Shown here in pieces: positions 1 through 64,000 of a stretch of DNA of 64,000 nt. The stretch is from the NCBI RefSeq assembly GCF_900142325.1, contig NZ_FRAM01000001.1:1426001-1490000 (forward strand), written 5' to 3'. This stretch comes from Epilithonimonas mollis (GTDB taxonomy: Bacteria; Bacteroidota; Bacteroidia; Flavobacteriales; Weeksellaceae). A program made the position numbers and the translations under genes. The notes under the pieces are model-generated. The model saw nothing but the letters and a program-made list of their open reading frames with translations. It ran no database searches and was not told the origin of the DNA. The stretch's first letter is position 1. Each line of letters begins with the position of its first letter.

Positions 1-992
1 TCCGCATCATTAATCAGAGGAAAAATGGCGTTAGCCAACATTGCCAAATTCCAATGTGAAATTTGACCCTGCTTACCGAAAGCATATCGTTTTCCTGGCA
101 AATCCGTCGTGTTGGGTGTAAATTCCAGATTGTAGCCGTCCATCATAGAAAACGGACCATAGTCAATCGTCAGTCCCAAGACTGACATATTATCAGTATT
201 CATAACACCATGAACAAAGCCTACACGATACCAGTCGATGATCATTTTCAAAGTTCTGTTACAAATCGCCTGGAACCAGTCAATGTATTTATCCGGATTA
301 TTTTCGGAATTGATGTCCTGATAAAAATTCTCAATTGTATAATCAGCTAATTGCTTCAATAAATCAGTTTGATGTCTTGCCGACAGCAATTCAAAATGTC
401 CAAATCTGAGGAATGATTCAGCCGTTCTAACTACAACTGCGCCCTGCTCTTTCTGCGGATTTCCGGAATATTGAATATCACGAATGACATCTTCTCCGGT
501 TTTTGAAAGACTCAATGCTCTCGTTGTCGGAACTCTCAAATGAAACATGGCTTCGCTCATCAGATATTCCCTGATAGAAGAACGCAGGACTGCTCTTCCG
601 TCTGCGTGTCTGGAATATGGCGTTGCGCCGGCTCCCTTCCATTGGATTTCGGTTTGATGATTTTCATTAATAATTTCGCCGGCATAGATTGCTCTTCCAT
701 CGCCCAACTGCCCTGCCCAATTTCCAAACTGATGGCCAGCATAAGCTGTCGCATAAGTCCTGACATTTTCAGGAAGATTTTGGGCAGCAAGAAAACCCTC
801 ATCATTTTCTAACATCCCCAATCCTATTCCATCTGATAATTTTTGATTGAAATCAATCAACTCCGTTTTATCAAAATCAGCAGGCTTAACAGTACAAAAC
901 AAAATATCCGGTGTTTGTCTCTGCATCGTATTTCCAGATAAATCTCCGGGAAATTTCTGAATGAAGTTTTGGGTAATCTTTTTTATATTCAT
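1..992 (-). CDS. selO: Protein adenylyltransferase SelO (YdiU family), 3' end outside the window
   Basis: SelO is a pseudokinase-fold enzyme that transfers AMP from ATP to Ser, Thr or Tyr of target proteins in redox-stress responses (family knowledge). The visible 330 residues open with MNIKKITQNF. They carry the family block WKGAGATPYSRHADGRAVLR (119-138) and the catalytic/metal-binding blocks HGVMNTDNMS (261-270, Asp267) and TIDYGPF (275-281, Asp277). The family is about 480-520 residues long, so roughly a third is missing beyond base 1. The start at 992 is chosen because the preceding codons lie in a terminator hairpin and the family motif FPGDLSGN follows closely. The T-tract of the PBP1A terminator sits directly before this ATG, which is odd for an independently expressed gene. 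Confidence 0.93.
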   Translation of the reverse strand, partial: MNIKKITQNFIQKFPGDLSGNTMQRQTPDILFCTVKPADFDKTELIDFNQKLSDGIGLGMLENDEGFLAAQNLPENVRTYATAYAGHQFGNWAGQLGDGRAIYAGEIINENHQTEIQWKGAGATPYSRHADGRAVLRSSIREYLMSEAMFHLRVPTTRALSLSKTGEDVIRDIQYSGNPQKEQGAVVVRTAESFLRFGHFELLSARHQTDLLKQLADYTIENFYQDINSENNPDKYIDWFQAICNRTLKMIIDWYRVGFVHGVMNTDNMSVLGLTIDYGPFSMMDGYNLEFTPNTTDLPGKRYAFGKQGQISHWNLAMLANAIFPLINDA

Positions 993-1001
993 AATTAAAA
1001 A

Positions 1002-1029
1002 TCCCGTTTCGTTTGTAGGCGAGACGGGA
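1002..1029 (-). terminator. Rho-independent terminator after PBP1A, abutting the selO start
   Basis: The arms TCCCGTTTCG (1002-1011) and CGAGACGGGA (1020-1029) pair over 10 bases with one wobble and an 8-base loop. A-rich and T-rich runs flank both sides, so it could work in both directions. It lies 7 bases beyond the PBP1A stop codon, and its minus-strand T-tract ends a few bases before the selO ATG. Confidence 0.8.
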
Positions 1030-1035
1030 CTATTT

Positions 1036-3393
1036 TTATTTATTAAAATCTATATCATCCGTAGAATTAATAGCTTCATTAGAATGATCTTCTTTTTTAA
1101 CCGTTTTGTCCGGTACCTCTTTTACGGGGTTTTTGAGCTCATCAATGGTCTGCAAACCACCATCATCACCATAGCCTCCTCTGAGATTGGTGAGGTCTGA
1201 GCAGCTTCCTGTCCAGTTGGTCGGTTTAATGAACTTTTCCTCAGGTTTTATATTGAGAGCTTTGTCTGCAAAAACCTTTTTCATATATATTGCCCATATC
1301 GGAAGACCCATTTTCGAACCCTGTCCTTCGCCAGTGCTATAGAAGTGGGTTGCTCTGTCTTCCCAGCCGACCCAAACGCCAGTTGCCAGTTTAGGAACAA
1401 TTCCCATAAACCAACCATCTGAATTTTTCTGTGTGGTTCCGGTTTTTCCTGCGATCTCGACACTTGCCGGGATGCCTTGTCTTCTTAATTCGCCCGAAGC
1501 CGTCCCGAATTCTGTCACACCTTTCATCAGGTCAATCATTGTGTAAGCATACATTTCGTTCATCACTTCTTTCACCACAGGCTTTACCTCTTTGATTACC
1601 CGTCCGTTGGCATCTTCAATCCTCCAGATCATTTCCGGTTTGGTATAATTCCCGAAGTTGGCAAATGTACTGTATGCACCAAGCATTTCATAGATTGTGA
1701 TATCGGAAGTCCCTAATGCCATGGGCAAATAAGTATCTATTGGATCTGTAACGCCCAAATCTCTTGCCAGCTGGATTACATTTTTAGTTCCTGCTTTTTC
1801 CGCAAGGCGCAATGCTACAGGGTTTTGTGAGTGTGCTAATGCTTGTTTTAATGTCAGCATTCCACCTCTTCCAGGAACTCTGTAGTTGCCATTGACAAAT
1901 GTGGCATTGGAAACTGTAGTACAAGGCGTCATCCCCAGATGCATAATTGCAGTTGCATATACGAATGGCTTGAAGGTAGAACCTACCTGGCGTTTTCCCT
2001 GCTTTACGTGGTCGTACTGGAAATGCTGCCAGTTGATACCCCCAACCCAGGCTTTGATATCGCCGGTTGCAGGTTCCATTGACATTAGTCCGGCTTGTGC
2101 AATCTGCTTGTGGTAGCGTATAGAATCCCACGGTGACATCTCCACCTCTTCCTCCCCTTGCCAAGTGAATCTTGTGGTTTTTACCGGCTCGTGGAATTCC
2201 ATCAGGATAGAATCTTCCGGCATTCCTTCCGCTTGCAGCTGCTTATAACGTCCTGTTCTTTTTACGGCTGACATCATTAAGGTATTGATCTGGGATTTTG
2301 AAAGATTATAATAAGGGCGATTCGGATTGCGTTTCATCTCGCTATCAAAATTCCTCTGAAGGTTGGTCAGATGCTCCTTAATAGCTTCTTCAGCATATTT
2401 CTGCATTCTGGAATCCAAAGTCACATAGATTTTCAGACCGTTTTTATAAAGGTTCAGTTCTTTTCCAGTTTCCTTTTCATAAGCATCCAGATATTGTTGA
2501 ATTTCTTTTCTTAGATAGAATTTATAATAAGCGGAATACCCTTCTTCTACAGTTTTCACCTCATGATAATCAACGGCCACAGGTGTCGCAACAGCTTTAT
2601 CATAAGTTGAATTATCGATATAGCCTGTATCGAGCATCTGCTTCAATACAACATCTCTTCTCAATTTAGCTTTTTCCGGATAACGGTATGGATTATTTCT
2701 TCTTGGATTCTCCAGCATTGCTACAAAAGTTGCCGCTTCTGGCAATGTCAATTGGTTGGTAGATTTATTGAAATAAACTCTGGAAGCCATTTCCACACCT
2801 TTGGCATTGAATAGGAAATCAAACTTATTGAAATACAATGTAATGATTTCCTCTTTTGTATATCGTTTCTCAAGGCTTACCGCTACGCTCCATTCCTTAA
2901 GCTTTTGAAATGCTCTTTGAATTTTGTTCTGAGACGCCTGACCTGTAAATAATAATTTGGCAAGCTGCTGCGTAATGGTAGAACCGCCTCCTCTTCTTCC
3001 TCCATATACTATCGCTCTAGCTACAGACTGAAGGTCTACACCAGAGTGCTCCTTAAAACGTTCATCTTCCTTGGCTTGCAACGCATAGACCAGATACGGC
3101 GGCAACTGGCTGTATTTTACAGGTTTGGTTTTTTCTTTTTCAAATTTACCCAGAAGCACGTTGTCCGAAGAGTAAATCTCCGAGGCTACAAAAATATCCG
3201 GATTCTCAAACTCTTTTACATCCGGCATATCTCCCAAAAAGCCTTGAGAAACTGCAAAAAACAGGGCAGAAATACCCAGAACTACAGCCAAAAAACCAAC
3301 CCAAACTATCTTAATCCATTTTTTGATTTTTGAATTAGGTTTTTTCTTCTGAGGAAGTGGAAAGGTTTTATTTTCAGGTTTTTTATTTTCCAT
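1036..3393 (-). CDS. Penicillin-binding protein 1A, bifunctional transglycosylase/transpeptidase
   Basis: A class A PBP that polymerises lipid II into glycan strands and crosslinks the peptides at the outer face of the inner membrane. A basic cytoplasmic N-terminus precedes one membrane segment (about 28-52). The GT51 domain shows the catalytic Glu in KEDERF (Glu109) and GGSTITQQ (137-144). The transpeptidase shows the three classical motifs: S472-T-F-K475, S522-Q-N524 and K650-T-G652. At 785 residues it is a normal length for Bacteroidota. It is the last gene of the operon ricT-gldH-PBP1A, 7 bases after gldH, and ends at a terminator. The C-terminal ~50 residues are charged and likely disordered. 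Confidence 0.95.
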   Translation of the reverse strand: MENKKPENKTFPLPQKKKPNSKIKKWIKIVWVGFLAVVLGISALFFAVSQGFLGDMPDVKEFENPDIFVASEIYSSDNVLLGKFEKEKTKPVKYSQLPPYLVYALQAKEDERFKEHSGVDLQSVARAIVYGGRRGGGSTITQQLAKLLFTGQASQNKIQRAFQKLKEWSVAVSLEKRYTKEEIITLYFNKFDFLFNAKGVEMASRVYFNKSTNQLTLPEAATFVAMLENPRRNNPYRYPEKAKLRRDVVLKQMLDTGYIDNSTYDKAVATPVAVDYHEVKTVEEGYSAYYKFYLRKEIQQYLDAYEKETGKELNLYKNGLKIYVTLDSRMQKYAEEAIKEHLTNLQRNFDSEMKRNPNRPYYNLSKSQINTLMMSAVKRTGRYKQLQAEGMPEDSILMEFHEPVKTTRFTWQGEEEVEMSPWDSIRYHKQIAQAGLMSMEPATGDIKAWVGGINWQHFQYDHVKQGKRQVGSTFKPFVYATAIMHLGMTPCTTVSNATFVNGNYRVPGRGGMLTLKQALAHSQNPVALRLAEKAGTKNVIQLARDLGVTDPIDTYLPMALGTSDITIYEMLGAYSTFANFGNYTKPEMIWRIEDANGRVIKEVKPVVKEVMNEMYAYTMIDLMKGVTEFGTASGELRRQGIPASVEIAGKTGTTQKNSDGWFMGIVPKLATGVWVGWEDRATHFYSTGEGQGSKMGLPIWAIYMKKVFADKALNIKPEEKFIKPTNWTGSCSDLTNLRGGYGDDGGLQTIDELKNPVKEVPDKTVKKEDHSNEAINSTDDIDFNK

Positions 3394-3400
3394 TGATGAT

Positions 3401-3871
3401 TTAAGGCTTTACATTTTGAATTTTAATTCCTATATCTTCTATTCCCGGCAATACATTACGTCTCATCGCCTGACTAACTTTGAGAGAATAATTACCATTC
3501 TGCGGGAACTTGTAATTAAGCTTATACTGAAATAATATCTCCTTCGTTTCTCCAAAGCCCGTTCCCAGCCACTCGCCGTTGGGTTTTGCCAAAACATAGT
3601 TTAGCGTATCTGTCGAAATTAATTTTTTATTTTGCGATATGCTGGCTATCAGACGAATGTTGCTGTACGGATAATCATTATTATTTCTGACAATAAAAAT
3701 AATATTTTTCTGATTCTGAAAATCATTGATTTTAAAATCAAAATCCTGATCATTTTTTTTATCCCATTTGCTTTGCAGATCTTTCACCAAAACGGTTTCA
3801 TCGGCATTCCTGCATGAGGATAATGATAATAAAAGGATGAAAACAGAGATTATTCTAAGCATTACCTTCAT
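3401..3871 (-). CDS. gldH: Gliding motility lipoprotein GldH
   Basis: GldH is one of the lipoproteins required for flavobacterial gliding and, directly or indirectly, for type IX secretion function. The 156-residue product has a signal peptide ending in a lipobox (LSLSSC, Cys20) and then a beta-rich domain with the family features NDYPYSNIRL and NGEWLGTGFGETKE. It overlaps the 3' end of ricT by 17 bases and lies 7 bases before PBP1A, so translation is probably coupled. The order ricT-gldH-PBP1A is a familiar flavobacterial arrangement (from memory). The length is normal for the family. Confidence 0.9.
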   Translation of the reverse strand: MKVMLRIISVFILLLSLSSCRNADETVLVKDLQSKWDKKNDQDFDFKINDFQNQKNIIFIVRNNNDYPYSNIRLIASISQNKKLISTDTLNYVLAKPNGEWLGTGFGETKEILFQYKLNYKFPQNGNYSLKVSQAMRRNVLPGIEDIGIKIQNVKP

Positions 3872-5240
3872 TTTTAGGCGGCATTTTCTTTTTCGTTTTC
3901 TTGAACGGTTTTTTATTGTTTTTATTTTCCGGTGACTGGTTTGTACCTGCGCTTTCTAAAGCTGTATTTTTAGGAGACTGTTTGCTATTCTGAGCAGGCT
4001 TCTGTTCATTAGAACGGGGTTTGTCGTCCTTCTGTTTTGAAGGCCTGGTATTTTGAGGCCTGGTATTGTTCCTGTTGTCAGTCTGGCTTCTGTCTTCTTT
4101 TTGTCTTGGACCTCTTTCCCTGTTTCTGTCATTGTTAGACTTTGGTCTTCTGTTCTTTTTCTCGAAGCGGTCAACGCTGTTTTCCTGAATCAAATCAGAA
4201 GTCACCAGTTTATTTTCAACCACTTTCAGTTCTTCAAGAGCTGGTGCTTTTTCACCTTTCTTATTCAGAGAAATAAGTTTCTTTACCTCGAAGATATCCA
4301 GATCATACCAAGCCATGGAATTCTCAACATAGGCAAACCACATTTTCTTTTTGAAAACATCGATTTTTATGCAGAAGGCTTTTCCTTTTTCCGTGTGAAG
4401 AACTGTGCTGGAAGATGGAAAATCCCTTAAAACATCAAGATAACTATCCAGTTCATAGTTGAGACAGCACTTCAGTTTGCCACATTGCCCGGCCAGTTTC
4501 TGAGGGTTGATGCTCAACTGCTGGTATCTGGCTGCATTCGTATTCACGGAACGGAAATCTGTGAGCCAAGTGGAGCAACACAGCTCTCTTCCACAAGACC
4601 CGATACCGCCGACTTTTGCAGATTCCTGACGGAATCCGATTTGCTTCATATCAATCTTTGTACGGAAAGCACCTGCATAATCCTTAATCAGCTGTCGGAA
4701 ATCTATCCTGCTGTCTGCGGTATAATAAAACGTGATCTTGGATCCGTCTCCCTGATATTCCACATCAGTAATCTTCATTTCCAGCTTGAGCCCATATGCA
4801 ATTTTACGCGCATCGACCTTGATATTGATTTCTTTTTTTCTAAGTTCCTGCCAGGTTTCTATATCCTTTTGATTGGCAAGCCTGTAAACTTTTGATATCT
4901 GTTCTTCAGAGACGTTTTTCTTTTTCATCTGGATTTTCACCAGTTCTCCGGCAAGACTAACTACGCCGATATCATGACCCGGACTAGATTCTACAGCAAT
5001 GATGCTACCTATGTGCAACGGTAGGTTGTTAACGTTCTTATAATATAATTTACGGTCGTTTTTGAAACGGACTTCTACATATTCTGAACTTTTGGAACCA
5101 GACGGATTAACATCCGAAAGCCAGTCAAAAACACTTAATTTATAACTATTACCACAGGTATCTACACTACTACATCCGTTGGCACTTTTCGTACCGCAGG
5201 AATGGGAAGAATCGCCGGATGTTTTGCATCCACAACTCAT
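3855..5240 (-). CDS. ricT: PSP1-domain protein, RicT/YaaT homologue
   Basis: RicT in Bacillus belongs to an iron-sulphur RicA-RicF-RicT complex that influences RNase Y-dependent mRNA maturation; the role in Bacteroidota is not established. The PSP1 domain spans roughly residues 50-290, with cysteine-rich blocks SCGRELCCSTW (Cys216, 221, 222) and QCGKLKCC (Cys253, 258, 259). A separate Cys cluster (SCGC and others) occupies residues 2-30. Residues about 350-461 form a long basic, Asn/Lys/Pro-rich tail that looks disordered. An in-frame ATG lies 9 codons upstream (5267), but I prefer 5240 because MSCGC is the typical start and the -7 box at 5265-5272 would overlap the longer form. It overlaps gldH by 17 bases. 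Confidence 0.88.
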   Translation of the reverse strand: MSCGCKTSGDSSHSCGTKSANGCSSVDTCGNSYKLSVFDWLSDVNPSGSKSSEYVEVRFKNDRKLYYKNVNNLPLHIGSIIAVESSPGHDIGVVSLAGELVKIQMKKKNVSEEQISKVYRLANQKDIETWQELRKKEINIKVDARKIAYGLKLEMKITDVEYQGDGSKITFYYTADSRIDFRQLIKDYAGAFRTKIDMKQIGFRQESAKVGGIGSCGRELCCSTWLTDFRSVNTNAARYQQLSINPQKLAGQCGKLKCCLNYELDSYLDVLRDFPSSSTVLHTEKGKAFCIKIDVFKKKMWFAYVENSMAWYDLDIFEVKKLISLNKKGEKAPALEELKVVENKLVTSDLIQENSVDRFEKKNRRPKSNNDRNRERGPRQKEDRSQTDNRNNTRPQNTRPSKQKDDKPRSNEQKPAQNSKQSPKNTALESAGTNQSPENKNNKKPFKKTKKKMPPKNEGNA

Positions 5241-5264
5241 ATATAATTTTTTTATGTCGAATTG

Positions 5265-5272
5265 CAAAGTTA
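5265..5272 (-). promoter_or_regulatory. Probable -7 box for the ricT-gldH-PBP1A operon
   Basis: Minus-strand TAACTTTG matches the Bacteroidota -7 consensus TAnnTTTG, about 25 bases before the chosen ricT ATG. No clear -33 TTG was seen. Confidence 0.5.
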
Positions 5273-5618
5273 ATATAATTTTTATTTAAGCTTAATGAAT
5301 ATCTTTTTTAAAAATATTTTTTTATTAACTTTAAGTTAATATCTGATTAATATTGATGATTAATCAATAAAATCTAAAATTCATTAATTAATACCCAAAA
5401 TTAAAAATAAGTATTTATTATGGTTTACATTATATTGTTTAAAATTAAACTAATTTAAAAAGCAACTATAAATTATTTATAACTAACTATAAAACAATAA
5501 ATTAAGTCATTATCACAATTAAACAATTATTCTTAGAATAGCAATGTTTAACTTTTTTTAATAATTTTTATAATTGTTATTGAAATAATTATAAATTTGG
5601 AACATTAATAATAATTAT
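5268..5618. other. AT-rich divergent intergenic region between ricT and the OmpP1 gene
   Basis: About 350 bases, strongly AT-rich, with no plausible coding sequence, no strong hairpin and no repeat family found elsewhere in the window. It carries the ricT -7 box at one end and the OmpP1-gene -7 box at the other. The remainder holds A/T runs only. Confidence 0.6.
5592..5599 (+). promoter_or_regulatory. Probable -7 box for the OmpP1/FadL gene
   Basis: TAAATTTG matches TAnnTTTG exactly, 19 bases before the ATG at 5619. The nearest TTG (5574-5576) is spaced 15 bases, shorter than usual. Confidence 0.5.
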
Positions 5619-6863
5619 ATGAAACGAATTTTAATATCAATGACACTTTCAGCGGGAGTAATGACCTACGCAGGAGGTTTCCGAGTATCTCTACAAGGTG
5701 TTAAACAGCTGGCGATGGCTCATACCAGTGCTCACGCAGAGGATGCCAGTGTGGCATTTTTCAATCCGGCTGGTATCTCTTTCATTCCTTCAAAGCTTAG
5801 TGTAGTAGCGGGTGGTTTTGGAATATCCAACAAGATTACATATCAAAACCCCACTACACTACAACAAACCGAAACAGATAATCCACTGGGAACACCTATC
5901 TATGCTGCAATAGCGTATAAGTTATTTGATAATCTTTCCGTAGGCTTTAGCCTTTCTACTCCTTTTGGAAGTACAATAGAATGGCCAAACAACTGGGAAG
6001 GAAAAGAAATGGTCCAGAAGCTGGAATTAAAAAGTTTCTTCTGGCAGCCAATGGTTTCTGTGAAGCTGGCACCTTGGGCATCATTCGGAGCAAGTTATAT
6101 CTATGCAACCGGGAAAGTAGATTGGACAAAAGCCCTGACAGCCTATAACGGACAACTCAATTTATTAGATGATAAAGCTACCGGCCAGGGATTCGGATTT
6201 GGTTTCTATTTTCAGCCAGATAACAAATGGGATGTAAGTATTGCTTACCGTTCTCCTGTAGATATGAAAGCTAAAAAAGGAAAAGCCACATTTATGGTTC
6301 CAACCTCTCTATACTCAAGTCTAAACTTAGCTAGTACCGGGGGAGTAGATAATTTTAAAGCTACTTTACCTCTTGTTGATGAATATACAGTGGGGCTAAC
6401 CTATAAGGTTACTCCAAAATGGTTAATCTCCGCAGATTACAATTATCACGGATGGGAAAGATACAGCAAGCTGACTCTGACTTTTGATAATGCGCCTGCA
6501 GCAGCAGCTACGAATCCGTCAAACCCACAAGTTTCTGTAACACCGAAAAACTTCAAAAACACATCCAGTGTACGTGTAGGAACACAATACGCTTTCACAG
6601 ATATGATTGCAGGAAGATTAGGCTGGTATTATGATCAATCACCTTATGCTGACAAAGATTTCATCCCAGAAACACCGTCTTTTGACAATTATGTTATTAC
6701 AGGAGGTGTAGGATTGAAGTTCAACAATTTTGGCGTGGATGTTTCAGGAGCTTATGCTATGCCAAAAAGCAGAACTTTTAATAATGCTTATTACAATTTT
6801 GCAGGACAGGCAAAAGCGAATGTATTTTATTTTGGTCTAGGATTGTCATATAACGCATTTTAA
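5619..6863 (+). CDS. OmpP1/FadL family outer-membrane transporter
   Basis: A 14-strand-type barrel of the FadL/TodX family that lets hydrophobic substrates, classically long-chain fatty acids, cross the outer membrane. The 414-residue product has a signal peptide (about 1-19, ending TYAGG) followed by the family N-terminus FRVSLQGVKQLAMAHTSAH, the hatch-like block SVAFFNPAGISFIP, and alternating beta segments to a C-terminal aromatic strand ending LGLSYNAF. The substrate cannot be read from sequence. Fourteen bases separate it from the SGNH lipoprotein gene downstream, so the two are probably one operon ending at 8438-8465. A lipid hydrolase beside a lipid channel is suggestive but unproven. 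Confidence 0.88.
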   Translation: MKRILISMTLSAGVMTYAGGFRVSLQGVKQLAMAHTSAHAEDASVAFFNPAGISFIPSKLSVVAGGFGISNKITYQNPTTLQQTETDNPLGTPIYAAIAYKLFDNLSVGFSLSTPFGSTIEWPNNWEGKEMVQKLELKSFFWQPMVSVKLAPWASFGASYIYATGKVDWTKALTAYNGQLNLLDDKATGQGFGFGFYFQPDNKWDVSIAYRSPVDMKAKKGKATFMVPTSLYSSLNLASTGGVDNFKATLPLVDEYTVGLTYKVTPKWLISADYNYHGWERYSKLTLTFDNAPAAAATNPSNPQVSVTPKNFKNTSSVRVGTQYAFTDMIAGRLGWYYDQSPYADKDFIPETPSFDNYVITGGVGLKFNNFGVDVSGAYAMPKSRTFNNAYYNFAGQAKANVFYFGLGLSYNAF

Positions 6864-6877
6864 AAATTGAATCTATT

Positions 6878-8413
6878 ATGAAAAAATTATATATATCAAC
6901 ATTAGCTGCAACGCTTTTATTTACAGCGAGTTGCCAGAGCGATTTTGAAAACAGCACAGAAGATGTCGTTGTGACATCCGGAGAAGCCAACTTCTCTAAA
7001 TATGTTGCATTAGGAAACTCATTAACATCAGGATATAGAGATGGAACATTATATAGCGATGGACAGAATGAATCCTATCCAAGTATGCTTGCAAAGCAAA
7101 TGATGCTAGCCGGAGGCGGAGAGTTCAAACAACCAATGATGCCAAATGATACTGGTGGTTTTTCCAATCTTTTATCTCAAAGCGGAGCAGTTCTTTACCC
7201 TGGAAAGCTAATGCTAAAAGTAGTTAATGGTGCACTTTCTCCACAATATTCTGCACCAGCTGCAGCTCTGGACAATGTAACTTCTGGTGGCCCTTACCAA
7301 AACATGGGCGTACCGGGAGCAAAATCCTTTCATTTACTTGCCACAGGCTATGGTAATGCTGCCGGGTTGCAGGCCGGTATGGCCAATCCATATTTCGTGA
7401 GATTTGCATCCTCTGCTTCTGCAAGCGTTATAGGGGATGCAGTAGCCCAAAAGCCGACATTTTTCTCTCTGTGGATTGGAGCGAATGATGTTTTGAGCTA
7501 TGCTTCCAGCGGTGGTATTGGCGTTGACCAAAAAGGCAATCTTAATCCTGCGACTTATGGATCTAATGATATCTCTGACCCTAACGTAGTTGCTGGTGCA
7601 ATCAAGAATATTCTGGACGCATTCAAAGCTGCCGGAACGACAAAAGGTGTAATATCAAATATCCCTTACGTTTCCTCAGTTCCTTACTTTACTACAGTTC
7701 CTTATAATCCTTTAACTCCTGCTGCTCTTGGTGCTAACCTTGCAACACTTAATGCAAGTTTATACGCACCTTTAAAACAAGCCTTAACAGCATTCGGTGC
7801 CGGAAACAGAATTAACCTGTTATCATCTACATCGGCTAACCCTGTATTGATAAAAGACACTTCACTCCCTAACCTTTCTGCTCAGCTTACTGCAGCGCTG
7901 ACACCATCACTAGGTGCTCCGACTGCTACCGCATTTGGACAAATATATGGCCAGGCAAGACAGGCAACTGCTGAGGATTTTATATTACTGACTGCAAGTT
8001 CTGTAATTGCAACTACAAATCCTAACGCACCTGTTTCCATCAACGTAAATGGCGTTTCCTATCCTTTGGAAAACCAATATGTCCTTACTAAAACAGAAGC
8101 AGGCTTAGTGGCCGCTGCCACTGATGCTTATAATACAGCTATCTCTGGTCTGGCATCACAATATGGCTTAGCATTAGTCGATGCAAAAGCCAAAATGATC
8201 GAGCTGAATTCCATGTCCGGTATCCAATGGGATGGTGTGAAATATAATTCTAAATTCGTGACCGGAGGTGCATTCTCACTTGATGGTGTTCACCCAACAG
8301 GAAGAGGTTATGCAATCATCGCAAACGAGTTTTTGAAGGCTATTAATATGAAGTACAAATCCAATCTTCCTATGATCAGCCCGAATTCTTATTCTGGCGT
8401 TACATTTCCATAA
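6878..8413 (+). CDS. SGNH/GDSL hydrolase-like lipoprotein
   Basis: A secreted esterase/lipase-type hydrolase. The lipobox LLFTASC gives a lipidated Cys19. Block I is ALGNSLTSGY (Ser48 nucleophile; GNS instead of GDS), block II includes MGVPGAKS (143-150), block III is IGANDV (Asn203, Asp204) and block V is DGVHPTGRGY with Asp469 and His472. At 511 residues it is long for the fold; the extra length lies between blocks III and V and is Ala/Thr-rich. It is co-transcribed with the upstream FadL-type channel and followed by a strong terminator. All catalytic residues appear present. The substrate is unknown. Confidence 0.88.
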   Translation: MKKLYISTLAATLLFTASCQSDFENSTEDVVVTSGEANFSKYVALGNSLTSGYRDGTLYSDGQNESYPSMLAKQMMLAGGGEFKQPMMPNDTGGFSNLLSQSGAVLYPGKLMLKVVNGALSPQYSAPAAALDNVTSGGPYQNMGVPGAKSFHLLATGYGNAAGLQAGMANPYFVRFASSASASVIGDAVAQKPTFFSLWIGANDVLSYASSGGIGVDQKGNLNPATYGSNDISDPNVVAGAIKNILDAFKAAGTTKGVISNIPYVSSVPYFTTVPYNPLTPAALGANLATLNASLYAPLKQALTAFGAGNRINLLSSTSANPVLIKDTSLPNLSAQLTAALTPSLGAPTATAFGQIYGQARQATAEDFILLTASSVIATTNPNAPVSINVNGVSYPLENQYVLTKTEAGLVAAATDAYNTAISGLASQYGLALVDAKAKMIELNSMSGIQWDGVKYNSKFVTGGAFSLDGVHPTGRGYAIIANEFLKAINMKYKSNLPMISPNSYSGVTFP

Positions 8414-8437
8414 TTAGAATAAATCTATCATAAAAAA

Positions 8438-8465
8438 ACCGCTCTTCAGTAAGAGCGGTTTTTTT
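8438..8465 (+). terminator. Rho-independent terminator of the OmpP1-SGNH operon
   Basis: A perfect 9-bp stem, ACCGCTCTT (8438-8446) and AAGAGCGGT (8451-8459), with a CAGT loop and a run of T. The A-run on the 5' side would allow reverse function, but no gene uses it. Confidence 0.9.
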
Positions 8466-8531
8466 ATTGAGTATCAATATTATTTCCGAAATATAATTTT
8501 TTGATTATTTTTACATTCGTAAGATCAACCA

Positions 8532-8957
8532 ATGCTTTCAAAAAGAGTCAAATACGCCATCAAAACATTATTGTTTCTAAACAGGAGAGACAATTCCTCT
8601 TTGTTTTCTGCCAAAAAAATATCGGAAAACGAACGTATTCCTCTCAAATTCCTCGAACAGATCCTGAGAGAACTTAAGCAAAATAAAATTCTCAAAAGTG
8701 AAAGAGGTGCTGAAGGAGGTTACACTTTCATGAAAAGTCCTGCGGATATAAAGGTACTGGATATCATCAGAATTGTAGATGGGCCAGTTGCAATGCTTCC
8801 CTGTGCTTCTCTTAATTTCTATGAAAAATGTGCTGACTGTACTGATGAAGCTACTTGCAGCATCAGAAAACTCCTGATAAATGTCCGTGATAATATGTTG
8901 CCTATTTTGGACACCAGCATTGCAGATATGACAAAATCTGAGAATTGCCCTATCTAA
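8532..8957 (+). CDS. Rrf2 family transcriptional regulator
   Basis: A winged-helix regulator of the IscR/CymR/NsrR group. The N-terminal helix-turn-helix lies in residues 1-65 (KRVKYAIKTLLFL, then IPLKFLEQILRELK), with the wing motif RGAEGGYTF (58-66). The C-terminal cysteines Cys91, Cys100, Cys103 and Cys109 are spaced like the iron-sulphur ligands of IscR relatives, so cluster binding is plausible; the spacing C-x8-C-x2-C-x5-C is not the exact IscR one. At 141 residues it is normal. tadA follows after 5 bases. No Fe-S or Cys biosynthesis gene is adjacent, so its regulon cannot be read from context. Confidence 0.88.
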   Translation: MLSKRVKYAIKTLLFLNRRDNSSLFSAKKISENERIPLKFLEQILRELKQNKILKSERGAEGGYTFMKSPADIKVLDIIRIVDGPVAMLPCASLNFYEKCADCTDEATCSIRKLLINVRDNMLPILDTSIADMTKSENCPI

Positions 8958-8962
8958 CAACT

Positions 8963-9394
8963 ATGTTCACCGACGAATATTTTATGAAAATGGCTTTGCA
9001 GGAAGCCGAAAAAGCACTTGAGCAGGACGAAGTTCCAATTGGCTGCGTCATAGTTGCTAATAACAGAGTCATCGCCAAATCCCACAACCTTACCGAAACT
9101 CTGAACGATGTTACGGCTCATGCAGAAATGCAAGCCATAACGTCAGCAGCTAATTTTCTTGGCGGGAAGTATCTGTTGAACTGTACTTTGTATGTAACAC
9201 TGGAGCCCTGCGTGATGTGTTCCGGAGCTTTAGCCTGGTCACAAATTTCGAAAGTCGTGATTGGCGCAAGAGATGAGCAAAGAGGATTCATTAACAAAGG
9301 TTTATCACTTCATCCAAAAACTGAAGTTGTAACCGGAATTATGGAAAATGAATGTTCGGAAATTGTGAAAGTATTTTTCAGGAATAAAAGATAA
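8963..9394 (+). CDS. tadA: tRNA adenosine(34) deaminase TadA
   Basis: Deaminates adenosine 34 to inosine in the anticodon of tRNA-Arg (ACG). The cytidine-deaminase zinc site is complete: HAE (His53, Glu55) and PCVMC (Cys83, Cys86). PIGCVIV is the typical substrate-pocket segment. The 143-residue form starting at ATG 8963 is chosen; a TTG-started extension to 8945 would overlap the Rrf2 gene and adds only six residues. The stop codon at 9392-9394 directly abuts the stop codon of convergent coaX. Confidence 0.93.
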   Translation: MFTDEYFMKMALQEAEKALEQDEVPIGCVIVANNRVIAKSHNLTETLNDVTAHAEMQAITSAANFLGGKYLLNCTLYVTLEPCVMCSGALAWSQISKVVIGARDEQRGFINKGLSLHPKTEVVTGIMENECSEIVKVFFRNKR

Positions 9395-10153
9395 TTATAA
9401 ATCCTTACCCAGAAAATACAGGCCCTTCAAAGTATGGAGCCGGTCTGCGATATTGATTTTGTTGGTCAGAGGTTTATAAACATGGCTCACCCCACCTGTT
9501 GCGATCACAAAGCAATCCTCATGAACCTCATCATTAATCCGGTCGATAAAACCTTCCACCATTCCGAGGAAACCGTAGACCATTCCGCTTTGCATACAGC
9601 TGATGGTGTCTAGCCCCAGAACGGATTTTGGCTTTACCAGTTCGATTTCCGGTAATTGCGCAGTTCCCTGGATCAAACTATTCAATGAAGTCACAATTCC
9701 CGGCGCAATGATAACACCAAGAGTTTCACCATTTTCCGCTAAACAACTTGCCGTGAGTGCTGTTCCAAAATCCAGAATGATTTTCTTTTGCTTTGGGTAA
9801 AGATTGTGTGCGGCCACAAGATTGGCATAAATATCCGTTCCCATTTGTTTCGATTTGGGAATAACGCCGGACGCTGTATTCCTATCCACAATCACAGGGA
9901 TTTTACTATGAATTTTCTTAATGGCGCTCGCCACCACTTTTGTCAATTGTGGAACTACAGAACCAATAATGACTTTGTCAATATTCTCAACTTCGATCTT
10001 ATAGGTCTGGTAAAGCATCAGAATTTGAACAAACAATTCGTCAGTCGTTTTGTATGGTTTGGTATTGATGACCCAGGAGATGTCGCAGTTGTCTTCATCA
10101 AACAATCCGAAACGGATATTGGTGTTGCCTATATTGATTACGATAGAATTCAT
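9395..10153 (-). CDS. coaX: Type III pantothenate kinase
   Basis: Catalyses the first step of coenzyme A synthesis, ATP-dependent phosphorylation of pantothenate. It is an ASKHA-fold enzyme: IGNTNIRFGLFDED near the N-terminus is the phosphate-1 motif, and KIILDFGTALTASCLAENGE is the phosphate-2 region with the catalytic Asp. IATGG near the C-terminus binds adenosine. At 252 residues it is the usual length. It is encoded alone on the minus strand and ends stop-to-stop against tadA. CoaBC, which acts two steps later, is encoded at 22.7 kb, so CoA genes are dispersed. Confidence 0.92.
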   Translation of the reverse strand: MNSIVINIGNTNIRFGLFDEDNCDISWVINTKPYKTTDELFVQILMLYQTYKIEVENIDKVIIGSVVPQLTKVVASAIKKIHSKIPVIVDRNTASGVIPKSKQMGTDIYANLVAAHNLYPKQKKIILDFGTALTASCLAENGETLGVIIAPGIVTSLNSLIQGTAQLPEIELVKPKSVLGLDTISCMQSGMVYGFLGMVEGFIDRINDEVHEDCFVIATGGVSHVYKPLTNKINIADRLHTLKGLYFLGKDL

Positions 10154-10159
10154 TAATTA

Positions 10160-10200
10160 TACTTTTGTCCGAAGTCCGAAGCTGGAAGTCGGAAGTTTTA
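10160..10200. repeat. Short degenerate direct repeats upstream of coaX
   Basis: GTCCGAAGTCCGAAGC is followed by TGGAAGTCGGAAGT, so the word GAAGTC(C/G)GAAG is repeated in the 40 bases before the minisatellite. This looks like intergenic word-repeat material rather than a binding site. It lies in the coaX leader. Confidence 0.45.
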
Positions 10201-10232
10201 AAATGGTTTGAGTACGCCTGACTGATATTTAT

Positions 10233-10478
10233 GGTCGAGTCTTTTTACTCAACGATGAGTCTGTTTGATTCCACGATGAGTCTTTTTACTTAACGACCAG
10301 TCTTTTTTACTCAACGATGAGTCTTTTTATTCAACGACTAGTCTTTTTGATTCGACGATGAGTCTTTTTTACTCAACGATGAGTCTTTTTATTCAACGAC
10401 CAGTATTTTTGATTCCACGATGAGTCTTTTTACTCAACGACCAGTATTTTTTACTCAACGATGAGTGTTTTTATCTCG
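10233..10478. repeat. Minisatellite of 12 units of 20-21 bp, each a potential hairpin
   Basis: The consensus unit is GATGAGTCTTTTTACTCAAC. Units start at 10233, 10254, 10275, 10295, 10316, 10336, 10357, 10378, 10398, 10419, 10439 and 10460 (last one partial). Each unit holds GAGT and ACTC around a T-run, so it can fold on itself; the join between units (ACTCAACGATGAGT) can also fold. Variants alternate GATGAGT with GACCAGT or GACTAGT, and ACTCAAC with GATTCCAC. It fills the spacer between coaX and the M1 peptidase gene, downstream of the latter. No spacers of unique sequence, so not CRISPR. Confidence 0.9.
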
Positions 10479-10513
10479 TTTCAGATTTATCCTCTTCATC
10501 TTTTGTCTTAATC

Positions 10514-12373
10514 TTACTTTACCTCCAGATAATTATCGTCGGGATTCACGTCCGCCAATCTTTGGCTGAAATCAATTCCCATTGCAGACAATTGTGCTTT
10601 AGTGTAAGGAATCGTAAAGCTGTACTCCTGTTGCGTCCAGGCCCAGAAAGGCAAAGTCTGGATATTACCGTAAATGTCCTTCGTTTTCCAGGTTCTGGTC
10701 AGGTTCAACGGAATATTATAATTGATGACTTTCTTGTCCCTAGTTAAAATACTAAAATCGATGGGCATCGGAATGCCACCTTTATTCACCAAAGTTATTG
10801 TTGTAGATTGTGGATCATACTTCACATTCTTTATTCCGTAATCTATTGTTTTTGTGGTATTAATCCAGTAATGCTGGAACCATTTCAAATCCATTCCCGA
10901 AACTAATTGAGCGATGTGAATGAAATCTCTTTCTGTAGGATGTTTCATCGCCCATTCATCGTAATATTTCAGCATAATTTTGTTGAGATTTTCTTCTTCT
11001 ACAATGTAACCAAGCTCTACCAAAAACGTTTCGCCTTTGATGTAACTTGCATAAGTGTAAGCTGTTCCATTATCGTGATGGTCGCCCAGCCAAACTGCAG
11101 GTTCTTCTTTTCCGGATTTGGCGAAATTAGCATAAGCTTTCAATGCACCAACAAATGGATTGGGCTGAGATTCTTTTGGCGGGAACAATCTGTAAGACAC
11201 ATAATCTTCCGCATACTGTGTGAAACCCTCATCCATCCAGGGTCTTACACTTTCGTTGGTTGCCAGCATCTGCTGAAACCAGGAGTGCGCCCCTTCGTGG
11301 AACATCAGGCCGGAAAGGCCTTCCACAGATGTCGCCTCGCCCAGAATCATTGTACACATTCCATATTCCATTCCGCCATCACCACCTTGGATGAAGGAAT
11401 AGCTCGGCCATTTGTAACGACCGAAAGTGGCATTCATCAATTGGTAATATTTCGTGATGTAGGGTTTCATTTCTGACCAATATTTTGTCTTTTCAGATTT
11501 CTGATAGACCAAATACACTTTTGGCCCATCCAAAATCGGGAAGCTTTCCACGGAATAATCCCTGTCTGCAGCCCAGGCAAAATCCAGGATATTTTGCGCG
11601 GTCCATTTCCAGGTCACTTTGTTAGCAATATCAGGTTTAATGGAAGCATTGCTGTCATAACCTTTCACTTCCGTTGGGTTTTCAAGATTTCCTCCGGCTC
11701 CGATGACATAGTCTTTATCGATTTTGATGTTCACTTCGTAATCCGAAAACGGGGCGTGAAATTCTCTTCCTACATAATCAAATGCTGCCCAGCCGTCATA
11801 GTCATACTCAGCGATTTTCGGATACCACTGCGTGATGGTCATATCGACCCCTTCGCGGTTGTTTCTTCCTGCTCTACGGATTTGCATCGGGATATTGGCG
11901 TCCCATTCCATTGTGAAAGTTGTGGAAGAATTTGGTTTAATCACTTCTGCCAAATAAACTTTCATAATCGTCCCTTGAATCTCGAACTTCAAATCTTTTC
12001 CGTTCTGTTTGATCCAACGGATATTTTGTGCGCCTTCTTCCTCTTTCGGAATCTCCGACAATCTTGAAATCACGTTATTTCCTACTCTTTTCGCCAATCT
12101 TCCGTCCGCATTCACACCCTGAGACTGCACACGCTGGTCCATCATAGAACCTGGTTTGAAAGCGTTCCAATACAAATGGAAATAAGCGACTTTCAGCTCG
12201 TCCGGCGAATTGTTTCTATAATCCAAAGTCTGTTTTCCCTGGTATGTGAAGTTCGCAGCATCCACATCAATATCCATTTTATATTTGGCGTATTGCTGAC
12301 AATAAGGTGTTTGCTGAGCCGACAAGATGAAAGAAAAAAGAGCGAAGAAAAAAGATATTTTTAGTTTTTTCAT
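10514..12373 (-). CDS. M1 family zinc metallopeptidase, secreted
   Basis: An aminopeptidase-N-like enzyme with a signal peptide (about 1-19, ending LSAQ). The M1 signature is complete: the exopeptidase motif GGMEYG (333-338), zinc site HEGAH (359-363) and the third ligand Glu382 in DEGFTQY. The product is 619 residues with a beta-sandwich N-terminal domain and a helical C-terminal domain. The open frame extends 46 codons upstream, but that part lacks signal-peptide character, so the ATG at 12373 before MKKLKISFFF is chosen. It is a monocistronic minus-strand gene whose 3' end runs into the minisatellite. Confidence 0.9.
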   Translation of the reverse strand: MKKLKISFFFALFSFILSAQQTPYCQQYAKYKMDIDVDAANFTYQGKQTLDYRNNSPDELKVAYFHLYWNAFKPGSMMDQRVQSQGVNADGRLAKRVGNNVISRLSEIPKEEEGAQNIRWIKQNGKDLKFEIQGTIMKVYLAEVIKPNSSTTFTMEWDANIPMQIRRAGRNNREGVDMTITQWYPKIAEYDYDGWAAFDYVGREFHAPFSDYEVNIKIDKDYVIGAGGNLENPTEVKGYDSNASIKPDIANKVTWKWTAQNILDFAWAADRDYSVESFPILDGPKVYLVYQKSEKTKYWSEMKPYITKYYQLMNATFGRYKWPSYSFIQGGDGGMEYGMCTMILGEATSVEGLSGLMFHEGAHSWFQQMLATNESVRPWMDEGFTQYAEDYVSYRLFPPKESQPNPFVGALKAYANFAKSGKEEPAVWLGDHHDNGTAYTYASYIKGETFLVELGYIVEEENLNKIMLKYYDEWAMKHPTERDFIHIAQLVSGMDLKWFQHYWINTTKTIDYGIKNVKYDPQSTTITLVNKGGIPMPIDFSILTRDKKVINYNIPLNLTRTWKTKDIYGNIQTLPFWAWTQQEYSFTIPYTKAQLSAMGIDFSQRLADVNPDDNYLEVK

Positions 12374-12465
12374 AGGAGTATGATTCAACCTAAAAGGTTT
12401 GTTGATAATAATTTTACCAAAAATAGGAAGTTTTTGGTTAATGGCAAGTGGAAAGGCAGGGAAGG

Positions 12466-12495
12466 TTGGTTGTGCAAGGAAATTTTGTAGATTTG
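12466..12495 (+). promoter_or_regulatory. Probable promoter for the 12521 gene
   Basis: TTG (12466-12468), then 19 bases, then TAGATTTG (12488-12495). This matches the Bacteroidota -33/-7 pattern with good spacing and is the cleanest promoter I found. A start site would lie about 20 bases before the ATG. Confidence 0.6.
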
Positions 12496-12520
12496 AGTAA
12501 TAACCAAACAAAAATATAAT

Positions 12521-13042
12521 ATGTTCGAAATCAACTGGAAATTATTATTTGAATTAATAACTGCAATTGGCTCTTTAGCAACCTTTGGAACTTTTCTATT
12601 TTTATTCTTTAAAGACAAACAAAAACAAGATCAAATAAACAAGCTAACTAATATCTTTGAGGAATTACAAACCCAAAATAAACTCAATGAAAAAAAATTT
12701 AAAGTTTCAATAAGGCCAAACTTATATTTACACGGAAGTACTTTAAATGGAACCGATGGTAATTTAACTATTAAAATACATAATAAAGGAGAGACAACTA
12801 AAATTCTAAACTGTCTATTAAAATCCGAAGATATATTAAGCCTTAATCAAACCTTTCCCGTGGAATTGGATAAAAGTAAAAATATTGAATTACCTTTTAA
12901 AACAAGGGGAATAAAGAATATCAATGAATGCGATTTTGAGCTAAATATATTTTATGAGGATAAGGCACAGAATAAATATCTATTAATAATTGTAGGTAAA
13001 GGAATCGGTATGGAAATCACGAAAGATTCAGAAAGTTTATAA
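12521..13042 (+). CDS. Hypothetical single-pass membrane protein
   Basis: I do not recognise a family. The 173-residue product has one N-terminal membrane segment (about 9-30), a charged helix likely to form a coiled coil (about 32-60), and then a beta-rich domain starting KVSIRPNLYLHG and containing LTIKIHNKGETTKI. The body therefore probably faces one side of the inner membrane as an immunoglobulin-like or sandwich domain (inference). Base composition is more AT-rich than its neighbours and it stands alone with its own promoter, which fits an accessory gene acquired by transfer. Confidence 0.7.
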   Translation: MFEINWKLLFELITAIGSLATFGTFLFLFFKDKQKQDQINKLTNIFEELQTQNKLNEKKFKVSIRPNLYLHGSTLNGTDGNLTIKIHNKGETTKILNCLLKSEDILSLNQTFPVELDKSKNIELPFKTRGIKNINECDFELNIFYEDKAQNKYLLIIVGKGIGMEITKDSESL

Positions 13043-13126
13043 ACTTAGAATACTTATGGTAAAAATAATTAGATTCCTATGGAATGACAATATTGTGTTT
13101 TAATATCGACTGTTGTTTTGTGTTGA

Positions 13127-13213
13127 ACCGCAGCCCGACTTGAGCGGAAATCGTCATTGCGAGCCCTTCGACAAGCTCAGGATAAGCTACAGGCGGAAAT
13201 AGCTGCCCAAATA
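13127..13213 (+). ncRNA. Flavobacterial structured intergenic element (Flavo-1-like), copy with altered loop
   Basis: The 5' part CAGCCCGACTTGAGCGGAAA and the 3' part GCTACAGGCGGAAATAGCTG match, in order, the two conserved arms of the element at 59698-59795 (CAGCCCCGATG... and GATACAGCGGACAGCGGGA). The outer AGCC/AGCT segments can pair. The middle, which is an A/T hairpin in the other copy, is replaced by CGTCATTGCGAGCCC and the repeat core CTTCGACAAGCTCAGG. The link to the Rfam Flavo-1 class is from memory and unverified. Confidence 0.4.
13166..13181. repeat. Solo copy related to the GIY-YIG element terminal repeat
   Basis: CTTCGACAAGCTCAGG shares 14 of its first 15 bases with CTTCGACAGGCTCAG inside the 23-bp terminal repeats at 37541-37563 and 37872-37894. 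It lacks a partner and a nuclease gene. Confidence 0.6.
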
Positions 13214-13470
13214 AAATCCTTTATTATTAAGACTTAACATAAAATTAAGCGATTGAAGTTAATTCAAACTCAACTTTATCTAACCTCAACTCAAAATTAT
13301 TTTGCCTCTGCATAATAATTTTGGGGAAAACTTAAATCTTCAAATAATTAATTCAAAATAACTTCAAGAGGTTGATTTTAAGCAAGATTATTGACTTAAC
13401 CGATTAAAGTAAATGTCAATTTCACCTTTATTTTATTTTTCTATATTTAGTTGAATCAATTTTTGAGCTT

Positions 13471-14598
13471 ATGAAACAGTACCTTATCTTATTTAGTGTT
13501 TTAATTTCATCCATTAGTTTTTCGCAGCAAGTGAAATTTAAAGAGGCTTATTCCAATGCTTTCAAAATCGGAACGGCTGTTAATAACGACATTGTGACGG
13601 GGAAAGATAAAAAACAACAGGATATTGTACTGCAACATTTCAACTCCATCACGCCGGAAAACTGTATGAAAGCCGAAGTTGTGAATCCGCTTCCCGGGAA
13701 ATTCGATTTTTCACAGGCAGATGCTTTTGTGGAATTTGGAAGGAAAAACAAGATGTTTATCGTCGGGCATACTTTGGTCTGGAAAAATCAAACGCCGGAT
13801 TGGTTCTTCAAAAATGAAGACGGCACTCCAAAAACCAAAGAACAAATCAAAGAGCGTCTGCACGACCACATCAAACTGGTTGCGGGAAGATATGCAGGAA
13901 AAATACAGGCCTGGGATGTTGTGAATGAAGTGATTGATGATGACGGCAGCTACCGTAACGAAGGATGGGTAAAAGGTATTGGTGATGGCGACGAGCTGAT
14001 GCGACTGGCTTTCCAATACGCCGCAAAATATTCCCCGAACACAGAATTGTATTATAATGATTTCAACGCGTGGCGACCGGAAAAAGTGAAAGGCATTGTC
14101 CGAATGGTCAAAATGTTGCAAGCGGCGGGAATCAGAATTGACGGCATCGGCATCCAGGGTCATTGGGGATTGGATTACCCTAAAAATCAATACATTGAAG
14201 ATGCGATTGATGCTTATGCAGCTTGCGGCATCAAAGTGATGATTACTGAAATCGATGTGGACGTTTTGCCAGTGACGAAGGAAGGTCAAATCATCGGTCA
14301 GGCTTTTATGCAAAAACAGTTTCAGAATGAGGAATTCAAAACTTTTCTTGACCCTTACCATAATGGACTTCCCAAAGAAATCGATGAAAAACTGGCTGAC
14401 CGATATGCAGAATTGTATCAGATTTTCTATAAGAAAAGAGATAAACTGGACCGTGTTACAACCTGGGGAATGAAGGACGAAATGTCTTGGAAAAACGATT
14501 ATCCAATCCCCGGAAGAACCAATTACCCTTTGCTTTGGGACAGAAACGGAAATCCAAAAAAAGCTTTGCTGAAAGTGCTTGAGGTTCCTAAGAAATAG
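13471..14598 (+). CDS. Secreted endo-1,4-beta-xylanase, glycoside hydrolase family 10
   Basis: Cleaves internal beta-1,4 xylosidic bonds by a retaining mechanism. A signal peptide (about 1-18, ending ISFSQ) leads a single GH10 barrel. The acid/base Glu153 sits in AWDVVNEV and the nucleophile Glu260 in MITEIDV. Other family blocks are NSITPENCMKAE (58-69) and GHTLVWKNQTPDWFF (99-113). At 375 residues there is no room for a carbohydrate-binding module or a type IX sorting domain, so it is probably periplasmic. No SusC/SusD pair or other xylan genes are nearby, so it is not part of a visible polysaccharide locus. Confidence 0.94.
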   Translation: MKQYLILFSVLISSISFSQQVKFKEAYSNAFKIGTAVNNDIVTGKDKKQQDIVLQHFNSITPENCMKAEVVNPLPGKFDFSQADAFVEFGRKNKMFIVGHTLVWKNQTPDWFFKNEDGTPKTKEQIKERLHDHIKLVAGRYAGKIQAWDVVNEVIDDDGSYRNEGWVKGIGDGDELMRLAFQYAAKYSPNTELYYNDFNAWRPEKVKGIVRMVKMLQAAGIRIDGIGIQGHWGLDYPKNQYIEDAIDAYAACGIKVMITEIDVDVLPVTKEGQIIGQAFMQKQFQNEEFKTFLDPYHNGLPKEIDEKLADRYAELYQIFYKKRDKLDRVTTWGMKDEMSWKNDYPIPGRTNYPLLWDRNGNPKKALLKVLEVPKK

Positions 14599-14607
14599 AT
14601 TTTGTTG

Positions 14608-14679
14608 CTCGCAGATTGGGCAGATTCAGCAGATTTACATTGAAAAAAAAGAATCTGCAAAATTTGCCCAATCTGCGAG
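14608..14679. terminator. Long imperfect inverted repeat between convergent genes, probable bidirectional terminator
   Basis: The left arm begins CTCGCAGATTGGGCAGATT (14608) and the right arm ends AATTTGCCCAATCTGCGAG (14679). The first 15 bases pair perfectly and the inner part imperfectly; the loop is A-rich. It lies exactly between the xylanase and M14 stop codons. Unlike a normal terminator it has no clear T-run, and the word GCAGATT recurs three times, so a repeat origin is likely. Confidence 0.6.
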
Positions 14680-14688
14680 AAATTTATT

Positions 14689-16401
14689 TTAATTAATCCT
14701 AAAAACAGGATAAAGACGATGCGTTTTTTCGTAATAGTCTGAATGTTTGTAAACCCAATCCAGTTGCGCTTGTCCATCTTCAGCCAATTTTGGATTATTG
14801 GCTTTTTCCATTTCGAAAGCAGTTTTAAGAACTTTGTTTTCTTTCAAAAGTTTACTTGCTGTATCTTCGAAAACGTAAGGCGAATAATATTCTTTCTGAC
14901 CGAGAATCGCATCAAAGAAATTCCAATTGAAATAAGAATCTACGGCTTCTGGCTCTAATGTTTCCAACAGAAATTTCACACCGTCCTGATTAAGTGGAAC
15001 TAAAAAATCTCCTTTTCTGAATTTGATTTTCCCAGATTCTTTGGTCACAAATGTGTCGTAATGCAGATAATGACCTTCGTAAGGATTGGGAACGGTTTTG
15101 AAATCTTTGATTCGGTATTGCTCCACTGTAATCGCAGAATCCTGTTTGATTTGGGTCATTTTGATTTGGTTGAGTTTCAGCAAATCGATGATTTTCCATT
15201 CGGATTGTGGAATGACGTAATATTTCGGAATCGTGATTTCTTTTGCAGGAACATAAGTGTTGTAAAACTTGACAGATTTTGAAAATTTGGCGTTTCTGTC
15301 GTACCAAAGTCTGGTTTTTCCGGAAACATCGCTCGGTTTATATTTCGCTTCAAAACCTTTGAAATCGATGTTTTCATATTTCGTAGAATCGAGTTTCCAA
15401 GCCAAAGCATATTGATTTCCAACTTTGTATTGTTTCAGATTTTCGGATCTTTTTTGCTGAATGGTTTTGTAATTGTCATCGATATAATTCAGATTATCAA
15501 CCATATAATCATAAGTCACTTTCACACGGTCTTTGTACGGTTTCAGCATATGCGTTTCCACAACAGTTCCAATGGCATTGAACAACGTCGTGTAACCCGT
15601 CGCATATCTCGGAGAGTCCATAAAAGCAGGAAAACCGCCATCCGGAACATCGCCGTGAATATTGACATAAGGCACAGAAATCACACCTTTTTTCTCCATA
15701 TTTTTAAGAAGCGTTTTCTGCATTTCGTCATTGAAATAATTACCGAGAACATTTCCCAAACGTTCTTTATTCGTTGAAATATAAGTGAAAGTGTACTGAT
15801 AATCTGCGCCGTTGCTGACGTGATTATCGATAAAAACATCAGGTTTCAGCCATTGGAAAATCTGCTGGAAACTTCTGGAATTTTTTGAATCTGTTTTGAT
15901 AAAATCTCTATTCAAATCGTAATTTCGAGCATTGCCACGAAAACCATATTCTTCCGGACCATTTTGATTGGCTCGGGAAAAACTGGCTCGGTTCAACATT
16001 CCGCTGACGTTGTAACTTGCAATCGCAGCGAAAATTATATTCTTAGGCACTTTGACTTTTCCGGTTGCCAAATCCCGCATCAACATCATCGTCGCATCGA
16101 TTCCGTCCGGTTCGCCCGGATGAATGCCATTGTTCACAAACAAAACCGATTTCCCTTTTCTGGCTTCTTCGAAACTTTTTCCTGAAGGATTGAAAATCAC
16201 AACATCGATGGGCGCGCCGTTGTCGTCCTCACCTTTTGTTTCATAACTGATTGATGGATATTGTTTTGATAATTCCTGATAGAATTGTCGCATCTCATCA
16301 AAAGTCGTGGTTTGATTGCCATTACCTTTTTCGTAAGGTGTCTGGATTTGTGAATAGCCGAAAACAGAAATTAGGATGAATAAGAATGAGAGATTTTTCA
16401 T
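14689..16401 (-). CDS. M14 family zinc carboxypeptidase, secreted
   Basis: A zinc carboxypeptidase-fold enzyme with a signal peptide (about 1-17, ending FGYSQ). Zinc ligands are His94 and Glu97 in IHPGEPDG and His194 in FIDNHVSNG. The substrate-binding region ARNYDLNRDF (158-167) matches the family Asn-Arg block, and the catalytic Glu is probably that of VVETHML (about 280). At 570 residues it has a C-terminal extension beyond the ~300-residue catalytic domain, of unknown role. It may hydrolyse peptides or murein peptides; the sequence does not decide. It starts 30 bases past the terminator of the upstream gene, so it is probably expressed on its own. Confidence 0.88.
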   Translation of the reverse strand: MKNLSFLFILISVFGYSQIQTPYEKGNGNQTTTFDEMRQFYQELSKQYPSISYETKGEDDNGAPIDVVIFNPSGKSFEEARKGKSVLFVNNGIHPGEPDGIDATMMLMRDLATGKVKVPKNIIFAAIASYNVSGMLNRASFSRANQNGPEEYGFRGNARNYDLNRDFIKTDSKNSRSFQQIFQWLKPDVFIDNHVSNGADYQYTFTYISTNKERLGNVLGNYFNDEMQKTLLKNMEKKGVISVPYVNIHGDVPDGGFPAFMDSPRYATGYTTLFNAIGTVVETHMLKPYKDRVKVTYDYMVDNLNYIDDNYKTIQQKRSENLKQYKVGNQYALAWKLDSTKYENIDFKGFEAKYKPSDVSGKTRLWYDRNAKFSKSVKFYNTYVPAKEITIPKYYVIPQSEWKIIDLLKLNQIKMTQIKQDSAITVEQYRIKDFKTVPNPYEGHYLHYDTFVTKESGKIKFRKGDFLVPLNQDGVKFLLETLEPEAVDSYFNWNFFDAILGQKEYYSPYVFEDTASKLLKENKVLKTAFEMEKANNPKLAEDGQAQLDWVYKHSDYYEKTHRLYPVFRIN

Positions 16402-16430
16402 ACTGTAAATGTAGAAAAGTATAAATAAAA

Positions 16431-16457
16431 AATCGCCTCAGCTGAAGCGATTTTTCT
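16431..16457 (-). terminator. Terminator after the 16457-17938 gene
   Basis: The 22-base near-palindrome AATCGCCTCAGCTGAAGCGATT (16431-16452) is bordered by an A-run on one side and T-run on the other. It starts within a few bases of the stop codon of the M48-linked hypothetical gene. Confidence 0.8.
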
Positions 16458-17938
16458 TATTCTATATAGATTTTTTCAAGATGCAGCTCTGCTTGTTTTC
16501 CGCCCGGATTCTTTTTATCTTTTTTAAAATATTCAATCAATCCGACATAACCATTTTTAGCAGCAAAGAACCAGGTGTTGGAGTCTTTCTTTTCCAGGTC
16601 TATTTTTTCCAACTTAAAAGATTTTGTTGCATCATTATAAACCAAAATATTCAGAACAAGCTTTTTTTCCTGATCCGGATCTATGAAAAAAGAGGCATAT
16701 CCATTATTATTCTGAATACTCTGCCCATATCTGTATTTTGGATACAGACTTTTATTAACTTCATTAGAAGCCATTTTTACAACTTTGAAATTCTGATCCA
16801 AAATCAGGTAAAAAAGTTCTGTAAACTTGTATCCACCAGACATAAAATCTGACTTAAATGTTTCTCCAAAAACCAGGTGTGTTCCGTCTGGTCTGATCTC
16901 GAAATCTTTAAAATCCAGAAATCCTTCCTTTGCTATTTTACCATTGACATCAATAGGAACATACGTCGCCAGATCTGTAAATGGAACATAGCTGTTGGTG
17001 ACTACGTTACCTCCGTTCCTTTTATAGCTTTTTTTGAAAATCCCGAGTTTATTCATCGTAAAAGCCGCGGATGTCTGATCTCCGCTATAATACTCGCCAA
17101 TGCTCACCAGATCATCGCCTATGAATTTTACTGTGTTTATGACCAGTTTCTTTCCGGATTCATCCATTGATGAAAAGGCGGATTCTTTACCATTTTCCGT
17201 ATCAAGGATAAGCAGCTTGCTGGAGAGATATTTTTTCTTTTTGAAATAATTAGCCTTCAGTGCGATACTTTTTTCGTCATTGGCAAGAAAGTCATATTCA
17301 TAAAAGTGTTCCGGTGTTTCTCCGACTTTGGTAGGCAAGATCCATTTTTGATTGCCGTCCAGATCAATAAAAATACCGTTCTTCATAAAAGAATAAGAAC
17401 CGCTGATCGATCTGTTTGCTAAAAGAAAACCTTTGTCTTTTGCTTTATAAGCCAGACCACCTTCATTATAGAATTTATCAAAGCTATCTTTAAGAACTGT
17501 GTTTTCCGTGTTCATTAGCTGATAATTCTGCAAAGTAAATGGCTTTTTCACTTCGGCAGTTTTGATGTCGATCAAAACATACTGCTGATTTTTATAAAAT
17601 CCTCCTGAAGCCAGTTCTGTAAAACCCAACAGTACTTTTCCTTTGTTGAATAATGCCTGACTAAGCCTTTGATTGGGAACCTGGCGGGCAATTACAAATT
17701 CATTTGTTGATATTTTGTTAAAATTTTTATCGAGAATGATGTATTTGTATTTGTTTTGTCTGGCATCGATTTTATCCAGCTTATGTAGCTCCAGATATCC
17801 GAAAAGCTCTTCACCGTCATAGAGAGATTTGAACTCTTCCAGCTCACCCCCAAGATTCCCTAGGATTTCATAAGTCTGCGCATAAACACGGCTGCCTGTC
17901 ATAAAGATGATCAGAAATAACATTAATAGTTTTTTCAT
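16457..17938 (-). CDS. Hypothetical secreted protein, coupled to an M48 peptidase
   Basis: I do not recognise a family. The 493-residue product has a clear signal peptide (about 1-20, ending SRVYAQ) and no further membrane segment. The rest is rich in short beta segments of the type YIILDKNFNKIST, LLILDTENGK, FYLILDQNFKVVKM, which recur and suggest a propeller-like repeat fold (inference). Its ATG overlaps the stop of the upstream M48 peptidase gene by 4 bases, so the two are translationally coupled. A function as partner, inhibitor or substrate of the peptidase is possible but not shown. Confidence 0.8.
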   Translation of the reverse strand: MKKLLMLFLIIFMTGSRVYAQTYEILGNLGGELEEFKSLYDGEELFGYLELHKLDKIDARQNKYKYIILDKNFNKISTNEFVIARQVPNQRLSQALFNKGKVLLGFTELASGGFYKNQQYVLIDIKTAEVKKPFTLQNYQLMNTENTVLKDSFDKFYNEGGLAYKAKDKGFLLANRSISGSYSFMKNGIFIDLDGNQKWILPTKVGETPEHFYEYDFLANDEKSIALKANYFKKKKYLSSKLLILDTENGKESAFSSMDESGKKLVINTVKFIGDDLVSIGEYYSGDQTSAAFTMNKLGIFKKSYKRNGGNVVTNSYVPFTDLATYVPIDVNGKIAKEGFLDFKDFEIRPDGTHLVFGETFKSDFMSGGYKFTELFYLILDQNFKVVKMASNEVNKSLYPKYRYGQSIQNNNGYASFFIDPDQEKKLVLNILVYNDATKSFKLEKIDLEKKDSNTWFFAAKNGYVGLIEYFKKDKKNPGGKQAELHLEKIYIE

Positions 17939-19224
17939 GGTTTGTTTTTTTGTTTAGCCTGGATAACGAGTTTATCAAGATAGGCATTAGAAATATTATC
18001 AAAAAAAGTATAAAAAAGCTGCTCGCTTTTGCTATGTTCTTTGGGATTTGGAAATATAATATATTTACCGTAGTTTTTTGATTCTCTTGCAGTTTTCAGC
18101 TGTTTTAAATTTTCTGACAGCATATTGGCTGCAAATCTGTCATTGGGATGCTTTTTAAGATATAGCATCGAAAAATAAAGAGATCTTCCATAATTTTTCA
18201 GAAGATATGCGTTTTGAATATTTTCGAGTTCTGCCGCTTGCTTTAACTCCTGAAAAATCAAATTATTTTTTTCAAAAACCTGATTTTGGTTGCCTTCCAG
18301 ATTTTTAACAATATTGATACGTTCCTCACAAGAGGGATGTGTTTTTAGAGAATCGATATTCCATTTAAAAAAATTCTCATCGATGCTGGTGTATTCAGAA
18401 AGGTTATCTCCGGAAAATAGCCTGGCATCAGCAGATTCCAGAGAAAGAATTTTATGGAAATCTTCCGTCGTCAGGCTATCTTTTTCTATATCAGACGTTT
18501 CCAGTATTTTCAGAAGCCTTAATATTTCGCTGGTGGAATATTTAGTTTGTTTTATGATTTCCAGAGACTTTTTATCTGCTTCAATCTCATCTTCTCTGTT
18601 CTTTTTCTGATTGTCATAAACCAGACTTTTAAGAAGAGATTCTGCCTCCTTATTTTTATTGAATTTATGTTTTTTGATTTGTTTAGCCTCGGAAATCAAC
18701 TCATCATCTGTAGAAATCTGAACATATTTATCCACTTTATTTTTAGAATGAGCTAAAACATTATGACCAAGTTCATGAGCTAAAACGGCAGCTAGCTGAT
18801 TCTCGTTTTCCAGAATTGTCAAAAAATTCTGATTAAAAATCAACATGCCGTTCATCGTCATATAGGCATTCTTTGTCTCATCCCGTGAAATCAATATTTT
18901 CAACCGTTTAGCATTATCTCCATAGGACGAAAATTCAGAAACAATACTTCTGATGTAGTCTTCCAGTTTTGGATAAATATAGATCTCATTGTTATTAACA
19001 TCCCTTATCAGACTGTCAAATATACTGTTATAAAGATTGTTATAAATCTTCCTTTTGTCAGAAGGTTGTAACCTTGCAGACTGAACAAAAGCTTTTTTAT
19101 CTTCCTGAAGTTTGCTGATTAAGTCTTTTTTATAAATATAATTAGCCGTGTCAGTTGGCCTGTAGATATCCTGAGATCTGGACAAACTGTAAAAGAAAAT
19201 GAAAAAACAAAAAAACTGCTTCAC
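17935..19224 (-). CDS. M48 family zinc metallopeptidase, secreted
   Basis: A signal peptide (about 1-17) precedes a gluzincin domain: HELGH at 150-154 in AAVLAHELGHNVLAH and the third ligand in DEIEADKKSLEI (Glu215). It lacks the four membrane helices of HtpX, so it resembles the soluble periplasmic BepA/Oma1-type members that survey outer-membrane protein assembly (family knowledge). The C-terminal ~170 residues are helical and may hold degenerate TPRs. It lies 6 bases downstream of lepA and overlaps the next gene by 4 bases, so lepA, this gene and the hypothetical form one operon. Confidence 0.87.
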   Translation of the reverse strand: MKQFFCFFIFFYSLSRSQDIYRPTDTANYIYKKDLISKLQEDKKAFVQSARLQPSDKRKIYNNLYNSIFDSLIRDVNNNEIYIYPKLEDYIRSIVSEFSSYGDNAKRLKILISRDETKNAYMTMNGMLIFNQNFLTILENENQLAAVLAHELGHNVLAHSKNKVDKYVQISTDDELISEAKQIKKHKFNKNKEAESLLKSLVYDNQKKNREDEIEADKKSLEIIKQTKYSTSEILRLLKILETSDIEKDSLTTEDFHKILSLESADARLFSGDNLSEYTSIDENFFKWNIDSLKTHPSCEERINIVKNLEGNQNQVFEKNNLIFQELKQAAELENIQNAYLLKNYGRSLYFSMLYLKKHPNDRFAANMLSENLKQLKTARESKNYGKYIIFPNPKEHSKSEQLFYTFFDNISNAYLDKLVIQAKQKNKP

Positions 19225-19230
19225 AGAAAA

Positions 19231-21027
19231 TTAATCATTAAGCTTCAAAACCGCCATAAACGCCGACTGCGGAACTTCTACCCTACCAATCTGCTTCATC
19301 TTTTTCTTTCCTTCTTTCTGCTTCTCAAGAAGTTTACGTTTTCTGGAAATATCACCTCCGTAACATTTTGCGGTAACGTCTTTTCTTAAAGCTTTAATCG
19401 TTTCTCTGGCGATAACTTTTGTTCCCAAAGCGGCCTGAACCGCAATATCAAACTGTTGTCTCGGAATCAGTTCACGCAGTTTTTCACACATCTTTTTACC
19501 GATGTGATACGCATTGGAATCGTGAATTAATGAAGATAAAGCATCCACCATATCGCCATTAATCAAAATATCCATTTTCACCAATTTAGAAGCTCTGAAG
19601 CCAATCGGATGATAATCAAAAGATGCATAACCTTTGGAAATAGATTTCAATCTGTCATAAAAATCGAAAACCACTTCTGCTAAAGGCATATTGAAAATCA
19701 ATTCCACTCTGTCAGATGTCAGGTAACTTTGGTTGACAATCTCACCACGCTTTTCAATACAAAGTGTCATCACGGAACCCACGAAATCCGATTTTGTAAT
19801 AATTGAAGCCTTAATAAATGGCTCTTCAACACGATCCATGGTGGTTGGATCCATCATTTCGGATGGATTATTGATCAATATTACTTCTTCAGGATCTTTT
19901 TTGGTAAATCCGTGGTAAGATACGTTCGGAACTGTAGTGATTACGTTCATATTGAATTCTCTGTCCAACCGTTCCTGAACGATTTCCATATGCAACATTC
20001 CCAGGAAGCCGCAACGGAATCCAAAACCAAGCGCCGCCGAACTTTCCGGCTCGAAAACCAGAGAAGCGTCATTCAACCTTAATTTTTCAAGGGAAAATCT
20101 TAGTTCTTCAAAATCTTCGGAATCGATCGGATAAATTCCGGCAAAAACCATTGGTTTTACCTCTTCAAAACCTTCAATCGGTCCTGCTGCAGGTTTTTCA
20201 AATGAAGTAATCGTATCACCAACTTTAACTTCCCTGGCATCTTTGATTCCGGAAACTAGATAACCTACATCTCCGCATTCTACGCTTTTCTTTGGAACCT
20301 GTTTCAGCTTCAAAGTTCCCACCTCATCTGCTCCATATTCTTTTCCGGTGGCGAAGAATTTTATTTTTTCGTTTTTAGAAATACTTCCGTTTACCACTTT
20401 GAAATATGCTTCAATTCCTCTGAACGGATTGTAAACCGAGTCAAAAATCAAAGCCTGAAGCGGTGCATCGGGATCACCAACCGGAGCTGGAATCCTTTCC
20501 ACGATCTGTTCTAACAGATGATGTACACCTTCACCGGTTTTTCCGGACACTCTCAAAACATCTTCATATTCACAACCTATAAGATTCATAATTTCGTCGG
20601 TCACTTCTTCCGGATTGGCAGAAGGCAAGTCGATTTTATTCAGAATCGGGATGATAGTTAAATCATTTTCAAGCGCCAGATATAAATTACTAATCGTCTG
20701 TGCCTGAATACTTTGAGCTGCATCAACAATCAGAAGCGCACCTTCGCAAGCTGCGATAGAACGGGAAACTTCGTAAGAAAAGTCAACGTGTCCTGGTGTA
20801 TCAATCAGATTAAGAATAAACTTTTCTCCTTTATATTCATAATCCATCTGGATTGCGTGAGATTTGATTGTGATCCCGCGCTCTTTCTCCAGATCCATAT
20901 CATCCAACGTTTGAGATTGCAATTCTCTCTGCGTAACGGTGTTTGTATATTCCAAAAGACGATCTGCCAACGTGCTCTTACCATGATCGATATGTGCAAT
21001 GATGCAGAAATTCCTGATATTCTTCAT
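19231..21027 (-). CDS. lepA: Elongation factor 4 (LepA)
   Basis: A ribosome-associated GTPase related to EF-G, implicated in ribosome biogenesis and back-translocation. The G domain shows [15 protein letters not shown] (10-24), [15 protein letters not shown] and NKIDLPSA. The LepA-specific C-terminal domain is present and ends in the conserved basic region [20 protein letters not shown]. At 598 residues the length is exactly typical. It is the first gene of a three-gene minus-strand operon; a -7 box lies at 21047-21054. Confidence 0.96.
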
Positions 21028-21046
21028 TTATAATTCTTGTAATTTG

Positions 21047-21054
21047 CAAAAATA
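21047..21054 (-). promoter_or_regulatory. Probable -7 box for the lepA operon
   Basis: Minus-strand TATTTTTG fits TAnnTTTG, 19 bases before the lepA ATG. Confidence 0.5.
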
Positions 21055-21147
21055 CATTTTTTATTGGGATGTTGGAAGTGAGAAAAGGGATGTCGGTACA
21101 ATAAACGTTAATCTTTCATAAAAAAAATATATTGATGAAAAAAGTTT

Positions 21148-21155
21148 TATTTTTG
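21148..21155 (+). promoter_or_regulatory. Probable -7 box for bamD
   Basis: TATTTTTG fits TAnnTTTG and is followed by CAG. It lies 46 bases before the bamD ATG and is divergent from the lepA box. Confidence 0.5.
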
Positions 21156-21201
21156 CAGATTATTAATAATATTCATATTACAGAATATTCTGACGATCGT
21201 T

Positions 21202-22194
21202 ATGAAGAAATATCTTAGTTTGCTGATGCTGTCGGTGGTTTTGCTTTCTTGTAAAACTGAAATGGATAGAGCAATGAAAAGCGCCGATAAGGATTTTATA
21301 CTGAAGGTTGCTAATGAAAAATTCGCAAAGAAAAAATGGGCAGATGCTCTTGCTTTGTATGACAGGTTACCTAATCTTGTTGCAGGAACCGATGATGCAC
21401 CCAACGTGGTCTTCAATTCGGCCTATGCCAACTATTATGACAAAAACTATAGATTAGCTGCCAATCAGTTTAAAAATTTCACAATCAGTTTCCCTCAGGA
21501 TCCAAGAAAAGAAGAGGCAGCTTACCTGTCAGCACTTTGTTATTACGAAGGCTCCCTGGATTACAATCTGGATCAGAGCAACACAGAATCTGCCATAACA
21601 GAATTGCAGAATTTCTTAAATGAATATCCTGATTCCGAACGCTCCAAAAACATCACCCAATTAATCGATGAGCTAAGTTATAAGCTGGAATTCAAAGCAT
21701 ATGAAAATGCAAAGCAGTATTTTAAAATGGGCGAATATAAAGCAGCTTCGGTTGCTTTTGAAAACGTGCTGGAAGATTTTCCTGCAACCAAGCTGAGACC
21801 GAAAATCTACGATATTATTCTGAAATCAAAATATGAGCTTGCCGTCAACTCTATCTACGACCTGAAGAAAGAAAGACTCGACGCTGCTGCTGCGTACGCA
21901 AAAAGAGTATCCAACGATCTGCCCAATACAGATTATGCTAAAACAGCAAACGATCTCTATACAAAACTGGAAGATGAAAAAGTGAAATTTGCAAAAGTTC
22001 AGGAAGAAGTTGAAAAAAGAAAAGCCGAATACGAGGCCAAAGTGAAAGACGCTGAAGCCAAGCAAAACGAGAAAGAAGAAGAAGCTCAGGAGAAAAACCA
22101 GCTTAGTTTGGAAAAAGCTGCTGAACAGACAAGAAGAGACAGTGCAAAGATCAATACACCTGAACCTCAAGCGACTTTTAAGTTTAAAAGATAA
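21202..22194 (+). CDS. bamD: Outer-membrane protein assembly factor BamD
   Basis: A TPR lipoprotein of the BAM complex, which inserts beta-barrel proteins in the outer membrane. The lipobox VVLLSC gives Cys17. Residues about 30-230 are made of helical TPR-like repeats (KKWADALALYDRLPNL, NYRLAANQFKNFTISFPQD, GEYKAASVAFENVLEDFPAT). Residues about 245-320 are a long charged coiled coil rich in Glu, Lys and Ala, an extension absent from E. coli BamD (about 245 residues). rpoZ follows after 36 bases but has its own -7 box. Confidence 0.92.
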   Translation: MKKYLSLLMLSVVLLSCKTEMDRAMKSADKDFILKVANEKFAKKKWADALALYDRLPNLVAGTDDAPNVVFNSAYANYYDKNYRLAANQFKNFTISFPQDPRKEEAAYLSALCYYEGSLDYNLDQSNTESAITELQNFLNEYPDSERSKNITQLIDELSYKLEFKAYENAKQYFKMGEYKAASVAFENVLEDFPATKLRPKIYDIILKSKYELAVNSIYDLKKERLDAAAAYAKRVSNDLPNTDYAKTANDLYTKLEDEKVKFAKVQEEVEKRKAEYEAKVKDAEAKQNEKEEEAQEKNQLSLEKAAEQTRRDSAKINTPEPQATFKFKR

Positions 22195-22198
22195 TTAC

Positions 22199-22206
22199 TA
22201 TATTTG
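22199..22206 (+). promoter_or_regulatory. Probable -7 box for rpoZ
   Basis: TATATTTG fits TAnnTTTG, immediately after the bamD stop codon and 24 bases before the rpoZ ATG, so rpoZ may be expressed apart from bamD. Confidence 0.5.
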
Positions 22207-22230
22207 CATTCTCAAAAATAATTTCGCCCA

Positions 22231-22554
22231 ATGAGTGTTAAAGATACAAAAGCTGAAGTAAGCACGATCACTTACGACAAAGATAAAATCGAGGAAAAAG
22301 TTGGTAGCATCTACGAAGCTATCGTGATTATGGGTAAAAGAGCCGAACAGATCAACGCTGAGATCCGCTCTGAACTTCATGGAAAATTGGATGAATTTGC
22401 TGTTCACAATTCTACTTTGGAAGAAGTGTTCGAAAACAGAGAACAAATAGAAATCTCCAAACATTACGAAAAACTTCCGAAACCAACATCTATTGCGATC
22501 AAAGAATGGCTGGATGATGAAATCTATTTCAGAAAAACTGAAGAGAAGAAATAA
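22231..22554 (+). CDS. rpoZ: DNA-directed RNA polymerase omega subunit (Bacteroidota type)
   Basis: A small RNA polymerase assembly subunit. The 107-residue protein matches the Bacteroidota RpoZ/Rpb6-like form: IYEAIVIMGKRAEQINAEIR (the conserved helix that contacts beta-prime) and the tail PKPTSIAIKEWLDDEIYF. It lies between bamD and coaBC, a common flavobacterial neighbourhood (from memory), and is followed by a strong terminator. Confidence 0.9.
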   Translation: MSVKDTKAEVSTITYDKDKIEEKVGSIYEAIVIMGKRAEQINAEIRSELHGKLDEFAVHNSTLEEVFENREQIEISKHYEKLPKPTSIAIKEWLDDEIYFRKTEEKK

Positions 22555-22580
22555 TCTTTTTTGATTATTAAGAAATACTG

Positions 22581-22617
22581 AACCGTCTTATTGAAACATC
22601 AATGAGACGGTTTTTTT
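22581..22617 (+). terminator. Rho-independent terminator after rpoZ
   Basis: The arms AACCGTCT (22581-22588) and AGACGGTT (22605-22612) pair perfectly; ATTG and CAAT extend the stem inward. A run of T follows. Confidence 0.88.
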
Positions 22618-22665
22618 GTTATTAAAATTATTAATACTTTCGTTAATAAAAACCATACGTAAAAA

Positions 22666-23859
22666 ATGAGTTTGCAGGGCAAAAAAATCATTCTGGGTAT
22701 CACGGGCGGAATCGCAGCTTATAAAATAAATTATCTCGTCAGGGATTTTGTAAAAGCCGGTGCGGATGTCAGAATCATAATGACAGAGTCTGCTAAAGGT
22801 TTTGTTTCCGAACTGACTTTTTCCACGCTTTCAAAAAATAAGGTCTATACTGATTTTTATAATGAAAACAAAACCTGGAACAACCATGTAGAACTGGCTC
22901 TGTGGGCAGATCTCATGCTCATCGCTCCTTGCACGGCAAACACCTTGGCAAAAATATCCAATGGCATCTGTGACAATTTTCTGATGGCTGTTTATATGTC
23001 TGCAAAATGCCCGGTTATCATTGCACCGGCAATGGACCTCGACATGTATGTACATCCCGCTGTAACCAGAAATATGCGGATAGCCGAAAGTTTCGGACAT
23101 CAGATTATTCCGGCAGAATTCGGGGAATTAGCAAGTGGTCTTGTTGGCCAAGGCAGATTAGCCGAGCCTGAAACTATTTTCAATGCTGTAAACCATCAGC
23201 TTTTTGGTACTGAAAAGAGTTTTACCGGCAAGAAAATCCTGATCACAGCCGGTCCAACTTATGAAAACATCGATCCCGTAAGATTCATCGGGAATCATTC
23301 TTCCGGAAAAATGGGTTTTGATCTCGCAAAAGAAGCTGCTAAAAGAGGTGCAGAAGTCATTCTGGTATCTGGACCATCTTCCCAGCAAATCAATATCGAA
23401 AACGTTTCGGTTTACAGAGTTACCTCGGCTCAGGAAATGTATGATGAGGTCTTCAAACATTATGACAATGCAGATATTGCTATTATGAGTGCTGCAGTCG
23501 CCGATTACACTCCAAAAGTAAAAGCTGCAGAAAAAATTAAAAAAAACGAAAACGAACTGATTATAGAACTTGTCAAAAACAAAGACATTCTCCGAACAAT
23601 GGGCGAGAAGAAAACCCATCAGTTTCTGGTCGGCTTTGCCTTGGAAACTCAAAATGAAGAAGAGAATGCGAAACAAAAGCTCCAGAAGAAAAATCTGGAC
23701 ATGATCATCCTAAACTCCCTTAGAGATGAGGGCGCAGGATTTGCTAACGCAACTAATAAAATCAAAATTTTCACTCCAACAGAAGAACAGTCTTTTTCAT
23801 TGAAATCCAAAGAAGAAGTGGCGAAAGATATTTTGGATTTTGTTACCCGGAAATTGTAA
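22666..23859 (+). CDS. coaBC: Bifunctional phosphopantothenoylcysteine decarboxylase / phosphopantothenate-cysteine ligase
   Basis: Carries out steps two and three of CoA synthesis from phosphopantothenate. The N-terminal CoaC flavoprotein domain (about 1-180) has GITGGIAAYK (11-20), the active-site His74 in NNHVEL and PAMDLDMY (121-128). The C-terminal CoaB Rossmann domain starts KKILITAGPTYENIDPVRFI and has NHSSGKMG. At 397 residues it is full length. The CoaC segment that in E. coli carries the catalytic Cys (ACG) reads LASG here (Ser157), with no nearby Cys; this may be a lineage-wide variant. The gene has its own spacer after the rpoZ terminator. Confidence 0.94.
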   Translation: MSLQGKKIILGITGGIAAYKINYLVRDFVKAGADVRIIMTESAKGFVSELTFSTLSKNKVYTDFYNENKTWNNHVELALWADLMLIAPCTANTLAKISNGICDNFLMAVYMSAKCPVIIAPAMDLDMYVHPAVTRNMRIAESFGHQIIPAEFGELASGLVGQGRLAEPETIFNAVNHQLFGTEKSFTGKKILITAGPTYENIDPVRFIGNHSSGKMGFDLAKEAAKRGAEVILVSGPSSQQINIENVSVYRVTSAQEMYDEVFKHYDNADIAIMSAAVADYTPKVKAAEKIKKNENELIIELVKNKDILRTMGEKKTHQFLVGFALETQNEEENAKQKLQKKNLDMIILNSLRDEGAGFANATNKIKIFTPTEEQSFSLKSKEEVAKDILDFVTRKL

Positions 23860-23950
23860 CAAATCCTTTGGTTTTCCGTTATGATTTTATCGGATTCCGG
23901 ATGCTGATCTTTGGCAGAGAATCCTTATTTTTACAAACCTATTTTATCGA

Positions 23951-24856
23951 ATGAAAAAACTACTTTATATAATCTGCATTTTGTTTTTTGCCCAGACGGC
24001 ATTTTCTCAGGAGCTTCTGGCTAATGTACAGATCAACAACCAACAGATCGCAGGAAGCAACACACAGGTTTTCAGAACTTTGGAAAAATCTTTGCGGGAT
24101 TTTATCAACAATACCAGTTGGACCGGAAAAAAACTGCAGAATTTTGAAAAAGTGAAGTGTAATTTCGCCATTGTGATTTCTGAAAGGCCTTCCAACAACA
24201 GCTTCAAAGGTTCGATTGTGGTTCAGGCAACGCGGCCTGTTTTCAATTCGCAATACGAAACACCGCTGATGAATATTAACGATACCAATTTCTCTTTTGA
24301 ATATAACGAAAATGAGAATCTTGTTTTCAACGAAAGACAGTTCTCTGGAAAAAACCTTATTGACGTCATCAGCTTTTATATCTATGTAATTCTTGGATAT
24401 GATGGTGACAGCTATCAGCTGAAAGGCGGACAACCTTGGTTTGACAAAGCTTTTAAAATCGCTCAAAATTCTCAGAATCAGAATTATGAAGGCTGGAATA
24501 CGATCGAAAGCCAGAGAAACAGAGGCGCATTGATTTCCGGACTTCAAAATGAAAACACTTCTACACTGCGAACTGTTTATTACAGTTATCATAGAGCCGG
24601 TCTAGATAATCTTGCAAAGCAAGACCAGAATCCTGCAAAAAAGACCATTGCCGAATCGCTGATGCAGCTGAAGTTTTACGAGAATAACTTTCAGATGAAC
24701 TATCCTATTAGTGTCTTCCTGGAAACAAAAAGCAATGAGATATTTAATATATTCAATTCGGGTTCAAACACTTCGGTTAACATCAGTGAGCTGAAAACGC
24801 TAATGGGAACGCTTTCTCCAAAAGATATCGATTCCAAATGGGACAAATGGAAATAG
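23951..24856 (+). CDS. porD: DUF4835 protein, PorD-like type IX secretion component
   Basis: PorD is a periplasmic protein needed for the type IX secretion system in Porphyromonas; flavobacterial homologues are annotated DUF4835. The 301-residue product has a signal peptide (about 1-19, ending TAFSQ) and the family pattern: ELLANVQINNQQI, then FRTLEKSLRDFINNTSWT, FYIYVILGYDGDSY, and the end block SPKDIDSKWDKWK. It lies between coaBC and recN in an all-plus run, the usual Bacteroidota order coaBC-DUF4835-recN (from memory). The biochemical role is not known from sequence. Confidence 0.88.
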   Translation: MKKLLYIICILFFAQTAFSQELLANVQINNQQIAGSNTQVFRTLEKSLRDFINNTSWTGKKLQNFEKVKCNFAIVISERPSNNSFKGSIVVQATRPVFNSQYETPLMNINDTNFSFEYNENENLVFNERQFSGKNLIDVISFYIYVILGYDGDSYQLKGGQPWFDKAFKIAQNSQNQNYEGWNTIESQRNRGALISGLQNENTSTLRTVYYSYHRAGLDNLAKQDQNPAKKTIAESLMQLKFYENNFQMNYPISVFLETKSNEIFNIFNSGSNTSVNISELKTLMGTLSPKDIDSKWDKWK

Positions 24857-24892
24857 TTTTAATCATTAATAATCTCTATTAATTTTAAAACT

Positions 24893-26542
24893 ATGCTGTC
24901 ACGGATTTTTATACAGAATTTTGCTCTGATCGACCGATTGGAAATTGATCTCAAAAACGGGCTACAGGTCATCACGGGAGAAACCGGAGCGGGAAAATCT
25001 ATTATTCTGGGGGCACTCAGGCTGATCATGGGAGAGAGAGCAGATTCTAAATCTTTCGCTAAATCCGATGCGAAAAGCATTGTTGAAACCGAATTCAGGA
25101 TTAAAGAAAATTTTAAAGTTTTTTTTGATGCCAATGATCTGGATTTTGAAGAGCACACAATTATCAGAAGAGAAATTCTACCTGGCGGAAAGTCACGTGC
25201 CTTTATTAATGATGTTCCTGTAACCCTGGACATCCTGAGAGAATTGTCGTCAAAATTAATTGATATTCATTCCCAATTCGAAACCTCTAATCTCTTTACG
25301 GAAGAGTTCCAATTCGGGATTCTCGACGGATTAGCAAAAAATAAAATTTTGCTGACTGATTATCAAAAGATTTTTAATGATTTTCAGAAAACAAAAAAAG
25401 AGATAGAGCAGTTAAAAAAATCATTATCCGAAAGCAATAAGGAATCCGATTATAGAAATTTTCTTCTCACAGAATTGGAAGAAGCCGATCTGGATAATCT
25501 TGATTTTGAAACCCTTCAGAATCAGCTGACTCTTCAGGAAAATGCAGAGCAGATCAGTGCACAGTTATCACAATCGCTTTCAAAGCTTAATGCTGAAGAG
25601 TTCGGAATTCTTTCAGGTCTTTTTGACGTTAAAAATAAAATTTCAAAACTGTCTAAGCTTTCCCCGGATTTTAAAGAACTGAGCAACAGACTGGAAGCCA
25701 CTTACCTTGAAATCAAGGATATCAATTCCGAATTTGAAAATAAAGCAGAAGATCTGGAAATGAATCCCCTTTTGCTCCAGAATTTATTATCAACAATCAA
25801 CCGGATCAATTCACTTTTTCTGAAACATCAGGTTGATAACATCGAAGGATTATTATTAATCAGGGAAGACTTATCTGCAGGTCAAAACTCTTTGGAAGAG
25901 ATTGAAAAAGAGCTTGAAATTAAAGAAAAACTAAGCAAAAACCTGGAAATTCAATTAGAATCTCTGGCCAAAAAACTTACTGAAAACAGAATCAAATTCT
26001 CCTCTGTTCTGGAGAATCAGGCCAAAGAAATTTTCCAGAAGCTTGGCCTTGAAAAAGCAGTTCTTAAAATAGAACTTACGGATTCTCGACAATACAATTT
26101 GTTTGGTAAAAATACGATCCAGATTTTGTTTCAGGCTAATTCCGGATTTCCGCTGAAGCCGATCCAAGGTGCAGTCTCAGGCGGCGAAAGGTCAAGAGTA
26201 ATGCTCGCCATCAAAAAAATAATGGCAGAGAATAACGAACTTCCGACTTTAATTCTGGACGAGATTGACACCGGAGTCTCCGGAAGAATCGCGGAGGAAA
26301 TGGGAAAACTGATGCAGGAAATGGCGCAGGATCTGCAACTGATTGTTATTACACATCTGGCACAGATTGCGGCAAAAGGAAATGAAAATTATAAAGTCAT
26401 AAAATCCGACGAAGACAGTATTACCAAAACAACTATTGTGAAACTATCAGAGGCCGAAAAACTTAATGAAATCGCACAGCTTATTTCCGGATCAAAAATC
26501 ACGGAAGCGGCTATTTCCCAAGCTAAAGAGTTAATTGGATAG
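24893..26542 (+). CDS. recN: DNA repair protein RecN
   Basis: An SMC-like ATPase of double-strand break repair. Walker A is GETGAGKS (29-36) near the N-terminus; the signature VSGGERSRVMLAIKKIM and Walker B LILDEIDTGVSG lie in the C-terminal part. Between them is a long coiled coil (about 155-375). At 549 residues it is typical. The last 12 bases overlap the 3' end of the convergent GH3-family gene. Confidence 0.95.
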   Translation: MLSRIFIQNFALIDRLEIDLKNGLQVITGETGAGKSIILGALRLIMGERADSKSFAKSDAKSIVETEFRIKENFKVFFDANDLDFEEHTIIRREILPGGKSRAFINDVPVTLDILRELSSKLIDIHSQFETSNLFTEEFQFGILDGLAKNKILLTDYQKIFNDFQKTKKEIEQLKKSLSESNKESDYRNFLLTELEEADLDNLDFETLQNQLTLQENAEQISAQLSQSLSKLNAEEFGILSGLFDVKNKISKLSKLSPDFKELSNRLEATYLEIKDINSEFENKAEDLEMNPLLLQNLLSTINRINSLFLKHQVDNIEGLLLIREDLSAGQNSLEEIEKELEIKEKLSKNLEIQLESLAKKLTENRIKFSSVLENQAKEIFQKLGLEKAVLKIELTDSRQYNLFGKNTIQILFQANSGFPLKPIQGAVSGGERSRVMLAIKKIMAENNELPTLILDEIDTGVSGRIAEEMGKLMQEMAQDLQLIVITHLAQIAAKGNENYKVIKSDEDSITKTTIVKLSEAEKLNEIAQLISGSKITEAAISQAKELIG

Positions 26543-28057
26543 ATTTTTGTTCAGCATCAGCAAAGGATCGATATATTCCCGGTCATTGCTGAGTCTTGGA
26601 ACTTTGTTCTGCCCGCCAAGTTTTCCCCGGCTTGCCATCCATTCATAAAACAAATTGGATTTTGCTGCATGAACAATCGGTTTTCTTAAGGTAATATCGT
26701 TGTATCGTTTCGCTTCGTAATCAGAATTAAGGGTTTTGAGCATTCTGTCAAAAACATCTGTGAATTCGTTTAAGCTATTTGGTTTTTTTGTGAATTCAAA
26801 AATCCATTCGTGGCTGCCTTTGCTTTCATTGGTCATGAAAACCGGAGCGCCTGTATAATCCGATATGCTGGCATCCAGCTTTTCGCAGGCAATTTTCAGT
26901 GCTGTTTCTACATTATCAATCATTAACTCTTCACCAAAAGCATTGATATAATGTTTTGTTCTTCCTGATATTTTGATCCTGTAAGGGTGGATAGAAGTGA
27001 ACTTCACGGTATCCCCGATGAGATAACGCCAAAGTCCGCCGTTGGTGGTAATCACTACAGCATAATTTTTATTCAGCTCTACTTCCGAAATGGGAATCGC
27101 TTCCCGAACACCGGCATAAAACTTATCCATCGGAATGAATTCATAGAAAATCCCGTAATCGAGCATGAGTAACATTTCGTCACTTTCCGACTGGTCCTGA
27201 ATCCCGAAAAACCCTTCCGATGCATTATAAATCTCATAATAACGGATATCTTTTCCGATGATGTCTTTATATTGATTTTTATAGGGTTTAAAGCTTATCC
27301 CACCATGAAAAAACACCTCCAGATTTGGCCATAATTCTCCTATGTTTTGTTTTCCCGTTTCCTGAAGAGTTCTCTGCAGTAAAACCATCATCCAACTCGG
27401 GACACCCGTCAAACTTCCAACATCTTCATTTCTCACTTCGCTGATAATGGCTTTCATCTTGCTTTCCCATTCGGACATGAGCGAAATTTTTTTATTTGGA
27501 GTATTGATGATCTCTACCCAGAAAGGCAAATTCTCAATCAGTATCGCGGAAAGATCGCCGCATTTTGTATTGAAATCCTTATACATCTCCGCACTACCGC
27601 CTAACCGAAGATTTTTGTGCTGGAAAAGCTCGCTTTCCGGATGGTTATTGACATATATTGACACCATGTCTTTGCCAGCTTTGTAATGACAATATTCCAG
27701 GCTTTCTGCGGTTATAGGTATGAATTTACTTTTTGCATTGGTGGTTCCGGAAGATTTGGCAAACTGCTTAATTAATCCCGGCCATATCACATCCTTCTGA
27801 CCTTGTCTTGCTTTTTCAATATATGGTTCAAAATCTTCATAGCTTACAATCGGAATTTTACGCTGGAAGTCACGGTAATTCGAAACCGAACTGAAACCGA
27901 ACTTTTGGCCGTACTCTGTTTCTTCTGCATTAAACAGCTGAGAAAACAAAAGTCCCTCCTGGGTTTCTGTAGGATATTTTATGAAATTTTCAATCTGATC
28001 TATGCGCTGACTTATAAACCAATTGACGACTGTATTAAAAAGTGCTTTTGTTGCCAT
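26531..28057 (-). CDS. GH3 auxin-responsive-promoter family protein (acyl-adenylate amidosynthetase fold)
   Basis: Plant GH3 enzymes adenylate a carboxylic acid and join it to an amino acid; bacterial members of this family have no settled substrate. The 508-residue protein shows the firefly-luciferase-superfamily blocks: KSSGTTNAKSKFIPIT (nucleotide loop), YEIYNASEGFFGIQ and ITTNGGLWRYLIGDTVKF, with the mobile C-terminal domain beginning at SGRTKHYINAFGEEL. It is a single minus-strand gene, overlapping recN by 12 bases at its 3' end, and starts beyond the rplY terminator. Confidence 0.88.
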   Translation of the reverse strand: MATKALFNTVVNWFISQRIDQIENFIKYPTETQEGLLFSQLFNAEETEYGQKFGFSSVSNYRDFQRKIPIVSYEDFEPYIEKARQGQKDVIWPGLIKQFAKSSGTTNAKSKFIPITAESLEYCHYKAGKDMVSIYVNNHPESELFQHKNLRLGGSAEMYKDFNTKCGDLSAILIENLPFWVEIINTPNKKISLMSEWESKMKAIISEVRNEDVGSLTGVPSWMMVLLQRTLQETGKQNIGELWPNLEVFFHGGISFKPYKNQYKDIIGKDIRYYEIYNASEGFFGIQDQSESDEMLLMLDYGIFYEFIPMDKFYAGVREAIPISEVELNKNYAVVITTNGGLWRYLIGDTVKFTSIHPYRIKISGRTKHYINAFGEELMIDNVETALKIACEKLDASISDYTGAPVFMTNESKGSHEWIFEFTKKPNSLNEFTDVFDRMLKTLNSDYEAKRYNDITLRKPIVHAAKSNLFYEWMASRGKLGGQNKVPRLSNDREYIDPLLMLNKNLSN

Positions 28058-28118
28058 TCTTCACAAATATAACAAATTTTGAGAATGGAAAAAGGATTGA
28101 TTTTAAAAGAAAAATAAA

Positions 28119-28145
28119 AAGCCACAGGAAAAATTCCTGTGGCTT
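28119..28145 (-). terminator. Terminator after rplY
   Basis: A perfect 12-bp stem, AAGCCACAGGAA (28119-28130) and TTCCTGTGGCTT (28134-28145), with a 3-base loop and a T-run on the minus strand. Confidence 0.9.
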
Positions 28146-28167
28146 ATATATGATAATAATTAAATTA

Positions 28168-28809
28168 TTATTCTGCAGAAGTTTCTTCTGTAGCAGCTTC
28201 TGCTCCTCCTTCTGTTACCTCTTCTTCATCTTCATCATCCATTGCAGCTGCACCGCCTTTCATTGCATTTCTAGACATCTTCACAGCAGCAATTACTGCA
28301 TTATCCGGATGCATGAAAGTATAAGAATCATTTTTAAGAGCCTCTACATAGAATTTGTTTCCGATTCTCAATGGTGTTACATCTACCACGATTTCATCCG
28401 GCAGATTTGCAGGAATCGCTTTAACTTTCAGTTTTCTGAAAGACTGTCTTAGCGCACCACCGGCAACAACACCTTTTGCACGTCCAACAATTTTTACAGG
28501 AACTTCCATTATTACCGGCTTATCTTCTGATAACTGGTAGAAATCCACATGCAGAATTCTGTCTGTAATCGGGTGGAATTGAATATCCTGAAGAACAGCA
28601 GGAATAGTTTGTCCGTCAACCTCAATAGATACCGTGTGTGCTTCAGGCGTGTAAACAAGATCTTTGAAAGATTTCTCTTCAGTAGAGAAATTCAAAGGCT
28701 CCTGACCACCATAAACAACACAAGGAACTAATTCAGCATCACGTAAAGCTTTTGTAGACTTTTTGCCCACGCTTTCTCTTTTTGTACCTTGAATTGTAAT
28801 TGATTTCAT
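28168..28809 (-). CDS. rplY: 50S ribosomal protein L25/Ctc
   Basis: Binds 5S rRNA in the large subunit. It is the long CTC/TL5 form: the L25 domain (about 1-95, starting [20 protein letters not shown]) followed by a beta domain (about 100-180, [15 protein letters not shown]). The last 25 residues are almost all Glu, Ala and Thr. At 213 residues it is normal for Bacteroidota. It follows prs by 44 bases; a -7 box in that gap allows separate initiation. The prs-rplY pair is widely conserved. Confidence 0.95.
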
Positions 28810-28835
28810 TATATAATGATTAAAATTTGAGGTTG

Positions 28836-28843
28836 CAAATATA
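28836..28843 (-). promoter_or_regulatory. Probable -7 box for rplY
   Basis: Minus-strand TATATTTG fits TAnnTTTG, 26 bases before the rplY ATG within the prs-rplY gap. Confidence 0.45.
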
Positions 28844-28853
28844 TTAATTTTTT

Positions 28854-29792
28854 TTAAATAATGAACTTATCACTTATCGATTTGTGTTCATGAACGCTTT
28901 TCATTACATCTGCAAAAAGCGACGCACATGAAAGCACGCTTATTTTTGATGACTTTTCTGCTTTTTGAGGAATAGAATCTGTAACGATAACTTCCTGTAA
29001 TTTAGAATTTTCGATATTTTCGTAAGCCTTTCCGGAAAGTACACCGTGGGTTGCCATTGCTCTTACGGATTTCGCTCCTTTTTCCATAAGGATATCTGCT
29101 GCTTTGCAAAGTGTTCCGGCAGTGTCAATCATATCATCAATCAGAATCACATTCTTGTCTTTTACATCACCAATCAGGAACATCTCTTCTACAACATTGG
29201 CTTTTTTTCTTTCTTTATAACAGATTACCACGTCAGCACCAAGATGACCCGCATAATTTTTCGCTCTCTTTGCGCCACCCATATCCGGTGATGCAATGGT
29301 CAAGTTATCCAACTGTAATGATTGGATGTAATCCACAAAAATCGTAGACGCATAAAGATGATCCACAGGAATCTCAAAAAATCCCTGAATCTGATCTGCA
29401 TGCAGATCCATTGTCATGATTCTGGTGGCTCCTGCTGCGGTCAAAAGGTTAGCCACCAACTTTGCACCGATTGGGGCTCTGGGTTTATCCTTTCTGTCCT
29501 GTCTTGCCAGTCCGTAATAAGGAATTACCACCGTGATGTTTTTAGCAGATGCTCTTTTTGCTGCGTCAATCATTAACAACAATTCCAAAAGATTATCAGC
29601 GGGAGGAAACGTGGATGCAATAAGAAAAACTCTTGCGCCTCTGACGGATTGCTCCAAAACCGGCTCAAATTCTCCGTCACTGAAATGCTGAATATTGATT
29701 TTTCCTAACGGCTGTCCATAAGACTGAGCGATTTTTTCGGCCAACTCGTGGCTGGTTCTCGTAGAAAACAAATAACTTGCTTGATCTGACAT
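28854..29792 (-). CDS. prs: Ribose-phosphate pyrophosphokinase
   Basis: Makes PRPP from ribose 5-phosphate and ATP for nucleotide, His, Trp and NAD synthesis. Motifs: [32 protein letters not shown] (flexible ATP loop), [13 protein letters not shown] and the PRPP loop [14 protein letters not shown]. At 312 residues it is standard. It supplies the PRPP that NadC (50.9 kb) consumes. Confidence 0.96.
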
Positions 29793-29805
29793 TTTTACTT
29801 TTTTG

Positions 29806-29813
29806 CAAATTTA
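29806..29813 (-). promoter_or_regulatory. Probable -7 box for prs
   Basis: Minus-strand TAAATTTG fits TAnnTTTG, 13 bases before the prs ATG. Confidence 0.5.
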
Positions 29814-29947
29814 AAAAATAATGAAAAGCCTGAAAGTCTATTTTTGAACTTTTCATAGATTCTTTTCCGGAGAATCCTGTACTAAATCTATAAAAACACC
29901 ATTGTCATTGATAATTACTTTAAAAATTCATGCCGGAGATTTCATAA

Positions 29948-29980
29948 AAAAAGACCAAATATTTCTATTTTGGTCTTTTT
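29948..29980 (-). terminator. Terminator after the bacilliredoxin gene
   Basis: A perfect stem AAAAAGACCAAA (29948-29959) with TTTGGTCTTTTT (29969-29980) and a 9-base loop, just 6 bases past the stop codon. Confidence 0.85.
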
Positions 29981-29986
29981 TATTTT

Positions 29987-30397
29987 TTAACAATACTCTT
30001 CAAAAGCAGCCTGAAGATTCGCAGCAATAGCACCTGCAGGATTACCTTCGATGTGGTGTCTTTCTAACATATGCACCAACTCTCCGTCCTTGAAAAGCGC
30101 TACACACGGTGAACTTGGTGGAAACGGAGCCAATAATCTTCTCGCTTCTGCAACCGCCTCTGTATCAAAACCTGCGAAAGCTGTTACCAAATGGTCTGGT
30201 TTCTTTTCCCCTGTCAAAGAATAAACAACCCCTGGTCTTGCAGCGCCTGCCGCGCATCCGCAAACAGAGTTGATTACTAATAAAGTTGTTCCACTTTGTT
30301 TAAGTGCTTCGTCAACTTGTGCTGATGTTGTAAGGTCTGTAAAACCTTTATCTGTAAGTTCTGCCTTCATTGGCAATACTAAATCCGCTGGATACAT
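29987..30397 (-). CDS. BrxA/BrxB family bacilliredoxin
   Basis: A thioredoxin-fold protein of the YphP/YqiW family. In Firmicutes such proteins remove bacillithiol from proteins; other lineages keep the fold with unclear thiol partners. The family active site CGC is present (Cys46-Gly-Cys48 in NSVCGCAAG). At 136 residues it is full length. It is monocistronic, with a -7 box at 30431-30438 and a terminator at its end. Confidence 0.92.
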   Translation of the reverse strand: MYPADLVLPMKAELTDKGFTDLTTSAQVDEALKQSGTTLLVINSVCGCAAGAARPGVVYSLTGEKKPDHLVTAFAGFDTEAVAEARRLLAPFPPSSPCVALFKDGELVHMLERHHIEGNPAGAIAANLQAAFEEYC

Positions 30398-30430
30398 ATT
30401 AAAATATATTTTAGGTTAATTTCTGAACTG

Positions 30431-30438
30431 CAAATTTA
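30431..30438 (-). promoter_or_regulatory. Probable -7 box for the bacilliredoxin gene
   Basis: Minus-strand TAAATTTG fits TAnnTTTG, 33 bases before the ATG. Confidence 0.45.
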
Positions 30439-30535
30439 ATCAATAAAACTTTGATTATCTTATTTATCATTCTATTAAAATCATTCCGAAAATCTATTGA
30501 GACATTTTGACTGACTTTAATCGATCCTCGTCAAA

Positions 30536-30563
30536 AAACCCAGAATCCTAGAATTCTGGGTTT
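30536..30563 (-). terminator. Hairpin between yqeY and the bacilliredoxin gene
   Basis: The arms AAACCCAGAAT (30536-30546) and ATTCTGGGTTT (30553-30563) pair perfectly around a 6-base loop; a further A-run precedes it on the plus strand. It lies 109 bases beyond the yqeY stop and could end the dcw-ftsZ-yqeY transcript. Confidence 0.7.
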
Positions 30564-30671
30564 AATCAAATCGATATGCATATTAAGTATATCCTGTTTA
30601 ATTGTTGGTCTTTTGGTTGATTGTTGATAGAAATTTTGCCCATCAACCGACAACTGTCAAGTACAACAAAT

Positions 30672-31118
30672 TTAAGAAAGTAATTTCTTCACCATTTCGG
30701 AAATGCTTTTTCCGTCTGATTTTCCGGACAATGCTTTGGAAGCAACGCCCATTACTTTTCCTAAATCTTTTAAAGATTCTGCTCCGGTTTCAGAAATGAT
30801 TTTCTTGATTTCCGATTCCAATTCTTCCGCAGACAATTGTTTTGGAAGAAATTTTTCAATCACTTTGGATTGAGCTTCTTCCACTTCGGCAAGGTCGGTT
30901 CTTCCCTGAGCTGTAAACTGCTCATAAGAATCCTTTCTCTGCTTTATCATTCTTTGCAAAATCGCAATCTCTTGTTCTTCAGAAACTTCAGCACCTCTTG
31001 CTTCAGTTTGCAATAAAAGAATCTGAGATTTTACTGCTCTCAGAGAGTCCAAAGCCACACGGTCTTTTTCTCTCATTGCCGTTTTGATGGCTTCACTTAT
31101 TATAGTTTCTAAACTCAT
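30672..31118 (-). CDS. yqeY: GatB/YqeY domain protein
   Basis: A small stand-alone homologue of the tRNA-binding tail of GatB; its cellular role is uncertain. The 148-residue protein is helical, with LDSLRAVKSQILLLQTE near the N-terminus and the family end LKDLGKVMGVASKALSGKSDG. It follows ftsZ after 4 bases, so it is the last gene of the dcw transcription unit. Confidence 0.92.
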   Translation of the reverse strand: MSLETIISEAIKTAMREKDRVALDSLRAVKSQILLLQTEARGAEVSEEQEIAILQRMIKQRKDSYEQFTAQGRTDLAEVEEAQSKVIEKFLPKQLSAEELESEIKKIISETGAESLKDLGKVMGVASKALSGKSDGKSISEMVKKLLS

Positions 31119-31122
31119 AATT

Positions 31123-33024
31123 TTAATCTACATCTTTGTTAAGGAAACGATTTTCTCTCAGTTGCATACTTCCGTTATTATCAGACAAGTATGTGTTGAT
31201 ATTCTGTTCAGATGCATTCGAACCATCGATATTGATATTCTTTCTTTTGAAAGCCGGAACGGTTTCGAACACATTTTCGTTGTCCAATTGCTGGTAACGG
31301 GAATTGAATTCTTTCAATTTGTTTCTTCTATCCACAGCTTTGGAAGAGTCAGAAGTTTTGTTGAAAAATGTGAATCCACTTTCAGTTTCCTGAACTGGCT
31401 CCTCCAATTTTTGTTCAACAATTTCTTCTTTAACTTCTGATGTAAAAGAGAATCTGGTTGGTTCTTCTGTTTTATCATCGATTTTTTCTTCTATGCTTTC
31501 GTTAGCAATTTCTTCTGTCACATTGAGCGGAGTCGAAATGTCAGCAATCACTTGTTTTTCGATTACCGGAAAATCTTCTTCAACCGTTGGTTCGTTGATG
31601 GTAAATATCACTTCTTTAGGACCTTCGGCAACTTCTTCTATGACAGATGCTTTCGGTTTATCTTCCACTTCGAAAGTAAAAGATTGTGGCTCCAAATCGA
31701 TGTCATAACTTTCCTCTTCATCAAAATTGAAAAGATTATATTCTTGTTTTTCGTTATTATAATCGTTTGAGAAATCCTGAATTTTATCATTTTCGATGAT
31801 TTGAGTTTCGGTTTCTACTTCTTCCACAAGACTTTCTACTAAAGAATTAGTTGGAAAATTTGAAGTTCCGAAATCGTCATCATCTTCTAAGCGAAAAAAA
31901 TTCTTTCCAGATTCTGACTGTGATTTGGTTTCTTCCTGAGTTCTGCTTTTGAACGGCGATTCTCTGTGTCTGGATGATGGACCCGGTCTGTCTTCCAAAG
32001 AGTATTTAATCGTCTCAGTCACTCCGGAATGTTTTTTATCTTCATTCGAAAAACCAGTAGCAATCACCAAAACGCTCACTGCATCACCCAATTCTTCGTC
32101 TGTTCCAACCCCAAAAATGATATCTGCTGTGTTGCCTGCTTCTTTTTGGATATAATCCATAATCACCCCGATTTCATCCATTGTCACCTCAGAAACACCA
32201 CTTCTGATCAATAAAAGAACATTTTTGGCACCCGTGATTTTATTGTCATTCAACAATGGAGAATCCAATGCTTTTTTCACCGCTTCTTCCGCTTTTTTCT
32301 CGCCTGTTGCAACACCAGTTGACATCAATGCCGTTCCGGAATTGGCCAAAACAGATTTAGCATCACGAAAGTCAATGTTGACATCGAAATAACCCGTGAT
32401 CACCTCTGCCATTCCTTTTGCCGCATTGGTCAAAACTTCATCAGCTTTAGAAAATCCTTGTTTGAAGCCTAAGTTTCCGAATTGCTGTCTCAGTTTATCA
32501 TTATTGATGACAATCAGAGAATCCACATTATTTCTCAATTTTTCCAAGCCTAATTCTGCCTGGTCCAATCTCCTTTTTCCTTCAAAACTAAAGGGTACGG
32601 TTACGATTCCAACAGTCAGGATTCCCATTTCCTTGGCCACTTTTGCAATCACAGGTGCAGCACCGGTACCTGTTCCACCGCCCATTCCGGCAGTGATGAA
32701 AACCATTTTTGTGTTTTGCCCCATTGATGCTTTGATATCATCAATACTTTCAATCGCTGCTTTTTCTCCAACTTCCGGGTCAGCACCAGCGCCAAGACCT
32801 TCGGTCATCGTCACGCCCAACTGAACCTTGTTTGCAACAGGGTTATTGTCAAGCGTCTGTGCATCGGTATTACAAATCACAAAATCTACTCCATAAATCC
32901 CTTTTTCGTACATATGCTTCAGCGCATTATTTCCGCCGCCGCCGACACCAATCACTTTAATAATGGAAGAATTGCCCTTTGGAAGGTCAAATGAAAATCC
33001 TTGTGTATTATTTATATTGTCCAT
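31123..33024 (-). CDS. ftsZ: Cell division protein FtsZ with long C-terminal extension
   Basis: The tubulin-like GTPase that forms the division ring. GTP-binding motif GGGTGTG (115-121) and the N-terminal VIGVGGGGNNAL are intact; the globular domain ends near residue 325. The C-terminal linker is about 280 residues, very acidic (Glu/Asp/Phe/Thr-rich, with repeated TFEVED- and FTINEP-like words), against about 60 in E. coli, for 633 residues in total. It ends in a basic tail peptide LRENRFLNKDVD that may bind FtsA. Preceded by ftsA across a repeat-bearing 106-base spacer; yqeY follows after 4 bases. Confidence 0.96.
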   Translation of the reverse strand: MDNINNTQGFSFDLPKGNSSIIKVIGVGGGGNNALKHMYEKGIYGVDFVICNTDAQTLDNNPVANKVQLGVTMTEGLGAGADPEVGEKAAIESIDDIKASMGQNTKMVFITAGMGGGTGTGAAPVIAKVAKEMGILTVGIVTVPFSFEGKRRLDQAELGLEKLRNNVDSLIVINNDKLRQQFGNLGFKQGFSKADEVLTNAAKGMAEVITGYFDVNIDFRDAKSVLANSGTALMSTGVATGEKKAEEAVKKALDSPLLNDNKITGAKNVLLLIRSGVSEVTMDEIGVIMDYIQKEAGNTADIIFGVGTDEELGDAVSVLVIATGFSNEDKKHSGVTETIKYSLEDRPGPSSRHRESPFKSRTQEETKSQSESGKNFFRLEDDDDFGTSNFPTNSLVESLVEEVETETQIIENDKIQDFSNDYNNEKQEYNLFNFDEEESYDIDLEPQSFTFEVEDKPKASVIEEVAEGPKEVIFTINEPTVEEDFPVIEKQVIADISTPLNVTEEIANESIEEKIDDKTEEPTRFSFTSEVKEEIVEQKLEEPVQETESGFTFFNKTSDSSKAVDRRNKLKEFNSRYQQLDNENVFETVPAFKRKNINIDGSNASEQNINTYLSDNNGSMQLRENRFLNKDVD

Positions 33025-33051
33025 AGTATTTTATTTTTTTCAGTTTTGTTA

Positions 33052-33109
33052 AATCGTTAAATCGTTGATTACAAAATTGTCTGTTTGTTAGTTTTACGAT
33101 TCCACGATT
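33052..33109. repeat. Imperfect inverted repeat with 8-base periodicity in the ftsA-ftsZ spacer
   Basis: The arm AATCGTTAAATCGT (33052-33065) and the arm ACGATTCCACGATT (33096-33109) are complementary at 12 of 14 positions, separated by 30 bases. Each arm is itself a tandem of 8-base words, continued by CCGCGATT. Confidence 0.65.
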
Positions 33110-33130
33110 CCGCGATTTTACAATTAGTAA

Positions 33131-34507
33131 TTACTCTTCTACTTCTTCAAAGAATTTTTTCACTTTATCCATCAGAGATTGTCCGAAAGTTGGTTTGTTT
33201 CTTTTCGCCACTTCCACTTTTTTTATCTCCTCGATTGGCTGAATCTGAATTTTTTCGGTTTCTGCGATGGGCTGATTGGCAACCGGTTCTGCTCTGGTCA
33301 CAATTTCTTCGATAATTTCTTCTTCTGTCGGAAGGATTTTTTTATCTCTTATTTTAAGACTTTCCATTAATAAACCGATGGAAGTTGCAAATTCCGGTCC
33401 TTTCAGATATTGGTTTTTGTCATTTGCCACATATTCATTTGCGAAACCAATTCTGCTGTCGAAACCTGTGGTGTAATTTGCCAACTGACGAAGATTCCTC
33501 AAATTAGAACCACCACCCGTCAAGACAATTCCTGCAATCAGTTTTTTCTTTTGTTCGAATGCACCGTAAGCCTTTAACTCAGTATTTACCATCTCCAGAA
33601 TTTCCTCAACTCTTGCATTGATGATCTGAGCCAAAACCTTCAGTGAAATCTCTTTATCCGGACGACCATGCAATCCCGGAATGGTTACATACGTGCTGTC
33701 TTTTTCCAATTCCGGAACAGATGAACCGAACTTCACTTTAAGTTGTTCTGCGTGTTTCTCTATGATTGAACATCCTTCCTTGATATCATCGGTGATAATT
33801 CCACCGCCGTAAGGAATCACACAAGTATGACGAATAATGTTGTCTTTGAAAATTGCGATATCCGTAGTTCCACCACCGATATCTACAATCGCAACACCAG
33901 CTTCTTTTTCTTCTTTTGTAAGAACTGCTTCAGACGATGCCAAAGGTTCCAAAGTCAAAGCTTCCATCTCCAGACCAGCTTCACGAACGCATCTTGCTAT
34001 GTTTCTGATAGAACCCATCTGTCCCACAACAACGTGGAAATTAGCTTCTAATCTCTTGCCATGCATCCCGATTGGCTCCTGGATTTCGCCTTCAGAATCT
34101 ACTTTATATTCCTGCGGTAAAACGTGGATGATTTCTTCTCCAGGCAACATCACCAGTTTCTTCACCTGGTCTTTTAGTTTCTCAATATCATCTTCTGTGA
34201 TGTATTGATCCGGATGTTCTCTCATGATGTAATCCGAATGCTGGAGAGAACGGATGTGTTTTCCTGCAATCCCGACAGTGACCTTATGGATAGGCACTCC
34301 CGCGCTGGATTGCGCTTCTGCCACTGCAGTTTTGATGGAATTGATGGTTTGGGAAATGTTGTTCACGATTCCTTTGTGAACACCAAGACTTTTAGCCTTC
34401 CCAACGCCCAGGATTTCTATTTTCCCGTGAGCGTTACGTCTTCCGACAATGGCGACAATCTTAGTTGTCCCAATGTCCAGACCTACTGAATACTCTTGAT
34501 TTTCCAT
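33131..34507 (-). CDS. ftsA: Cell division protein FtsA
   Basis: An actin-fold protein that links FtsZ to the membrane and the divisome. The phosphate-1 motif VGLDIGTTK (8-16), the phosphate-2 motif VDIGGGTTDIAIF and LTGGGSNLRNL are intact. The core ends near residue 380; a linker rich in Glu and Ile follows (IEEIVTRAEPVANQPIAETEKIQIQ, described only by position 390-430), and an amphipathic C-terminal helix SLMDKVKKFFEEVEE probably binds the membrane. At 458 residues it is somewhat longer than E. coli FtsA (420). Confidence 0.95.
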   Translation of the reverse strand: MENQEYSVGLDIGTTKIVAIVGRRNAHGKIEILGVGKAKSLGVHKGIVNNISQTINSIKTAVAEAQSSAGVPIHKVTVGIAGKHIRSLQHSDYIMREHPDQYITEDDIEKLKDQVKKLVMLPGEEIIHVLPQEYKVDSEGEIQEPIGMHGKRLEANFHVVVGQMGSIRNIARCVREAGLEMEALTLEPLASSEAVLTKEEKEAGVAIVDIGGGTTDIAIFKDNIIRHTCVIPYGGGIITDDIKEGCSIIEKHAEQLKVKFGSSVPELEKDSTYVTIPGLHGRPDKEISLKVLAQIINARVEEILEMVNTELKAYGAFEQKKKLIAGIVLTGGGSNLRNLRQLANYTTGFDSRIGFANEYVANDKNQYLKGPEFATSIGLLMESLKIRDKKILPTEEEIIEEIVTRAEPVANQPIAETEKIQIQPIEEIKKVEVAKRNKPTFGQSLMDKVKKFFEEVEE

Positions 34508-34538
34508 TATATGCTCGATTTGATTTTTATTTTATAAT

Positions 34539-34584
34539 CGATAGGGTTGAAAACCTATCCTAATATATTTTCGTCCCTTTGGGA
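34539..34584. repeat. Double small hairpin in the ftsQ-ftsA spacer
   Basis: GATAGG (34539-34544) pairs with CCTATC (34553-34558), and GTCCC (34572-34576) pairs with GGGAC (34580-34584) around TTT. From memory, similar paired hairpins recur between genes in many Bacteroidota genomes. Confidence 0.55.
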
Positions 34585-34587
34585 CTA

Positions 34588-35601
34588 TTATTCTATTACT
34601 ACTTTTACTTTTTTCTTTTTGTCACTTGTTTTGGAGGTGGTTTCTTTTTTCTTGGTCGAAGTTTTTTTGACTTCCGGTTTCTTCTCTACTTTTTTCAGTT
34701 TCGAAGTTTCCTTTTTCACTTCCGTTTTTTTCGGTTCCGATTTTTTAATTTCTTTCTTCGCTTCCGGTTTAGATTCAGCTTTTTTAATTTCCGGTTTTTT
34801 CACCTCCAGCTTTTGACTTCCATCATCAGGCTTTAGTTCAATTTTTGGTGCATTTCTCAGGATGCTGTCATTTTCTTTAAAATAAGGATTCAAAGTTGTG
34901 ACGATTTGATTCTCATATTTCAGTGAAATTTTCTTGTACTTCTGAGGATTCTGGTCAACCAGATATTTCTCTACAAAAGTTTTAAATCCTCTAACCTTAA
35001 ACTCAATATTATCCAAATCTCCAATCTCCACTTTGTAATTACCATCGCTGGTCAAAAGATTGTAACTTCCTTTTTCTTTTGTGATGCCAATGAAATACTT
35101 TTTACTGAAATCATCTTTATCAATTTTCTCAATCAACTTTCCGAGTTCCTGATATTCCGAAACTTGAACATCGCCCATCACCAACATACACGGATACGAA
35201 AAGTTTCTCGAAATCGGGAATTCGACTCCTTTTTCATCCACATAAAAATCTCTTCCGTTTTTGTTTAATCTGAAAACCGGAACCCTTTGTCTGATATCAA
35301 CATTCAGATTTCCGTTCAGATTCATATAGACATTAGCGCTGTCCACAAAAGGAATCTGGTTGATTTTCTTCTCCAATTCCGGAATCTTAACATCGCCAAT
35401 TTTCTTCGTCGGATTGTATTGCTTCACCAATTCTTTGATGTCTTTTTCGTCCACAAAATAAACCGGCGTTTTGGTTTGGTTCATATTGATAGACACATTC
35501 TCCATCTTAGCGTTATTGAAACGCTTTAATGAAAAACTGAGAAGAAATCCAAAAAGGATGACTGTTACCAATATCTTCAATATTCTCCACTTGTTTTTCA
35601 T
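34588..35601 (-). CDS. ftsQ: Cell division protein FtsQ/DivIB with Lys/Glu/Pro-rich tail
   Basis: A bitopic divisome protein that scaffolds FtsL and FtsB partners. One membrane segment (about 8-25) is followed by a POTRA-like region and the beta domain (about 60-245), with family-like blocks INQIPFVDSANVYMNLNG and FYVDEKGVEFPIS. Residues about 262-337 form a repetitive KPEVKK/KPEIKK-type low-complexity tail, probably a disordered periplasmic extension that could bind murein or be an interaction surface (inference). The tail is absent from proteobacterial FtsQ. It stands between murC and ftsA as expected. Confidence 0.9.
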   Translation of the reverse strand: MKNKWRILKILVTVILFGFLLSFSLKRFNNAKMENVSINMNQTKTPVYFVDEKDIKELVKQYNPTKKIGDVKIPELEKKINQIPFVDSANVYMNLNGNLNVDIRQRVPVFRLNKNGRDFYVDEKGVEFPISRNFSYPCMLVMGDVQVSEYQELGKLIEKIDKDDFSKKYFIGITKEKGSYNLLTSDGNYKVEIGDLDNIEFKVRGFKTFVEKYLVDQNPQKYKKISLKYENQIVTTLNPYFKENDSILRNAPKIELKPDDGSQKLEVKKPEIKKAESKPEAKKEIKKSEPKKTEVKKETSKLKKVEKKPEVKKTSTKKKETTSKTSDKKKKVKVVIE

Positions 35602-35618
35602 ATTAATTTTTGTATTAA

Positions 35619-35671
35619 CGTATTAATGTAAAATGTATTAATGATTTTAGAATCGTGAATACATTAATACG
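35619..35671. repeat. Inverted repeat in the murC-ftsQ spacer
   Basis: CGTATTAATGT (35619-35629) and ACATTAATACG (35661-35671) are perfectly complementary. The spacer also repeats the words TTTTACATT and AAAATGTATT; the same words occur in the nadB-nadC spacer (50845-50910). Confidence 0.65.
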
Positions 35672-35680
35672 TTTTACATT

Positions 35681-37039
35681 TTACAAACTTTGCATCCATT
35701 CCATAATCGGGTCATAAAGCGTATCGATATTTCCAGCTCCAACAGTCAGAAGAATGTCAAAATCTCTTTCTTTTATTTTATCAAAAGTCTCTTGCAATGT
35801 GCAGACTTCCTTGTTTTCTGTTTCAATTTTTTCAGCCAACCAAGTTGAGGTGATGCCTTCAAAATTTTCCTGAAGTTCTCTCGCCGGATAAATATCGAGC
35901 AACAACAAGTCATCTCCGTTTTCCAGACTTCTAGCGAAATCCTCGGCAAAATCTCTTGTCCTGCTGAACAAATGCGGTTGGAAAACCACCAGCAATTTTT
36001 TGGTCGGATAGAAAGTTTTAATCGAACCAATAACCGCATTCAGTTCTGTTGGATGATGCGCATAATCATCGATATAAATCTTTCCATTCTCGAAAATATG
36101 CTTCGTATATCGTCTTTTTATACCTTTGAAGTTGGCGATTGCTTTCTTCAAAGTTTCGAAATCGACACCTAAATTGCTCAAAATCGCCAAAGCAACCGTC
36201 GCATTTTCAACATTGTGAATGCCTGGAATATCCCAAACAAAATCAGCGATTTCTTCCGTTGGTGTGTGGAAATCGAAGTAGATTTTGTCGTGGTCCATTC
36301 TCAGATTATCGGAATAATAATCCGCCTCCTCATTTACAGCGTACGTTTTGTGCTCTCTTCCAATCGCAATTCCTTTTCTCACGAATAATTGATTATCATT
36401 CGGAACCAAACTTGCAAATTGTCTGAAACCATCTTCTATCTGAACTCTGTCGCCATAAATATCCAAATGGTCCGCATCAATCGATGTAACCACTGCCCAA
36501 TCCGGAGAAAGGTTGAGGAAACTTCTGTCATATTCATCGGCTTCAACTACTGAAAACTGATTTCCGTTGTAATCGAAATTCGATTTGAAATTCTCAGAAA
36601 TCCCACCTAAAAATGCGGAAGACGGAAGATTAGCTTCTTTGCACAAATGGGCTATCAACGTAGAAGTGGTTGTTTTTCCGTGTGTTCCTGCCACAGCGAT
36701 GCAATCGGTGTTTTCGGTAATTAAACCTAAAACTTTTGCGCGTTTCAGGATGACGAAACCTTCGCTGGTAAGGTAATCCAGAATTGATAATTTCTTGATG
36801 GCCGGCGTATAAATCACCAAAGTTGATTCTTTATCGAACGCCACGATTTTCTCATCAATCACATCTTCAAACGTAATATCAATGCCTTCAAAACCGAGTT
36901 GAGCTGTCAGTTTTGTTGGCGTTTTGTCATAACCCAAAACATTTTTACCGTTGGCGTGGAAATACCGCGCCAGCGCACTCATTCCAATCCCACCGATGCC
37001 GATGAAATAGAAGTTTTGATATTTGTTTAAAATGCTCAT
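35681..37039 (-). CDS. murC: UDP-N-acetylmuramate-L-alanine ligase
   Basis: Adds L-Ala to UDP-MurNAc, the first amino-acid step of the murein precursor. Nucleotide motif GIGGIGMSALAR (14-25) binds the UDP sugar and AVAGTHGKTTTS (115-126) is the ATP loop. DDYAHHPTELNAVI is the family block of the C-terminal domain. At 452 residues it is normal. Its ATG overlaps the stop of the upstream lipoprotein gene by 4 bases, coupling translation to a non-dcw gene. Confidence 0.96.
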   Translation of the reverse strand: MSILNKYQNFYFIGIGGIGMSALARYFHANGKNVLGYDKTPTKLTAQLGFEGIDITFEDVIDEKIVAFDKESTLVIYTPAIKKLSILDYLTSEGFVILKRAKVLGLITENTDCIAVAGTHGKTTTSTLIAHLCKEANLPSSAFLGGISENFKSNFDYNGNQFSVVEADEYDRSFLNLSPDWAVVTSIDADHLDIYGDRVQIEDGFRQFASLVPNDNQLFVRKGIAIGREHKTYAVNEEADYYSDNLRMDHDKIYFDFHTPTEEIADFVWDIPGIHNVENATVALAILSNLGVDFETLKKAIANFKGIKRRYTKHIFENGKIYIDDYAHHPTELNAVIGSIKTFYPTKKLLVVFQPHLFSRTRDFAEDFARSLENGDDLLLLDIYPARELQENFEGITSTWLAEKIETENKEVCTLQETFDKIKERDFDILLTVGAGNIDTLYDPIMEWMQSL

Positions 37040-37506
37040 TTTTTCTTTCTTTTATACCATTTATTGTATGGTTTTGTGGACAAATAAAATGTATTAATAT
37101 AATCTTTGTCTCTGGTCATTCCCACTCTCAGATATTTGACACTATCATTTTTTTCAGTTTTAACATTAAAAACAAACAAGTCATAAAAATCTAACGGATA
37201 AACATTAGTTTTAGCAGCGTATAAACTTCCAATCTCTAATTTCCCATATTTTTTTTCAAAGCTCTCACAAACGGTCTTATTTCTTTCATGGGAGAAATAA
37301 TTCTTCATATTGACATCCATATTGAAGCCTGTGACTTCGGAGTAATCCTTTTTTTCACATTTAGAAAAAAAATTTTCAGCAAAGTTTTTAGCTAAAGTTT
37401 GTCTTGCTTGTGTATTATTTTTTGCTGGCATATTGTTATACCGGTTCATGCAACTTGATAAACCTATCAAACAAAGAACTATTAATATGTGTTTCAAAAA
37501 TTTCAC
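37036..37506 (-). CDS. Hypothetical lipoprotein inserted in the dcw cluster
   Basis: I do not recognise a family. The 156-residue product has a signal peptide with lipobox IGLSSC (Cys19) and a small alpha/beta domain with blocks AENFFSKCEKKDYSEVTGF and YDLFVFNVKT, resembling DUF3887- or NTF2-like tails only in general appearance. It lies directly upstream of murC with a 4-base overlap, and 34 bases downstream of the left arm of the GIY-YIG element. It is more AT-rich than the mur genes. It may have arrived with, or before, the neighbouring element. Confidence 0.75.
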   Translation of the reverse strand: MKFLKHILIVLCLIGLSSCMNRYNNMPAKNNTQARQTLAKNFAENFFSKCEKKDYSEVTGFNMDVNMKNYFSHERNKTVCESFEKKYGKLEIGSLYAAKTNVYPLDFYDLFVFNVKTEKNDSVKYLRVGMTRDKDYINTFYLSTKPYNKWYKRKKK

Positions 37507-37540
37507 TGTTTCTATTTTTTATCTTCCTAATCATTTGTGT

Positions 37541-37563
37541 TGTCAGGCTGAGCCTGTCGAAGC
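37541..37563 (+). repeat. Left 23-bp terminal inverted repeat of the GIY-YIG element
   Basis: Begins TGTCAGGCTGAGCC and ends GTCGAAGC, 3 bases from the nuclease stop codon. It is the exact reverse complement of 37872-37894 and contains the internal hairpin CAGGC-TGA-GCCTG. Confidence 0.9.
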
Positions 37564-37566
37564 ACT

Positions 37567-37860
37567 TTAATCTTTCATCCTATTTTTTGATAATTCTGGT
37601 AACAAATCCCATTTATCATTAATAATTGCTTCTTTCTTTTTTCTACTCCAGCCTTTTACTTGTTTTTCAAAGTCTATCGCTTGATTAATATCATTAAATT
37701 CATAATGAAAAACTAATTTTACTGGTCTTCTTTTGTATGTATAACTATCTGGATTTAATCCATCATTATGTTCGTTAATTCTACTTTCCAAATCGTTAGT
37801 AACTCCTGTGTAGTAAGAATTATCCGAACATTTTATAATATATACATAATATCGTTTCAT
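37567..37860 (-). CDS. GIY-YIG nuclease family protein (YhbQ/UPF0213-like)
   Basis: A 97-residue single-domain GIY-YIG endonuclease. The motif appears as YVY (5-7) and YTG (17-19); the catalytic Arg27 (in DLESRINEHN), His31 and the metal-binding Glu65 (in AIDFEKQVKGW) are all present, so it should be active. No DNA-binding domain is attached, unlike homing endonucleases or UvrC. Small proteins of this kind are abundant in flavobacteria and have no settled role. It is bracketed by perfect 23-bp inverted repeats 3 and 11 bases from its ends, and lies in the same orientation as the dcw genes, so read-through is tolerated. Confidence 0.9.
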   Translation of the reverse strand: MKRYYVYIIKCSDNSYYTGVTNDLESRINEHNDGLNPDSYTYKRRPVKLVFHYEFNDINQAIDFEKQVKGWSRKKKEAIINDKWDLLPELSKNRMKD

Positions 37861-37871
37861 TATTACTTTGG

Positions 37872-37894
37872 GCTTCGACAGGCTCAGCCTGACA
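37872..37894 (-). repeat. Right 23-bp terminal inverted repeat of the GIY-YIG element
   Basis: Begins GCTTCGACAGGCTCAG and ends CCTGACA. It is the exact reverse complement of 37541-37563 and lies 11 bases upstream of the nuclease start codon. Confidence 0.9.
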
Positions 37895-37909
37895 CCGCTT
37901 TTCTTAACT

Positions 37910-39016
37910 TTATCTTTTAATCACTTTAAAAATCTCATCCACAATGTCTTCCGCAGCTTTTGGTTTTGCAAAGAATTCCAGATTATCAGACATATCTTTT
38001 CTCAGATTTTCGTTCTCACAGATTTCTGAAAGCGTGTTCCAGAATTTGTCTTTCATTTCAGAATCCTTTACCATTCTTCCTGCATTTTTCTCGACCAAAG
38101 TCATTGCATTTTTGGTTTGATGGTCTTCTGCAGCAAATGGAAACGGCACCAACAAAACAGGTTTTTTCGCAACTGCCAGTTCGGAAATCGCAATTGCTCC
38201 GGCTCTGGAAACAATCACATCTGCCGCCGAATAAGCCAAAGCCATATCGGAGATGAATTCCTTGATTTGTATTTGCTTGTTGGTTTTTAGTATTTGGTTT
38301 TCGGAAATTTCCCTAAAATCTGTTCTTCCTGTTTGCCAGATGAGTTGATAATCTTTTTCTTTTAATTTATCTAAATTCTCTTTCCAACCGTTGTTCAAAG
38401 TTCTGGAACCGAGCGAACCGCCGACGGATAGAATCGTTAATTTATTTTTATCTAAGCCTAATTTTTCTTTAGCCAAATCTTTATCAATCAAATCCGTAAT
38501 GATATTCTGACGAATTGGATTTCCTAAGAAATAAGTTTTTGTTCCGTAGAAAAGTTTCTCCATATCCGGATACGCCGTGAAAATTGCTTTCGCCTTTTTT
38601 GCATTGAAAACATTGGTTTTTCCTGGCAAAGAATTCTGCTCCTGAATGAAAGTAGGGATTCCCATTTTCGCAGCGATGTACAAAGCTGGTCCGCTTGCAA
38701 AACCACCAGTTCCAACCGCAAAATCCGGTTTGAAATCTTTGATGATTTTCTTAGCTTTCATCAAACTGGAAATGATTTTAAATGGCAATCCGATATTCTT
38801 CAGAAGATTTCCTCTGTCGAATCCGGCAATGTTCAATCCTTCTATTTTGAATCCGGCTTGAGGCACTTTTTCCATTTCCATTTTTCCGTTGGCACCAATG
38901 AACAAAAACTCTGCATCGGGAAACCGTTTCTGGATTTCCTGAGCAATCGCAACCGCAGGAAAGATGTGTCCACCTGTTCCGCCACCGCTTAATAATATTT
39001 TCAGTTTTTTGTTCAT
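37910..39016 (-). CDS. murG: UDP-N-acetylglucosamine-lipid I transferase MurG
   Basis: Adds GlcNAc to lipid I to give lipid II at the cytoplasmic face. The N-terminal SGGGTGGHIFPA (10-21) and the UDP-GlcNAc site VVSRAGAIAISELAV, with PFPFAAEDHQTKNA, are intact. The start at 39016 (MNKKLKILLS) is preferred; an in-frame ATG at 39037 would add seven residues without family support. The product is 368 residues. The 3' end is 16 bases from the right arm of the GIY-YIG element. Confidence 0.95.
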   Translation of the reverse strand: MNKKLKILLSGGGTGGHIFPAVAIAQEIQKRFPDAEFLFIGANGKMEMEKVPQAGFKIEGLNIAGFDRGNLLKNIGLPFKIISSLMKAKKIIKDFKPDFAVGTGGFASGPALYIAAKMGIPTFIQEQNSLPGKTNVFNAKKAKAIFTAYPDMEKLFYGTKTYFLGNPIRQNIITDLIDKDLAKEKLGLDKNKLTILSVGGSLGSRTLNNGWKENLDKLKEKDYQLIWQTGRTDFREISENQILKTNKQIQIKEFISDMALAYSAADVIVSRAGAIAISELAVAKKPVLLVPFPFAAEDHQTKNAMTLVEKNAGRMVKDSEMKDKFWNTLSEICENENLRKDMSDNLEFFAKPKAAEDIVDEIFKVIKR

Positions 39017-39101
39017 ATGTTCCATTGGTTTCACCAACTGTTATTGATATTGAATCCTTCGGATTATTAAATTGTTTCTTTTTACTTTTATCTTGTTTCT
39101 T

Positions 39102-40337
39102 TTACGCTATATCATTAATTTCTTCCAAACTCTGTCTTTTGCCCAAGCCTTCTTCATCAAAAACCTGAATTCTGGAACTTACATTCAAGATAATTCCTAA
39201 CTGAATGTAGGTTACCAACATTGATGTTCCACCGTAACTTATCAATGGTAAAGGTTGTCCTGTCACCGGAATCAAATTCACGGCAACGGCAATATTTACT
39301 GACAATTGAACAAAAATCATCAGTCCAATGGCGAGAACCAGCAATGACCCAAAAAATGCGGGCATTTTACTGGCAATCATTACAATCCTGATAATCATTA
39401 TCATATAAAGGCTAACCAGAACGAAGGCTCCAATCCAACCGTATTCTTCCACAATAATTGCGAAAATAAAATCGGAAACCGATTGTGGCAATGTCTGCTT
39501 CAAAGCACTTTTCCCTGGCCCAATTCCGTTGAATCCGCCGTGAACAATTGCGGCTTTCGCCTGCATCACCTGATAGTTTTTGGCCTTGATACTTTCGTCC
39601 TCAACGTCGGCTGTTTTCTTTGAACTCGTAAAAGTTTCGATACGGCTCATCCACGTGTGAACACGATTTCCGCCTAAAAGATTAGTGTTCAGTGCAATGA
39701 CTAAAAACATTACGATGAAAACTACTGAAATCGAAATAAATCCCGCAACATATTGCCAAGCTAATTGTCCGATAATCAATACAATAATCGAAACCATCAT
39801 AATCATCAACGCTGTAGAACCGTTGTCTTTCGCTACCAATCCGAAAACCAATAATATCGGTCCGAAAATGTAAATAATATTCTCCAGTGGTAATCTTTCC
39901 CGTTTGATTTTTTTGGTTAAATATCTACACAGATAGATAATCAGCATCAAATAGGCGAATGACGATGGCTGAAATGAAATCGGTGTTCCTGGGATTTTCA
40001 ACCAACGTGACGCACTTGCTCCTTCGATTTTTTGTCCTGTGAACATCGTGATCAATAACAATCCAATCGTGAACAAAAGCAGTATGGAACTTAGTTTCCC
40101 GATATACTCATACTTAACTGTTCCTACGAAACGCATAATTCCCAAACCAATGAATACGAAAACAATATGTTTAAAAACGTGACCCGTAGTAGTCCCGTTG
40201 TTTACAATATATTCCAGATTCGAACTTGCGGAATAAACCGGGAACACAGAAAGGAAGGAAATCAAAATGATAACCGACCAAAGGACCTTATCGCCTTTCA
40301 GTAGTTCGAATTTGTTTTCTGTTGTTTGTTCGCTCAT
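39102..40337 (-). CDS. ftsW: Septal lipid II polymerase FtsW
   Basis: A SEDS-family membrane glycosyltransferase that works with FtsI at the septum. About ten membrane segments are visible. SEDS blocks: LMLIIYLCRYL, GPGKSALKQTLPQSVSDFIFAIIVEEYG with the conserved Pro/Ser/Asp/Glu run, and PVTGQPLPLISYGGTSML. At 411 residues it is normal. It lies between murD and murG as expected in the dcw order. Confidence 0.95.
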   Translation of the reverse strand: MSEQTTENKFELLKGDKVLWSVIILISFLSVFPVYSASSNLEYIVNNGTTTGHVFKHIVFVFIGLGIMRFVGTVKYEYIGKLSSILLLFTIGLLLITMFTGQKIEGASASRWLKIPGTPISFQPSSFAYLMLIIYLCRYLTKKIKRERLPLENIIYIFGPILLVFGLVAKDNGSTALMIMMVSIIVLIIGQLAWQYVAGFISISVVFIVMFLVIALNTNLLGGNRVHTWMSRIETFTSSKKTADVEDESIKAKNYQVMQAKAAIVHGGFNGIGPGKSALKQTLPQSVSDFIFAIIVEEYGWIGAFVLVSLYMIMIIRIVMIASKMPAFFGSLLVLAIGLMIFVQLSVNIAVAVNLIPVTGQPLPLISYGGTSMLVTYIQLGIILNVSSRIQVFDEEGLGKRQSLEEINDIA

Positions 40338-40344
40338 TATATTT

Positions 40345-41694
40345 TTAGCTAATAGCTATCGGCTTTTCGCTGTTTAAAACTTCCTTTTTGAATTGATTGC
40401 CACGGTCTTCATAGCCATTGAACAAATCAAAACTTGCACAGCAAGGCGACAATAAAACCACGTCTCCTTTTTCTGCAATCGATTTAGAAACTTCTACTGC
40501 CTGATGCATACTGGAAGTATCATAAATCTGCGCTTTTTTATCTTTGAAAAATTCAATGATTTTAGAATTATCAATCCCTAAGCAGACAATCGCTTTTACT
40601 TTTTTCTTGACTAATTCTTCTATTTCTGTATAATCATTGCCTTTGTCTTTTCCGCCAACAATCCAAACCACCGGCTGTTTCATACTTTCCAAAGCGAAGT
40701 AGGTAGCGTTCACATTGGTAGCCTTACTGTCATTGATAAATTTCACACCGTTGATTTCAGAAACTGGCTCTAGCCTATGTTCCACTGCTTGGAATGTCAT
40801 CAACGAATGTCTTATACTTTCATTGCTGATTTCCAGTAACTTTCCGGCGATACTTGCTGCTAAGCTATTCGCTACATTATGTTTTCCGACCAATGACAAT
40901 TCATCGATATTCATTGTGAATCCTTCATTGATATTGACAACAAAATTCTCATCAATAGAGAAAGCACCTTTTTCCAATTTTTCATCCAATGAGAATGGAA
41001 CTTTGGTAACTTTTAAATCTAGTTTTTCTAGAATCGATTTGCTCATTTCGTCATCTTTATTATAGATGAAAAAATTGTTAGCATCCTGATTTTCAGCAAT
41101 TCTGAACTTCGCCAAAGCATATTCTTCATAATTGTAATTATACTGATCCAAATGGTCTTTAGACAAATTCAACAACAATGAAATGTATGGTCTGAAATTC
41201 TGAATATCATCTAACTGAAAGCTGCTCACTTCCAATACATAATAATCGAAATTTTCTTCTGCAACTTGTTTTGCGAAGCTCTTTCCGATGTTTCCACCCA
41301 AACCGACATTGAACCCATCTTCTTTCAAAATATAATAAATCAAAGACGTTGTCGTCGTTTTTCCGTTACTTCCTGTAATCGCAATAATTTTTGCATTCGT
41401 AAATTCCGAAGCAAATTCTATCTCAGAAGACAACCTGATGCCTTTTTCCTGAATCTTCTGAACCATTTCAGCTTTTTTCGGAATACCTGGGCTTTTGATG
41501 ACCCAATCGGCATTCAGGATTTTTTCTTCTGTATGTGTTCCGTCTTCATAGTCGATGCCGAGCTCGTCCAATTCATTTTTATAATTCTCACGAATTGATC
41601 CCATATCCGAAAGAAAGACATCAAAGCCTTTGGCTTTTGCCAAGTACGCAGCACCAACACCGCTTTCGCCACCTCCAAGTATTACTACTCTCAT
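40345..41694 (-). CDS. murD: UDP-N-acetylmuramoyl-L-alanine-D-glutamate ligase
   Basis: Adds D-Glu to the murein precursor. The N-terminal VILGGGESGVGAAYLA binds the UDP sugar; the ATP loop is ITGSNGKTTTTS (106-117), and FINDSKATNVNAT and HRLEPV are the family blocks of the central and C-terminal domains. At 449 residues it is normal. Sixteen bases separate it from mraY and 7 from ftsW. Confidence 0.96.
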   Translation of the reverse strand: MRVVILGGGESGVGAAYLAKAKGFDVFLSDMGSIRENYKNELDELGIDYEDGTHTEEKILNADWVIKSPGIPKKAEMVQKIQEKGIRLSSEIEFASEFTNAKIIAITGSNGKTTTTSLIYYILKEDGFNVGLGGNIGKSFAKQVAEENFDYYVLEVSSFQLDDIQNFRPYISLLLNLSKDHLDQYNYNYEEYALAKFRIAENQDANNFFIYNKDDEMSKSILEKLDLKVTKVPFSLDEKLEKGAFSIDENFVVNINEGFTMNIDELSLVGKHNVANSLAASIAGKLLEISNESIRHSLMTFQAVEHRLEPVSEINGVKFINDSKATNVNATYFALESMKQPVVWIVGGKDKGNDYTEIEELVKKKVKAIVCLGIDNSKIIEFFKDKKAQIYDTSSMHQAVEVSKSIAEKGDVVLLSPCCASFDLFNGYEDRGNQFKKEVLNSEKPIAIS

Positions 41695-41710
41695 TTATGA
41701 TTATTAGTTT

Positions 41711-42952
41711 TTATCTGGTTTTTAAAGTAATTAAACAAATAATTGCCAGCATCACACCTATGATTATCATTCGGTTCACGATTTTGCTTTCGTGGAATCC
41801 TTCTTTCTGATAGTGGTGATGCAATGGCGACATCTTGAATAATCTATTGTTCTGAGCATATTCCAGCCCGTATTTTTTCTTTCTGTATTTGAAAACCATC
41901 ACCTGCAAAATCACGGAAAGATTTTCTATGAGGAACACACCGCAAAGAACAGGAATCAATAATTCTTTTCTAAGGATAATTGCCAAAACTGCGATCACGC
42001 CGCCTAACATCAGACTTCCTGTATCGCCCATAAAAATCTGTGCTGGATAAGTATTGTACCAGAAAAAACCAATCACGGCTCCAACTAAAGCAAGGGCAAA
42101 AATTGTGGTTTCGCCCATATGCGGGAGGAACATAATATTCAAATAATCCGCAAAAATGATGTTTCCGGAAACGTATGCGAAGAATGCCAATGTCAGTAAA
42201 ATGACTGCGCTGGTTCCTGCGGCTAATCCATCGATTCCGTCAGTAATATTGGCACCATTCGAAACGGCTGTCACAATGAAAATCACAATTGGAATAAAGA
42301 CAATCCAAGCCCATTCGTGTGCTTCCGCATCATCCATCCAGAATAAAATTCCGCTGTAATCAAATTCATTATTTTTTGTAAATGGAACAGTGGAAACCGG
42401 AATTTTTTCGTCTTCCATAAAATTATTCTCTACATTATTTCTGTTAATAACTGTCGCATCAGCATACTTTCTCTTAACCTCAATATCCGGGTGAAAATAC
42501 ATTGTAACTCCGACAATTAAACCCAATCCAACCTGCCCGATTACTTTGAATTTTCCGCTTAATCCGTCTTTATTTTTTTTAACTTTTTTGAGATAATCGT
42601 CCAAAAATCCAATCGCTCCCATCCACAAAACCGAAATAATCAAAAGAACGATGTACACATTGGTAATTCTTGTAAACAACAAAACCGGAATGATGGTTGC
42701 CAAAATGATAATCAAACCTCCCATTGTTGGCGTTCCTTCTTTTTGCTTTTGCCCTTCCAGACCAAGATCTCTCACCAATTCTCCCATTTGTCTTCTTCTC
42801 AGGAAATTGATGATTCTTTTACCGTAAGCCATCGCAATAATCAGCGAAAACAAAACTGCCATCGCTGCGCGGAACGAAATGTATTTGAACAAGTTCATTC
42901 CCGGAACGTGGATTCCGTGAGCTGTTAAATATTCGTAGAGGTAATATAGCAT
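41711..42952 (-). CDS. mraY: Phospho-N-acetylmuramoyl-pentapeptide transferase
   Basis: Transfers phospho-MurNAc-pentapeptide to undecaprenyl phosphate, giving lipid I. About ten membrane segments; family blocks GTPTMGG, the DD motif in [19 protein letters not shown] and the His-rich loop [12 protein letters not shown]. At 413 residues it is longer than E. coli MraY (360); the extra length is a soluble insert (about 170-235) starting [14 protein letters not shown], typical of Bacteroidota. Confidence 0.96.
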
Positions 42953-42959
42953 TCGTTGT

Positions 42960-42990
42960 CAGTTTATAGTTGTTGGTTGATAGATTTTTA
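42960..42990. repeat. Dispersed GTTGATAG-type word repeat, murE-mraY spacer
   Basis: TAGTTGTTGGTTGATAGATTTTTA shares the word GTTGATAGATTTTTA with the rsmH-ftsL spacer (46858-46872), and shorter forms recur at 30600-30660 and 47800-47822. Confidence 0.5.
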
Positions 42991-42992
42991 AA

Positions 42993-44462
42993 TTATTTCC
43001 CCATCAAATTCAAAAGTTCCCTAATCGTTTCCTTATCATCAAAATGATGTTTCACGCCGTTGATTTCCTGATACGTTTCGTGACCTTTTCCTGCCACTAA
43101 AACAATATCTTTTGGTTCTGCAAATTTGATAGCCATTTTTATCGCTTCTCTCCTGTCAGGAATCGAAGTATATTTACTGAAATTCTGAGGTTGTACTCCG
43201 GCTTCTATTTCTTTGATAATCTGAGTTGGTTCTTCAGTTCTTGGATTGTCAGAAGTGATGATGGCCAAAGTCGATTTTTTGGTAGCGATGTCACCCATTT
43301 CCGGGCGTTTGGTTTTGTCTCTGTCGCCTCCACAACCGAAAACACAAATCAATCTTTCGTTTTTGGTTCTGATTTCGTTCATGCTGTCCAACACATTTTC
43401 CAAAGCATCCGGCGTGTGCGAATAATCGACCACGAAGAAAATACCACTGTCGGATTTTATTGTTTCGAATCTTCCGTTAACTCTTTTCAATGTTGAAATC
43501 GCCTGAAGAACTTCCGTTTCATCCATTCCTAATTCCAAAGCAATTCCGTAAGCCAAAAGCAAGTTATAAGCATTGAATTTCCCCGTTAAAGTGGTCCAGA
43601 ATTCTTTATTGTTGAAATTCAGCAACATTCCGTTGAAGTCGATTTCCAAAACCTTTCCTTGGAAATCTGCCATTGTTTTCAAAGCGAAAGTTTTCTTTTT
43701 TGCTTTGGTGTTTTGCAACATTATCAAGCCATTTTTGTCATCGGCATTCGTAATGGCAATTGCAGAATCTTCCAATTCGTCAAAGAATCTCTTTTTAGCG
43801 TAGATATAATTTTGGAAAGTCTTGTGATAATCCAAATGGTCGTGCGTAATGTTCGTAAAACCAGCGATTTTAAAATGTAAGCCTTCGATTCTGTCCTGGG
43901 AAATCCCATGAGAACTTACTTCCATAAAAGCGTATTCACAGCCAATTTCAACAGCTTTTGCCAACATTTGATTTAACCGAATCACATCCGGCGTCGTGTG
44001 TGTTGAAGGAATAATCTCATCTCCGATTCGGTATTCAACCGTAGAAATCAAAGCGGACTGATAACCTAAAGTTTTGAAAATATCGAATAACAAAGTTGTT
44101 ACCGTGGTTTTTCCGTTGGTTCCTGTAACGCCGATTAAGTTTAATTTCTCAGATGGATTTCCATAAAAATTAGAAGCCAAATGCCCTAAAGTTTTGGAAG
44201 AATTTTCAACTTTAATGTAAGTCACACCATCATTTAACTCCTTAGGCAAATCTTCACAAACAATCGTTTTCGCACCTTTTTCGATGCTTTGATTAATATA
44301 AGAATGACCGTCAGAAACTGTTCCTTTCAATGCCACATACAAAGAATTTTCAACAACTTTTCGGCTGTCAAAAACCAATTCCGACACTTCGACTTCGCTC
44401 AGTGCAAGAGTTCCGATGGTTTCCAAGGTTTGGATTCTCTGTAATAAGTCTTTTAAAATCAT
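42993..44462 (-). CDS. murE: UDP-N-acetylmuramoyl-tripeptide synthetase, meso-diaminopimelate type
   Basis: Adds the third amino acid to the murein precursor. The ATP loop is GVTGTNGKTTVTTL (111-124). The specificity block reads SDNPRTEEP, and DNPR predicts meso-diaminopimelate rather than lysine. Other blocks: HTTPDVIRL, EVSSHGI and VVDYSHTPDALENVL. At 489 residues it is normal. It follows ftsI by 24 bases. Confidence 0.96.
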   Translation of the reverse strand: MILKDLLQRIQTLETIGTLALSEVEVSELVFDSRKVVENSLYVALKGTVSDGHSYINQSIEKGAKTIVCEDLPKELNDGVTYIKVENSSKTLGHLASNFYGNPSEKLNLIGVTGTNGKTTVTTLLFDIFKTLGYQSALISTVEYRIGDEIIPSTHTTPDVIRLNQMLAKAVEIGCEYAFMEVSSHGISQDRIEGLHFKIAGFTNITHDHLDYHKTFQNYIYAKKRFFDELEDSAIAITNADDKNGLIMLQNTKAKKKTFALKTMADFQGKVLEIDFNGMLLNFNNKEFWTTLTGKFNAYNLLLAYGIALELGMDETEVLQAISTLKRVNGRFETIKSDSGIFFVVDYSHTPDALENVLDSMNEIRTKNERLICVFGCGGDRDKTKRPEMGDIATKKSTLAIITSDNPRTEEPTQIIKEIEAGVQPQNFSKYTSIPDRREAIKMAIKFAEPKDIVLVAGKGHETYQEINGVKHHFDDKETIRELLNLMGK

Positions 44463-44486
44463 ATATCTAAGCTTTCGCTTTAATTT

Positions 44487-46484
44487 TTAGTTTTGAAGAT
44501 TCAGATAAATCTTTTGGTTTTTTCCGATGGTTGCGCCCTCTGCAGGAAACTGTCCTGTGATTTTTCCAACACCTTTATAATCGACTCTGTAACCTAAATT
44601 TTCCAGTTGCGGAATCACATTTTTCCCAATCAACCCCACCAATTTTGGCATCGAATCTTTTTTGACAGTCACCTTGACATTTGGCTCAATCATTTTGTGA
44701 AGGTCAACTTTGTGTTCCACCAACAAGTCTTTTTCGATATTCAGAGGTGTTTTCAGAAAAGTCTTACCGGCAATTTCTTTAAAAACCGGTGCTGAAACCG
44801 TTCCGCCATAAAAACCTTTGGAAACATCTGGCTGATTTACCACCACGAAACACGTATATTTCGGATTATCTGCCGGATAAAAACCTGCAAATGAAGCTTG
44901 ATATTTCATCGGTCCAGCTTTCCAATATTCAAATCTTGCAGTTCCGGTTTTTCCTGCAATTTTAAGATTTGGTGTGTAAATACTTTTCGCTGTTCCTTTT
45001 TCTACCGCTTTTGTCAAAGCGTGTGTCATCATCGTAATTGCTTTATCAGAAGCCATTTTTTTGACCATTATTTCAGGTTTTGCTTCGTACAAAACTTTAC
45101 CGTCTTTCATAATTTTATCAATGAAAAGCGGTTTCACCATTTTGCCTCTGTTCGCAATGCCGTTATAAAATGTTACCATTTGCAACAGCGGAAAACTAGA
45201 AGAATAACCATAACCTAAAGACGCCAAAGTAGCCTTGTTCCAACGTTTGCTGGATGGCGTCTGGATAGATGGCTTTGCAATTCCCGGCAATTCGATCTGC
45301 ATTTTGTCAAACATTTTCCAACGCTTCAAATGGTCTATGAAAACCTGAGGTTTGTCGGCATAATGTTCCGTAATTAGTTTTGCGGCACCAACGTTACTCG
45401 ACTTCGCTAAAACATCACTCACATCATAAGTTCCGCCGCCGTGGCCGTCTGTAATTCTTTGTCCTGCATAAGTCCAGATTCCGTTCCCGATGTTGACTTT
45501 CGTATTTTCATCAATGAAACCATCGTCCATCGCAGCTAAAAGCGAAACAGTTTTGAAGGTCGAACCTGGTTCCTGTGCGTCTTTTACAGTATAATTGTAA
45601 GCATCAACATAAATTCCCGGTTCGGTTCTTCTGAGGTTCACCATTGCTTTGATTTTCCCAGTTTCAACCTCCATCACGACCACACTTCCGTGGTCTGCAT
45701 CGAATTTTATCAACTGATTTTCCAAAGCAGAATGGGCGATATCCTGAATCCTCAAATCCAAAGTCGTGTAAACATCTTGCCCATCAACTGGCTCCTGAAC
45801 TTTCCAGTAATCGATTGGTTTCCATTGAGAAGACGTGATTTTTTGTTCTAGTCTTTTACCATCAATCCCGGTTAAGAATTTGCTGAAAGCGCCTTCCAAA
45901 CCAGATTTTGATTCGCCATTATCCATTCCTATGGTTCCGGCTCCAATTTGCGTTGTGGCTAATTCTCTGCGGAAATTTCTTTCGACAATGAAACCACCTT
46001 TATTTTTTCCTTTTTTAAAAATCGGAAAATTTCGGATTCTATCGTATTCATCAAAATCAAGACCTTTGGCCAATAAATAATACTGGTTATTCTTTTGATT
46101 CTGAGCGTCCAATTTTGCCCGGAAATAACTTCTCGGCTTATCGAACATCTTACTGAGGGAATCTGTCAAAGCGCCAACATTATTGGAATAAATCGTGTCT
46201 CTCATTGATTTGAAATCCAGATAGACATCGTATCGCATAACGGTTGTCGCCAAGATAGAACCATCTGAGGCGAAAAGATTGCCACGCGCGGCCTTCAATT
46301 TGGCTTCGCGGTAGTTTTTGCTGATGTAATTATCTTCGAATTCCTGAACGTTCGTGTTTTGAAGAATCAGGATTCTCGCCAAAAAAGTGATGAACAAAAC
46401 CAGAGCTCCCAGAACAAAAAGGTAGCCCCACTTCAGCGCATTGGAACGTTTTTTTTCGTAGTTGTTATTGGGTTGCTTTATCAT
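44487..46484 (-). CDS. ftsI: Septal penicillin-binding protein FtsI (PBP3) with a PASTA domain
   Basis: The division-specific transpeptidase. In numbering from the longer frame (start 46496): membrane segment 23-45; transpeptidase motifs S312-T-F-K315, S366-S-N368 and K516-T-G518. A PASTA domain (about 606-669, MPKLVGLIGKNVIPQLENLG) closes the protein; PASTA is absent from E. coli FtsI but usual in Bacteroidota. I prefer the second ATG (46484, MIKQPNNNY). The 5' end overlaps ftsL by 20 bases, so the two are probably coupled. Confidence 0.94.
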   Translation of the reverse strand: MIKQPNNNYEKKRSNALKWGYLFVLGALVLFITFLARILILQNTNVQEFEDNYISKNYREAKLKAARGNLFASDGSILATTVMRYDVYLDFKSMRDTIYSNNVGALTDSLSKMFDKPRSYFRAKLDAQNQKNNQYYLLAKGLDFDEYDRIRNFPIFKKGKNKGGFIVERNFRRELATTQIGAGTIGMDNGESKSGLEGAFSKFLTGIDGKRLEQKITSSQWKPIDYWKVQEPVDGQDVYTTLDLRIQDIAHSALENQLIKFDADHGSVVVMEVETGKIKAMVNLRRTEPGIYVDAYNYTVKDAQEPGSTFKTVSLLAAMDDGFIDENTKVNIGNGIWTYAGQRITDGHGGGTYDVSDVLAKSSNVGAAKLITEHYADKPQVFIDHLKRWKMFDKMQIELPGIAKPSIQTPSSKRWNKATLASLGYGYSSSFPLLQMVTFYNGIANRGKMVKPLFIDKIMKDGKVLYEAKPEIMVKKMASDKAITMMTHALTKAVEKGTAKSIYTPNLKIAGKTGTARFEYWKAGPMKYQASFAGFYPADNPKYTCFVVVNQPDVSKGFYGGTVSAPVFKEIAGKTFLKTPLNIEKDLLVEHKVDLHKMIEPNVKVTVKKDSMPKLVGLIGKNVIPQLENLGYRVDYKGVGKITGQFPAEGATIGKNQKIYLNLQN

Positions 46485-46830
46485 TGGTGCTATCAACTTT
46501 TATCAGTAATTTCATCGGGTGGCTTTCCAAACTCACCAAAGAATCCTGGACCATTTCTTTTCCCAGTTCGGATTCCATTCTTATTTTTATGAGCCTGCTT
46601 TGTGCGTAGGCATTTCTGGATTTATATTCTTCTGTTTCTTCTTTCAGAATATTGACTAGCTTTATCTTTTTATCAACCAAGTGATTACTATAAATCATCA
46701 CCATCAGCAATCCGAAAATGAACACGAAATATTTATAATGCGCCTTGACCTCATCACGGTTCAGGAAATTCCCTTTTATGATGTCCATAAAAGTGAGTTT
46801 CTTCTGTTTATTTCGATTCAGTTTTGCCAT
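46465..46830 (-). CDS. ftsL: FtsL-like divisome protein
   Basis: A small bitopic protein of the FtsQLB type. The 121-residue product has a basic cytoplasmic N-terminus, one membrane segment (about 28-45, FVFIFGLLMVMIYS) and a periplasmic helix with heptad character (VNILKEETEEYKSRN). Sequence similarity in this family is weak; the call rests on size, topology and position between rsmH and ftsI. It overlaps ftsI. Confidence 0.85.
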   Translation of the reverse strand: MAKLNRNKQKKLTFMDIIKGNFLNRDEVKAHYKYFVFIFGLLMVMIYSNHLVDKKIKLVNILKEETEEYKSRNAYAQSRLIKIRMESELGKEMVQDSLVSLESHPMKLLIKVDSTNDKATQ

Positions 46831-46856
46831 TTTTTGGTTGCTTGCTGTCCGTTTAC

Positions 46857-46896
46857 AGTTGATAGATTTTTAGAATTTTTCCAACAACCATCAACT
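46857..46896. repeat. Inverted repeat at the rsmH-ftsL junction
   Basis: AGTTGAT (46857-46863) is complementary to ATCAACT (46890-46896); the words belong to the same GTTGATAG family as the murE-mraY spacer. The right arm runs into the rsmH stop codon. Confidence 0.5.
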
Positions 46897-47788
46897 ATAA
46901 TTTAATCCCCACTCTCATTTTTGCACTTCTTGCGCGCGAGTTTTCTTCAATTTCTTTATCATCCGGAATGATTGCTTTGGTCTGCAATAATTCGAATACT
47001 TTAGCGTAATTTCCGTAGATATCACGCTGAGGTTCACCTTCGAACATTCCGTTTTTCAGAAAGCGTTTTACCAATCTGTCTTCCAGAGAATGATAGGAAA
47101 TCACGACCAGTCTCCCTTCGGTTTTCAGAATATTGTAAGATTGGACGAGCATTTCTTTTAACACTTCCAATTCCTGATTGACTTCGATTCTGATCGCCTG
47201 AAAAACCTGAGCAAAAAATTTATTCTGCTTAAAAGCTGGAATGTAACTGAACAGACTTTTCAGCTCTTCCGTTGTATTGATTTTCTTCGTTTTTCTATGA
47301 TGAACAATTTCTCTTGCCAACTTTCTGGATTCTCTCAATTCTCCGTATTGGTAAAAAATGTTGGCCAAATCTTCTTCTTCATAATCGTTGATGATTTTCT
47401 TTGCGTCGAGACTTTGCATCACGTTCATTCTCATATCCAGAGGCGCATCACTTCTCGTAGAAAAACCACGTTCTGCTTCATCAAACTGATGAGAAGAAAC
47501 GCCTAAATCGCCTAAAATTCCATCCACTTTCGAAATGCCATAAGCCAACATCGAATTTTCCAAAAACCTGAAGTTCTGATTAACCAAAGTAAATCTTGGG
47601 TCATCAATTGTATTTTTCAATGCATCCAAATCCTGGTCGAAAGAAAATAATTTTCCTTTCTCCGAAAGTCGGCTCAGAATCTCGCGGGAATGTCCGCCTC
47701 CACCGAAAGTGCAGTCCACATAGATCCCGTCCGGATTGGTTACCAGAGCATCGACACTTTGTTTTAATAAGACAGGATTGTGATACAT
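46895..47788 (-). CDS. rsmH: 16S rRNA (cytosine(1402)-N(4))-methyltransferase
   Basis: Methylates N4 of C1402 in 16S rRNA near the P site. Family blocks: YHNPVLLKQ at the N-terminus, SAM motif CTFGGGGHSREIL (26-38), GILGDLGVSSHQFD and AERGFSTRSDAPLDMRM, then FFAQVFQAIRIEVN and YHSLEDRLVK. At 297 residues it is normal. It is the second gene of the dcw cluster. Confidence 0.96.
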   Translation of the reverse strand: MYHNPVLLKQSVDALVTNPDGIYVDCTFGGGGHSREILSRLSEKGKLFSFDQDLDALKNTIDDPRFTLVNQNFRFLENSMLAYGISKVDGILGDLGVSSHQFDEAERGFSTRSDAPLDMRMNVMQSLDAKKIINDYEEEDLANIFYQYGELRESRKLAREIVHHRKTKKINTTEELKSLFSYIPAFKQNKFFAQVFQAIRIEVNQELEVLKEMLVQSYNILKTEGRLVVISYHSLEDRLVKRFLKNGMFEGEPQRDIYGNYAKVFELLQTKAIIPDDKEIEENSRARSAKMRVGIKL

Positions 47789-47837
47789 GTTTTAGGTTTT
47801 AGGTAGTAGTTGTCAGTTGACGGCTTTTCTTGATTCT

Positions 47838-48314
47838 TTATTCTTGATTCTTAGAATCTTCGGATTCTAAATTTCCCATCACATCTTCTGCAAGATTGGC
47901 GAAATCTAATTCGCTGACAGAAATAACCTGTTCATAAGCTTCTTTGTCCCAGATCTCGAAGAGTTCGCCAGCGCTTGTGATGACAATTTCTTTGGTCAGA
48001 TTGGCATATTGCGTCAAATCTTTGCTGATTTGCAGACGACCAACGTTATCCATCTCCACTGTTTTGACGCCAGCAGTAAACATCCTTATGAAATCTGCAT
48101 TTTTCTTGACAAATCGGTTGAGACCGTTTATTTTTGTCATCAGTTTCTCCCAAGGCTTCATTGGATAAACTTCCAGACACTTCTGAAACACAGAACGCTT
48201 TACTACAAATGGTTCATCTGCAAAATGTTCCATCTGCTTCGTAAGCGAAGCAGGCAGTTTGATGCGCCCTTTGTCATCTATTTTACATTCGTATGTTCCA
48301 ATGAAGTTTTTCAT
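47838..48314 (-). CDS. mraZ: Transcriptional regulator MraZ
   Basis: A ring-forming AbrB-like DNA-binding protein that represses its own dcw promoter in E. coli. Two MraZ half-domains are visible: IGTYECKIDDKGRIKLPASL and VKTVEMDNVGRLQISKDLTQYA. The start at 48314 (MKNFIGTYE) is chosen because the frame upstream (to 48344) crosses the operator repeats. The product is 158 residues. It is the first gene of the dcw cluster, with the likely operator 27-56 bases upstream. Confidence 0.94.
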   Translation of the reverse strand: MKNFIGTYECKIDDKGRIKLPASLTKQMEHFADEPFVVKRSVFQKCLEVYPMKPWEKLMTKINGLNRFVKKNADFIRMFTAGVKTVEMDNVGRLQISKDLTQYANLTKEIVITSAGELFEIWDKEAYEQVISVSELDFANLAEDVMGNLESEDSKNQE

Positions 48315-48337
48315 TTGGAGCAAATTTATATAAATTT

Positions 48338-48367
48338 TTACCACATTTTACCACTTTTGCCCACTTT
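48338..48367 (-). promoter_or_regulatory. Probable MraZ operator: three 10-bp-phased GTGG boxes
   Basis: On the minus strand GTGGGCAAAA, GTGGTAAAAT and GTGGTAAAAA follow each other exactly; the CCAC complements lie at 48341, 48351 and 48361. E. coli MraZ binds repeated TGGG boxes with 5-base spacers, so three boxes one helical turn apart directly before mraZ fit well. Confidence 0.72.
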
Positions 48368-48454
48368 TATACTTAATGTTTATAACTTTTTGATTTTACA
48401 GCTTTTCTGGCTAATGATTTGATAACAAATCAATTAAAAATAAATATTGTCGAG

Positions 48455-48477
48455 AGCCTTTGCATAAAGCCTTTGCA
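48455..48477. repeat. Short direct repeat upstream of the nitroreductase gene
   Basis: AGCCTTTGCA occurs twice, at 48455-48464 and 48468-48477, with 13-base spacing. It is in the divergent region between mraZ and the nitroreductase gene and could be a regulator site or chance. Confidence 0.4.
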
Positions 48478-48550
48478 ATGAATGATTTAAAAAATCCGAG
48501 GGAAAAAGTTTCATTATTTAAAATGATTCTAAACCAAAATTGAAAATGAT

Positions 48551-48558
48551 TACATTTG
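48551..48558 (+). promoter_or_regulatory. Probable -7 box very close to the nitroreductase start
   Basis: TACATTTG fits TAnnTTTG exactly and ends 4 bases before the ATG, which would put transcription start at or next to the start codon. Confidence 0.5.
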
Positions 48559-48562
48559 TTAT

Positions 48563-49189
48563 ATGAACTATTTAGAGGCACTAAACTGGCGATATTCTGT
48601 AAAAAAATTCGACGGAAAGAAAATTCCGTCGGAAAAACTCAACAATATTCTGGAAGCCGGAAGATTGTCTGTCAGCTCATTAGGACTTCAGCCTTATCAT
48701 CTTTTGGTAGTTGAGAATGATGAAACGATTCAGAAACTGATTCCTGCGTTTTACAACCCATCTCAGATTTCGACTTGTTCGCATTTGATAGCTTTGGTTT
48801 CTAAGACTCATATTAATAAGGAGTATGTTGATAATTATTTCGGACATATTATTGATGAGCGAGGCGTGACTTTGGAACAGTTGTCAGCTTTCAGAAATAA
48901 CATCAATCAGTTTTTGGAAAATTACACTCAGAAAGAATTAGAAAGCTGGTCCGAGAAACAGAATTACATTGTTCTTGGTTCATTAATTTTAGCTTCTGCC
49001 GAGGAAGAAATCGACACTTGTCCGATGGAAGGTTTCAAATCTGAAATTTTAGAAGATGTTTTGAAAATCGATAAAGCGAATGAAAAAGTTACGGTTGTTT
49101 TGGCTTTAGGCTATCGTGCGGAAGATGATATTTTTCAGAATTTCAAAAAAGTGAGAAAACCCACAGATAAGTTCATCAAATTCATTTAA
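48563..49189 (+). CDS. Nitroreductase family NAD(P)H-dependent oxidoreductase
   Basis: An FMN-dependent reductase related to NfsB. Family pattern: LNWRYSVKKFDGKKIP near the N-terminus (the Arg-Arg/Lys flavin contact), then LSVSSLGLQPYHLLVV, and IDTCPMEGFK near residue 155. At 208 residues it is normal. The physiological substrate cannot be deduced. It stands alone between the dcw cluster and nadB and may lack a leader. Confidence 0.9.
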   Translation: MNYLEALNWRYSVKKFDGKKIPSEKLNNILEAGRLSVSSLGLQPYHLLVVENDETIQKLIPAFYNPSQISTCSHLIALVSKTHINKEYVDNYFGHIIDERGVTLEQLSAFRNNINQFLENYTQKELESWSEKQNYIVLGSLILASAEEEIDTCPMEGFKSEILEDVLKIDKANEKVTVVLALGYRAEDDIFQNFKKVRKPTDKFIKFI

Positions 49190-49240
49190 CTTTATTCTTT
49201 TGAATTTTCTCAGACATATGGGAATCATTAATTCTTATTT

Positions 49241-50836
49241 ATGATAAAAACAGACGTTCTTGTAATCGGTTCCGGAATTTCGGGCTTGTCTTATGCCATT
49301 AAAATCTCCGAGCAATTACCAGAAACCAAAATAATCATCGTTACAAAATCCAACGAAGACGAAAGCAATACCAAATATGCGCAAGGCGGATTGGCAGTCG
49401 TAACAGATTTCTCTAAAGATAATTTCCAAAAACACATCGACGATACTTTGCGTGCCGGCGATTATATCAATGACCCAGAAATTGTTAAAATTGTGGTGGA
49501 AGAAGCGCCATTAAGGTTTAATGAAATTGTGGAATGGGGCGCAAAATTTGACCAGGAAAAAGGGCAATATTCTCTTGGAAGAGAAGGCGGACATACGGAA
49601 AATCGAATCGTACATCATAAAGACATTACAGGATTCGAAATCGAAAGAGCACTTTTGGAAACCGTTAATAATTCTCCCAATATCGAGATTCTTCCTCATC
49701 ATTATGTTATCGATTTGATTACCCAACATCATGTTCCGGGAAAAGAGCTGGACAAAGGAAATATCCACGGTTATGGCGCTTATGTTCTGGATGAGAAAAA
49801 TAAAAAAATCAAAAAAATCACTTCAAAAATCACCTTAGTTGCAACAGGTGGCGCTGGTCACGTTTATAAAAACACGACCAATCCGATTATTGCAACAGGA
49901 GACGGAATTGCATTTGTACACAGAGCGCAAGGTAAAATCTCGAATATGCAATATTATCAGTTTCATCCCACGGCGATGTATTCCAAACGAGACGGAATGC
50001 TGTTTCTTATTTCTGAAGCGGTTCGTGGTGATGGCGCAAAACTCCGCACAAAAAACGGAAAACCTTTTATGCAAAAATATGATGAGCGGGAAGAGTTGGC
50101 TTCCCGAGATATTGTTGCAAGAGCTATTGATAACGAATTGAAAATAAGCGGAGACGATTTTGTTGGTTTGGATTGCCGGGAAATGGATCAGGAAAAATTC
50201 ATCCGCCACTTTCCAAATATTTATCAGAAGTGTCTGGATGAAGGCATCGACCCAATGAAGGAATTGATTCCTGTTGTTCCGGCTTGCCATTATCTGATGG
50301 GCGGAATTGAAACCGATAAAAATGGTCAATCGTCTATCAAAAATCTTTTTGCGGTTGGAGAATGTACCAATTCCGGACTTCACGGAGCGAATCGTTTGGC
50401 TTCGAATTCTTTATTGGAAGGTTTGGTATTTGGTCACAACGCGGCGATGAAAACAGTAGAATTGTTAAAAGAAAATGATTTCAATTTCGATGACTTGAAG
50501 GCTGTTCCGGAATGGAATGAAGAAGGAATGAAAATGATGGACGAAATGGTTCTCGTGACATACCTCAGAAAACAACTTCAGGAAATGATGAGCGACCTGG
50601 TGGCTATCGTAAGAAGCAATGCAAGATTGGAATTGGCTAAGAAAAAACAGCGCGAAATCTACGAAGCTGTTACAGAACTCTATAATTATTCCATACTTTC
50701 GCCACAACTTTCGGAATTGAGAAATCTGGTGAATGTTTCTTATCTGATTATCAAACATTCTCTGGAAATGAAAGAAAATAAAGGTGCTTTCTACAATAAA
50801 GACTTGGCTACCAAACCGCTTTTGATTAATGAATAA
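49241..50836 (+). CDS. nadB: L-aspartate oxidase
   Basis: Oxidises L-Asp to iminoaspartate, the first step of de novo NAD synthesis. The FAD motif is VIGSGISGLSYAIK (8-21); other blocks are YAQGGLAVV, LGREGGHTENRIVHHKD (active-site region) and LHGANRLASNSLLEGLVFG. At 531 residues it is normal. nadC follows after 92 bases; nadA is not in the window. Confidence 0.95.
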   Translation: MIKTDVLVIGSGISGLSYAIKISEQLPETKIIIVTKSNEDESNTKYAQGGLAVVTDFSKDNFQKHIDDTLRAGDYINDPEIVKIVVEEAPLRFNEIVEWGAKFDQEKGQYSLGREGGHTENRIVHHKDITGFEIERALLETVNNSPNIEILPHHYVIDLITQHHVPGKELDKGNIHGYGAYVLDEKNKKIKKITSKITLVATGGAGHVYKNTTNPIIATGDGIAFVHRAQGKISNMQYYQFHPTAMYSKRDGMLFLISEAVRGDGAKLRTKNGKPFMQKYDEREELASRDIVARAIDNELKISGDDFVGLDCREMDQEKFIRHFPNIYQKCLDEGIDPMKELIPVVPACHYLMGGIETDKNGQSSIKNLFAVGECTNSGLHGANRLASNSLLEGLVFGHNAAMKTVELLKENDFNFDDLKAVPEWNEEGMKMMDEMVLVTYLRKQLQEMMSDLVAIVRSNARLELAKKKQREIYEAVTELYNYSILSPQLSELRNLVNVSYLIIKHSLEMKENKGAFYNKDLATKPLLINE

Positions 50837-50845
50837 AATAACTAA

Positions 50846-50892
50846 AATGTATTTACGATTCAGAAAAATTAAATAAGCAATCTTTAATACAT
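50846..50892. repeat. Imperfect inverted repeat in the nadB-nadC spacer
   Basis: AATGTATT (50846-50853) faces AATACAT (50886-50892). The surrounding words AAAATGTATT, ACGATT and TTTTTACATT recur, in the same order, in the murC-ftsQ spacer. Confidence 0.45.
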
Positions 50893-50928
50893 AAATACTT
50901 TTTACATTAGTACAAAAATAAAATCTCA

Positions 50929-51792
50929 ATGAAAAGACCAGCTTACGCCAGCGATAAAATTTTAAAAGAATTCATCAGAACCGCTTTGGAAGAAGACATC
51001 CAAAACGGTGATCATTCTACATTGTCCACCATTCCAAAAGATCTGGAACAAAAAGCGCAATTATTAGTAAAAGAAAACTGCATTCTGGCTGGTGTTGAAT
51101 TGGCTGAAATTATTTTTAAAACTTTTGATAAAAATCTGAATATTGAAATTTTCATCAAAGATGGAGAATCTGCTAAAAAAGGCGACGTAGCTTTCATTAT
51201 TACCGGAAAAGCAAGATCGATTCTTTCCACAGAACGCTTGGTTCTGAATTGTATGCAAAGGATGAGCGGGATTGCAACTATGACTCATGACTGGGATTCA
51301 AGACTAGTGGGAACGAAAACAAAACTCCTTGACACCAGAAAAACGACACCAAATTTCCGGGTTTGTGAAAAATGGGCAGTTGCCATTGGCGGCGGAACGA
51401 ATCACAGATACGGACTTTATGACATGATAATGCTGAAAGACAACCATATTGATTATAATGGAAGCATCGCCAATGCTGTGAAAATGGCGAAAGATTATGT
51501 CAAGAAAAATAAACTTAAATTAAAAATTGAGGTAGAAACCCGTAATCTTGAAGAAGTTGAGGAAGCCGTAAAATCTGGCGCTGATCGGGTTATGTTTGAT
51601 AATATGGATATCGAGACAATGGCCAAAGCTGTAAAAATTGTCAATAAAAAATCTGAAACCGAAGCGAGCGGAGGAATAACACGTGAAGTGTTAAATTCGG
51701 TGGCAAAAACCGGTGTGGATTTTATCTCAGCGGGCGCAATTACACATTCTTCCAGTAATATTGACCTGAGTCTCAAGGCATTAAAAATTTAA
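50929..51792 (+). CDS. nadC: Nicotinate-nucleotide pyrophosphorylase (carboxylating)
   Basis: Converts quinolinate and PRPP to nicotinate mononucleotide. Blocks: EDIQNGDHST near the N-terminus, ERLVLNCMQRMSGIAT, DTRKTTPNFRVCEKWAV, GGTNHRYGLYDMIMLKDNH and IEVETRNLEE, with the C-terminal EASGGI phosphate site. At 287 residues it is normal. It acts two steps after NadB, encoded just upstream. Confidence 0.95.
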   Translation: MKRPAYASDKILKEFIRTALEEDIQNGDHSTLSTIPKDLEQKAQLLVKENCILAGVELAEIIFKTFDKNLNIEIFIKDGESAKKGDVAFIITGKARSILSTERLVLNCMQRMSGIATMTHDWDSRLVGTKTKLLDTRKTTPNFRVCEKWAVAIGGGTNHRYGLYDMIMLKDNHIDYNGSIANAVKMAKDYVKKNKLKLKIEVETRNLEEVEEAVKSGADRVMFDNMDIETMAKAVKIVNKKSETEASGGITREVLNSVAKTGVDFISAGAITHSSSNIDLSLKALKI

Positions 51793-51853
51793 CACTTCCT
51801 TAACAGAACTTATCATATTTTTTTGGATTTTTGCGGCATAAATCTAAAGAAAA

Positions 51854-54547
51854 ATGAAAATGTTATCAAGGAAACCATTGTTTATTCTGGCAATGACAAT
51901 GACAACGGCAAGCTTTTACTTTGCCCAATCAACGCAAGACACATTATCGAAAGACAACGACATAGAGCAAGTTGTACTGACAGGAGTCGCTGACATCGCA
52001 AAAGATAGAAAGACTCCTGTTGCTGTTTCTACAATCAAAGAAGCTCAGATCGTGGAACGATTAGGAAACCAGGAATTTCCGGAGATTCTTAATACTACAC
52101 CGTCTGTTTATGCAACAAAAGGCGGTGGTGGTTTTGGTGATGGTCGTGTGAACGTACGTGGTTTTGACATGAATAATACAGCCGTTATGATTAATGGTGT
52201 TCCAGTAAATGATATGGAGTCGGGAGCTGTTTATTGGTCAAACTGGGCAGGACTTTCCGATGTAACTTCTGCAATACAAATTCAGAGAGGTTTAGGTTCT
52301 TCTAAATTAGCCATTGCATCTATTGGTGGTACTATCAATGTACTTACAAGAGCTGCCGACAAAAAAAGAGAAGGAAATGTAACCGTAGGTGTTGGTAATG
52401 ATGGCTATTTAAAAACTTTATTCTCTTATAATACCGGAAAATCTAATACTGGATGGTCTTCATCATTCTTAATGTCCAGAACAGCAGGTAATACGTATGT
52501 TGATGGTTCGCAATTTGAATCTTATAACTATTATTTTGCATTAGGATACCAGAAAGGGAAACACGATTTCCAGTTTACATTTACTGGTGCACCGCAATGG
52601 CATAACCAGAATTTCCAGAGTTCTATTGCTAATTTTATTAAGTATGGAAATGGTGTTGATGAGCCAAACAGAAGGTATAACTCCAACTGGGGTTATCTTA
52701 ATGGAAGTGTGATGTCACAGTCTGTAAACTTTTACAGTAAACCAGTCGCTTCTATCAATTGGGATTGGAATATCTCAGAAAAGTCAAAATTATCTTCTGT
52801 TCTATATGCATCTTGGGGACGAGGAGGCGGAACTGGAGTTTTGGGTTCTATCAATAATACAGGAATTAACAATTTACCAAAGACAACAGACGGCTTAATA
52901 AGATTTGATGATATCGCAGCTTGGAATCAGGGACAAAATGTAATATGGAATCCAAACGTTGCAAACAATACAGGAATTAATAAAGTTAATGGAACACCGG
53001 GAATAGCTACAAGAACTAACGGTCTTGTAAGAAGGTCACATATCAATTCACATGACTGGTATGGATTCCTTACAAATTTCCAGCACAAGATCAATTCTAA
53101 CTGGAATTTTTCAGTTGGCTTAGACGGCAGATATTATTATGCATATCACCCTGGTGTTATTTCAGAATTTTGGGGCAATTCTGAGTACAGAGAAAATCAA
53201 AACCTGAATATGCCGCCTTATTACACAGTTACTCAGGCTTATGAACCAAAGCCTTCTGCTAATCCTTTCGTGAAAGCAATTAAAGATAAATCTCAGATTG
53301 CAAGTAGAAACTTTGATGGGGAAGTAATGTGGCTCGGAAGCTTTGGACAGCTAGAATATTCCAATGAACAGATTTCAGCTTTCGTTCAAGGGTCTGTTTC
53401 TAACCAACAATTCCAAAGAATCGATAATTGGATTATCAATCAGGACATTTTGAATCCGGATGGAACTATTAAAACTCCACAGACCGTTCAGCAAGGACAG
53501 AAAGTAAATACAAAAACTGGATTCAAAGGATTATGGGGCTACAATGCCAAAGGAGGTATTAACTATAATATCAATGAGCAACACAATGTTTTTGCAAACC
53601 TTGGATATTATTCTAAGCAACCTAATAACTATGCTGTTTATCCTAATAACCAACAGGTATTGAATGATAATCTTCAGAATGAAAAAATTGCGTCGGCTGA
53701 ACTTGGTTACGGATTCAGAAGTCCAATTCTAAGAGCTAATGTTAATTTGTATTACACGACTTGGAAGGATAGATTCCAAAGAATCACTAACATCAATATT
53801 CCAACGCCTACACCAACTGACGCTAACGCTACTACAAGAGCTTATGCCAACTTACTTGGTATCCAGGAAGTCCATATGGGAGTTGAGTTTGAGGGAACTT
53901 TGAAGGTTACAGACTATCTGGATTTTAATGCAATGCTTTCTGTTGGAGATTGGAAATATAAAAACAACCCTACAGGAGAATTATTTGACGATAACAACAT
54001 TCCTTTAACAAATGTCCCTAGCGCAACCAGTAATTCTGTTCAGCTTGCACTGGATGGTGTTAAAGTTTCAGATGCTGCTCAGACAACAGCTGCTTTAGGA
54101 TTTACTTTGAAACCGGTAAAGGATTTAAGTATATTCAGTACTTGGAGATATGCTGATAAACTTTATGGTGTATTTAATATTGACCAGAATTTTATTATCA
54201 AGGATGGTGTAGTTCCAGCTGCTGCTAAAAAAGGTGCATTGGAATACCCAAGCTATAACTTATTTGACTTGGGTGCATCATACACTTTCAAGTTAAATAA
54301 CGATCATAGATTAACAATAACAGGTAATGTTTATAACTTGCTTGATACTGTTTACATTTCCGACGGTAAGTCATCTACACATATCAGAAATCTGTCAGAT
54401 TTCACAGCAACTCAAACTCAAACTGCTCAGCAACAATACGATGCTTATTTGAGTACATTAAAAACATGGAAAGGAATTGACCAAAACAATACCGTATTTT
54501 TTGGTTTCGGAAGAACATGGTCCGCATCACTTTCTTACAGATTTTAA
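51854..54547 (+). CDS. TonB-dependent receptor
   Basis: An outer-membrane active transporter. A signal peptide (about 1-24, ending FYFAQ) is followed by a plug domain (about 35-165) with the TonB-box-like IEQVVLTG and the plug block GRVNVRGFDMNNTAVMINGV, then a barrel ending WSASLSYRF with a terminal Phe. At 897 residues it lacks the N-terminal carboxypeptidase-regulatory domain of SusC-type receptors. No SusD, siderophore or metal gene is adjacent, so the ligand is unknown; the plug text PVNDMESGAVYWSNWAGL is typical of a widespread uncharacterised flavobacterial group. Confidence 0.92.
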   Translation: MKMLSRKPLFILAMTMTTASFYFAQSTQDTLSKDNDIEQVVLTGVADIAKDRKTPVAVSTIKEAQIVERLGNQEFPEILNTTPSVYATKGGGGFGDGRVNVRGFDMNNTAVMINGVPVNDMESGAVYWSNWAGLSDVTSAIQIQRGLGSSKLAIASIGGTINVLTRAADKKREGNVTVGVGNDGYLKTLFSYNTGKSNTGWSSSFLMSRTAGNTYVDGSQFESYNYYFALGYQKGKHDFQFTFTGAPQWHNQNFQSSIANFIKYGNGVDEPNRRYNSNWGYLNGSVMSQSVNFYSKPVASINWDWNISEKSKLSSVLYASWGRGGGTGVLGSINNTGINNLPKTTDGLIRFDDIAAWNQGQNVIWNPNVANNTGINKVNGTPGIATRTNGLVRRSHINSHDWYGFLTNFQHKINSNWNFSVGLDGRYYYAYHPGVISEFWGNSEYRENQNLNMPPYYTVTQAYEPKPSANPFVKAIKDKSQIASRNFDGEVMWLGSFGQLEYSNEQISAFVQGSVSNQQFQRIDNWIINQDILNPDGTIKTPQTVQQGQKVNTKTGFKGLWGYNAKGGINYNINEQHNVFANLGYYSKQPNNYAVYPNNQQVLNDNLQNEKIASAELGYGFRSPILRANVNLYYTTWKDRFQRITNINIPTPTPTDANATTRAYANLLGIQEVHMGVEFEGTLKVTDYLDFNAMLSVGDWKYKNNPTGELFDDNNIPLTNVPSATSNSVQLALDGVKVSDAAQTTAALGFTLKPVKDLSIFSTWRYADKLYGVFNIDQNFIIKDGVVPAAAKKGALEYPSYNLFDLGASYTFKLNNDHRLTITGNVYNLLDTVYISDGKSSTHIRNLSDFTATQTQTAQQQYDAYLSTLKTWKGIDQNNTVFFGFGRTWSASLSYRF

Positions 54548-54573
54548 TATTGTTAATAAGTATAATTAATCTC

Positions 54574-54602
54574 AAATCCCGGCAAACTGTCGGGATTTTT
54601 CT
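54574..54602 (+). terminator. Terminator after the TonB-dependent receptor gene
   Basis: AAATCCCG (54574-54581) and CGGGATTT (54591-54598) pair perfectly around a 9-base loop and are followed by T-rich sequence. Confidence 0.82.
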
Positions 54603-54609
54603 ATCTTTG
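54602..54609 (+). promoter_or_regulatory. Probable -7 box for the 54629 membrane protein gene
   Basis: TATCTTTG fits TAnnTTTG, right after the receptor terminator and 19 bases before the ATG. Confidence 0.5.
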
Positions 54610-54628
54610 TCAATCAAAAAATCTGAAT

Positions 54629-55069
54629 ATGGAATTTTACAAAATTTTTCTTAATGCTCACAAAGGTTTTGCTTACCTCGAGCTTGCACTGGTTGCAGCA
54701 TTTTTAATACTGTTATTAGTCACCATGTTTGGCTATAGCGGAAAAATATCAAAACCTTTTAGAAAAGTAACGCTTTTCACCATGGTTTTCTTTCACATCC
54801 AGTTTTTGGTGGGTATTTCTTTATTATTTATATTTTCTCCGGGTTTCAAAGCCGCTCTGAATGCAGGAAGCTTAATGAAAGATCCATACGCAAGATTCCA
54901 GTACGTGGAACACCCTTTCTCTATGTTGATAGCCGCAGTAATAATGACTATCGTTAACAAAAAAGTAAAATCAAACGATAAATTAACGATTCCTGTCGTT
55001 TCTTTAGGATTAGTTGCTGTCGCTCTATTCGTGTTCGCATTCCCTTGGGCAAGAGTTTTCGGAATTTAA
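54629..55069 (+). CDS. Small four-helix membrane protein, function unknown
   Basis: A 146-residue protein with four membrane segments (about 17-36, 48-70, 95-110 and 120-140). His11, His56 and His95 lie in or beside helices, as heme-binding or metal-binding residues would in a cytochrome-b-like bundle; this is only an inference. I recall similar flavobacterial proteins carrying conflicting database names, so I give none. It stands between the TonB receptor and asd, with its own -7 box. Confidence 0.8.
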   Translation: MEFYKIFLNAHKGFAYLELALVAAFLILLLVTMFGYSGKISKPFRKVTLFTMVFFHIQFLVGISLLFIFSPGFKAALNAGSLMKDPYARFQYVEHPFSMLIAAVIMTIVNKKVKSNDKLTIPVVSLGLVAVALFVFAFPWARVFGI

Positions 55070-55135
55070 TTACAATAAATCATTTGATCTGATAAAAACA
55101 ATTTCTTAGCAAATATCATAAATCAATTATAAAAA

Positions 55136-56125
55136 ATGAAAGTAGCTGTAGTAGGCGCAACCGGAATGGTTGGACAAGTTATGCTGAAAGTTTTGGAAGA
55201 AAGAAATCTTCCGATCACTGAACTGATTCCTGTAGCATCAGAGAGATCTGTTGGCAATAAGGTCAAATTCAAGGACAAGGAATTCACTATCGTTAGCATG
55301 GACGACGCTATTGCAGTCAAACCCGAGATCGCCATCTTTTCAGCTGGTGGTAATACTTCATTAGAATTTGCTCCTAAATTTGCCGAAGTTGGAACTGTAG
55401 TTATCGATAATTCTTCAGCCTGGAGAATGGATCCGACTAAGAAACTGGTTGTTCCTGAGATCAACGCCAATGTTTTGACAAAAGAAGACAAAATCATTGC
55501 TAATCCCAATTGTTCTACGATTCAATTGGTAATGGTTCTACACCCTTTGAATATCAAATACGACATCAAAAGAGTTATAGTTTCTACTTATCAATCTGTT
55601 ACCGGAACTGGAAAAGCAGCTGTTGATCAATTAAATTCTGAGATCAAAGGCGAAAATTCCGAGAAAGTTTATCCTTATCAAATCTTCAAAAATGCATTGC
55701 CGCATTGTGATGCTTTTTCTGATGACGATTATACCAAGGAGGAAATTAAATTGATGAAAGAGCCTAAGAAAATTATGGGTGACGATACTTTCAATTTGAC
55801 AGCAACAGCCGTGAGAGTTCCCGTACAAGGCGGACATTCCGAAAGTGTGAACATCGAATTCGAAAATGAATTTGATCTTGACGAAGTAAGACAAATCCTT
55901 TCTGAAACCCCAGGCGTCGTGCTTCAGGATAATGTCAAAAACAACGAATATCCAATGCCCCTTTATTCCGAAGGAAAGGATGAGGTATTTGTAGGCAGGA
56001 TCAGGCGAGACCTGTCTCAGCCGAAGACACTCAACCTCTGGATTGTGGCAGACAATCTCCGAAAGGGCGCTGCTACCAATGCGGTTCAGATTGCAGAATA
56101 CTTAGTAGGCAATAACTTAGTTTAA
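55136..56125 (+). CDS. asd: Aspartate-semialdehyde dehydrogenase
   Basis: Reduces aspartyl phosphate to the semialdehyde that feeds Lys, diaminopimelate, Met and Thr synthesis; its diaminopimelate branch supplies MurE. NADP motif GATGMVGQ (7-14), catalytic Cys126 in NPNCSTIQ and the His of VPVQGGHSESV are present. At 329 residues it is normal. A strong terminator separates it from the cation transporter. Confidence 0.96.
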   Translation: MKVAVVGATGMVGQVMLKVLEERNLPITELIPVASERSVGNKVKFKDKEFTIVSMDDAIAVKPEIAIFSAGGNTSLEFAPKFAEVGTVVIDNSSAWRMDPTKKLVVPEINANVLTKEDKIIANPNCSTIQLVMVLHPLNIKYDIKRVIVSTYQSVTGTGKAAVDQLNSEIKGENSEKVYPYQIFKNALPHCDAFSDDDYTKEEIKLMKEPKKIMGDDTFNLTATAVRVPVQGGHSESVNIEFENEFDLDEVRQILSETPGVVLQDNVKNNEYPMPLYSEGKDEVFVGRIRRDLSQPKTLNLWIVADNLRKGAATNAVQIAEYLVGNNLV

Positions 56126-56140
56126 ACTAACAAAAACCAA

Positions 56141-56173
56141 AGAATCTTCGAAATTTCGAAGATTCTTTTTTTA
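56141..56173 (+). terminator. Terminator after asd
   Basis: A perfect 26-base palindrome, AGAATCTTCGAAA followed by its complement (56141-56166), then a T-run ending just before the next ATG. Confidence 0.9.
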
Positions 56174-56178
56174 ATAAA

Positions 56179-57174
56179 ATGGAAACAAAAAAACAAAGCA
56201 GTAATATTGCCTTTCAGAAATGGATTGCTTTTGTCGGCGTCGTTCTTTTCATCGGAAAAATCGTTGCTTGGAAACTGACCAATTCGGATGCGGTCTTTTC
56301 GGATGCCATGGAAAGCATCGTGAATGTCATCAGTGCTTTCATGGGACTTTACTCGCTTTATCTTGCCGCAAAACCCAGAGATGAGAACCATCCTTACGGA
56401 CATGGGAAAGTCGAATTTGTCACTTCTGCTATCGAAGGATCGCTCATCAGCATTGCCGGATTGATGATCATATATGAAGGTACAAACAGTCTGATTTCCG
56501 GAAAAATCCTTAATAAGCTTGATCTGGGGATTTGGATTATTGCCGCAACAGCGGTGATTAATTACATCGTCGGCTATATCTCTATTCAGAAAGGAAAACT
56601 GGAGAATTCTATTGTATTGATTTCTTCAGGCAAACATCTGCAGTCTGATACCATTACAACTTTAGGCGTTGTGGTAAGTTTGGTTCTGGTTTATTTCACG
56701 AAGTTAGTGTGGATAGACTCTGTTGTTGCATTGATTTTAGGCGTCTATATCATTATAATAGGCTACAAAATTATCCGCAAATCGCTCAGTGGGATAATGG
56801 ATGAAGCGGATCCGGAAATGCTTACCAAACTGGCGGCTTTTCTTAATAAAAACAGAAAACCTGACTGGATCGACATTCATAATGTTAAAATTCAGCAATT
56901 CGGAAGCAGGCTTCACATTGATGCGCATCTGACACTGCCCTGGTATTTTGAACTGAGAACCGCTCATGATGAAATGGAAGAAGTTATCAAGCTGATCGCA
57001 AAAAATACGGATCGATCGGTTGAATTCAATTTTCACATGGATGACTGTAAACCGACTTCCTGTGCAATCTGTCAGATCATGAACTGTCCTGTTCGTCAGC
57101 ACGTTTTTACTAAAAAAATAGAATGGAATGGAGAGAATATTTCCCAGCCGACCAAACATACACTGAACAATTAA
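56179..57174 (+). CDS. Cation diffusion facilitator family transporter
   Basis: A proton-coupled divalent cation exporter of the inner membrane. The metal site is suggested by FSDAMESIVNV in helix 2 and KHLQSDTITT in helix 5 (His-x3-Asp); PYGHGKVEF is the conserved loop. Six membrane segments are followed by a cytoplasmic domain (about 205-331). The C-terminal tail DDCKPTSCAICQIMNCPVR holds four Cys in about 16 residues, an unusual addition that might sense or bind metal. At 331 residues the size is normal. The 3' end overlaps the convergent XrtF-partner gene by 4 bases. Confidence 0.92.
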   Translation: METKKQSSNIAFQKWIAFVGVVLFIGKIVAWKLTNSDAVFSDAMESIVNVISAFMGLYSLYLAAKPRDENHPYGHGKVEFVTSAIEGSLISIAGLMIIYEGTNSLISGKILNKLDLGIWIIAATAVINYIVGYISIQKGKLENSIVLISSGKHLQSDTITTLGVVVSLVLVYFTKLVWIDSVVALILGVYIIIIGYKIIRKSLSGIMDEADPEMLTKLAAFLNKNRKPDWIDIHNVKIQQFGSRLHIDAHLTLPWYFELRTAHDEMEEVIKLIAKNTDRSVEFNFHMDDCKPTSCAICQIMNCPVRQHVFTKKIEWNGENISQPTKHTLNN

Positions 57175-57602
57175 ATCTGTGCAATTCTCTTTCTGTAATA
57201 AAAAATCGGGATGAGCAGAATCACTGTCAGTGGCTGGATCACAAACCGCCTTACATAAAAAGAGAAAAGATATCCGAACTGGAATCTATCATAGATACAG
57301 TACAGATAGATCGGAAAAACGATGACGAACACCAGCAGCATCAGAATCAAAGCCTCTTTTGTCCATTTACTGTTTTGAAAAATAAAATGAATGATTACCA
57401 GAGAGAAAAATGTATTGAGCGTAAATCTCAAAAGGTAATTTAATATCAATTTTCCCCAGACAAAGTTTGGAAAATCAGCAGAATGATTGGCCGATTTAAA
57501 AAAAATCAAAAAAGGATCATAGAAAAAATGATCTTCTATGCCCCGGATTGCTATTAACCCGAGAACACCCAACAGTATACAAAAATACCTCAGTATTTTC
57601 AT
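57171..57602 (-). CDS. Exosortase F system-associated membrane protein
   Basis: A 143-residue protein with about four membrane segments, matching the small partner that accompanies XrtF in flavobacteria: LGVLGLIAIRGIEDHFFYDPF near the N-terminus, then LILNYLLRFTLNTFFSL and a basic C-terminus. Its function is unknown; it is defined by co-occurrence with XrtF. In this genome 440 bases separate it from xrtF, on the same strand, whereas the pair is usually close. Confidence 0.85.
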   Translation of the reverse strand: MKILRYFCILLGVLGLIAIRGIEDHFFYDPFLIFFKSANHSADFPNFVWGKLILNYLLRFTLNTFFSLVIIHFIFQNSKWTKEALILMLLVFVIVFPIYLYCIYDRFQFGYLFSFYVRRFVIQPLTVILLIPIFYYRKRIAQI

Positions 57603-57742
57603 AGTGTTTTTGAGATTGTAAAGTTAGAAACCAGAAAATACATTTACACGAATTTGTAAAAGGCGAATTTCATTCCATAATAGATTTCAACTTTGACAAG
57701 TTAAAAACAAGGAATAATCATCTGTTAGACAAAAAATTGTTT

Positions 57743-57835
57743 CTATAAATGTATTTCGGAAACTTTCGGTTCTACAAGAGCCGGAAATAGAATACTGATA
57801 GGGAATACCAGGCTGATAATAAATTTATTTTTCAT
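57743..57835 (-). CDS. Possible 30-residue signal-peptide-like small protein
   Basis: MKNKFIISLVFPISILFPAL followed by ten residues (VEPKVSEIHL) and a stop. It looks like a signal peptide with little after it. An exact -7 box lies 22 bases upstream. It could be a small secreted or membrane peptide, the broken start of a longer gene, or chance. An open frame extends farther upstream (to 57976), but that part looks non-coding. Confidence 0.3.
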   Translation of the reverse strand: MKNKFIISLVFPISILFPALVEPKVSEIHL

Positions 57836-57856
57836 TAGTTGGGTGTGTTTAGGCAA

Positions 57857-57864
57857 CAAATTTA
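57857..57864 (-). promoter_or_regulatory. -7 box before the 30-residue ORF
   Basis: Minus-strand TAAATTTG fits TAnnTTTG, with TTG 16 bases farther upstream (57881-57883). It could drive either the small ORF or the XrtF-partner gene at 57602. Confidence 0.4.
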
Positions 57865-58042
57865 CAAAATAAAAACAAATCAACCGGTTTTTTTTCTTTA
57901 ATAAAAATTCTGTGGAAGAATTAAAAATGAAATCAATATTTAAAATAAATAATAAAATCCTAAACCAAATCATCATTTGGTTAGATATAATAAAATAGAA
58001 AAGGACAATCGATATATAAATAAGATATATGAAATAAAAAAT

Positions 58043-58567
58043 CTATTTTTTTTTCCTGAGTGCAAAAAACTGAATCCAGACCAGCCAAAGCATAACAACA
58101 CCACCATAGATGATTGCCGGAAACACATAATCATGTCCGATCTTCTCGTATTTCGGATATTTCAGATAAATGATATTCAGCAAAACGATTCTGAAAACAT
58201 TAAGGATATGAAGTAAAATCAATCCGCCTAAAACGTAAAGAAAAGTTTTTGTGCCTTTATAAAATGCGAAAACAAATGCTGAAAAAAGAATAGCTACAGA
58301 AATCACATTGCAGCCTTCCACCATTCTGGTCGTGAATTTACCAAAAGTCTGGAACAGAACACTATGTAGCTTCATACTATCAACTAAAACCGTCGGAAAT
58401 CCTACAAGACTTTGAAAAGAAGCAACTTGTTCAGCCACATTCCTGGTGAAGGGATCTACAACTTCTTCTGCATAAGAATTGAGATAAAATTGATAAAGCA
58501 GAACTAAAACAATGTATAGAACTACAAACCTTACCAGAATCTTAAGTACAGGCAGAAAATCTTTCAT
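58043..58567 (-). CDS. xrtF: Exosortase family protein XrtF
   Basis: A membrane-embedded cysteine protease/transpeptidase of the exosortase group, thought to process C-terminal sorting signals. The catalytic triad is visible: Cys86 in VEGCNVIS, Arg126 in LNVFRIVLLN and His145 in GHDYVFPAI. At 174 residues it is normal for XrtF. No protein in this window shows a matching sorting tail. It is transcribed away from the kinase gene at 58625. Confidence 0.9.
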   Translation of the reverse strand: MKDFLPVLKILVRFVVLYIVLVLLYQFYLNSYAEEVVDPFTRNVAEQVASFQSLVGFPTVLVDSMKLHSVLFQTFGKFTTRMVEGCNVISVAILFSAFVFAFYKGTKTFLYVLGGLILLHILNVFRIVLLNIIYLKYPKYEKIGHDYVFPAIIYGGVVMLWLVWIQFFALRKKK

Positions 58568-58611
58568 AAGGTAAAATTACAATTTTTAAGGTTTCTAATT
58601 CCATAATTAAT

Positions 58612-58619
58612 TAACTTTG
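58612..58619 (+). promoter_or_regulatory. Probable -7 box very close to the kinase start codon
   Basis: TAACTTTG fits TAnnTTTG and ends 5 bases before the ATG, so the transcript may have almost no leader. Confidence 0.45.
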
Positions 58620-58624
58620 TTTCT

Positions 58625-59638
58625 ATGCAGAATCATCAGATTTTTTTTGAAACTTTTTTAGAAAAGAAGGCAGATTCCTTTCATGTGCTTCCGCAAAGTG
58701 GCTCATCGAGAATCAATTACACAGGAACGTCGGGCAACCAAAAATATGTTGTTACTTACAATGAAAATCTTCTTGAAAACGAGGCTTTTTTTTATTTTTC
58801 CGAATTATTCCAAAGTCTAAATCTGAATACCCCAAAGATTTTAAAAATCAATCCTGAAAGAAACCTTTACATACAGGAGTTCCTCGGAAGCCATACGCTT
58901 TCCGAAATTATTGCCGAAGAAGGCATAACTGAACGTGTCAAAAATCTGATGAAAAAAACTCTCGAAAATCTGTTTGAACTTCAGACAAAAACACAGGGCA
59001 AGGTAGATTTCAAAAAAAGTTTTGAATACGAAAAGTATGATGATCTGCCCGTCACCCATGATTTGTATTATTTCAAAAATTATCTGGTTGATATTTTGGA
59101 GATAGAATATCACAAATCAGGTTTACTGAAGGAATTCGGGGAAATATCAGAAATAATTCAGTCCATGCGTCCCCAATCCCTGATGATCCGTGACTTCCAG
59201 TCCAGGAATATTTTGGTGAATGAGCAGGACGACATTTTTTTCATCGATTATCAGTCTGCGATGGAAGGTCCGGCAACTTATGATGTGATATCTTTTCTTT
59301 ATCAGGCCAAAGCAAATTTTCCAAAAGATCTCCGGGAAGAAATGCTTAATTACTATTTGTCTTTTTGGAGCGATGATGATAAGGAGGAGTTGAAGAAATC
59401 ATTTAACTGGATGAAGATGATGCGTTATCTTCAGGTTTTGGGTGCTTATGGATTCCGCGGTTTGATCCAGAGAAAAGCACATTTTTTAGCCAGTATTCTT
59501 CAGGGCATCGAAAACATCTGTGAATTGAGCGAAAACTGGGATATTATTCCTGAAAAATTCCCGGAGCTGAATTCTGTTATTCATAATCTGAAATCAGAAA
59601 ATATCCAGCTAAAGATCGAGGGAATGATAATTGATTAA
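58625..59638 (+). CDS. Aminoglycoside phosphotransferase-fold kinase, possibly AmgK-like
   Basis: A 337-residue kinase of the APH/choline-kinase fold. The catalytic loop is LMIRDFQSRNILV (His-Asp replaced by Arg-Asp, as in the AmgK sugar-kinase group) and the metal loop is FFIDYQSAMEGPATYD. AmgK phosphorylates MurNAc or GlcNAc at the anomeric position in cell-wall recycling, and the match here is by motif only. No MurU nucleotidyltransferase gene is adjacent, so the substrate is open. It is followed by a Flavo-1-like element. Confidence 0.82.
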   Translation: MQNHQIFFETFLEKKADSFHVLPQSGSSRINYTGTSGNQKYVVTYNENLLENEAFFYFSELFQSLNLNTPKILKINPERNLYIQEFLGSHTLSEIIAEEGITERVKNLMKKTLENLFELQTKTQGKVDFKKSFEYEKYDDLPVTHDLYYFKNYLVDILEIEYHKSGLLKEFGEISEIIQSMRPQSLMIRDFQSRNILVNEQDDIFFIDYQSAMEGPATYDVISFLYQAKANFPKDLREEMLNYYLSFWSDDDKEELKKSFNWMKMMRYLQVLGAYGFRGLIQRKAHFLASILQGIENICELSENWDIIPEKFPELNSVIHNLKSENIQLKIEGMIID

Positions 59639-59697
59639 AGTTCGTGAGTAAATTAGCGAATTTTTTTAAGACTAAGTATGTTTTGATAACTGAAAAA

Positions 59698-59795
59698 CCC
59701 AGCCCCGATGATAGGGGCATCCTTTTTTGTCTAGCTTATGTAAAAGCTATGAAACAAAAGAGATACAGCGGACAGCGGGAAACAGCTCCAATAAA
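59698..59795 (+). ncRNA. Flavobacterial structured intergenic element (Flavo-1-like)
   Basis: CAGCCCCGATG begins the element; a stem TTTTTTGT...ACAAAAGA encloses a perfect TAGCTT/AAGCTA hairpin, and AGATACAGCGGACAGCGGGA closes it, with AGCCCCG able to pair with the CGGG..AGCT side. The terminator at 59800-59827 follows at once. Such elements recur between flavobacterial genes in my memory, and I suspect the Rfam Flavo-1 class. A TATGTTTT sequence upstream (59678-) might be a promoter. Confidence 0.5.
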
Positions 59796-59799
59796 TAAA

Positions 59800-59827
59800 A
59801 AAACCTCAGAATTGCTTCTGAGGTTTT
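59800..59827. terminator. Bidirectional terminator between the kinase and NlpC/P60 genes
   Basis: A perfect 11-bp stem, AAAACCTCAGA (59800-59810) and TCTGAGGTTTT (59817-59827), with A-run and T-run outside. It serves the convergent genes on both strands and the structured element. Confidence 0.9.
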
Positions 59828-59848
59828 TTCTGAATATTTTCAGTCTCT

Positions 59849-60505
59849 CTAATTATTTAAAACACTTAATGTATTTTCTTTTACGATTCGCTTGGCGAAT
59901 TTGAATTTTGGACCCCAATAATTGTCATCCAGTGAGGAAACCATCACGCCTTTCGATGTTGCAGCATGGATGAATTTTACTTCGCCATCTGCAGTTACTT
60001 CTTCCACAATTCCTACATGAGATATTCTGCTTCCTCTGTGCGAAAAGAATACCAAGTCACCTTTCTGAAGTTCTGTTTTTTCTACAGAATCGCCTTCCTG
60101 GGATTGCGCTGCGGCCACTCTAGGAAGATTCATCCCTGCAGCGGCACCGAAAACGGATAATACAAATGCTGAACAGTCTATTCCGCTTCTGGAAGTTCCT
60201 CCGAATCTGTAAGGTGTTCCAAGATAACTTTCAGCTTCGGAAAGAATGTTGTCTATTGTATTGCTGTGTTTGATAGCATTTTCTATCGCCGCTCTTTTGA
60301 TATCTGCGCTGGTATTTGAGATTGCAGCCAGTACTTTGTATGTTTTGTTGTCTGTATTGCTAACGACAGGTTTTACATCCAGCGATGCAAACTTGGCATC
60401 AGTTTTGTATGTTTGATTGTTAGAAACCACATAGTTAGAAACGCAAGACTGAAGCGAAAAAAATGTGGTCACAAATAAGATATAAACTAGAACTCTTTTC
60501 TTCAT
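59849..60505 (-). CDS. NlpC/P60 family lipoprotein (C40 peptidase)
   Basis: A cell-wall endopeptidase that probably cuts the D-Glu to diaminopimelate bond of murein stems. The lipobox FSLQSC gives Cys21; a linker of about 60 residues leads to the C40 domain with catalytic Cys111 in GIDCSAFV, His163 in ISHVGIV and His180 in FIHAATSKGV. At 218 residues it is normal. It is monocistronic, with a -7 box at 60558-60565. Confidence 0.93.
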   Translation of the reverse strand: MKKRVLVYILFVTTFFSLQSCVSNYVVSNNQTYKTDAKFASLDVKPVVSNTDNKTYKVLAAISNTSADIKRAAIENAIKHSNTIDNILSEAESYLGTPYRFGGTSRSGIDCSAFVLSVFGAAAGMNLPRVAAAQSQEGDSVEKTELQKGDLVFFSHRGSRISHVGIVEEVTADGEVKFIHAATSKGVMVSSLDDNYWGPKFKFAKRIVKENTLSVLNN

Positions 60506-60557
60506 ATATATTTAATTATTTGTGTTAAACTTGAGTTGGTTTTTTGTGATTGCATAG

Positions 60558-60565
60558 CAAATTTA
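60558..60565 (-). promoter_or_regulatory. Probable -7 box for the NlpC/P60 gene
   Basis: Minus-strand TAAATTTG fits TAnnTTTG, 52 bases before the ATG. Confidence 0.45.
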
Positions 60566-60657
60566 GCCATTACTCTTTAAAGGACATTTCAAATCAATTT
60601 GAGCATTCCTGAGTTTAACATAATTTAACAGTCTTTTTAAGAATGTTAAAGAAAAAC

Positions 60658-60697
60658 AAACCGCAAAGCCTTTATTTAGACTTTGCGGTTTTATTTT
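60658..60697 (-). terminator. Terminator after glnN
   Basis: AAACCGCAAAG (60658-60668) pairs perfectly with CTTTGCGGTTT (60681-60691) around a 12-base loop; A-rich and T-rich flanks suggest function in both directions. Confidence 0.87.
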
Positions 60698-60729
60698 TAG
60701 TTAAGATTCTTTAACGTTTTAGAAATTAT

Positions 60730-62928
60730 CTATCTGGTAAATAATAATTCTCTATATTTCGTCATTGGCCAAAGTTCATCATCAACCATCATTTCCAAGG
60801 CATCAGACGCTTCTCTGATATTGTCAAACAAAGGGATTACCTTGTTGCAGTATTCCTCAGCCTGCTTCTGGCTTCCTGATGTATTTTTAGCTTTTTCTTT
60901 GGCAGAAAGCAGTTCATCCACACCAACTTTGATTTGTGATACATTTCCGGAAATATCAGAGATTAAACTCAATTGTTCTTTTGCTAAAGTTTTAAATTCC
61001 TTGTCGCCAAAAATTTCTTTCAGACCTTTAACATTCTCGATCAATCTGTTTTGATAATTAAGGGCTGCCGGAATAATATGGTTCCTTGCGATATCAGCCA
61101 AAACTCTTGCTTCGATATCAATTACAGTTGAGTATTTTTCTAATTTGATCTCATTTCTGGCTTCGAATTCTCTGTGAGAATAGATTCCTAACTCTTCATA
61201 AAGCTCAACGAATTTTTTGTCTAATTCTTTTTTAAGTGCTTCAGGAGTCGTCTTTAAATTATTAAGACCTCTTTTTTTAGCTTCTTTTGCCCAATCGTCA
61301 GAATAACCGTCTCCTTCAAACATAATGCTCTTCGATTGCTTGATGTATTCTCTCAAGATATTGAAAATCGCTTCATCTTTCTTAAGACCAGTTTCGATCA
61401 AAGCATCTACTTCTTTTTTAAAAGTTTTCAATTGTTTTGCAGCGATAACATTCATCACAGTCATCACTTCCGCACAGTTTGCAGAAGAACCAACCGCTCT
61501 GATCTCGAATTTATTTCCTGTGAAAGCAAAAGGAGAAGTTCTGTTTCTATCGGTATTATCCAAAAGAATTTCAGGGATTTTCCCGACAACATTCAGTTTG
61601 AGTTCTGTTTTTTCTTCAGGAGACAATTTTCCGTCCGTTACTTTTTCCAATTCTTCCAAAACTCTGAATAACTGACTTCCTATGAAAGCAGAGATAATCG
61701 CTGGCGGCGCTTCATTGGCCCCCAGCCTGTGGTCGTTGCTTGCAGATGCAATAGATGCTCTCAACAAATCTGCATAATCGTGAACCGCTTTCAAAGTATT
61801 CACAAAGAAAGTCAGGAACTGAAGGTTTTTCTTTGGATTTTTTCCCGGACTCAAAAGGTTTTCACCTGTGTCAGTTCCCAAAGACCAGTTGTTATGTTTT
61901 CCACTTCCGTTAACGCCGGCAAATGGTTTTTCGTGAAATAAAATATGGAAATGATGTTTATGCGCAATTCTTGCCATAATATCCATTAACAATGAATTGT
62001 GATCCACCGCAACATTAGCTTCCTCAAACATCGGTGCCAACTCAAATTGATTTGGAGCAACCTCGTTATGACGTGTTGTTACAGGAATTCCCAATTTCAT
62101 ACATTCGATTTCCAATTCCTTCATATAGTTCATTACCCTTGTAGGGATCGAACCAAAATAATGGTCATCCAGCTGCTGTCCTTTTGCTGGAGAATGTCCC
62201 AACAAAGTTTTTCCGGTCAAAACCAAATCCGGGCGGGATTGATACAAAGCTGTATCTACCAAGAAATATTCCTGCTCCCAACCCAAAGTCGGAGAAACTT
62301 TTGTTACATTTTTATCGAAGTAAGATTTACAAACATCGGTTGCTGCTTCATCAACCGCGTTCAAAGCTCTTAATAATGGTGCTTTATAATCTAAAGTTTC
62401 GCCAGTGTAAGAAATAAAAATCGAAGGGATACAAAGCGTAGTTCCCATAATGAAAGCAGGAGAAGTTGGATCCCAAGCAGTATAACCTCTCGCCTCGAAA
62501 GTATTTCTGATCCCGCCATTTGGGAAAGAGGAAGCGTCCGGCTCTTGCTGAATCAACATTCCGCCACTAAATCTTTCAATTGCTCTACCTCCTTCGATCG
62601 GCGTGAAGAATGAATCATGTTTCTCAGCGGTTGCACCCGTCAAAGGCTGGAACCAGTGTGTATAGTGTGTTGCACCTTTGGATATTGCCCAATCTTTCAT
62701 TGCAACAGCTACCTGATCCGCAATGTGTCTCTGGATTTTTGCTCCTTTTTTAATAGCATCCAAAATAGACTGGAACGCTTCTTTCGTCAGGTATTCTCTC
62801 ATTGTTTCTTCTGAGAATACATTTTGACAAAACAATTCAGACAGTTTTGCAGGAACTTCTATGAAATTATCTTTTCTGTAATTTCTAAATGGGAGCTCTG
62901 CCAGGGCTTTAAATCTTAATGTTGACAT
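60730..62928 (-). CDS. glnN: Glutamine synthetase type III
   Basis: Makes glutamine from glutamate, ammonia and ATP. The length (732 residues) and the N-terminal region (FRALAELPFRNYRKDNF-like start) identify the GSIII class common in Bacteroidota. Catalytic blocks: THWFQPLTG and KHDSF near residues 80-105, LGWEQEYFLVD, the ammonium/Glu site NEVAPNQFELAP, and FAGVNGSGKHNNWSLGTD. No glnB or amtB is adjacent. A -7 box lies at 62953-62960. Confidence 0.96.
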   Translation of the reverse strand: MSTLRFKALAELPFRNYRKDNFIEVPAKLSELFCQNVFSEETMREYLTKEAFQSILDAIKKGAKIQRHIADQVAVAMKDWAISKGATHYTHWFQPLTGATAEKHDSFFTPIEGGRAIERFSGGMLIQQEPDASSFPNGGIRNTFEARGYTAWDPTSPAFIMGTTLCIPSIFISYTGETLDYKAPLLRALNAVDEAATDVCKSYFDKNVTKVSPTLGWEQEYFLVDTALYQSRPDLVLTGKTLLGHSPAKGQQLDDHYFGSIPTRVMNYMKELEIECMKLGIPVTTRHNEVAPNQFELAPMFEEANVAVDHNSLLMDIMARIAHKHHFHILFHEKPFAGVNGSGKHNNWSLGTDTGENLLSPGKNPKKNLQFLTFFVNTLKAVHDYADLLRASIASASNDHRLGANEAPPAIISAFIGSQLFRVLEELEKVTDGKLSPEEKTELKLNVVGKIPEILLDNTDRNRTSPFAFTGNKFEIRAVGSSANCAEVMTVMNVIAAKQLKTFKKEVDALIETGLKKDEAIFNILREYIKQSKSIMFEGDGYSDDWAKEAKKRGLNNLKTTPEALKKELDKKFVELYEELGIYSHREFEARNEIKLEKYSTVIDIEARVLADIARNHIIPAALNYQNRLIENVKGLKEIFGDKEFKTLAKEQLSLISDISGNVSQIKVGVDELLSAKEKAKNTSGSQKQAEEYCNKVIPLFDNIREASDALEMMVDDELWPMTKYRELLFTR

Positions 62929-62952
62929 AAAAGTATGTTATTTTTAACGAGG

Positions 62953-62960
62953 CAAATTTA
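62953..62960 (-). promoter_or_regulatory. Probable -7 box for glnN
   Basis: Minus-strand TAAATTTG fits TAnnTTTG, 24 bases before the glnN ATG, with a further copy at 62976-62983. Confidence 0.5.
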
Positions 62961-63249
62961 CAAAAAATATAAATTCAAATTTATTTACCCCTCAAAATTT
63001 ATAGTTATTTTAAATAAAATAAATATAAAAACAAAAAACACCCCCAAATTTGATTGAATATTCAATTAGCTTTAATAAAAAATTGTTTACGGTTTATTAT
63101 CAAAATATGAATGAAAATTATTTTTAGATATTAACGAGAAAGTTTAACTTTAAAAACTATTAAATACTAATAATACCAAATGCAAAAAAACAGTAATAGT
63201 CTGGAATTGAACTAATTAAACAAAAACACATGATTTAAAAATTATTTCA

Positions 63250-63257
63250 TACCTTTG
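63250..63257 (+). promoter_or_regulatory. Probable -7 box for the DUF6909-like gene
   Basis: TACCTTTG followed by CAG fits TAnnTTTG exactly, 25 bases before the ATG. Confidence 0.55.
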
Positions 63258-63282
63258 CAGACTTTTACAAAAATTTTAATAT

Positions 63283-64000
63283 ATGGCAAATTCAAGAGCA
63301 AGAGAAACCACAGAAGCTATCGAAAGATTATACGTCTCTATGAGACACTTATTCTACAGAGGATTTTTCAAACCTTCTGGAGTGTCGGGGGAATCATTAA
63401 GAAAATTATTGATGGTCATCAATCCCGAAATCTATGGAAGTATGAGCATCCCTAATAAGATAGAACTGGATGGTTTGCTTTATGTTCTTGACCGTCTTCC
63501 GGAAGGCATCGAGGAATGTTCTTTCATCCACCTGACTTCTGACGAAGGTTTCGACAAAGGCAGCTTCGAACCGATCGTTCCTAAGAAAAGACGCAGAAAC
63601 TGCTACAGAATCGATGAACATCAGATGAACATCGAAGTTCTTTTAGGGCGTTCCGAGATCTATGATATCCTTACTCACCTTACATTCCTTTATCTGGAAG
63701 CTGATAAAATCAAAAATATCGGTTTTGATTTAGAAAATGAAGGTCGTCCAAAACGTATCTGGAAAATCATCGAGGAAGTTGCGAAAGGCGAGAAAAAATA
63801 CAGCCGGAAAGAAAAAGAAGTCGCTTTGATTCATCTTTCTTCTTTTCTGGGGAGAACGTTTGATGAAACTTTGAACGCTTATAATAACTTTGGTGACGAC
63901 AAAAACCCGGACCGTTTATTTAAAATTATATATTGGCTTGGACAGATCAGTTTAGAAGATTGGAGGGAGACTAGAGAAAGAGAAATCCATTTTTCAGCGA
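63283..64000 (+). CDS. DUF6909-like protein, 3' end outside the window
   Basis: The first 239 codons of a gene starting MANSRARETTEAIERLYVSM and continuing RHLFYRGFFKPSGVSGESL. I recall this N-terminus from flavobacterial proteins of about 550 residues labelled DUF6909, but the match is from memory. The visible part is soluble, with mixed helix and strand and no membrane segment. No function is known. The start is fixed by the -7 box 25 bases upstream and by the absence of an earlier in-frame ATG. Confidence 0.8.
   Translation, partial: MANSRARETTEAIERLYVSMRHLFYRGFFKPSGVSGESLRKLLMVINPEIYGSMSIPNKIELDGLLYVLDRLPEGIEECSFIHLTSDEGFDKGSFEPIVPKKRRRNCYRIDEHQMNIEVLLGRSEIYDILTHLTFLYLEADKIKNIGFDLENEGRPKRIWKIIEEVAKGEKKYSRKEKEVALIHLSSFLGRTFDETLNAYNNFGDDKNPDRLFKIIYWLGQISLEDWRETREREIHFSA

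Follow-up and report, generated by a model that had tools for sequence, protein, structure and literature searches.

The site-specific single-strand nucleases of Neisseria named Ssn, which are GIY-YIG enzymes, are reportedly paired with NTS repeats (Chenal et al. are said to have described them in Nat Commun in 2025), and many Ssn homologues are said to have each a repeated sequence of its own. The locus analyzed here resembles the reported Ssn pairing in that a small stand-alone GIY-YIG protein goes together with a sequence that recurs in its genome, and its repeat is likewise matched to the enzyme, by linkage, clade and enrichment. It probably differs from Ssn in its occurrence in Bacteroidota, in three classes co-resident in one genus, in a covarying stem, in a gene flanked by an arm at either end, and in head-to-head elements that come and go. 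The original prediction knew of no settled description of such a pairing; this was partly right, but Ssn of Neisseria is reportedly one. Through Ssn, as reported, a pairing of this kind is already known, and the present system varies a theme common to REP/RAYT and Ssn.

In the available part of a 2013 survey (Di Nocera et al. 2013, PMC3733652), palindromic repeats were sorted into GTAG families, which occur with RAYT, and CGTC families, which apparently have no dedicated transposase, include dRS3 of Neisseria and were reported in Bacteroidetes among others. The main text of the survey contains the string "GIY" at no point. The present locus resembles RAYT/REP/REPIN systems, described in part in PMC3733652, in that the enzyme gene is bracketed by REP-like hairpins, non-autonomous copies form inverted pairs, and repeat class is tied to clade. 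Unlike in RAYT systems, the enzyme is a GIY-YIG protein (PF01541) and not a Y1 HUH transposase, and the tag is TGTCA and not GTAG. The CGTC repeats, to judge from the same part of PMC3733652, are also short tagged palindromes found mainly as head-to-head dimers, whereas here TGTCA marks classes A to D and CGTCA class E alone. The GIY-YIG nucleases are thus a candidate enzyme for a repeat superfamily that the survey, in its available part, left without one.

The available part of a phylogenomic study of GIY-YIG proteins (PMC1564403) draws no link between nuclease and repeat. That of a Moraxella study (PMC9465073) names both a RayT and a GIY-YIG gene in one set of clade-specific genes and states no link between them. 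Literature word searches, whose incomplete coverage left the Ssn work outside, returned no paper that we recognized as linking GIY-YIG genes to such repeats, and a search for the repeat words themselves found none.

The nuclease gene and its arms

The window, which is the whole stretch of 64,000 nucleotides analyzed, carries a stand-alone class-A GIY-YIG gene of 97 codons at 37567..37860 on the minus strand. Its upstream neighbor is murG (37910..39037, minus strand; PF03033, PF04101) and its downstream neighbor murC (35681..37039, minus strand; PF01225, PF08245, PF02875). The protein scored 67.8 bits against PF01541 (cut-off 22.6, E=1e-18), and no NCBIfam model matched it. Y6, Y16, G18, R26, H30, and E64 were among the invariant columns in an alignment of 25 sequences; we take the conserved tyrosines, arginine and glutamate (Y6, Y16, R26, E64) to be the catalytic-type residues of GIY-YIG nucleases. 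By this score and these residues, the protein belongs to the PF01541 GIY-YIG superfamily. The nearest solved structures by sequence were 1zg2 (E=1.8e-14) and 1ywl (E=9.9e-11), both deposited as hypothetical proteins and both of UPF0213, which we take to be YhbQ.

As predicted, perfect 23-bp arms in inverted orientation bracket this gene, with gaps of 3 and 11 bases: TGTCAGGCTGAGCCTGTCGAAGC lies downstream at 37541..37563 (plus strand) and its exact complement upstream at 37872..37894 (minus strand). Read on the gene strand, the upstream arm comprises the tag TGTCA, the stem GGCT/AGCC and the class-A core CTGAGCCTGTCGAAG. Its outer stem is fully paired and its end lies 11 bases from the start codon; the downstream, inverted copy has a G-A mismatch at the second outer pair. 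The arms were the sole perfect inverted pair of at least 20 nt among the repeats listed for the window. When one mismatch was allowed, CAGGCTGAGCCTG matched the window at the two arms only, and 100 shuffles gave 0 matches.

The unit does lie between murG and murC, but the accompanying statement that these two genes are adjacent in standard dcw clusters often does not hold in this genus. A 156-aa ORF (37036..37506, minus strand) separates murC from the unit in the window, and another ORF often parts murG from murC in genomes of the genus, even where the unit is missing. The 156-aa ORF starts with LSSC, presumably a lipobox-like motif, and searches of Pfam, NCBIfam, and PHROGs gave no match. Similar lipoprotein-like ORFs come after murG in many genomes of the genus. 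In G002, G003, and G019, the GIY-YIG unit was present and no match to this ORF was seen; the window's own genome alone, of the loci compared, has both. PADLOC matched no known defence system, and no RNA family reached the gathering threshold in 36900-38600. Elsewhere in the window, a 31-base imperfect hairpin with CAGATT-type words (14605-14682; arms 87% complementary, 16-base loop) is apparently a different palindromic element, and 10201-10488 is occupied by a tandem repeat (period about 20.5 bases) for which nine overlapping copies of 103 bases each are listed.

Hairpin structure and class-specific pairing

In the conserved hairpin, the tag TGTC and an A precede a stem NNCT/AGN'N', which closes a class-specific interior; the class-A repeat reads TGTCA followed by NNCT-GAGCYTGTCGA-AGN'N'. 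The NN/N'N' pairs, formed by the dinucleotides that precede CTGAG and follow TCGAAG, were complementary in 371/393 and 322/393 distinct motif instances, counts that related copies inflate, compared with shuffle means of 139.5 and 172.0 and maxima of 164 and 189. In the own genome, where the value is independent of orthologues, they paired in 20/23 and 19/23. Pairing at positions outside NN/N'N' did not exceed the largest shuffle.

The hairpin drawn in the original prediction, CAGGC-TGA-GCCTG (37544..37556, plus strand), is indeed the predicted minimum-energy fold of both window arms, in place of the covarying stem, which counts against the NNCT/AGN'N' reading. It was nevertheless discarded as a conserved structure, since it was complete in just 8/67 class-A copies and the outer stem NNCT/AGN'N' in 60/67.

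A search of the own genome (3.70 Mb, 13 contigs) found 18 places within three mismatches of the 20-base core and 0 places for the reversed core. Exact class patterns numbered 12 for class A (TGTCANNCTGAGCYTGTCGAAG), 7 for class B (...GYTC...), and 36 for class C (...CGNAG...).

Relatives of the nuclease were collected as the best 80 of 172 from named genomes plus further loci from other genomes; the resulting 151 loci were reduced to 130 for the linkage count by merging identical first 270 bases. As anticipated for close homologues, 102 of 104 distinct relatives of at least 63% identity had a repeat near the gene (from 250 bases before it to 350 after residue 92), and 76 of the 104 were bracketed in inverted orientation. 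L088 and L221 were the close relatives with no motif nearby. Repeats occurred at 3.26/kb near the gene and at 0.19/kb in the remainder of the same loci, a 17-fold difference, and 106 kb of Y1 loci held 4 copies; they are not equally common elsewhere. On both of these points, flanking and density, the outcome favored the original prediction, which the opposite result would have refuted. The A/B/C motif was seen near 2/7 GIY-YIG genes of 52-63% identity and 2/19 below 52%, genes that serve as a negative control for the A/B/C motif only, since 20/26 of them adjoin some tagged palindrome. In 26 of the 30 proteins that have a GFDSAQPD-like tail, the residues of the tail come from translating the downstream repeat in frame.

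Pairs of repeats at most 120 bases apart in the loci examined comprised 80 head-to-head (HH), 60 TT, and 28 HT cases; hairpins that flank the gene, together with inverted dimers, are features of a REPtron. In head-to-head dimers the spacer measured 25-35 bases in 29/37, and a spacer box, TAATACTAA, was present in 11/37 against a shuffle maximum of 2.

Three GIY-YIG matches were found in the own genome, namely the window gene, a copy at C4:1329951, and one within a 603-aa open frame that is probably UvrC, by its length. The copy at C4:1329951 (L127) has class-C repeats and an internal TAG, in a genome that carries 36 class-C repeats.

The pairing is class-specific, as repeat classes track protein clades. 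A tree was built from 99 of the 151 rows (identity at least 62%, at least 85 aa, distinct protein; 95 columns), and on it, with few well-supported forks, the A/B/C labels needed 6 changes. When the untyped rows were given a fourth label, 9 changes were needed compared with a shuffled mean of 34.1, and 0/200 shuffles were as low. Where both flanks could be typed, they belonged to the same class in 70 of 71 cases. Each gene of the two-paralogue genomes of the genus (G000, G002, G003, G010, and G022) lay beside its own class. The clades cross genera: all three classes occur in genomes named Epilithonimonas and likewise in genomes named Chryseobacterium.

Copy numbers were compared in 197 genomes of the family after subtracting the two copies at the gene, with permutation within genera. 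Genomes with a class-A gene had a median of 13 A copies (17 genomes), compared with 0 in the 180 without. The corresponding medians were 26.5 and 0 for class B (8 and 189 genomes) and 7.5 and 0 for class C (20 and 177 genomes). For each class, 0/2000 genus-stratified permutations were as extreme as the observation, while the off-class tests gave 68 to 850 of 1000, the closest being C genes against A repeats (68/1000).

For these comparisons, gene classes were assigned from the individual loci. Genomes scored as lacking the gene include G030 (L221, with no repeat), G067 (L224, with just an ATTG motif), and those whose GIY-YIG genes fell below about 62% identity, even where, as at L235 and L236, B-like motifs are present. 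Class B was assigned to G163 (L218) on the basis of clade, despite its class-A copy upstream, and genes that are fragmentary or contain a stop (G066, G130, G158, G196, and the own second copy) were scored as present. Copies occurred in genomes with no class-matched gene in 69/180 (A), 19/189 (B), and 51/177 (C) cases. These counts go against the pairing; they fit a slow decay of copies after the gene was lost, or a different route of spread. In the window's own genus, the class-C contrast was slight, with 4-58 copies where the gene was present (median 22, n=7) and a median of 15.5 where it was absent (n=16). The 102/104 linkage, the clade-tracking classes and the class-matched enrichment together show that the pairing of nuclease and repeat is not due to chance.

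Dispersal of the repeats and inheritance of the gene

The scattering of non-autonomous copies proposed earlier was borne out by orthologous spacers, which contain a copy in some species and lack it in others. Five sites of the own genome (G000) were compared with orthologous spacers of seven relatives, wherever both anchors were found. At S2 (C4:1320954), a two-hairpin element of G000 was missing in 7/7 relatives, and at S3 (C4:1326891) about 176 inserted bases were missing in 7/7, two of which were aligned. S1 (C4:912545) was filled in G000 only, of 6 compared, with spacers otherwise divergent. S4 (C5:103093) was filled in G000 and G019 and absent in G001, G006, and G021, with unrelated sequence in G022. 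At S5 (C4:213885), decayed copies were also found in G022 and G003 and none in G005 and G001, and G021 had a different spacer. No target duplication was fixed at the S1-S5 copies. Because two-hairpin elements are present or absent whole and 25-35-base spacers recur, the dispersed unit is the head-to-head dimer, as with REPINs.

We consider it reasonably probable that the locus represents a REP/RAYT-like partnership, in which a GIY-YIG nuclease is dedicated to the one class of tagged hairpin that brackets its own gene. Cleavage of the hairpin, and spread by means of cleavage, are suggested by analogy with RAYT/REP and Ssn. The enzyme would recognize its class-matched hairpin when this is single-stranded, during replication, uptake or recombination, and would cut near the YGTCA tag; the cut, followed by repair or recombination, would allow two-hairpin elements to spread. 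GIY-YIG enzymes act on DNA by hydrolysis and have no known strand-joining activity, so that such spread would need host repair. The gene itself would stay put, mostly inherited vertically and sometimes carried in a recombined locus, and the hairpin just ahead of the start codon may also enable the enzyme to regulate its own gene. With three co-resident nuclease-repeat pairs and natural presence and absence in one genus, the upkeep of the repeats can be tested.

The alternative that survives best, although we regard it as rather unlikely, is that the nuclease guards or modulates DNA uptake and recombination by cutting incoming or exposed single-stranded DNA at the repeats, as is reported for Ssn of Neisseria; the repeats would be landmarks spread in some other way. 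The same class-specific pairing would be expected, and natural competence is reported in related Riemerella. The unit has also been exchanged with its flanks between two genomes, as by recombination: a block nearly identical in G002 and G019 begins ahead of the murG end, continues beyond the downstream arm and reaches the murC start, with surrounding flanks mostly 77-90% identical per 150 columns. Since the shared block extends beyond both arms, the alignment points to a recent exchange that included flanking DNA and not to a jump ending at the arms. An uptake guard alone, however, leaves the two-hairpin elements unexplained, as they share the TAATACTAA box and are present or absent as units.

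The REP/RAYT-like partnership, with a gene that would stay at its site, stands against the original proposal that gene and arms hop as a minimal element, excising and inserting as one autonomous transposon. We judge such a transposon improbable. The arms stand at both ends of the gene, as it would require, and the unit is present or absent at the murG-murC junction: among 23 genomes of the genus it was found in 4 and was absent in 18, the remaining junction being cut by a contig end. The junction comparison named as a refuting test gives a mixed result: empty sites are real (18 of 22 readable junctions), yet wherever the unit lies beside murG it occupies one same site, common to Epilithonimonas, Chryseobacterium, and Elizabethkingia. 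This shared site in three genera, and an exchange that carried DNA beyond the arms, speak against hopping. Eight rows of the class-A clade (seven distinct proteins), which matched neither murG nor murC in the part examined, would fit a transposon, but groups of 8, 11, 11, 15, and 30 loci each have both flanks in common (some of them the same genome twice), and among the 17 typed genes of the genus no genome was seen to carry the same class twice. The single class-A gene of the own genome and the flanks common to loci speak against a classical insertion sequence, and no target-site duplication was noticed. In one genome, the class-B unit at L106 (G022:C1:1829220) is inverted in place relative to five other genomes of the genus with the same flanks. 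Such an inversion would suit a transposon and is equally explained by recombination between the inverted arms, which would give it.

Among 28 pairs of 8 orthologues, dN/dS was 0.02-0.12 in the 22 with measurable dS above 0.2, indicating purifying selection; the other six were excluded, five because dS could not be measured and one at a dS of 0.02 (ratio 0.215). The unit is intergenic and leaves the murG and murC frames open, whereas a homing endonuclease element interrupts a conserved gene, as an intron or intein, at its own target. Relatives were found in just 4 contigs of the viral collection (30-42% identity) and just 2 records of the plasmid collection (46-51% identity), and carriage by phage or plasmid was set aside as unsupported in the collections searched.

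Mobilization of the hairpins in trans by Y1 (RAYT-like) transposases, with the GIY-YIG link reflecting something else, appears very improbable. Y1_Tnp matches were present in 21/23 genomes of the genus, with 3 in the own genome; at one of these three (L286), a motif lies some 560 bases off the middle of the locus. Of 56 matches, 32 loci, the own three among them, were examined: 29 had no A/B/C motif, and none of the 32 was bracketed. For these 29, no D or E motif was seen either, and the three loci with a motif held 4 A/B/C copies in total, none of them bracketing and none closer to the middle than about 560 bases. G001 and G021 carry repeats (46 and 28 copies) and no Y1 match, the tag is TGTCA rather than GTAG, and repeat class follows the GIY-YIG clade. 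A Y1 transposase was set aside as an unsupported owner of the repeats on the 0/32 bracketed loci and the repeats of the Y1-less G001 and G021. A Y1 gene lies about 2-3 kb from murG in four genomes of the genus (L190, at G022:C1:3030945, L191, L192, and L193), possibly as another foreign gene near the dcw cluster.

That the arms are ordinary intergenic hairpins (terminators or RNA stabilizers) beside the gene by coincidence would suit their intergenic position near the gene ends, but is hardly credible given the 17-fold density beside close relatives, the class matching and the copy-number association.

Distant GIY-YIG genes and classes D and E

Among the 26 distant GIY-YIG loci (below 63% identity), 11 have one class of tagged palindrome on both sides in inverted orientation. 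The palindromes beside these genes include class D (TGTCATTCCGNAGGAATCT and variants) and class E (CGTCAnTTCGAG...TATCGAGAA). Their density in 24 distant loci was 2.54/kb near the gene and 0.74/kb in the rest, a weaker contrast than for A/B/C. Class-D copies were predicted to be high in G012, G015, G016, and G021 and low or zero elsewhere, and this agreed only in part, which counts against the proposed partnership: these genomes had 22, 58, 10, and 33 copies, compared with 0-58 elsewhere, and class D was present in 22/23 genomes. G017, with a variant D gene, had 58 copies, and G008 had 47 with no GIY-YIG match at E<=0.001.

With the palindromes beside distant genes in support, we suggest only tentatively, and with more doubt than confidence, that small GIY-YIG nucleases may be the missing enzymes of a YGTCA/CGTC-tagged REP superfamily across bacteria. 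They would form a second lineage of REPtrons that has converged on RAYT/REPIN, each nuclease clade maintaining its own hairpins by cutting them when single-stranded. If this is true, a GIY-YIG nuclease would have convergently replaced the HUH enzyme in the upkeep of genome repeats, and the family would supply small nucleases that differ in the hairpins they target.

At L227 (G159:C1:1618600-1623200), four tandem class-E GIY-YIG genes lie within 2.3 kb, a local gene amplification, and class-E palindromes were found beside the tandem gene copy that was read.
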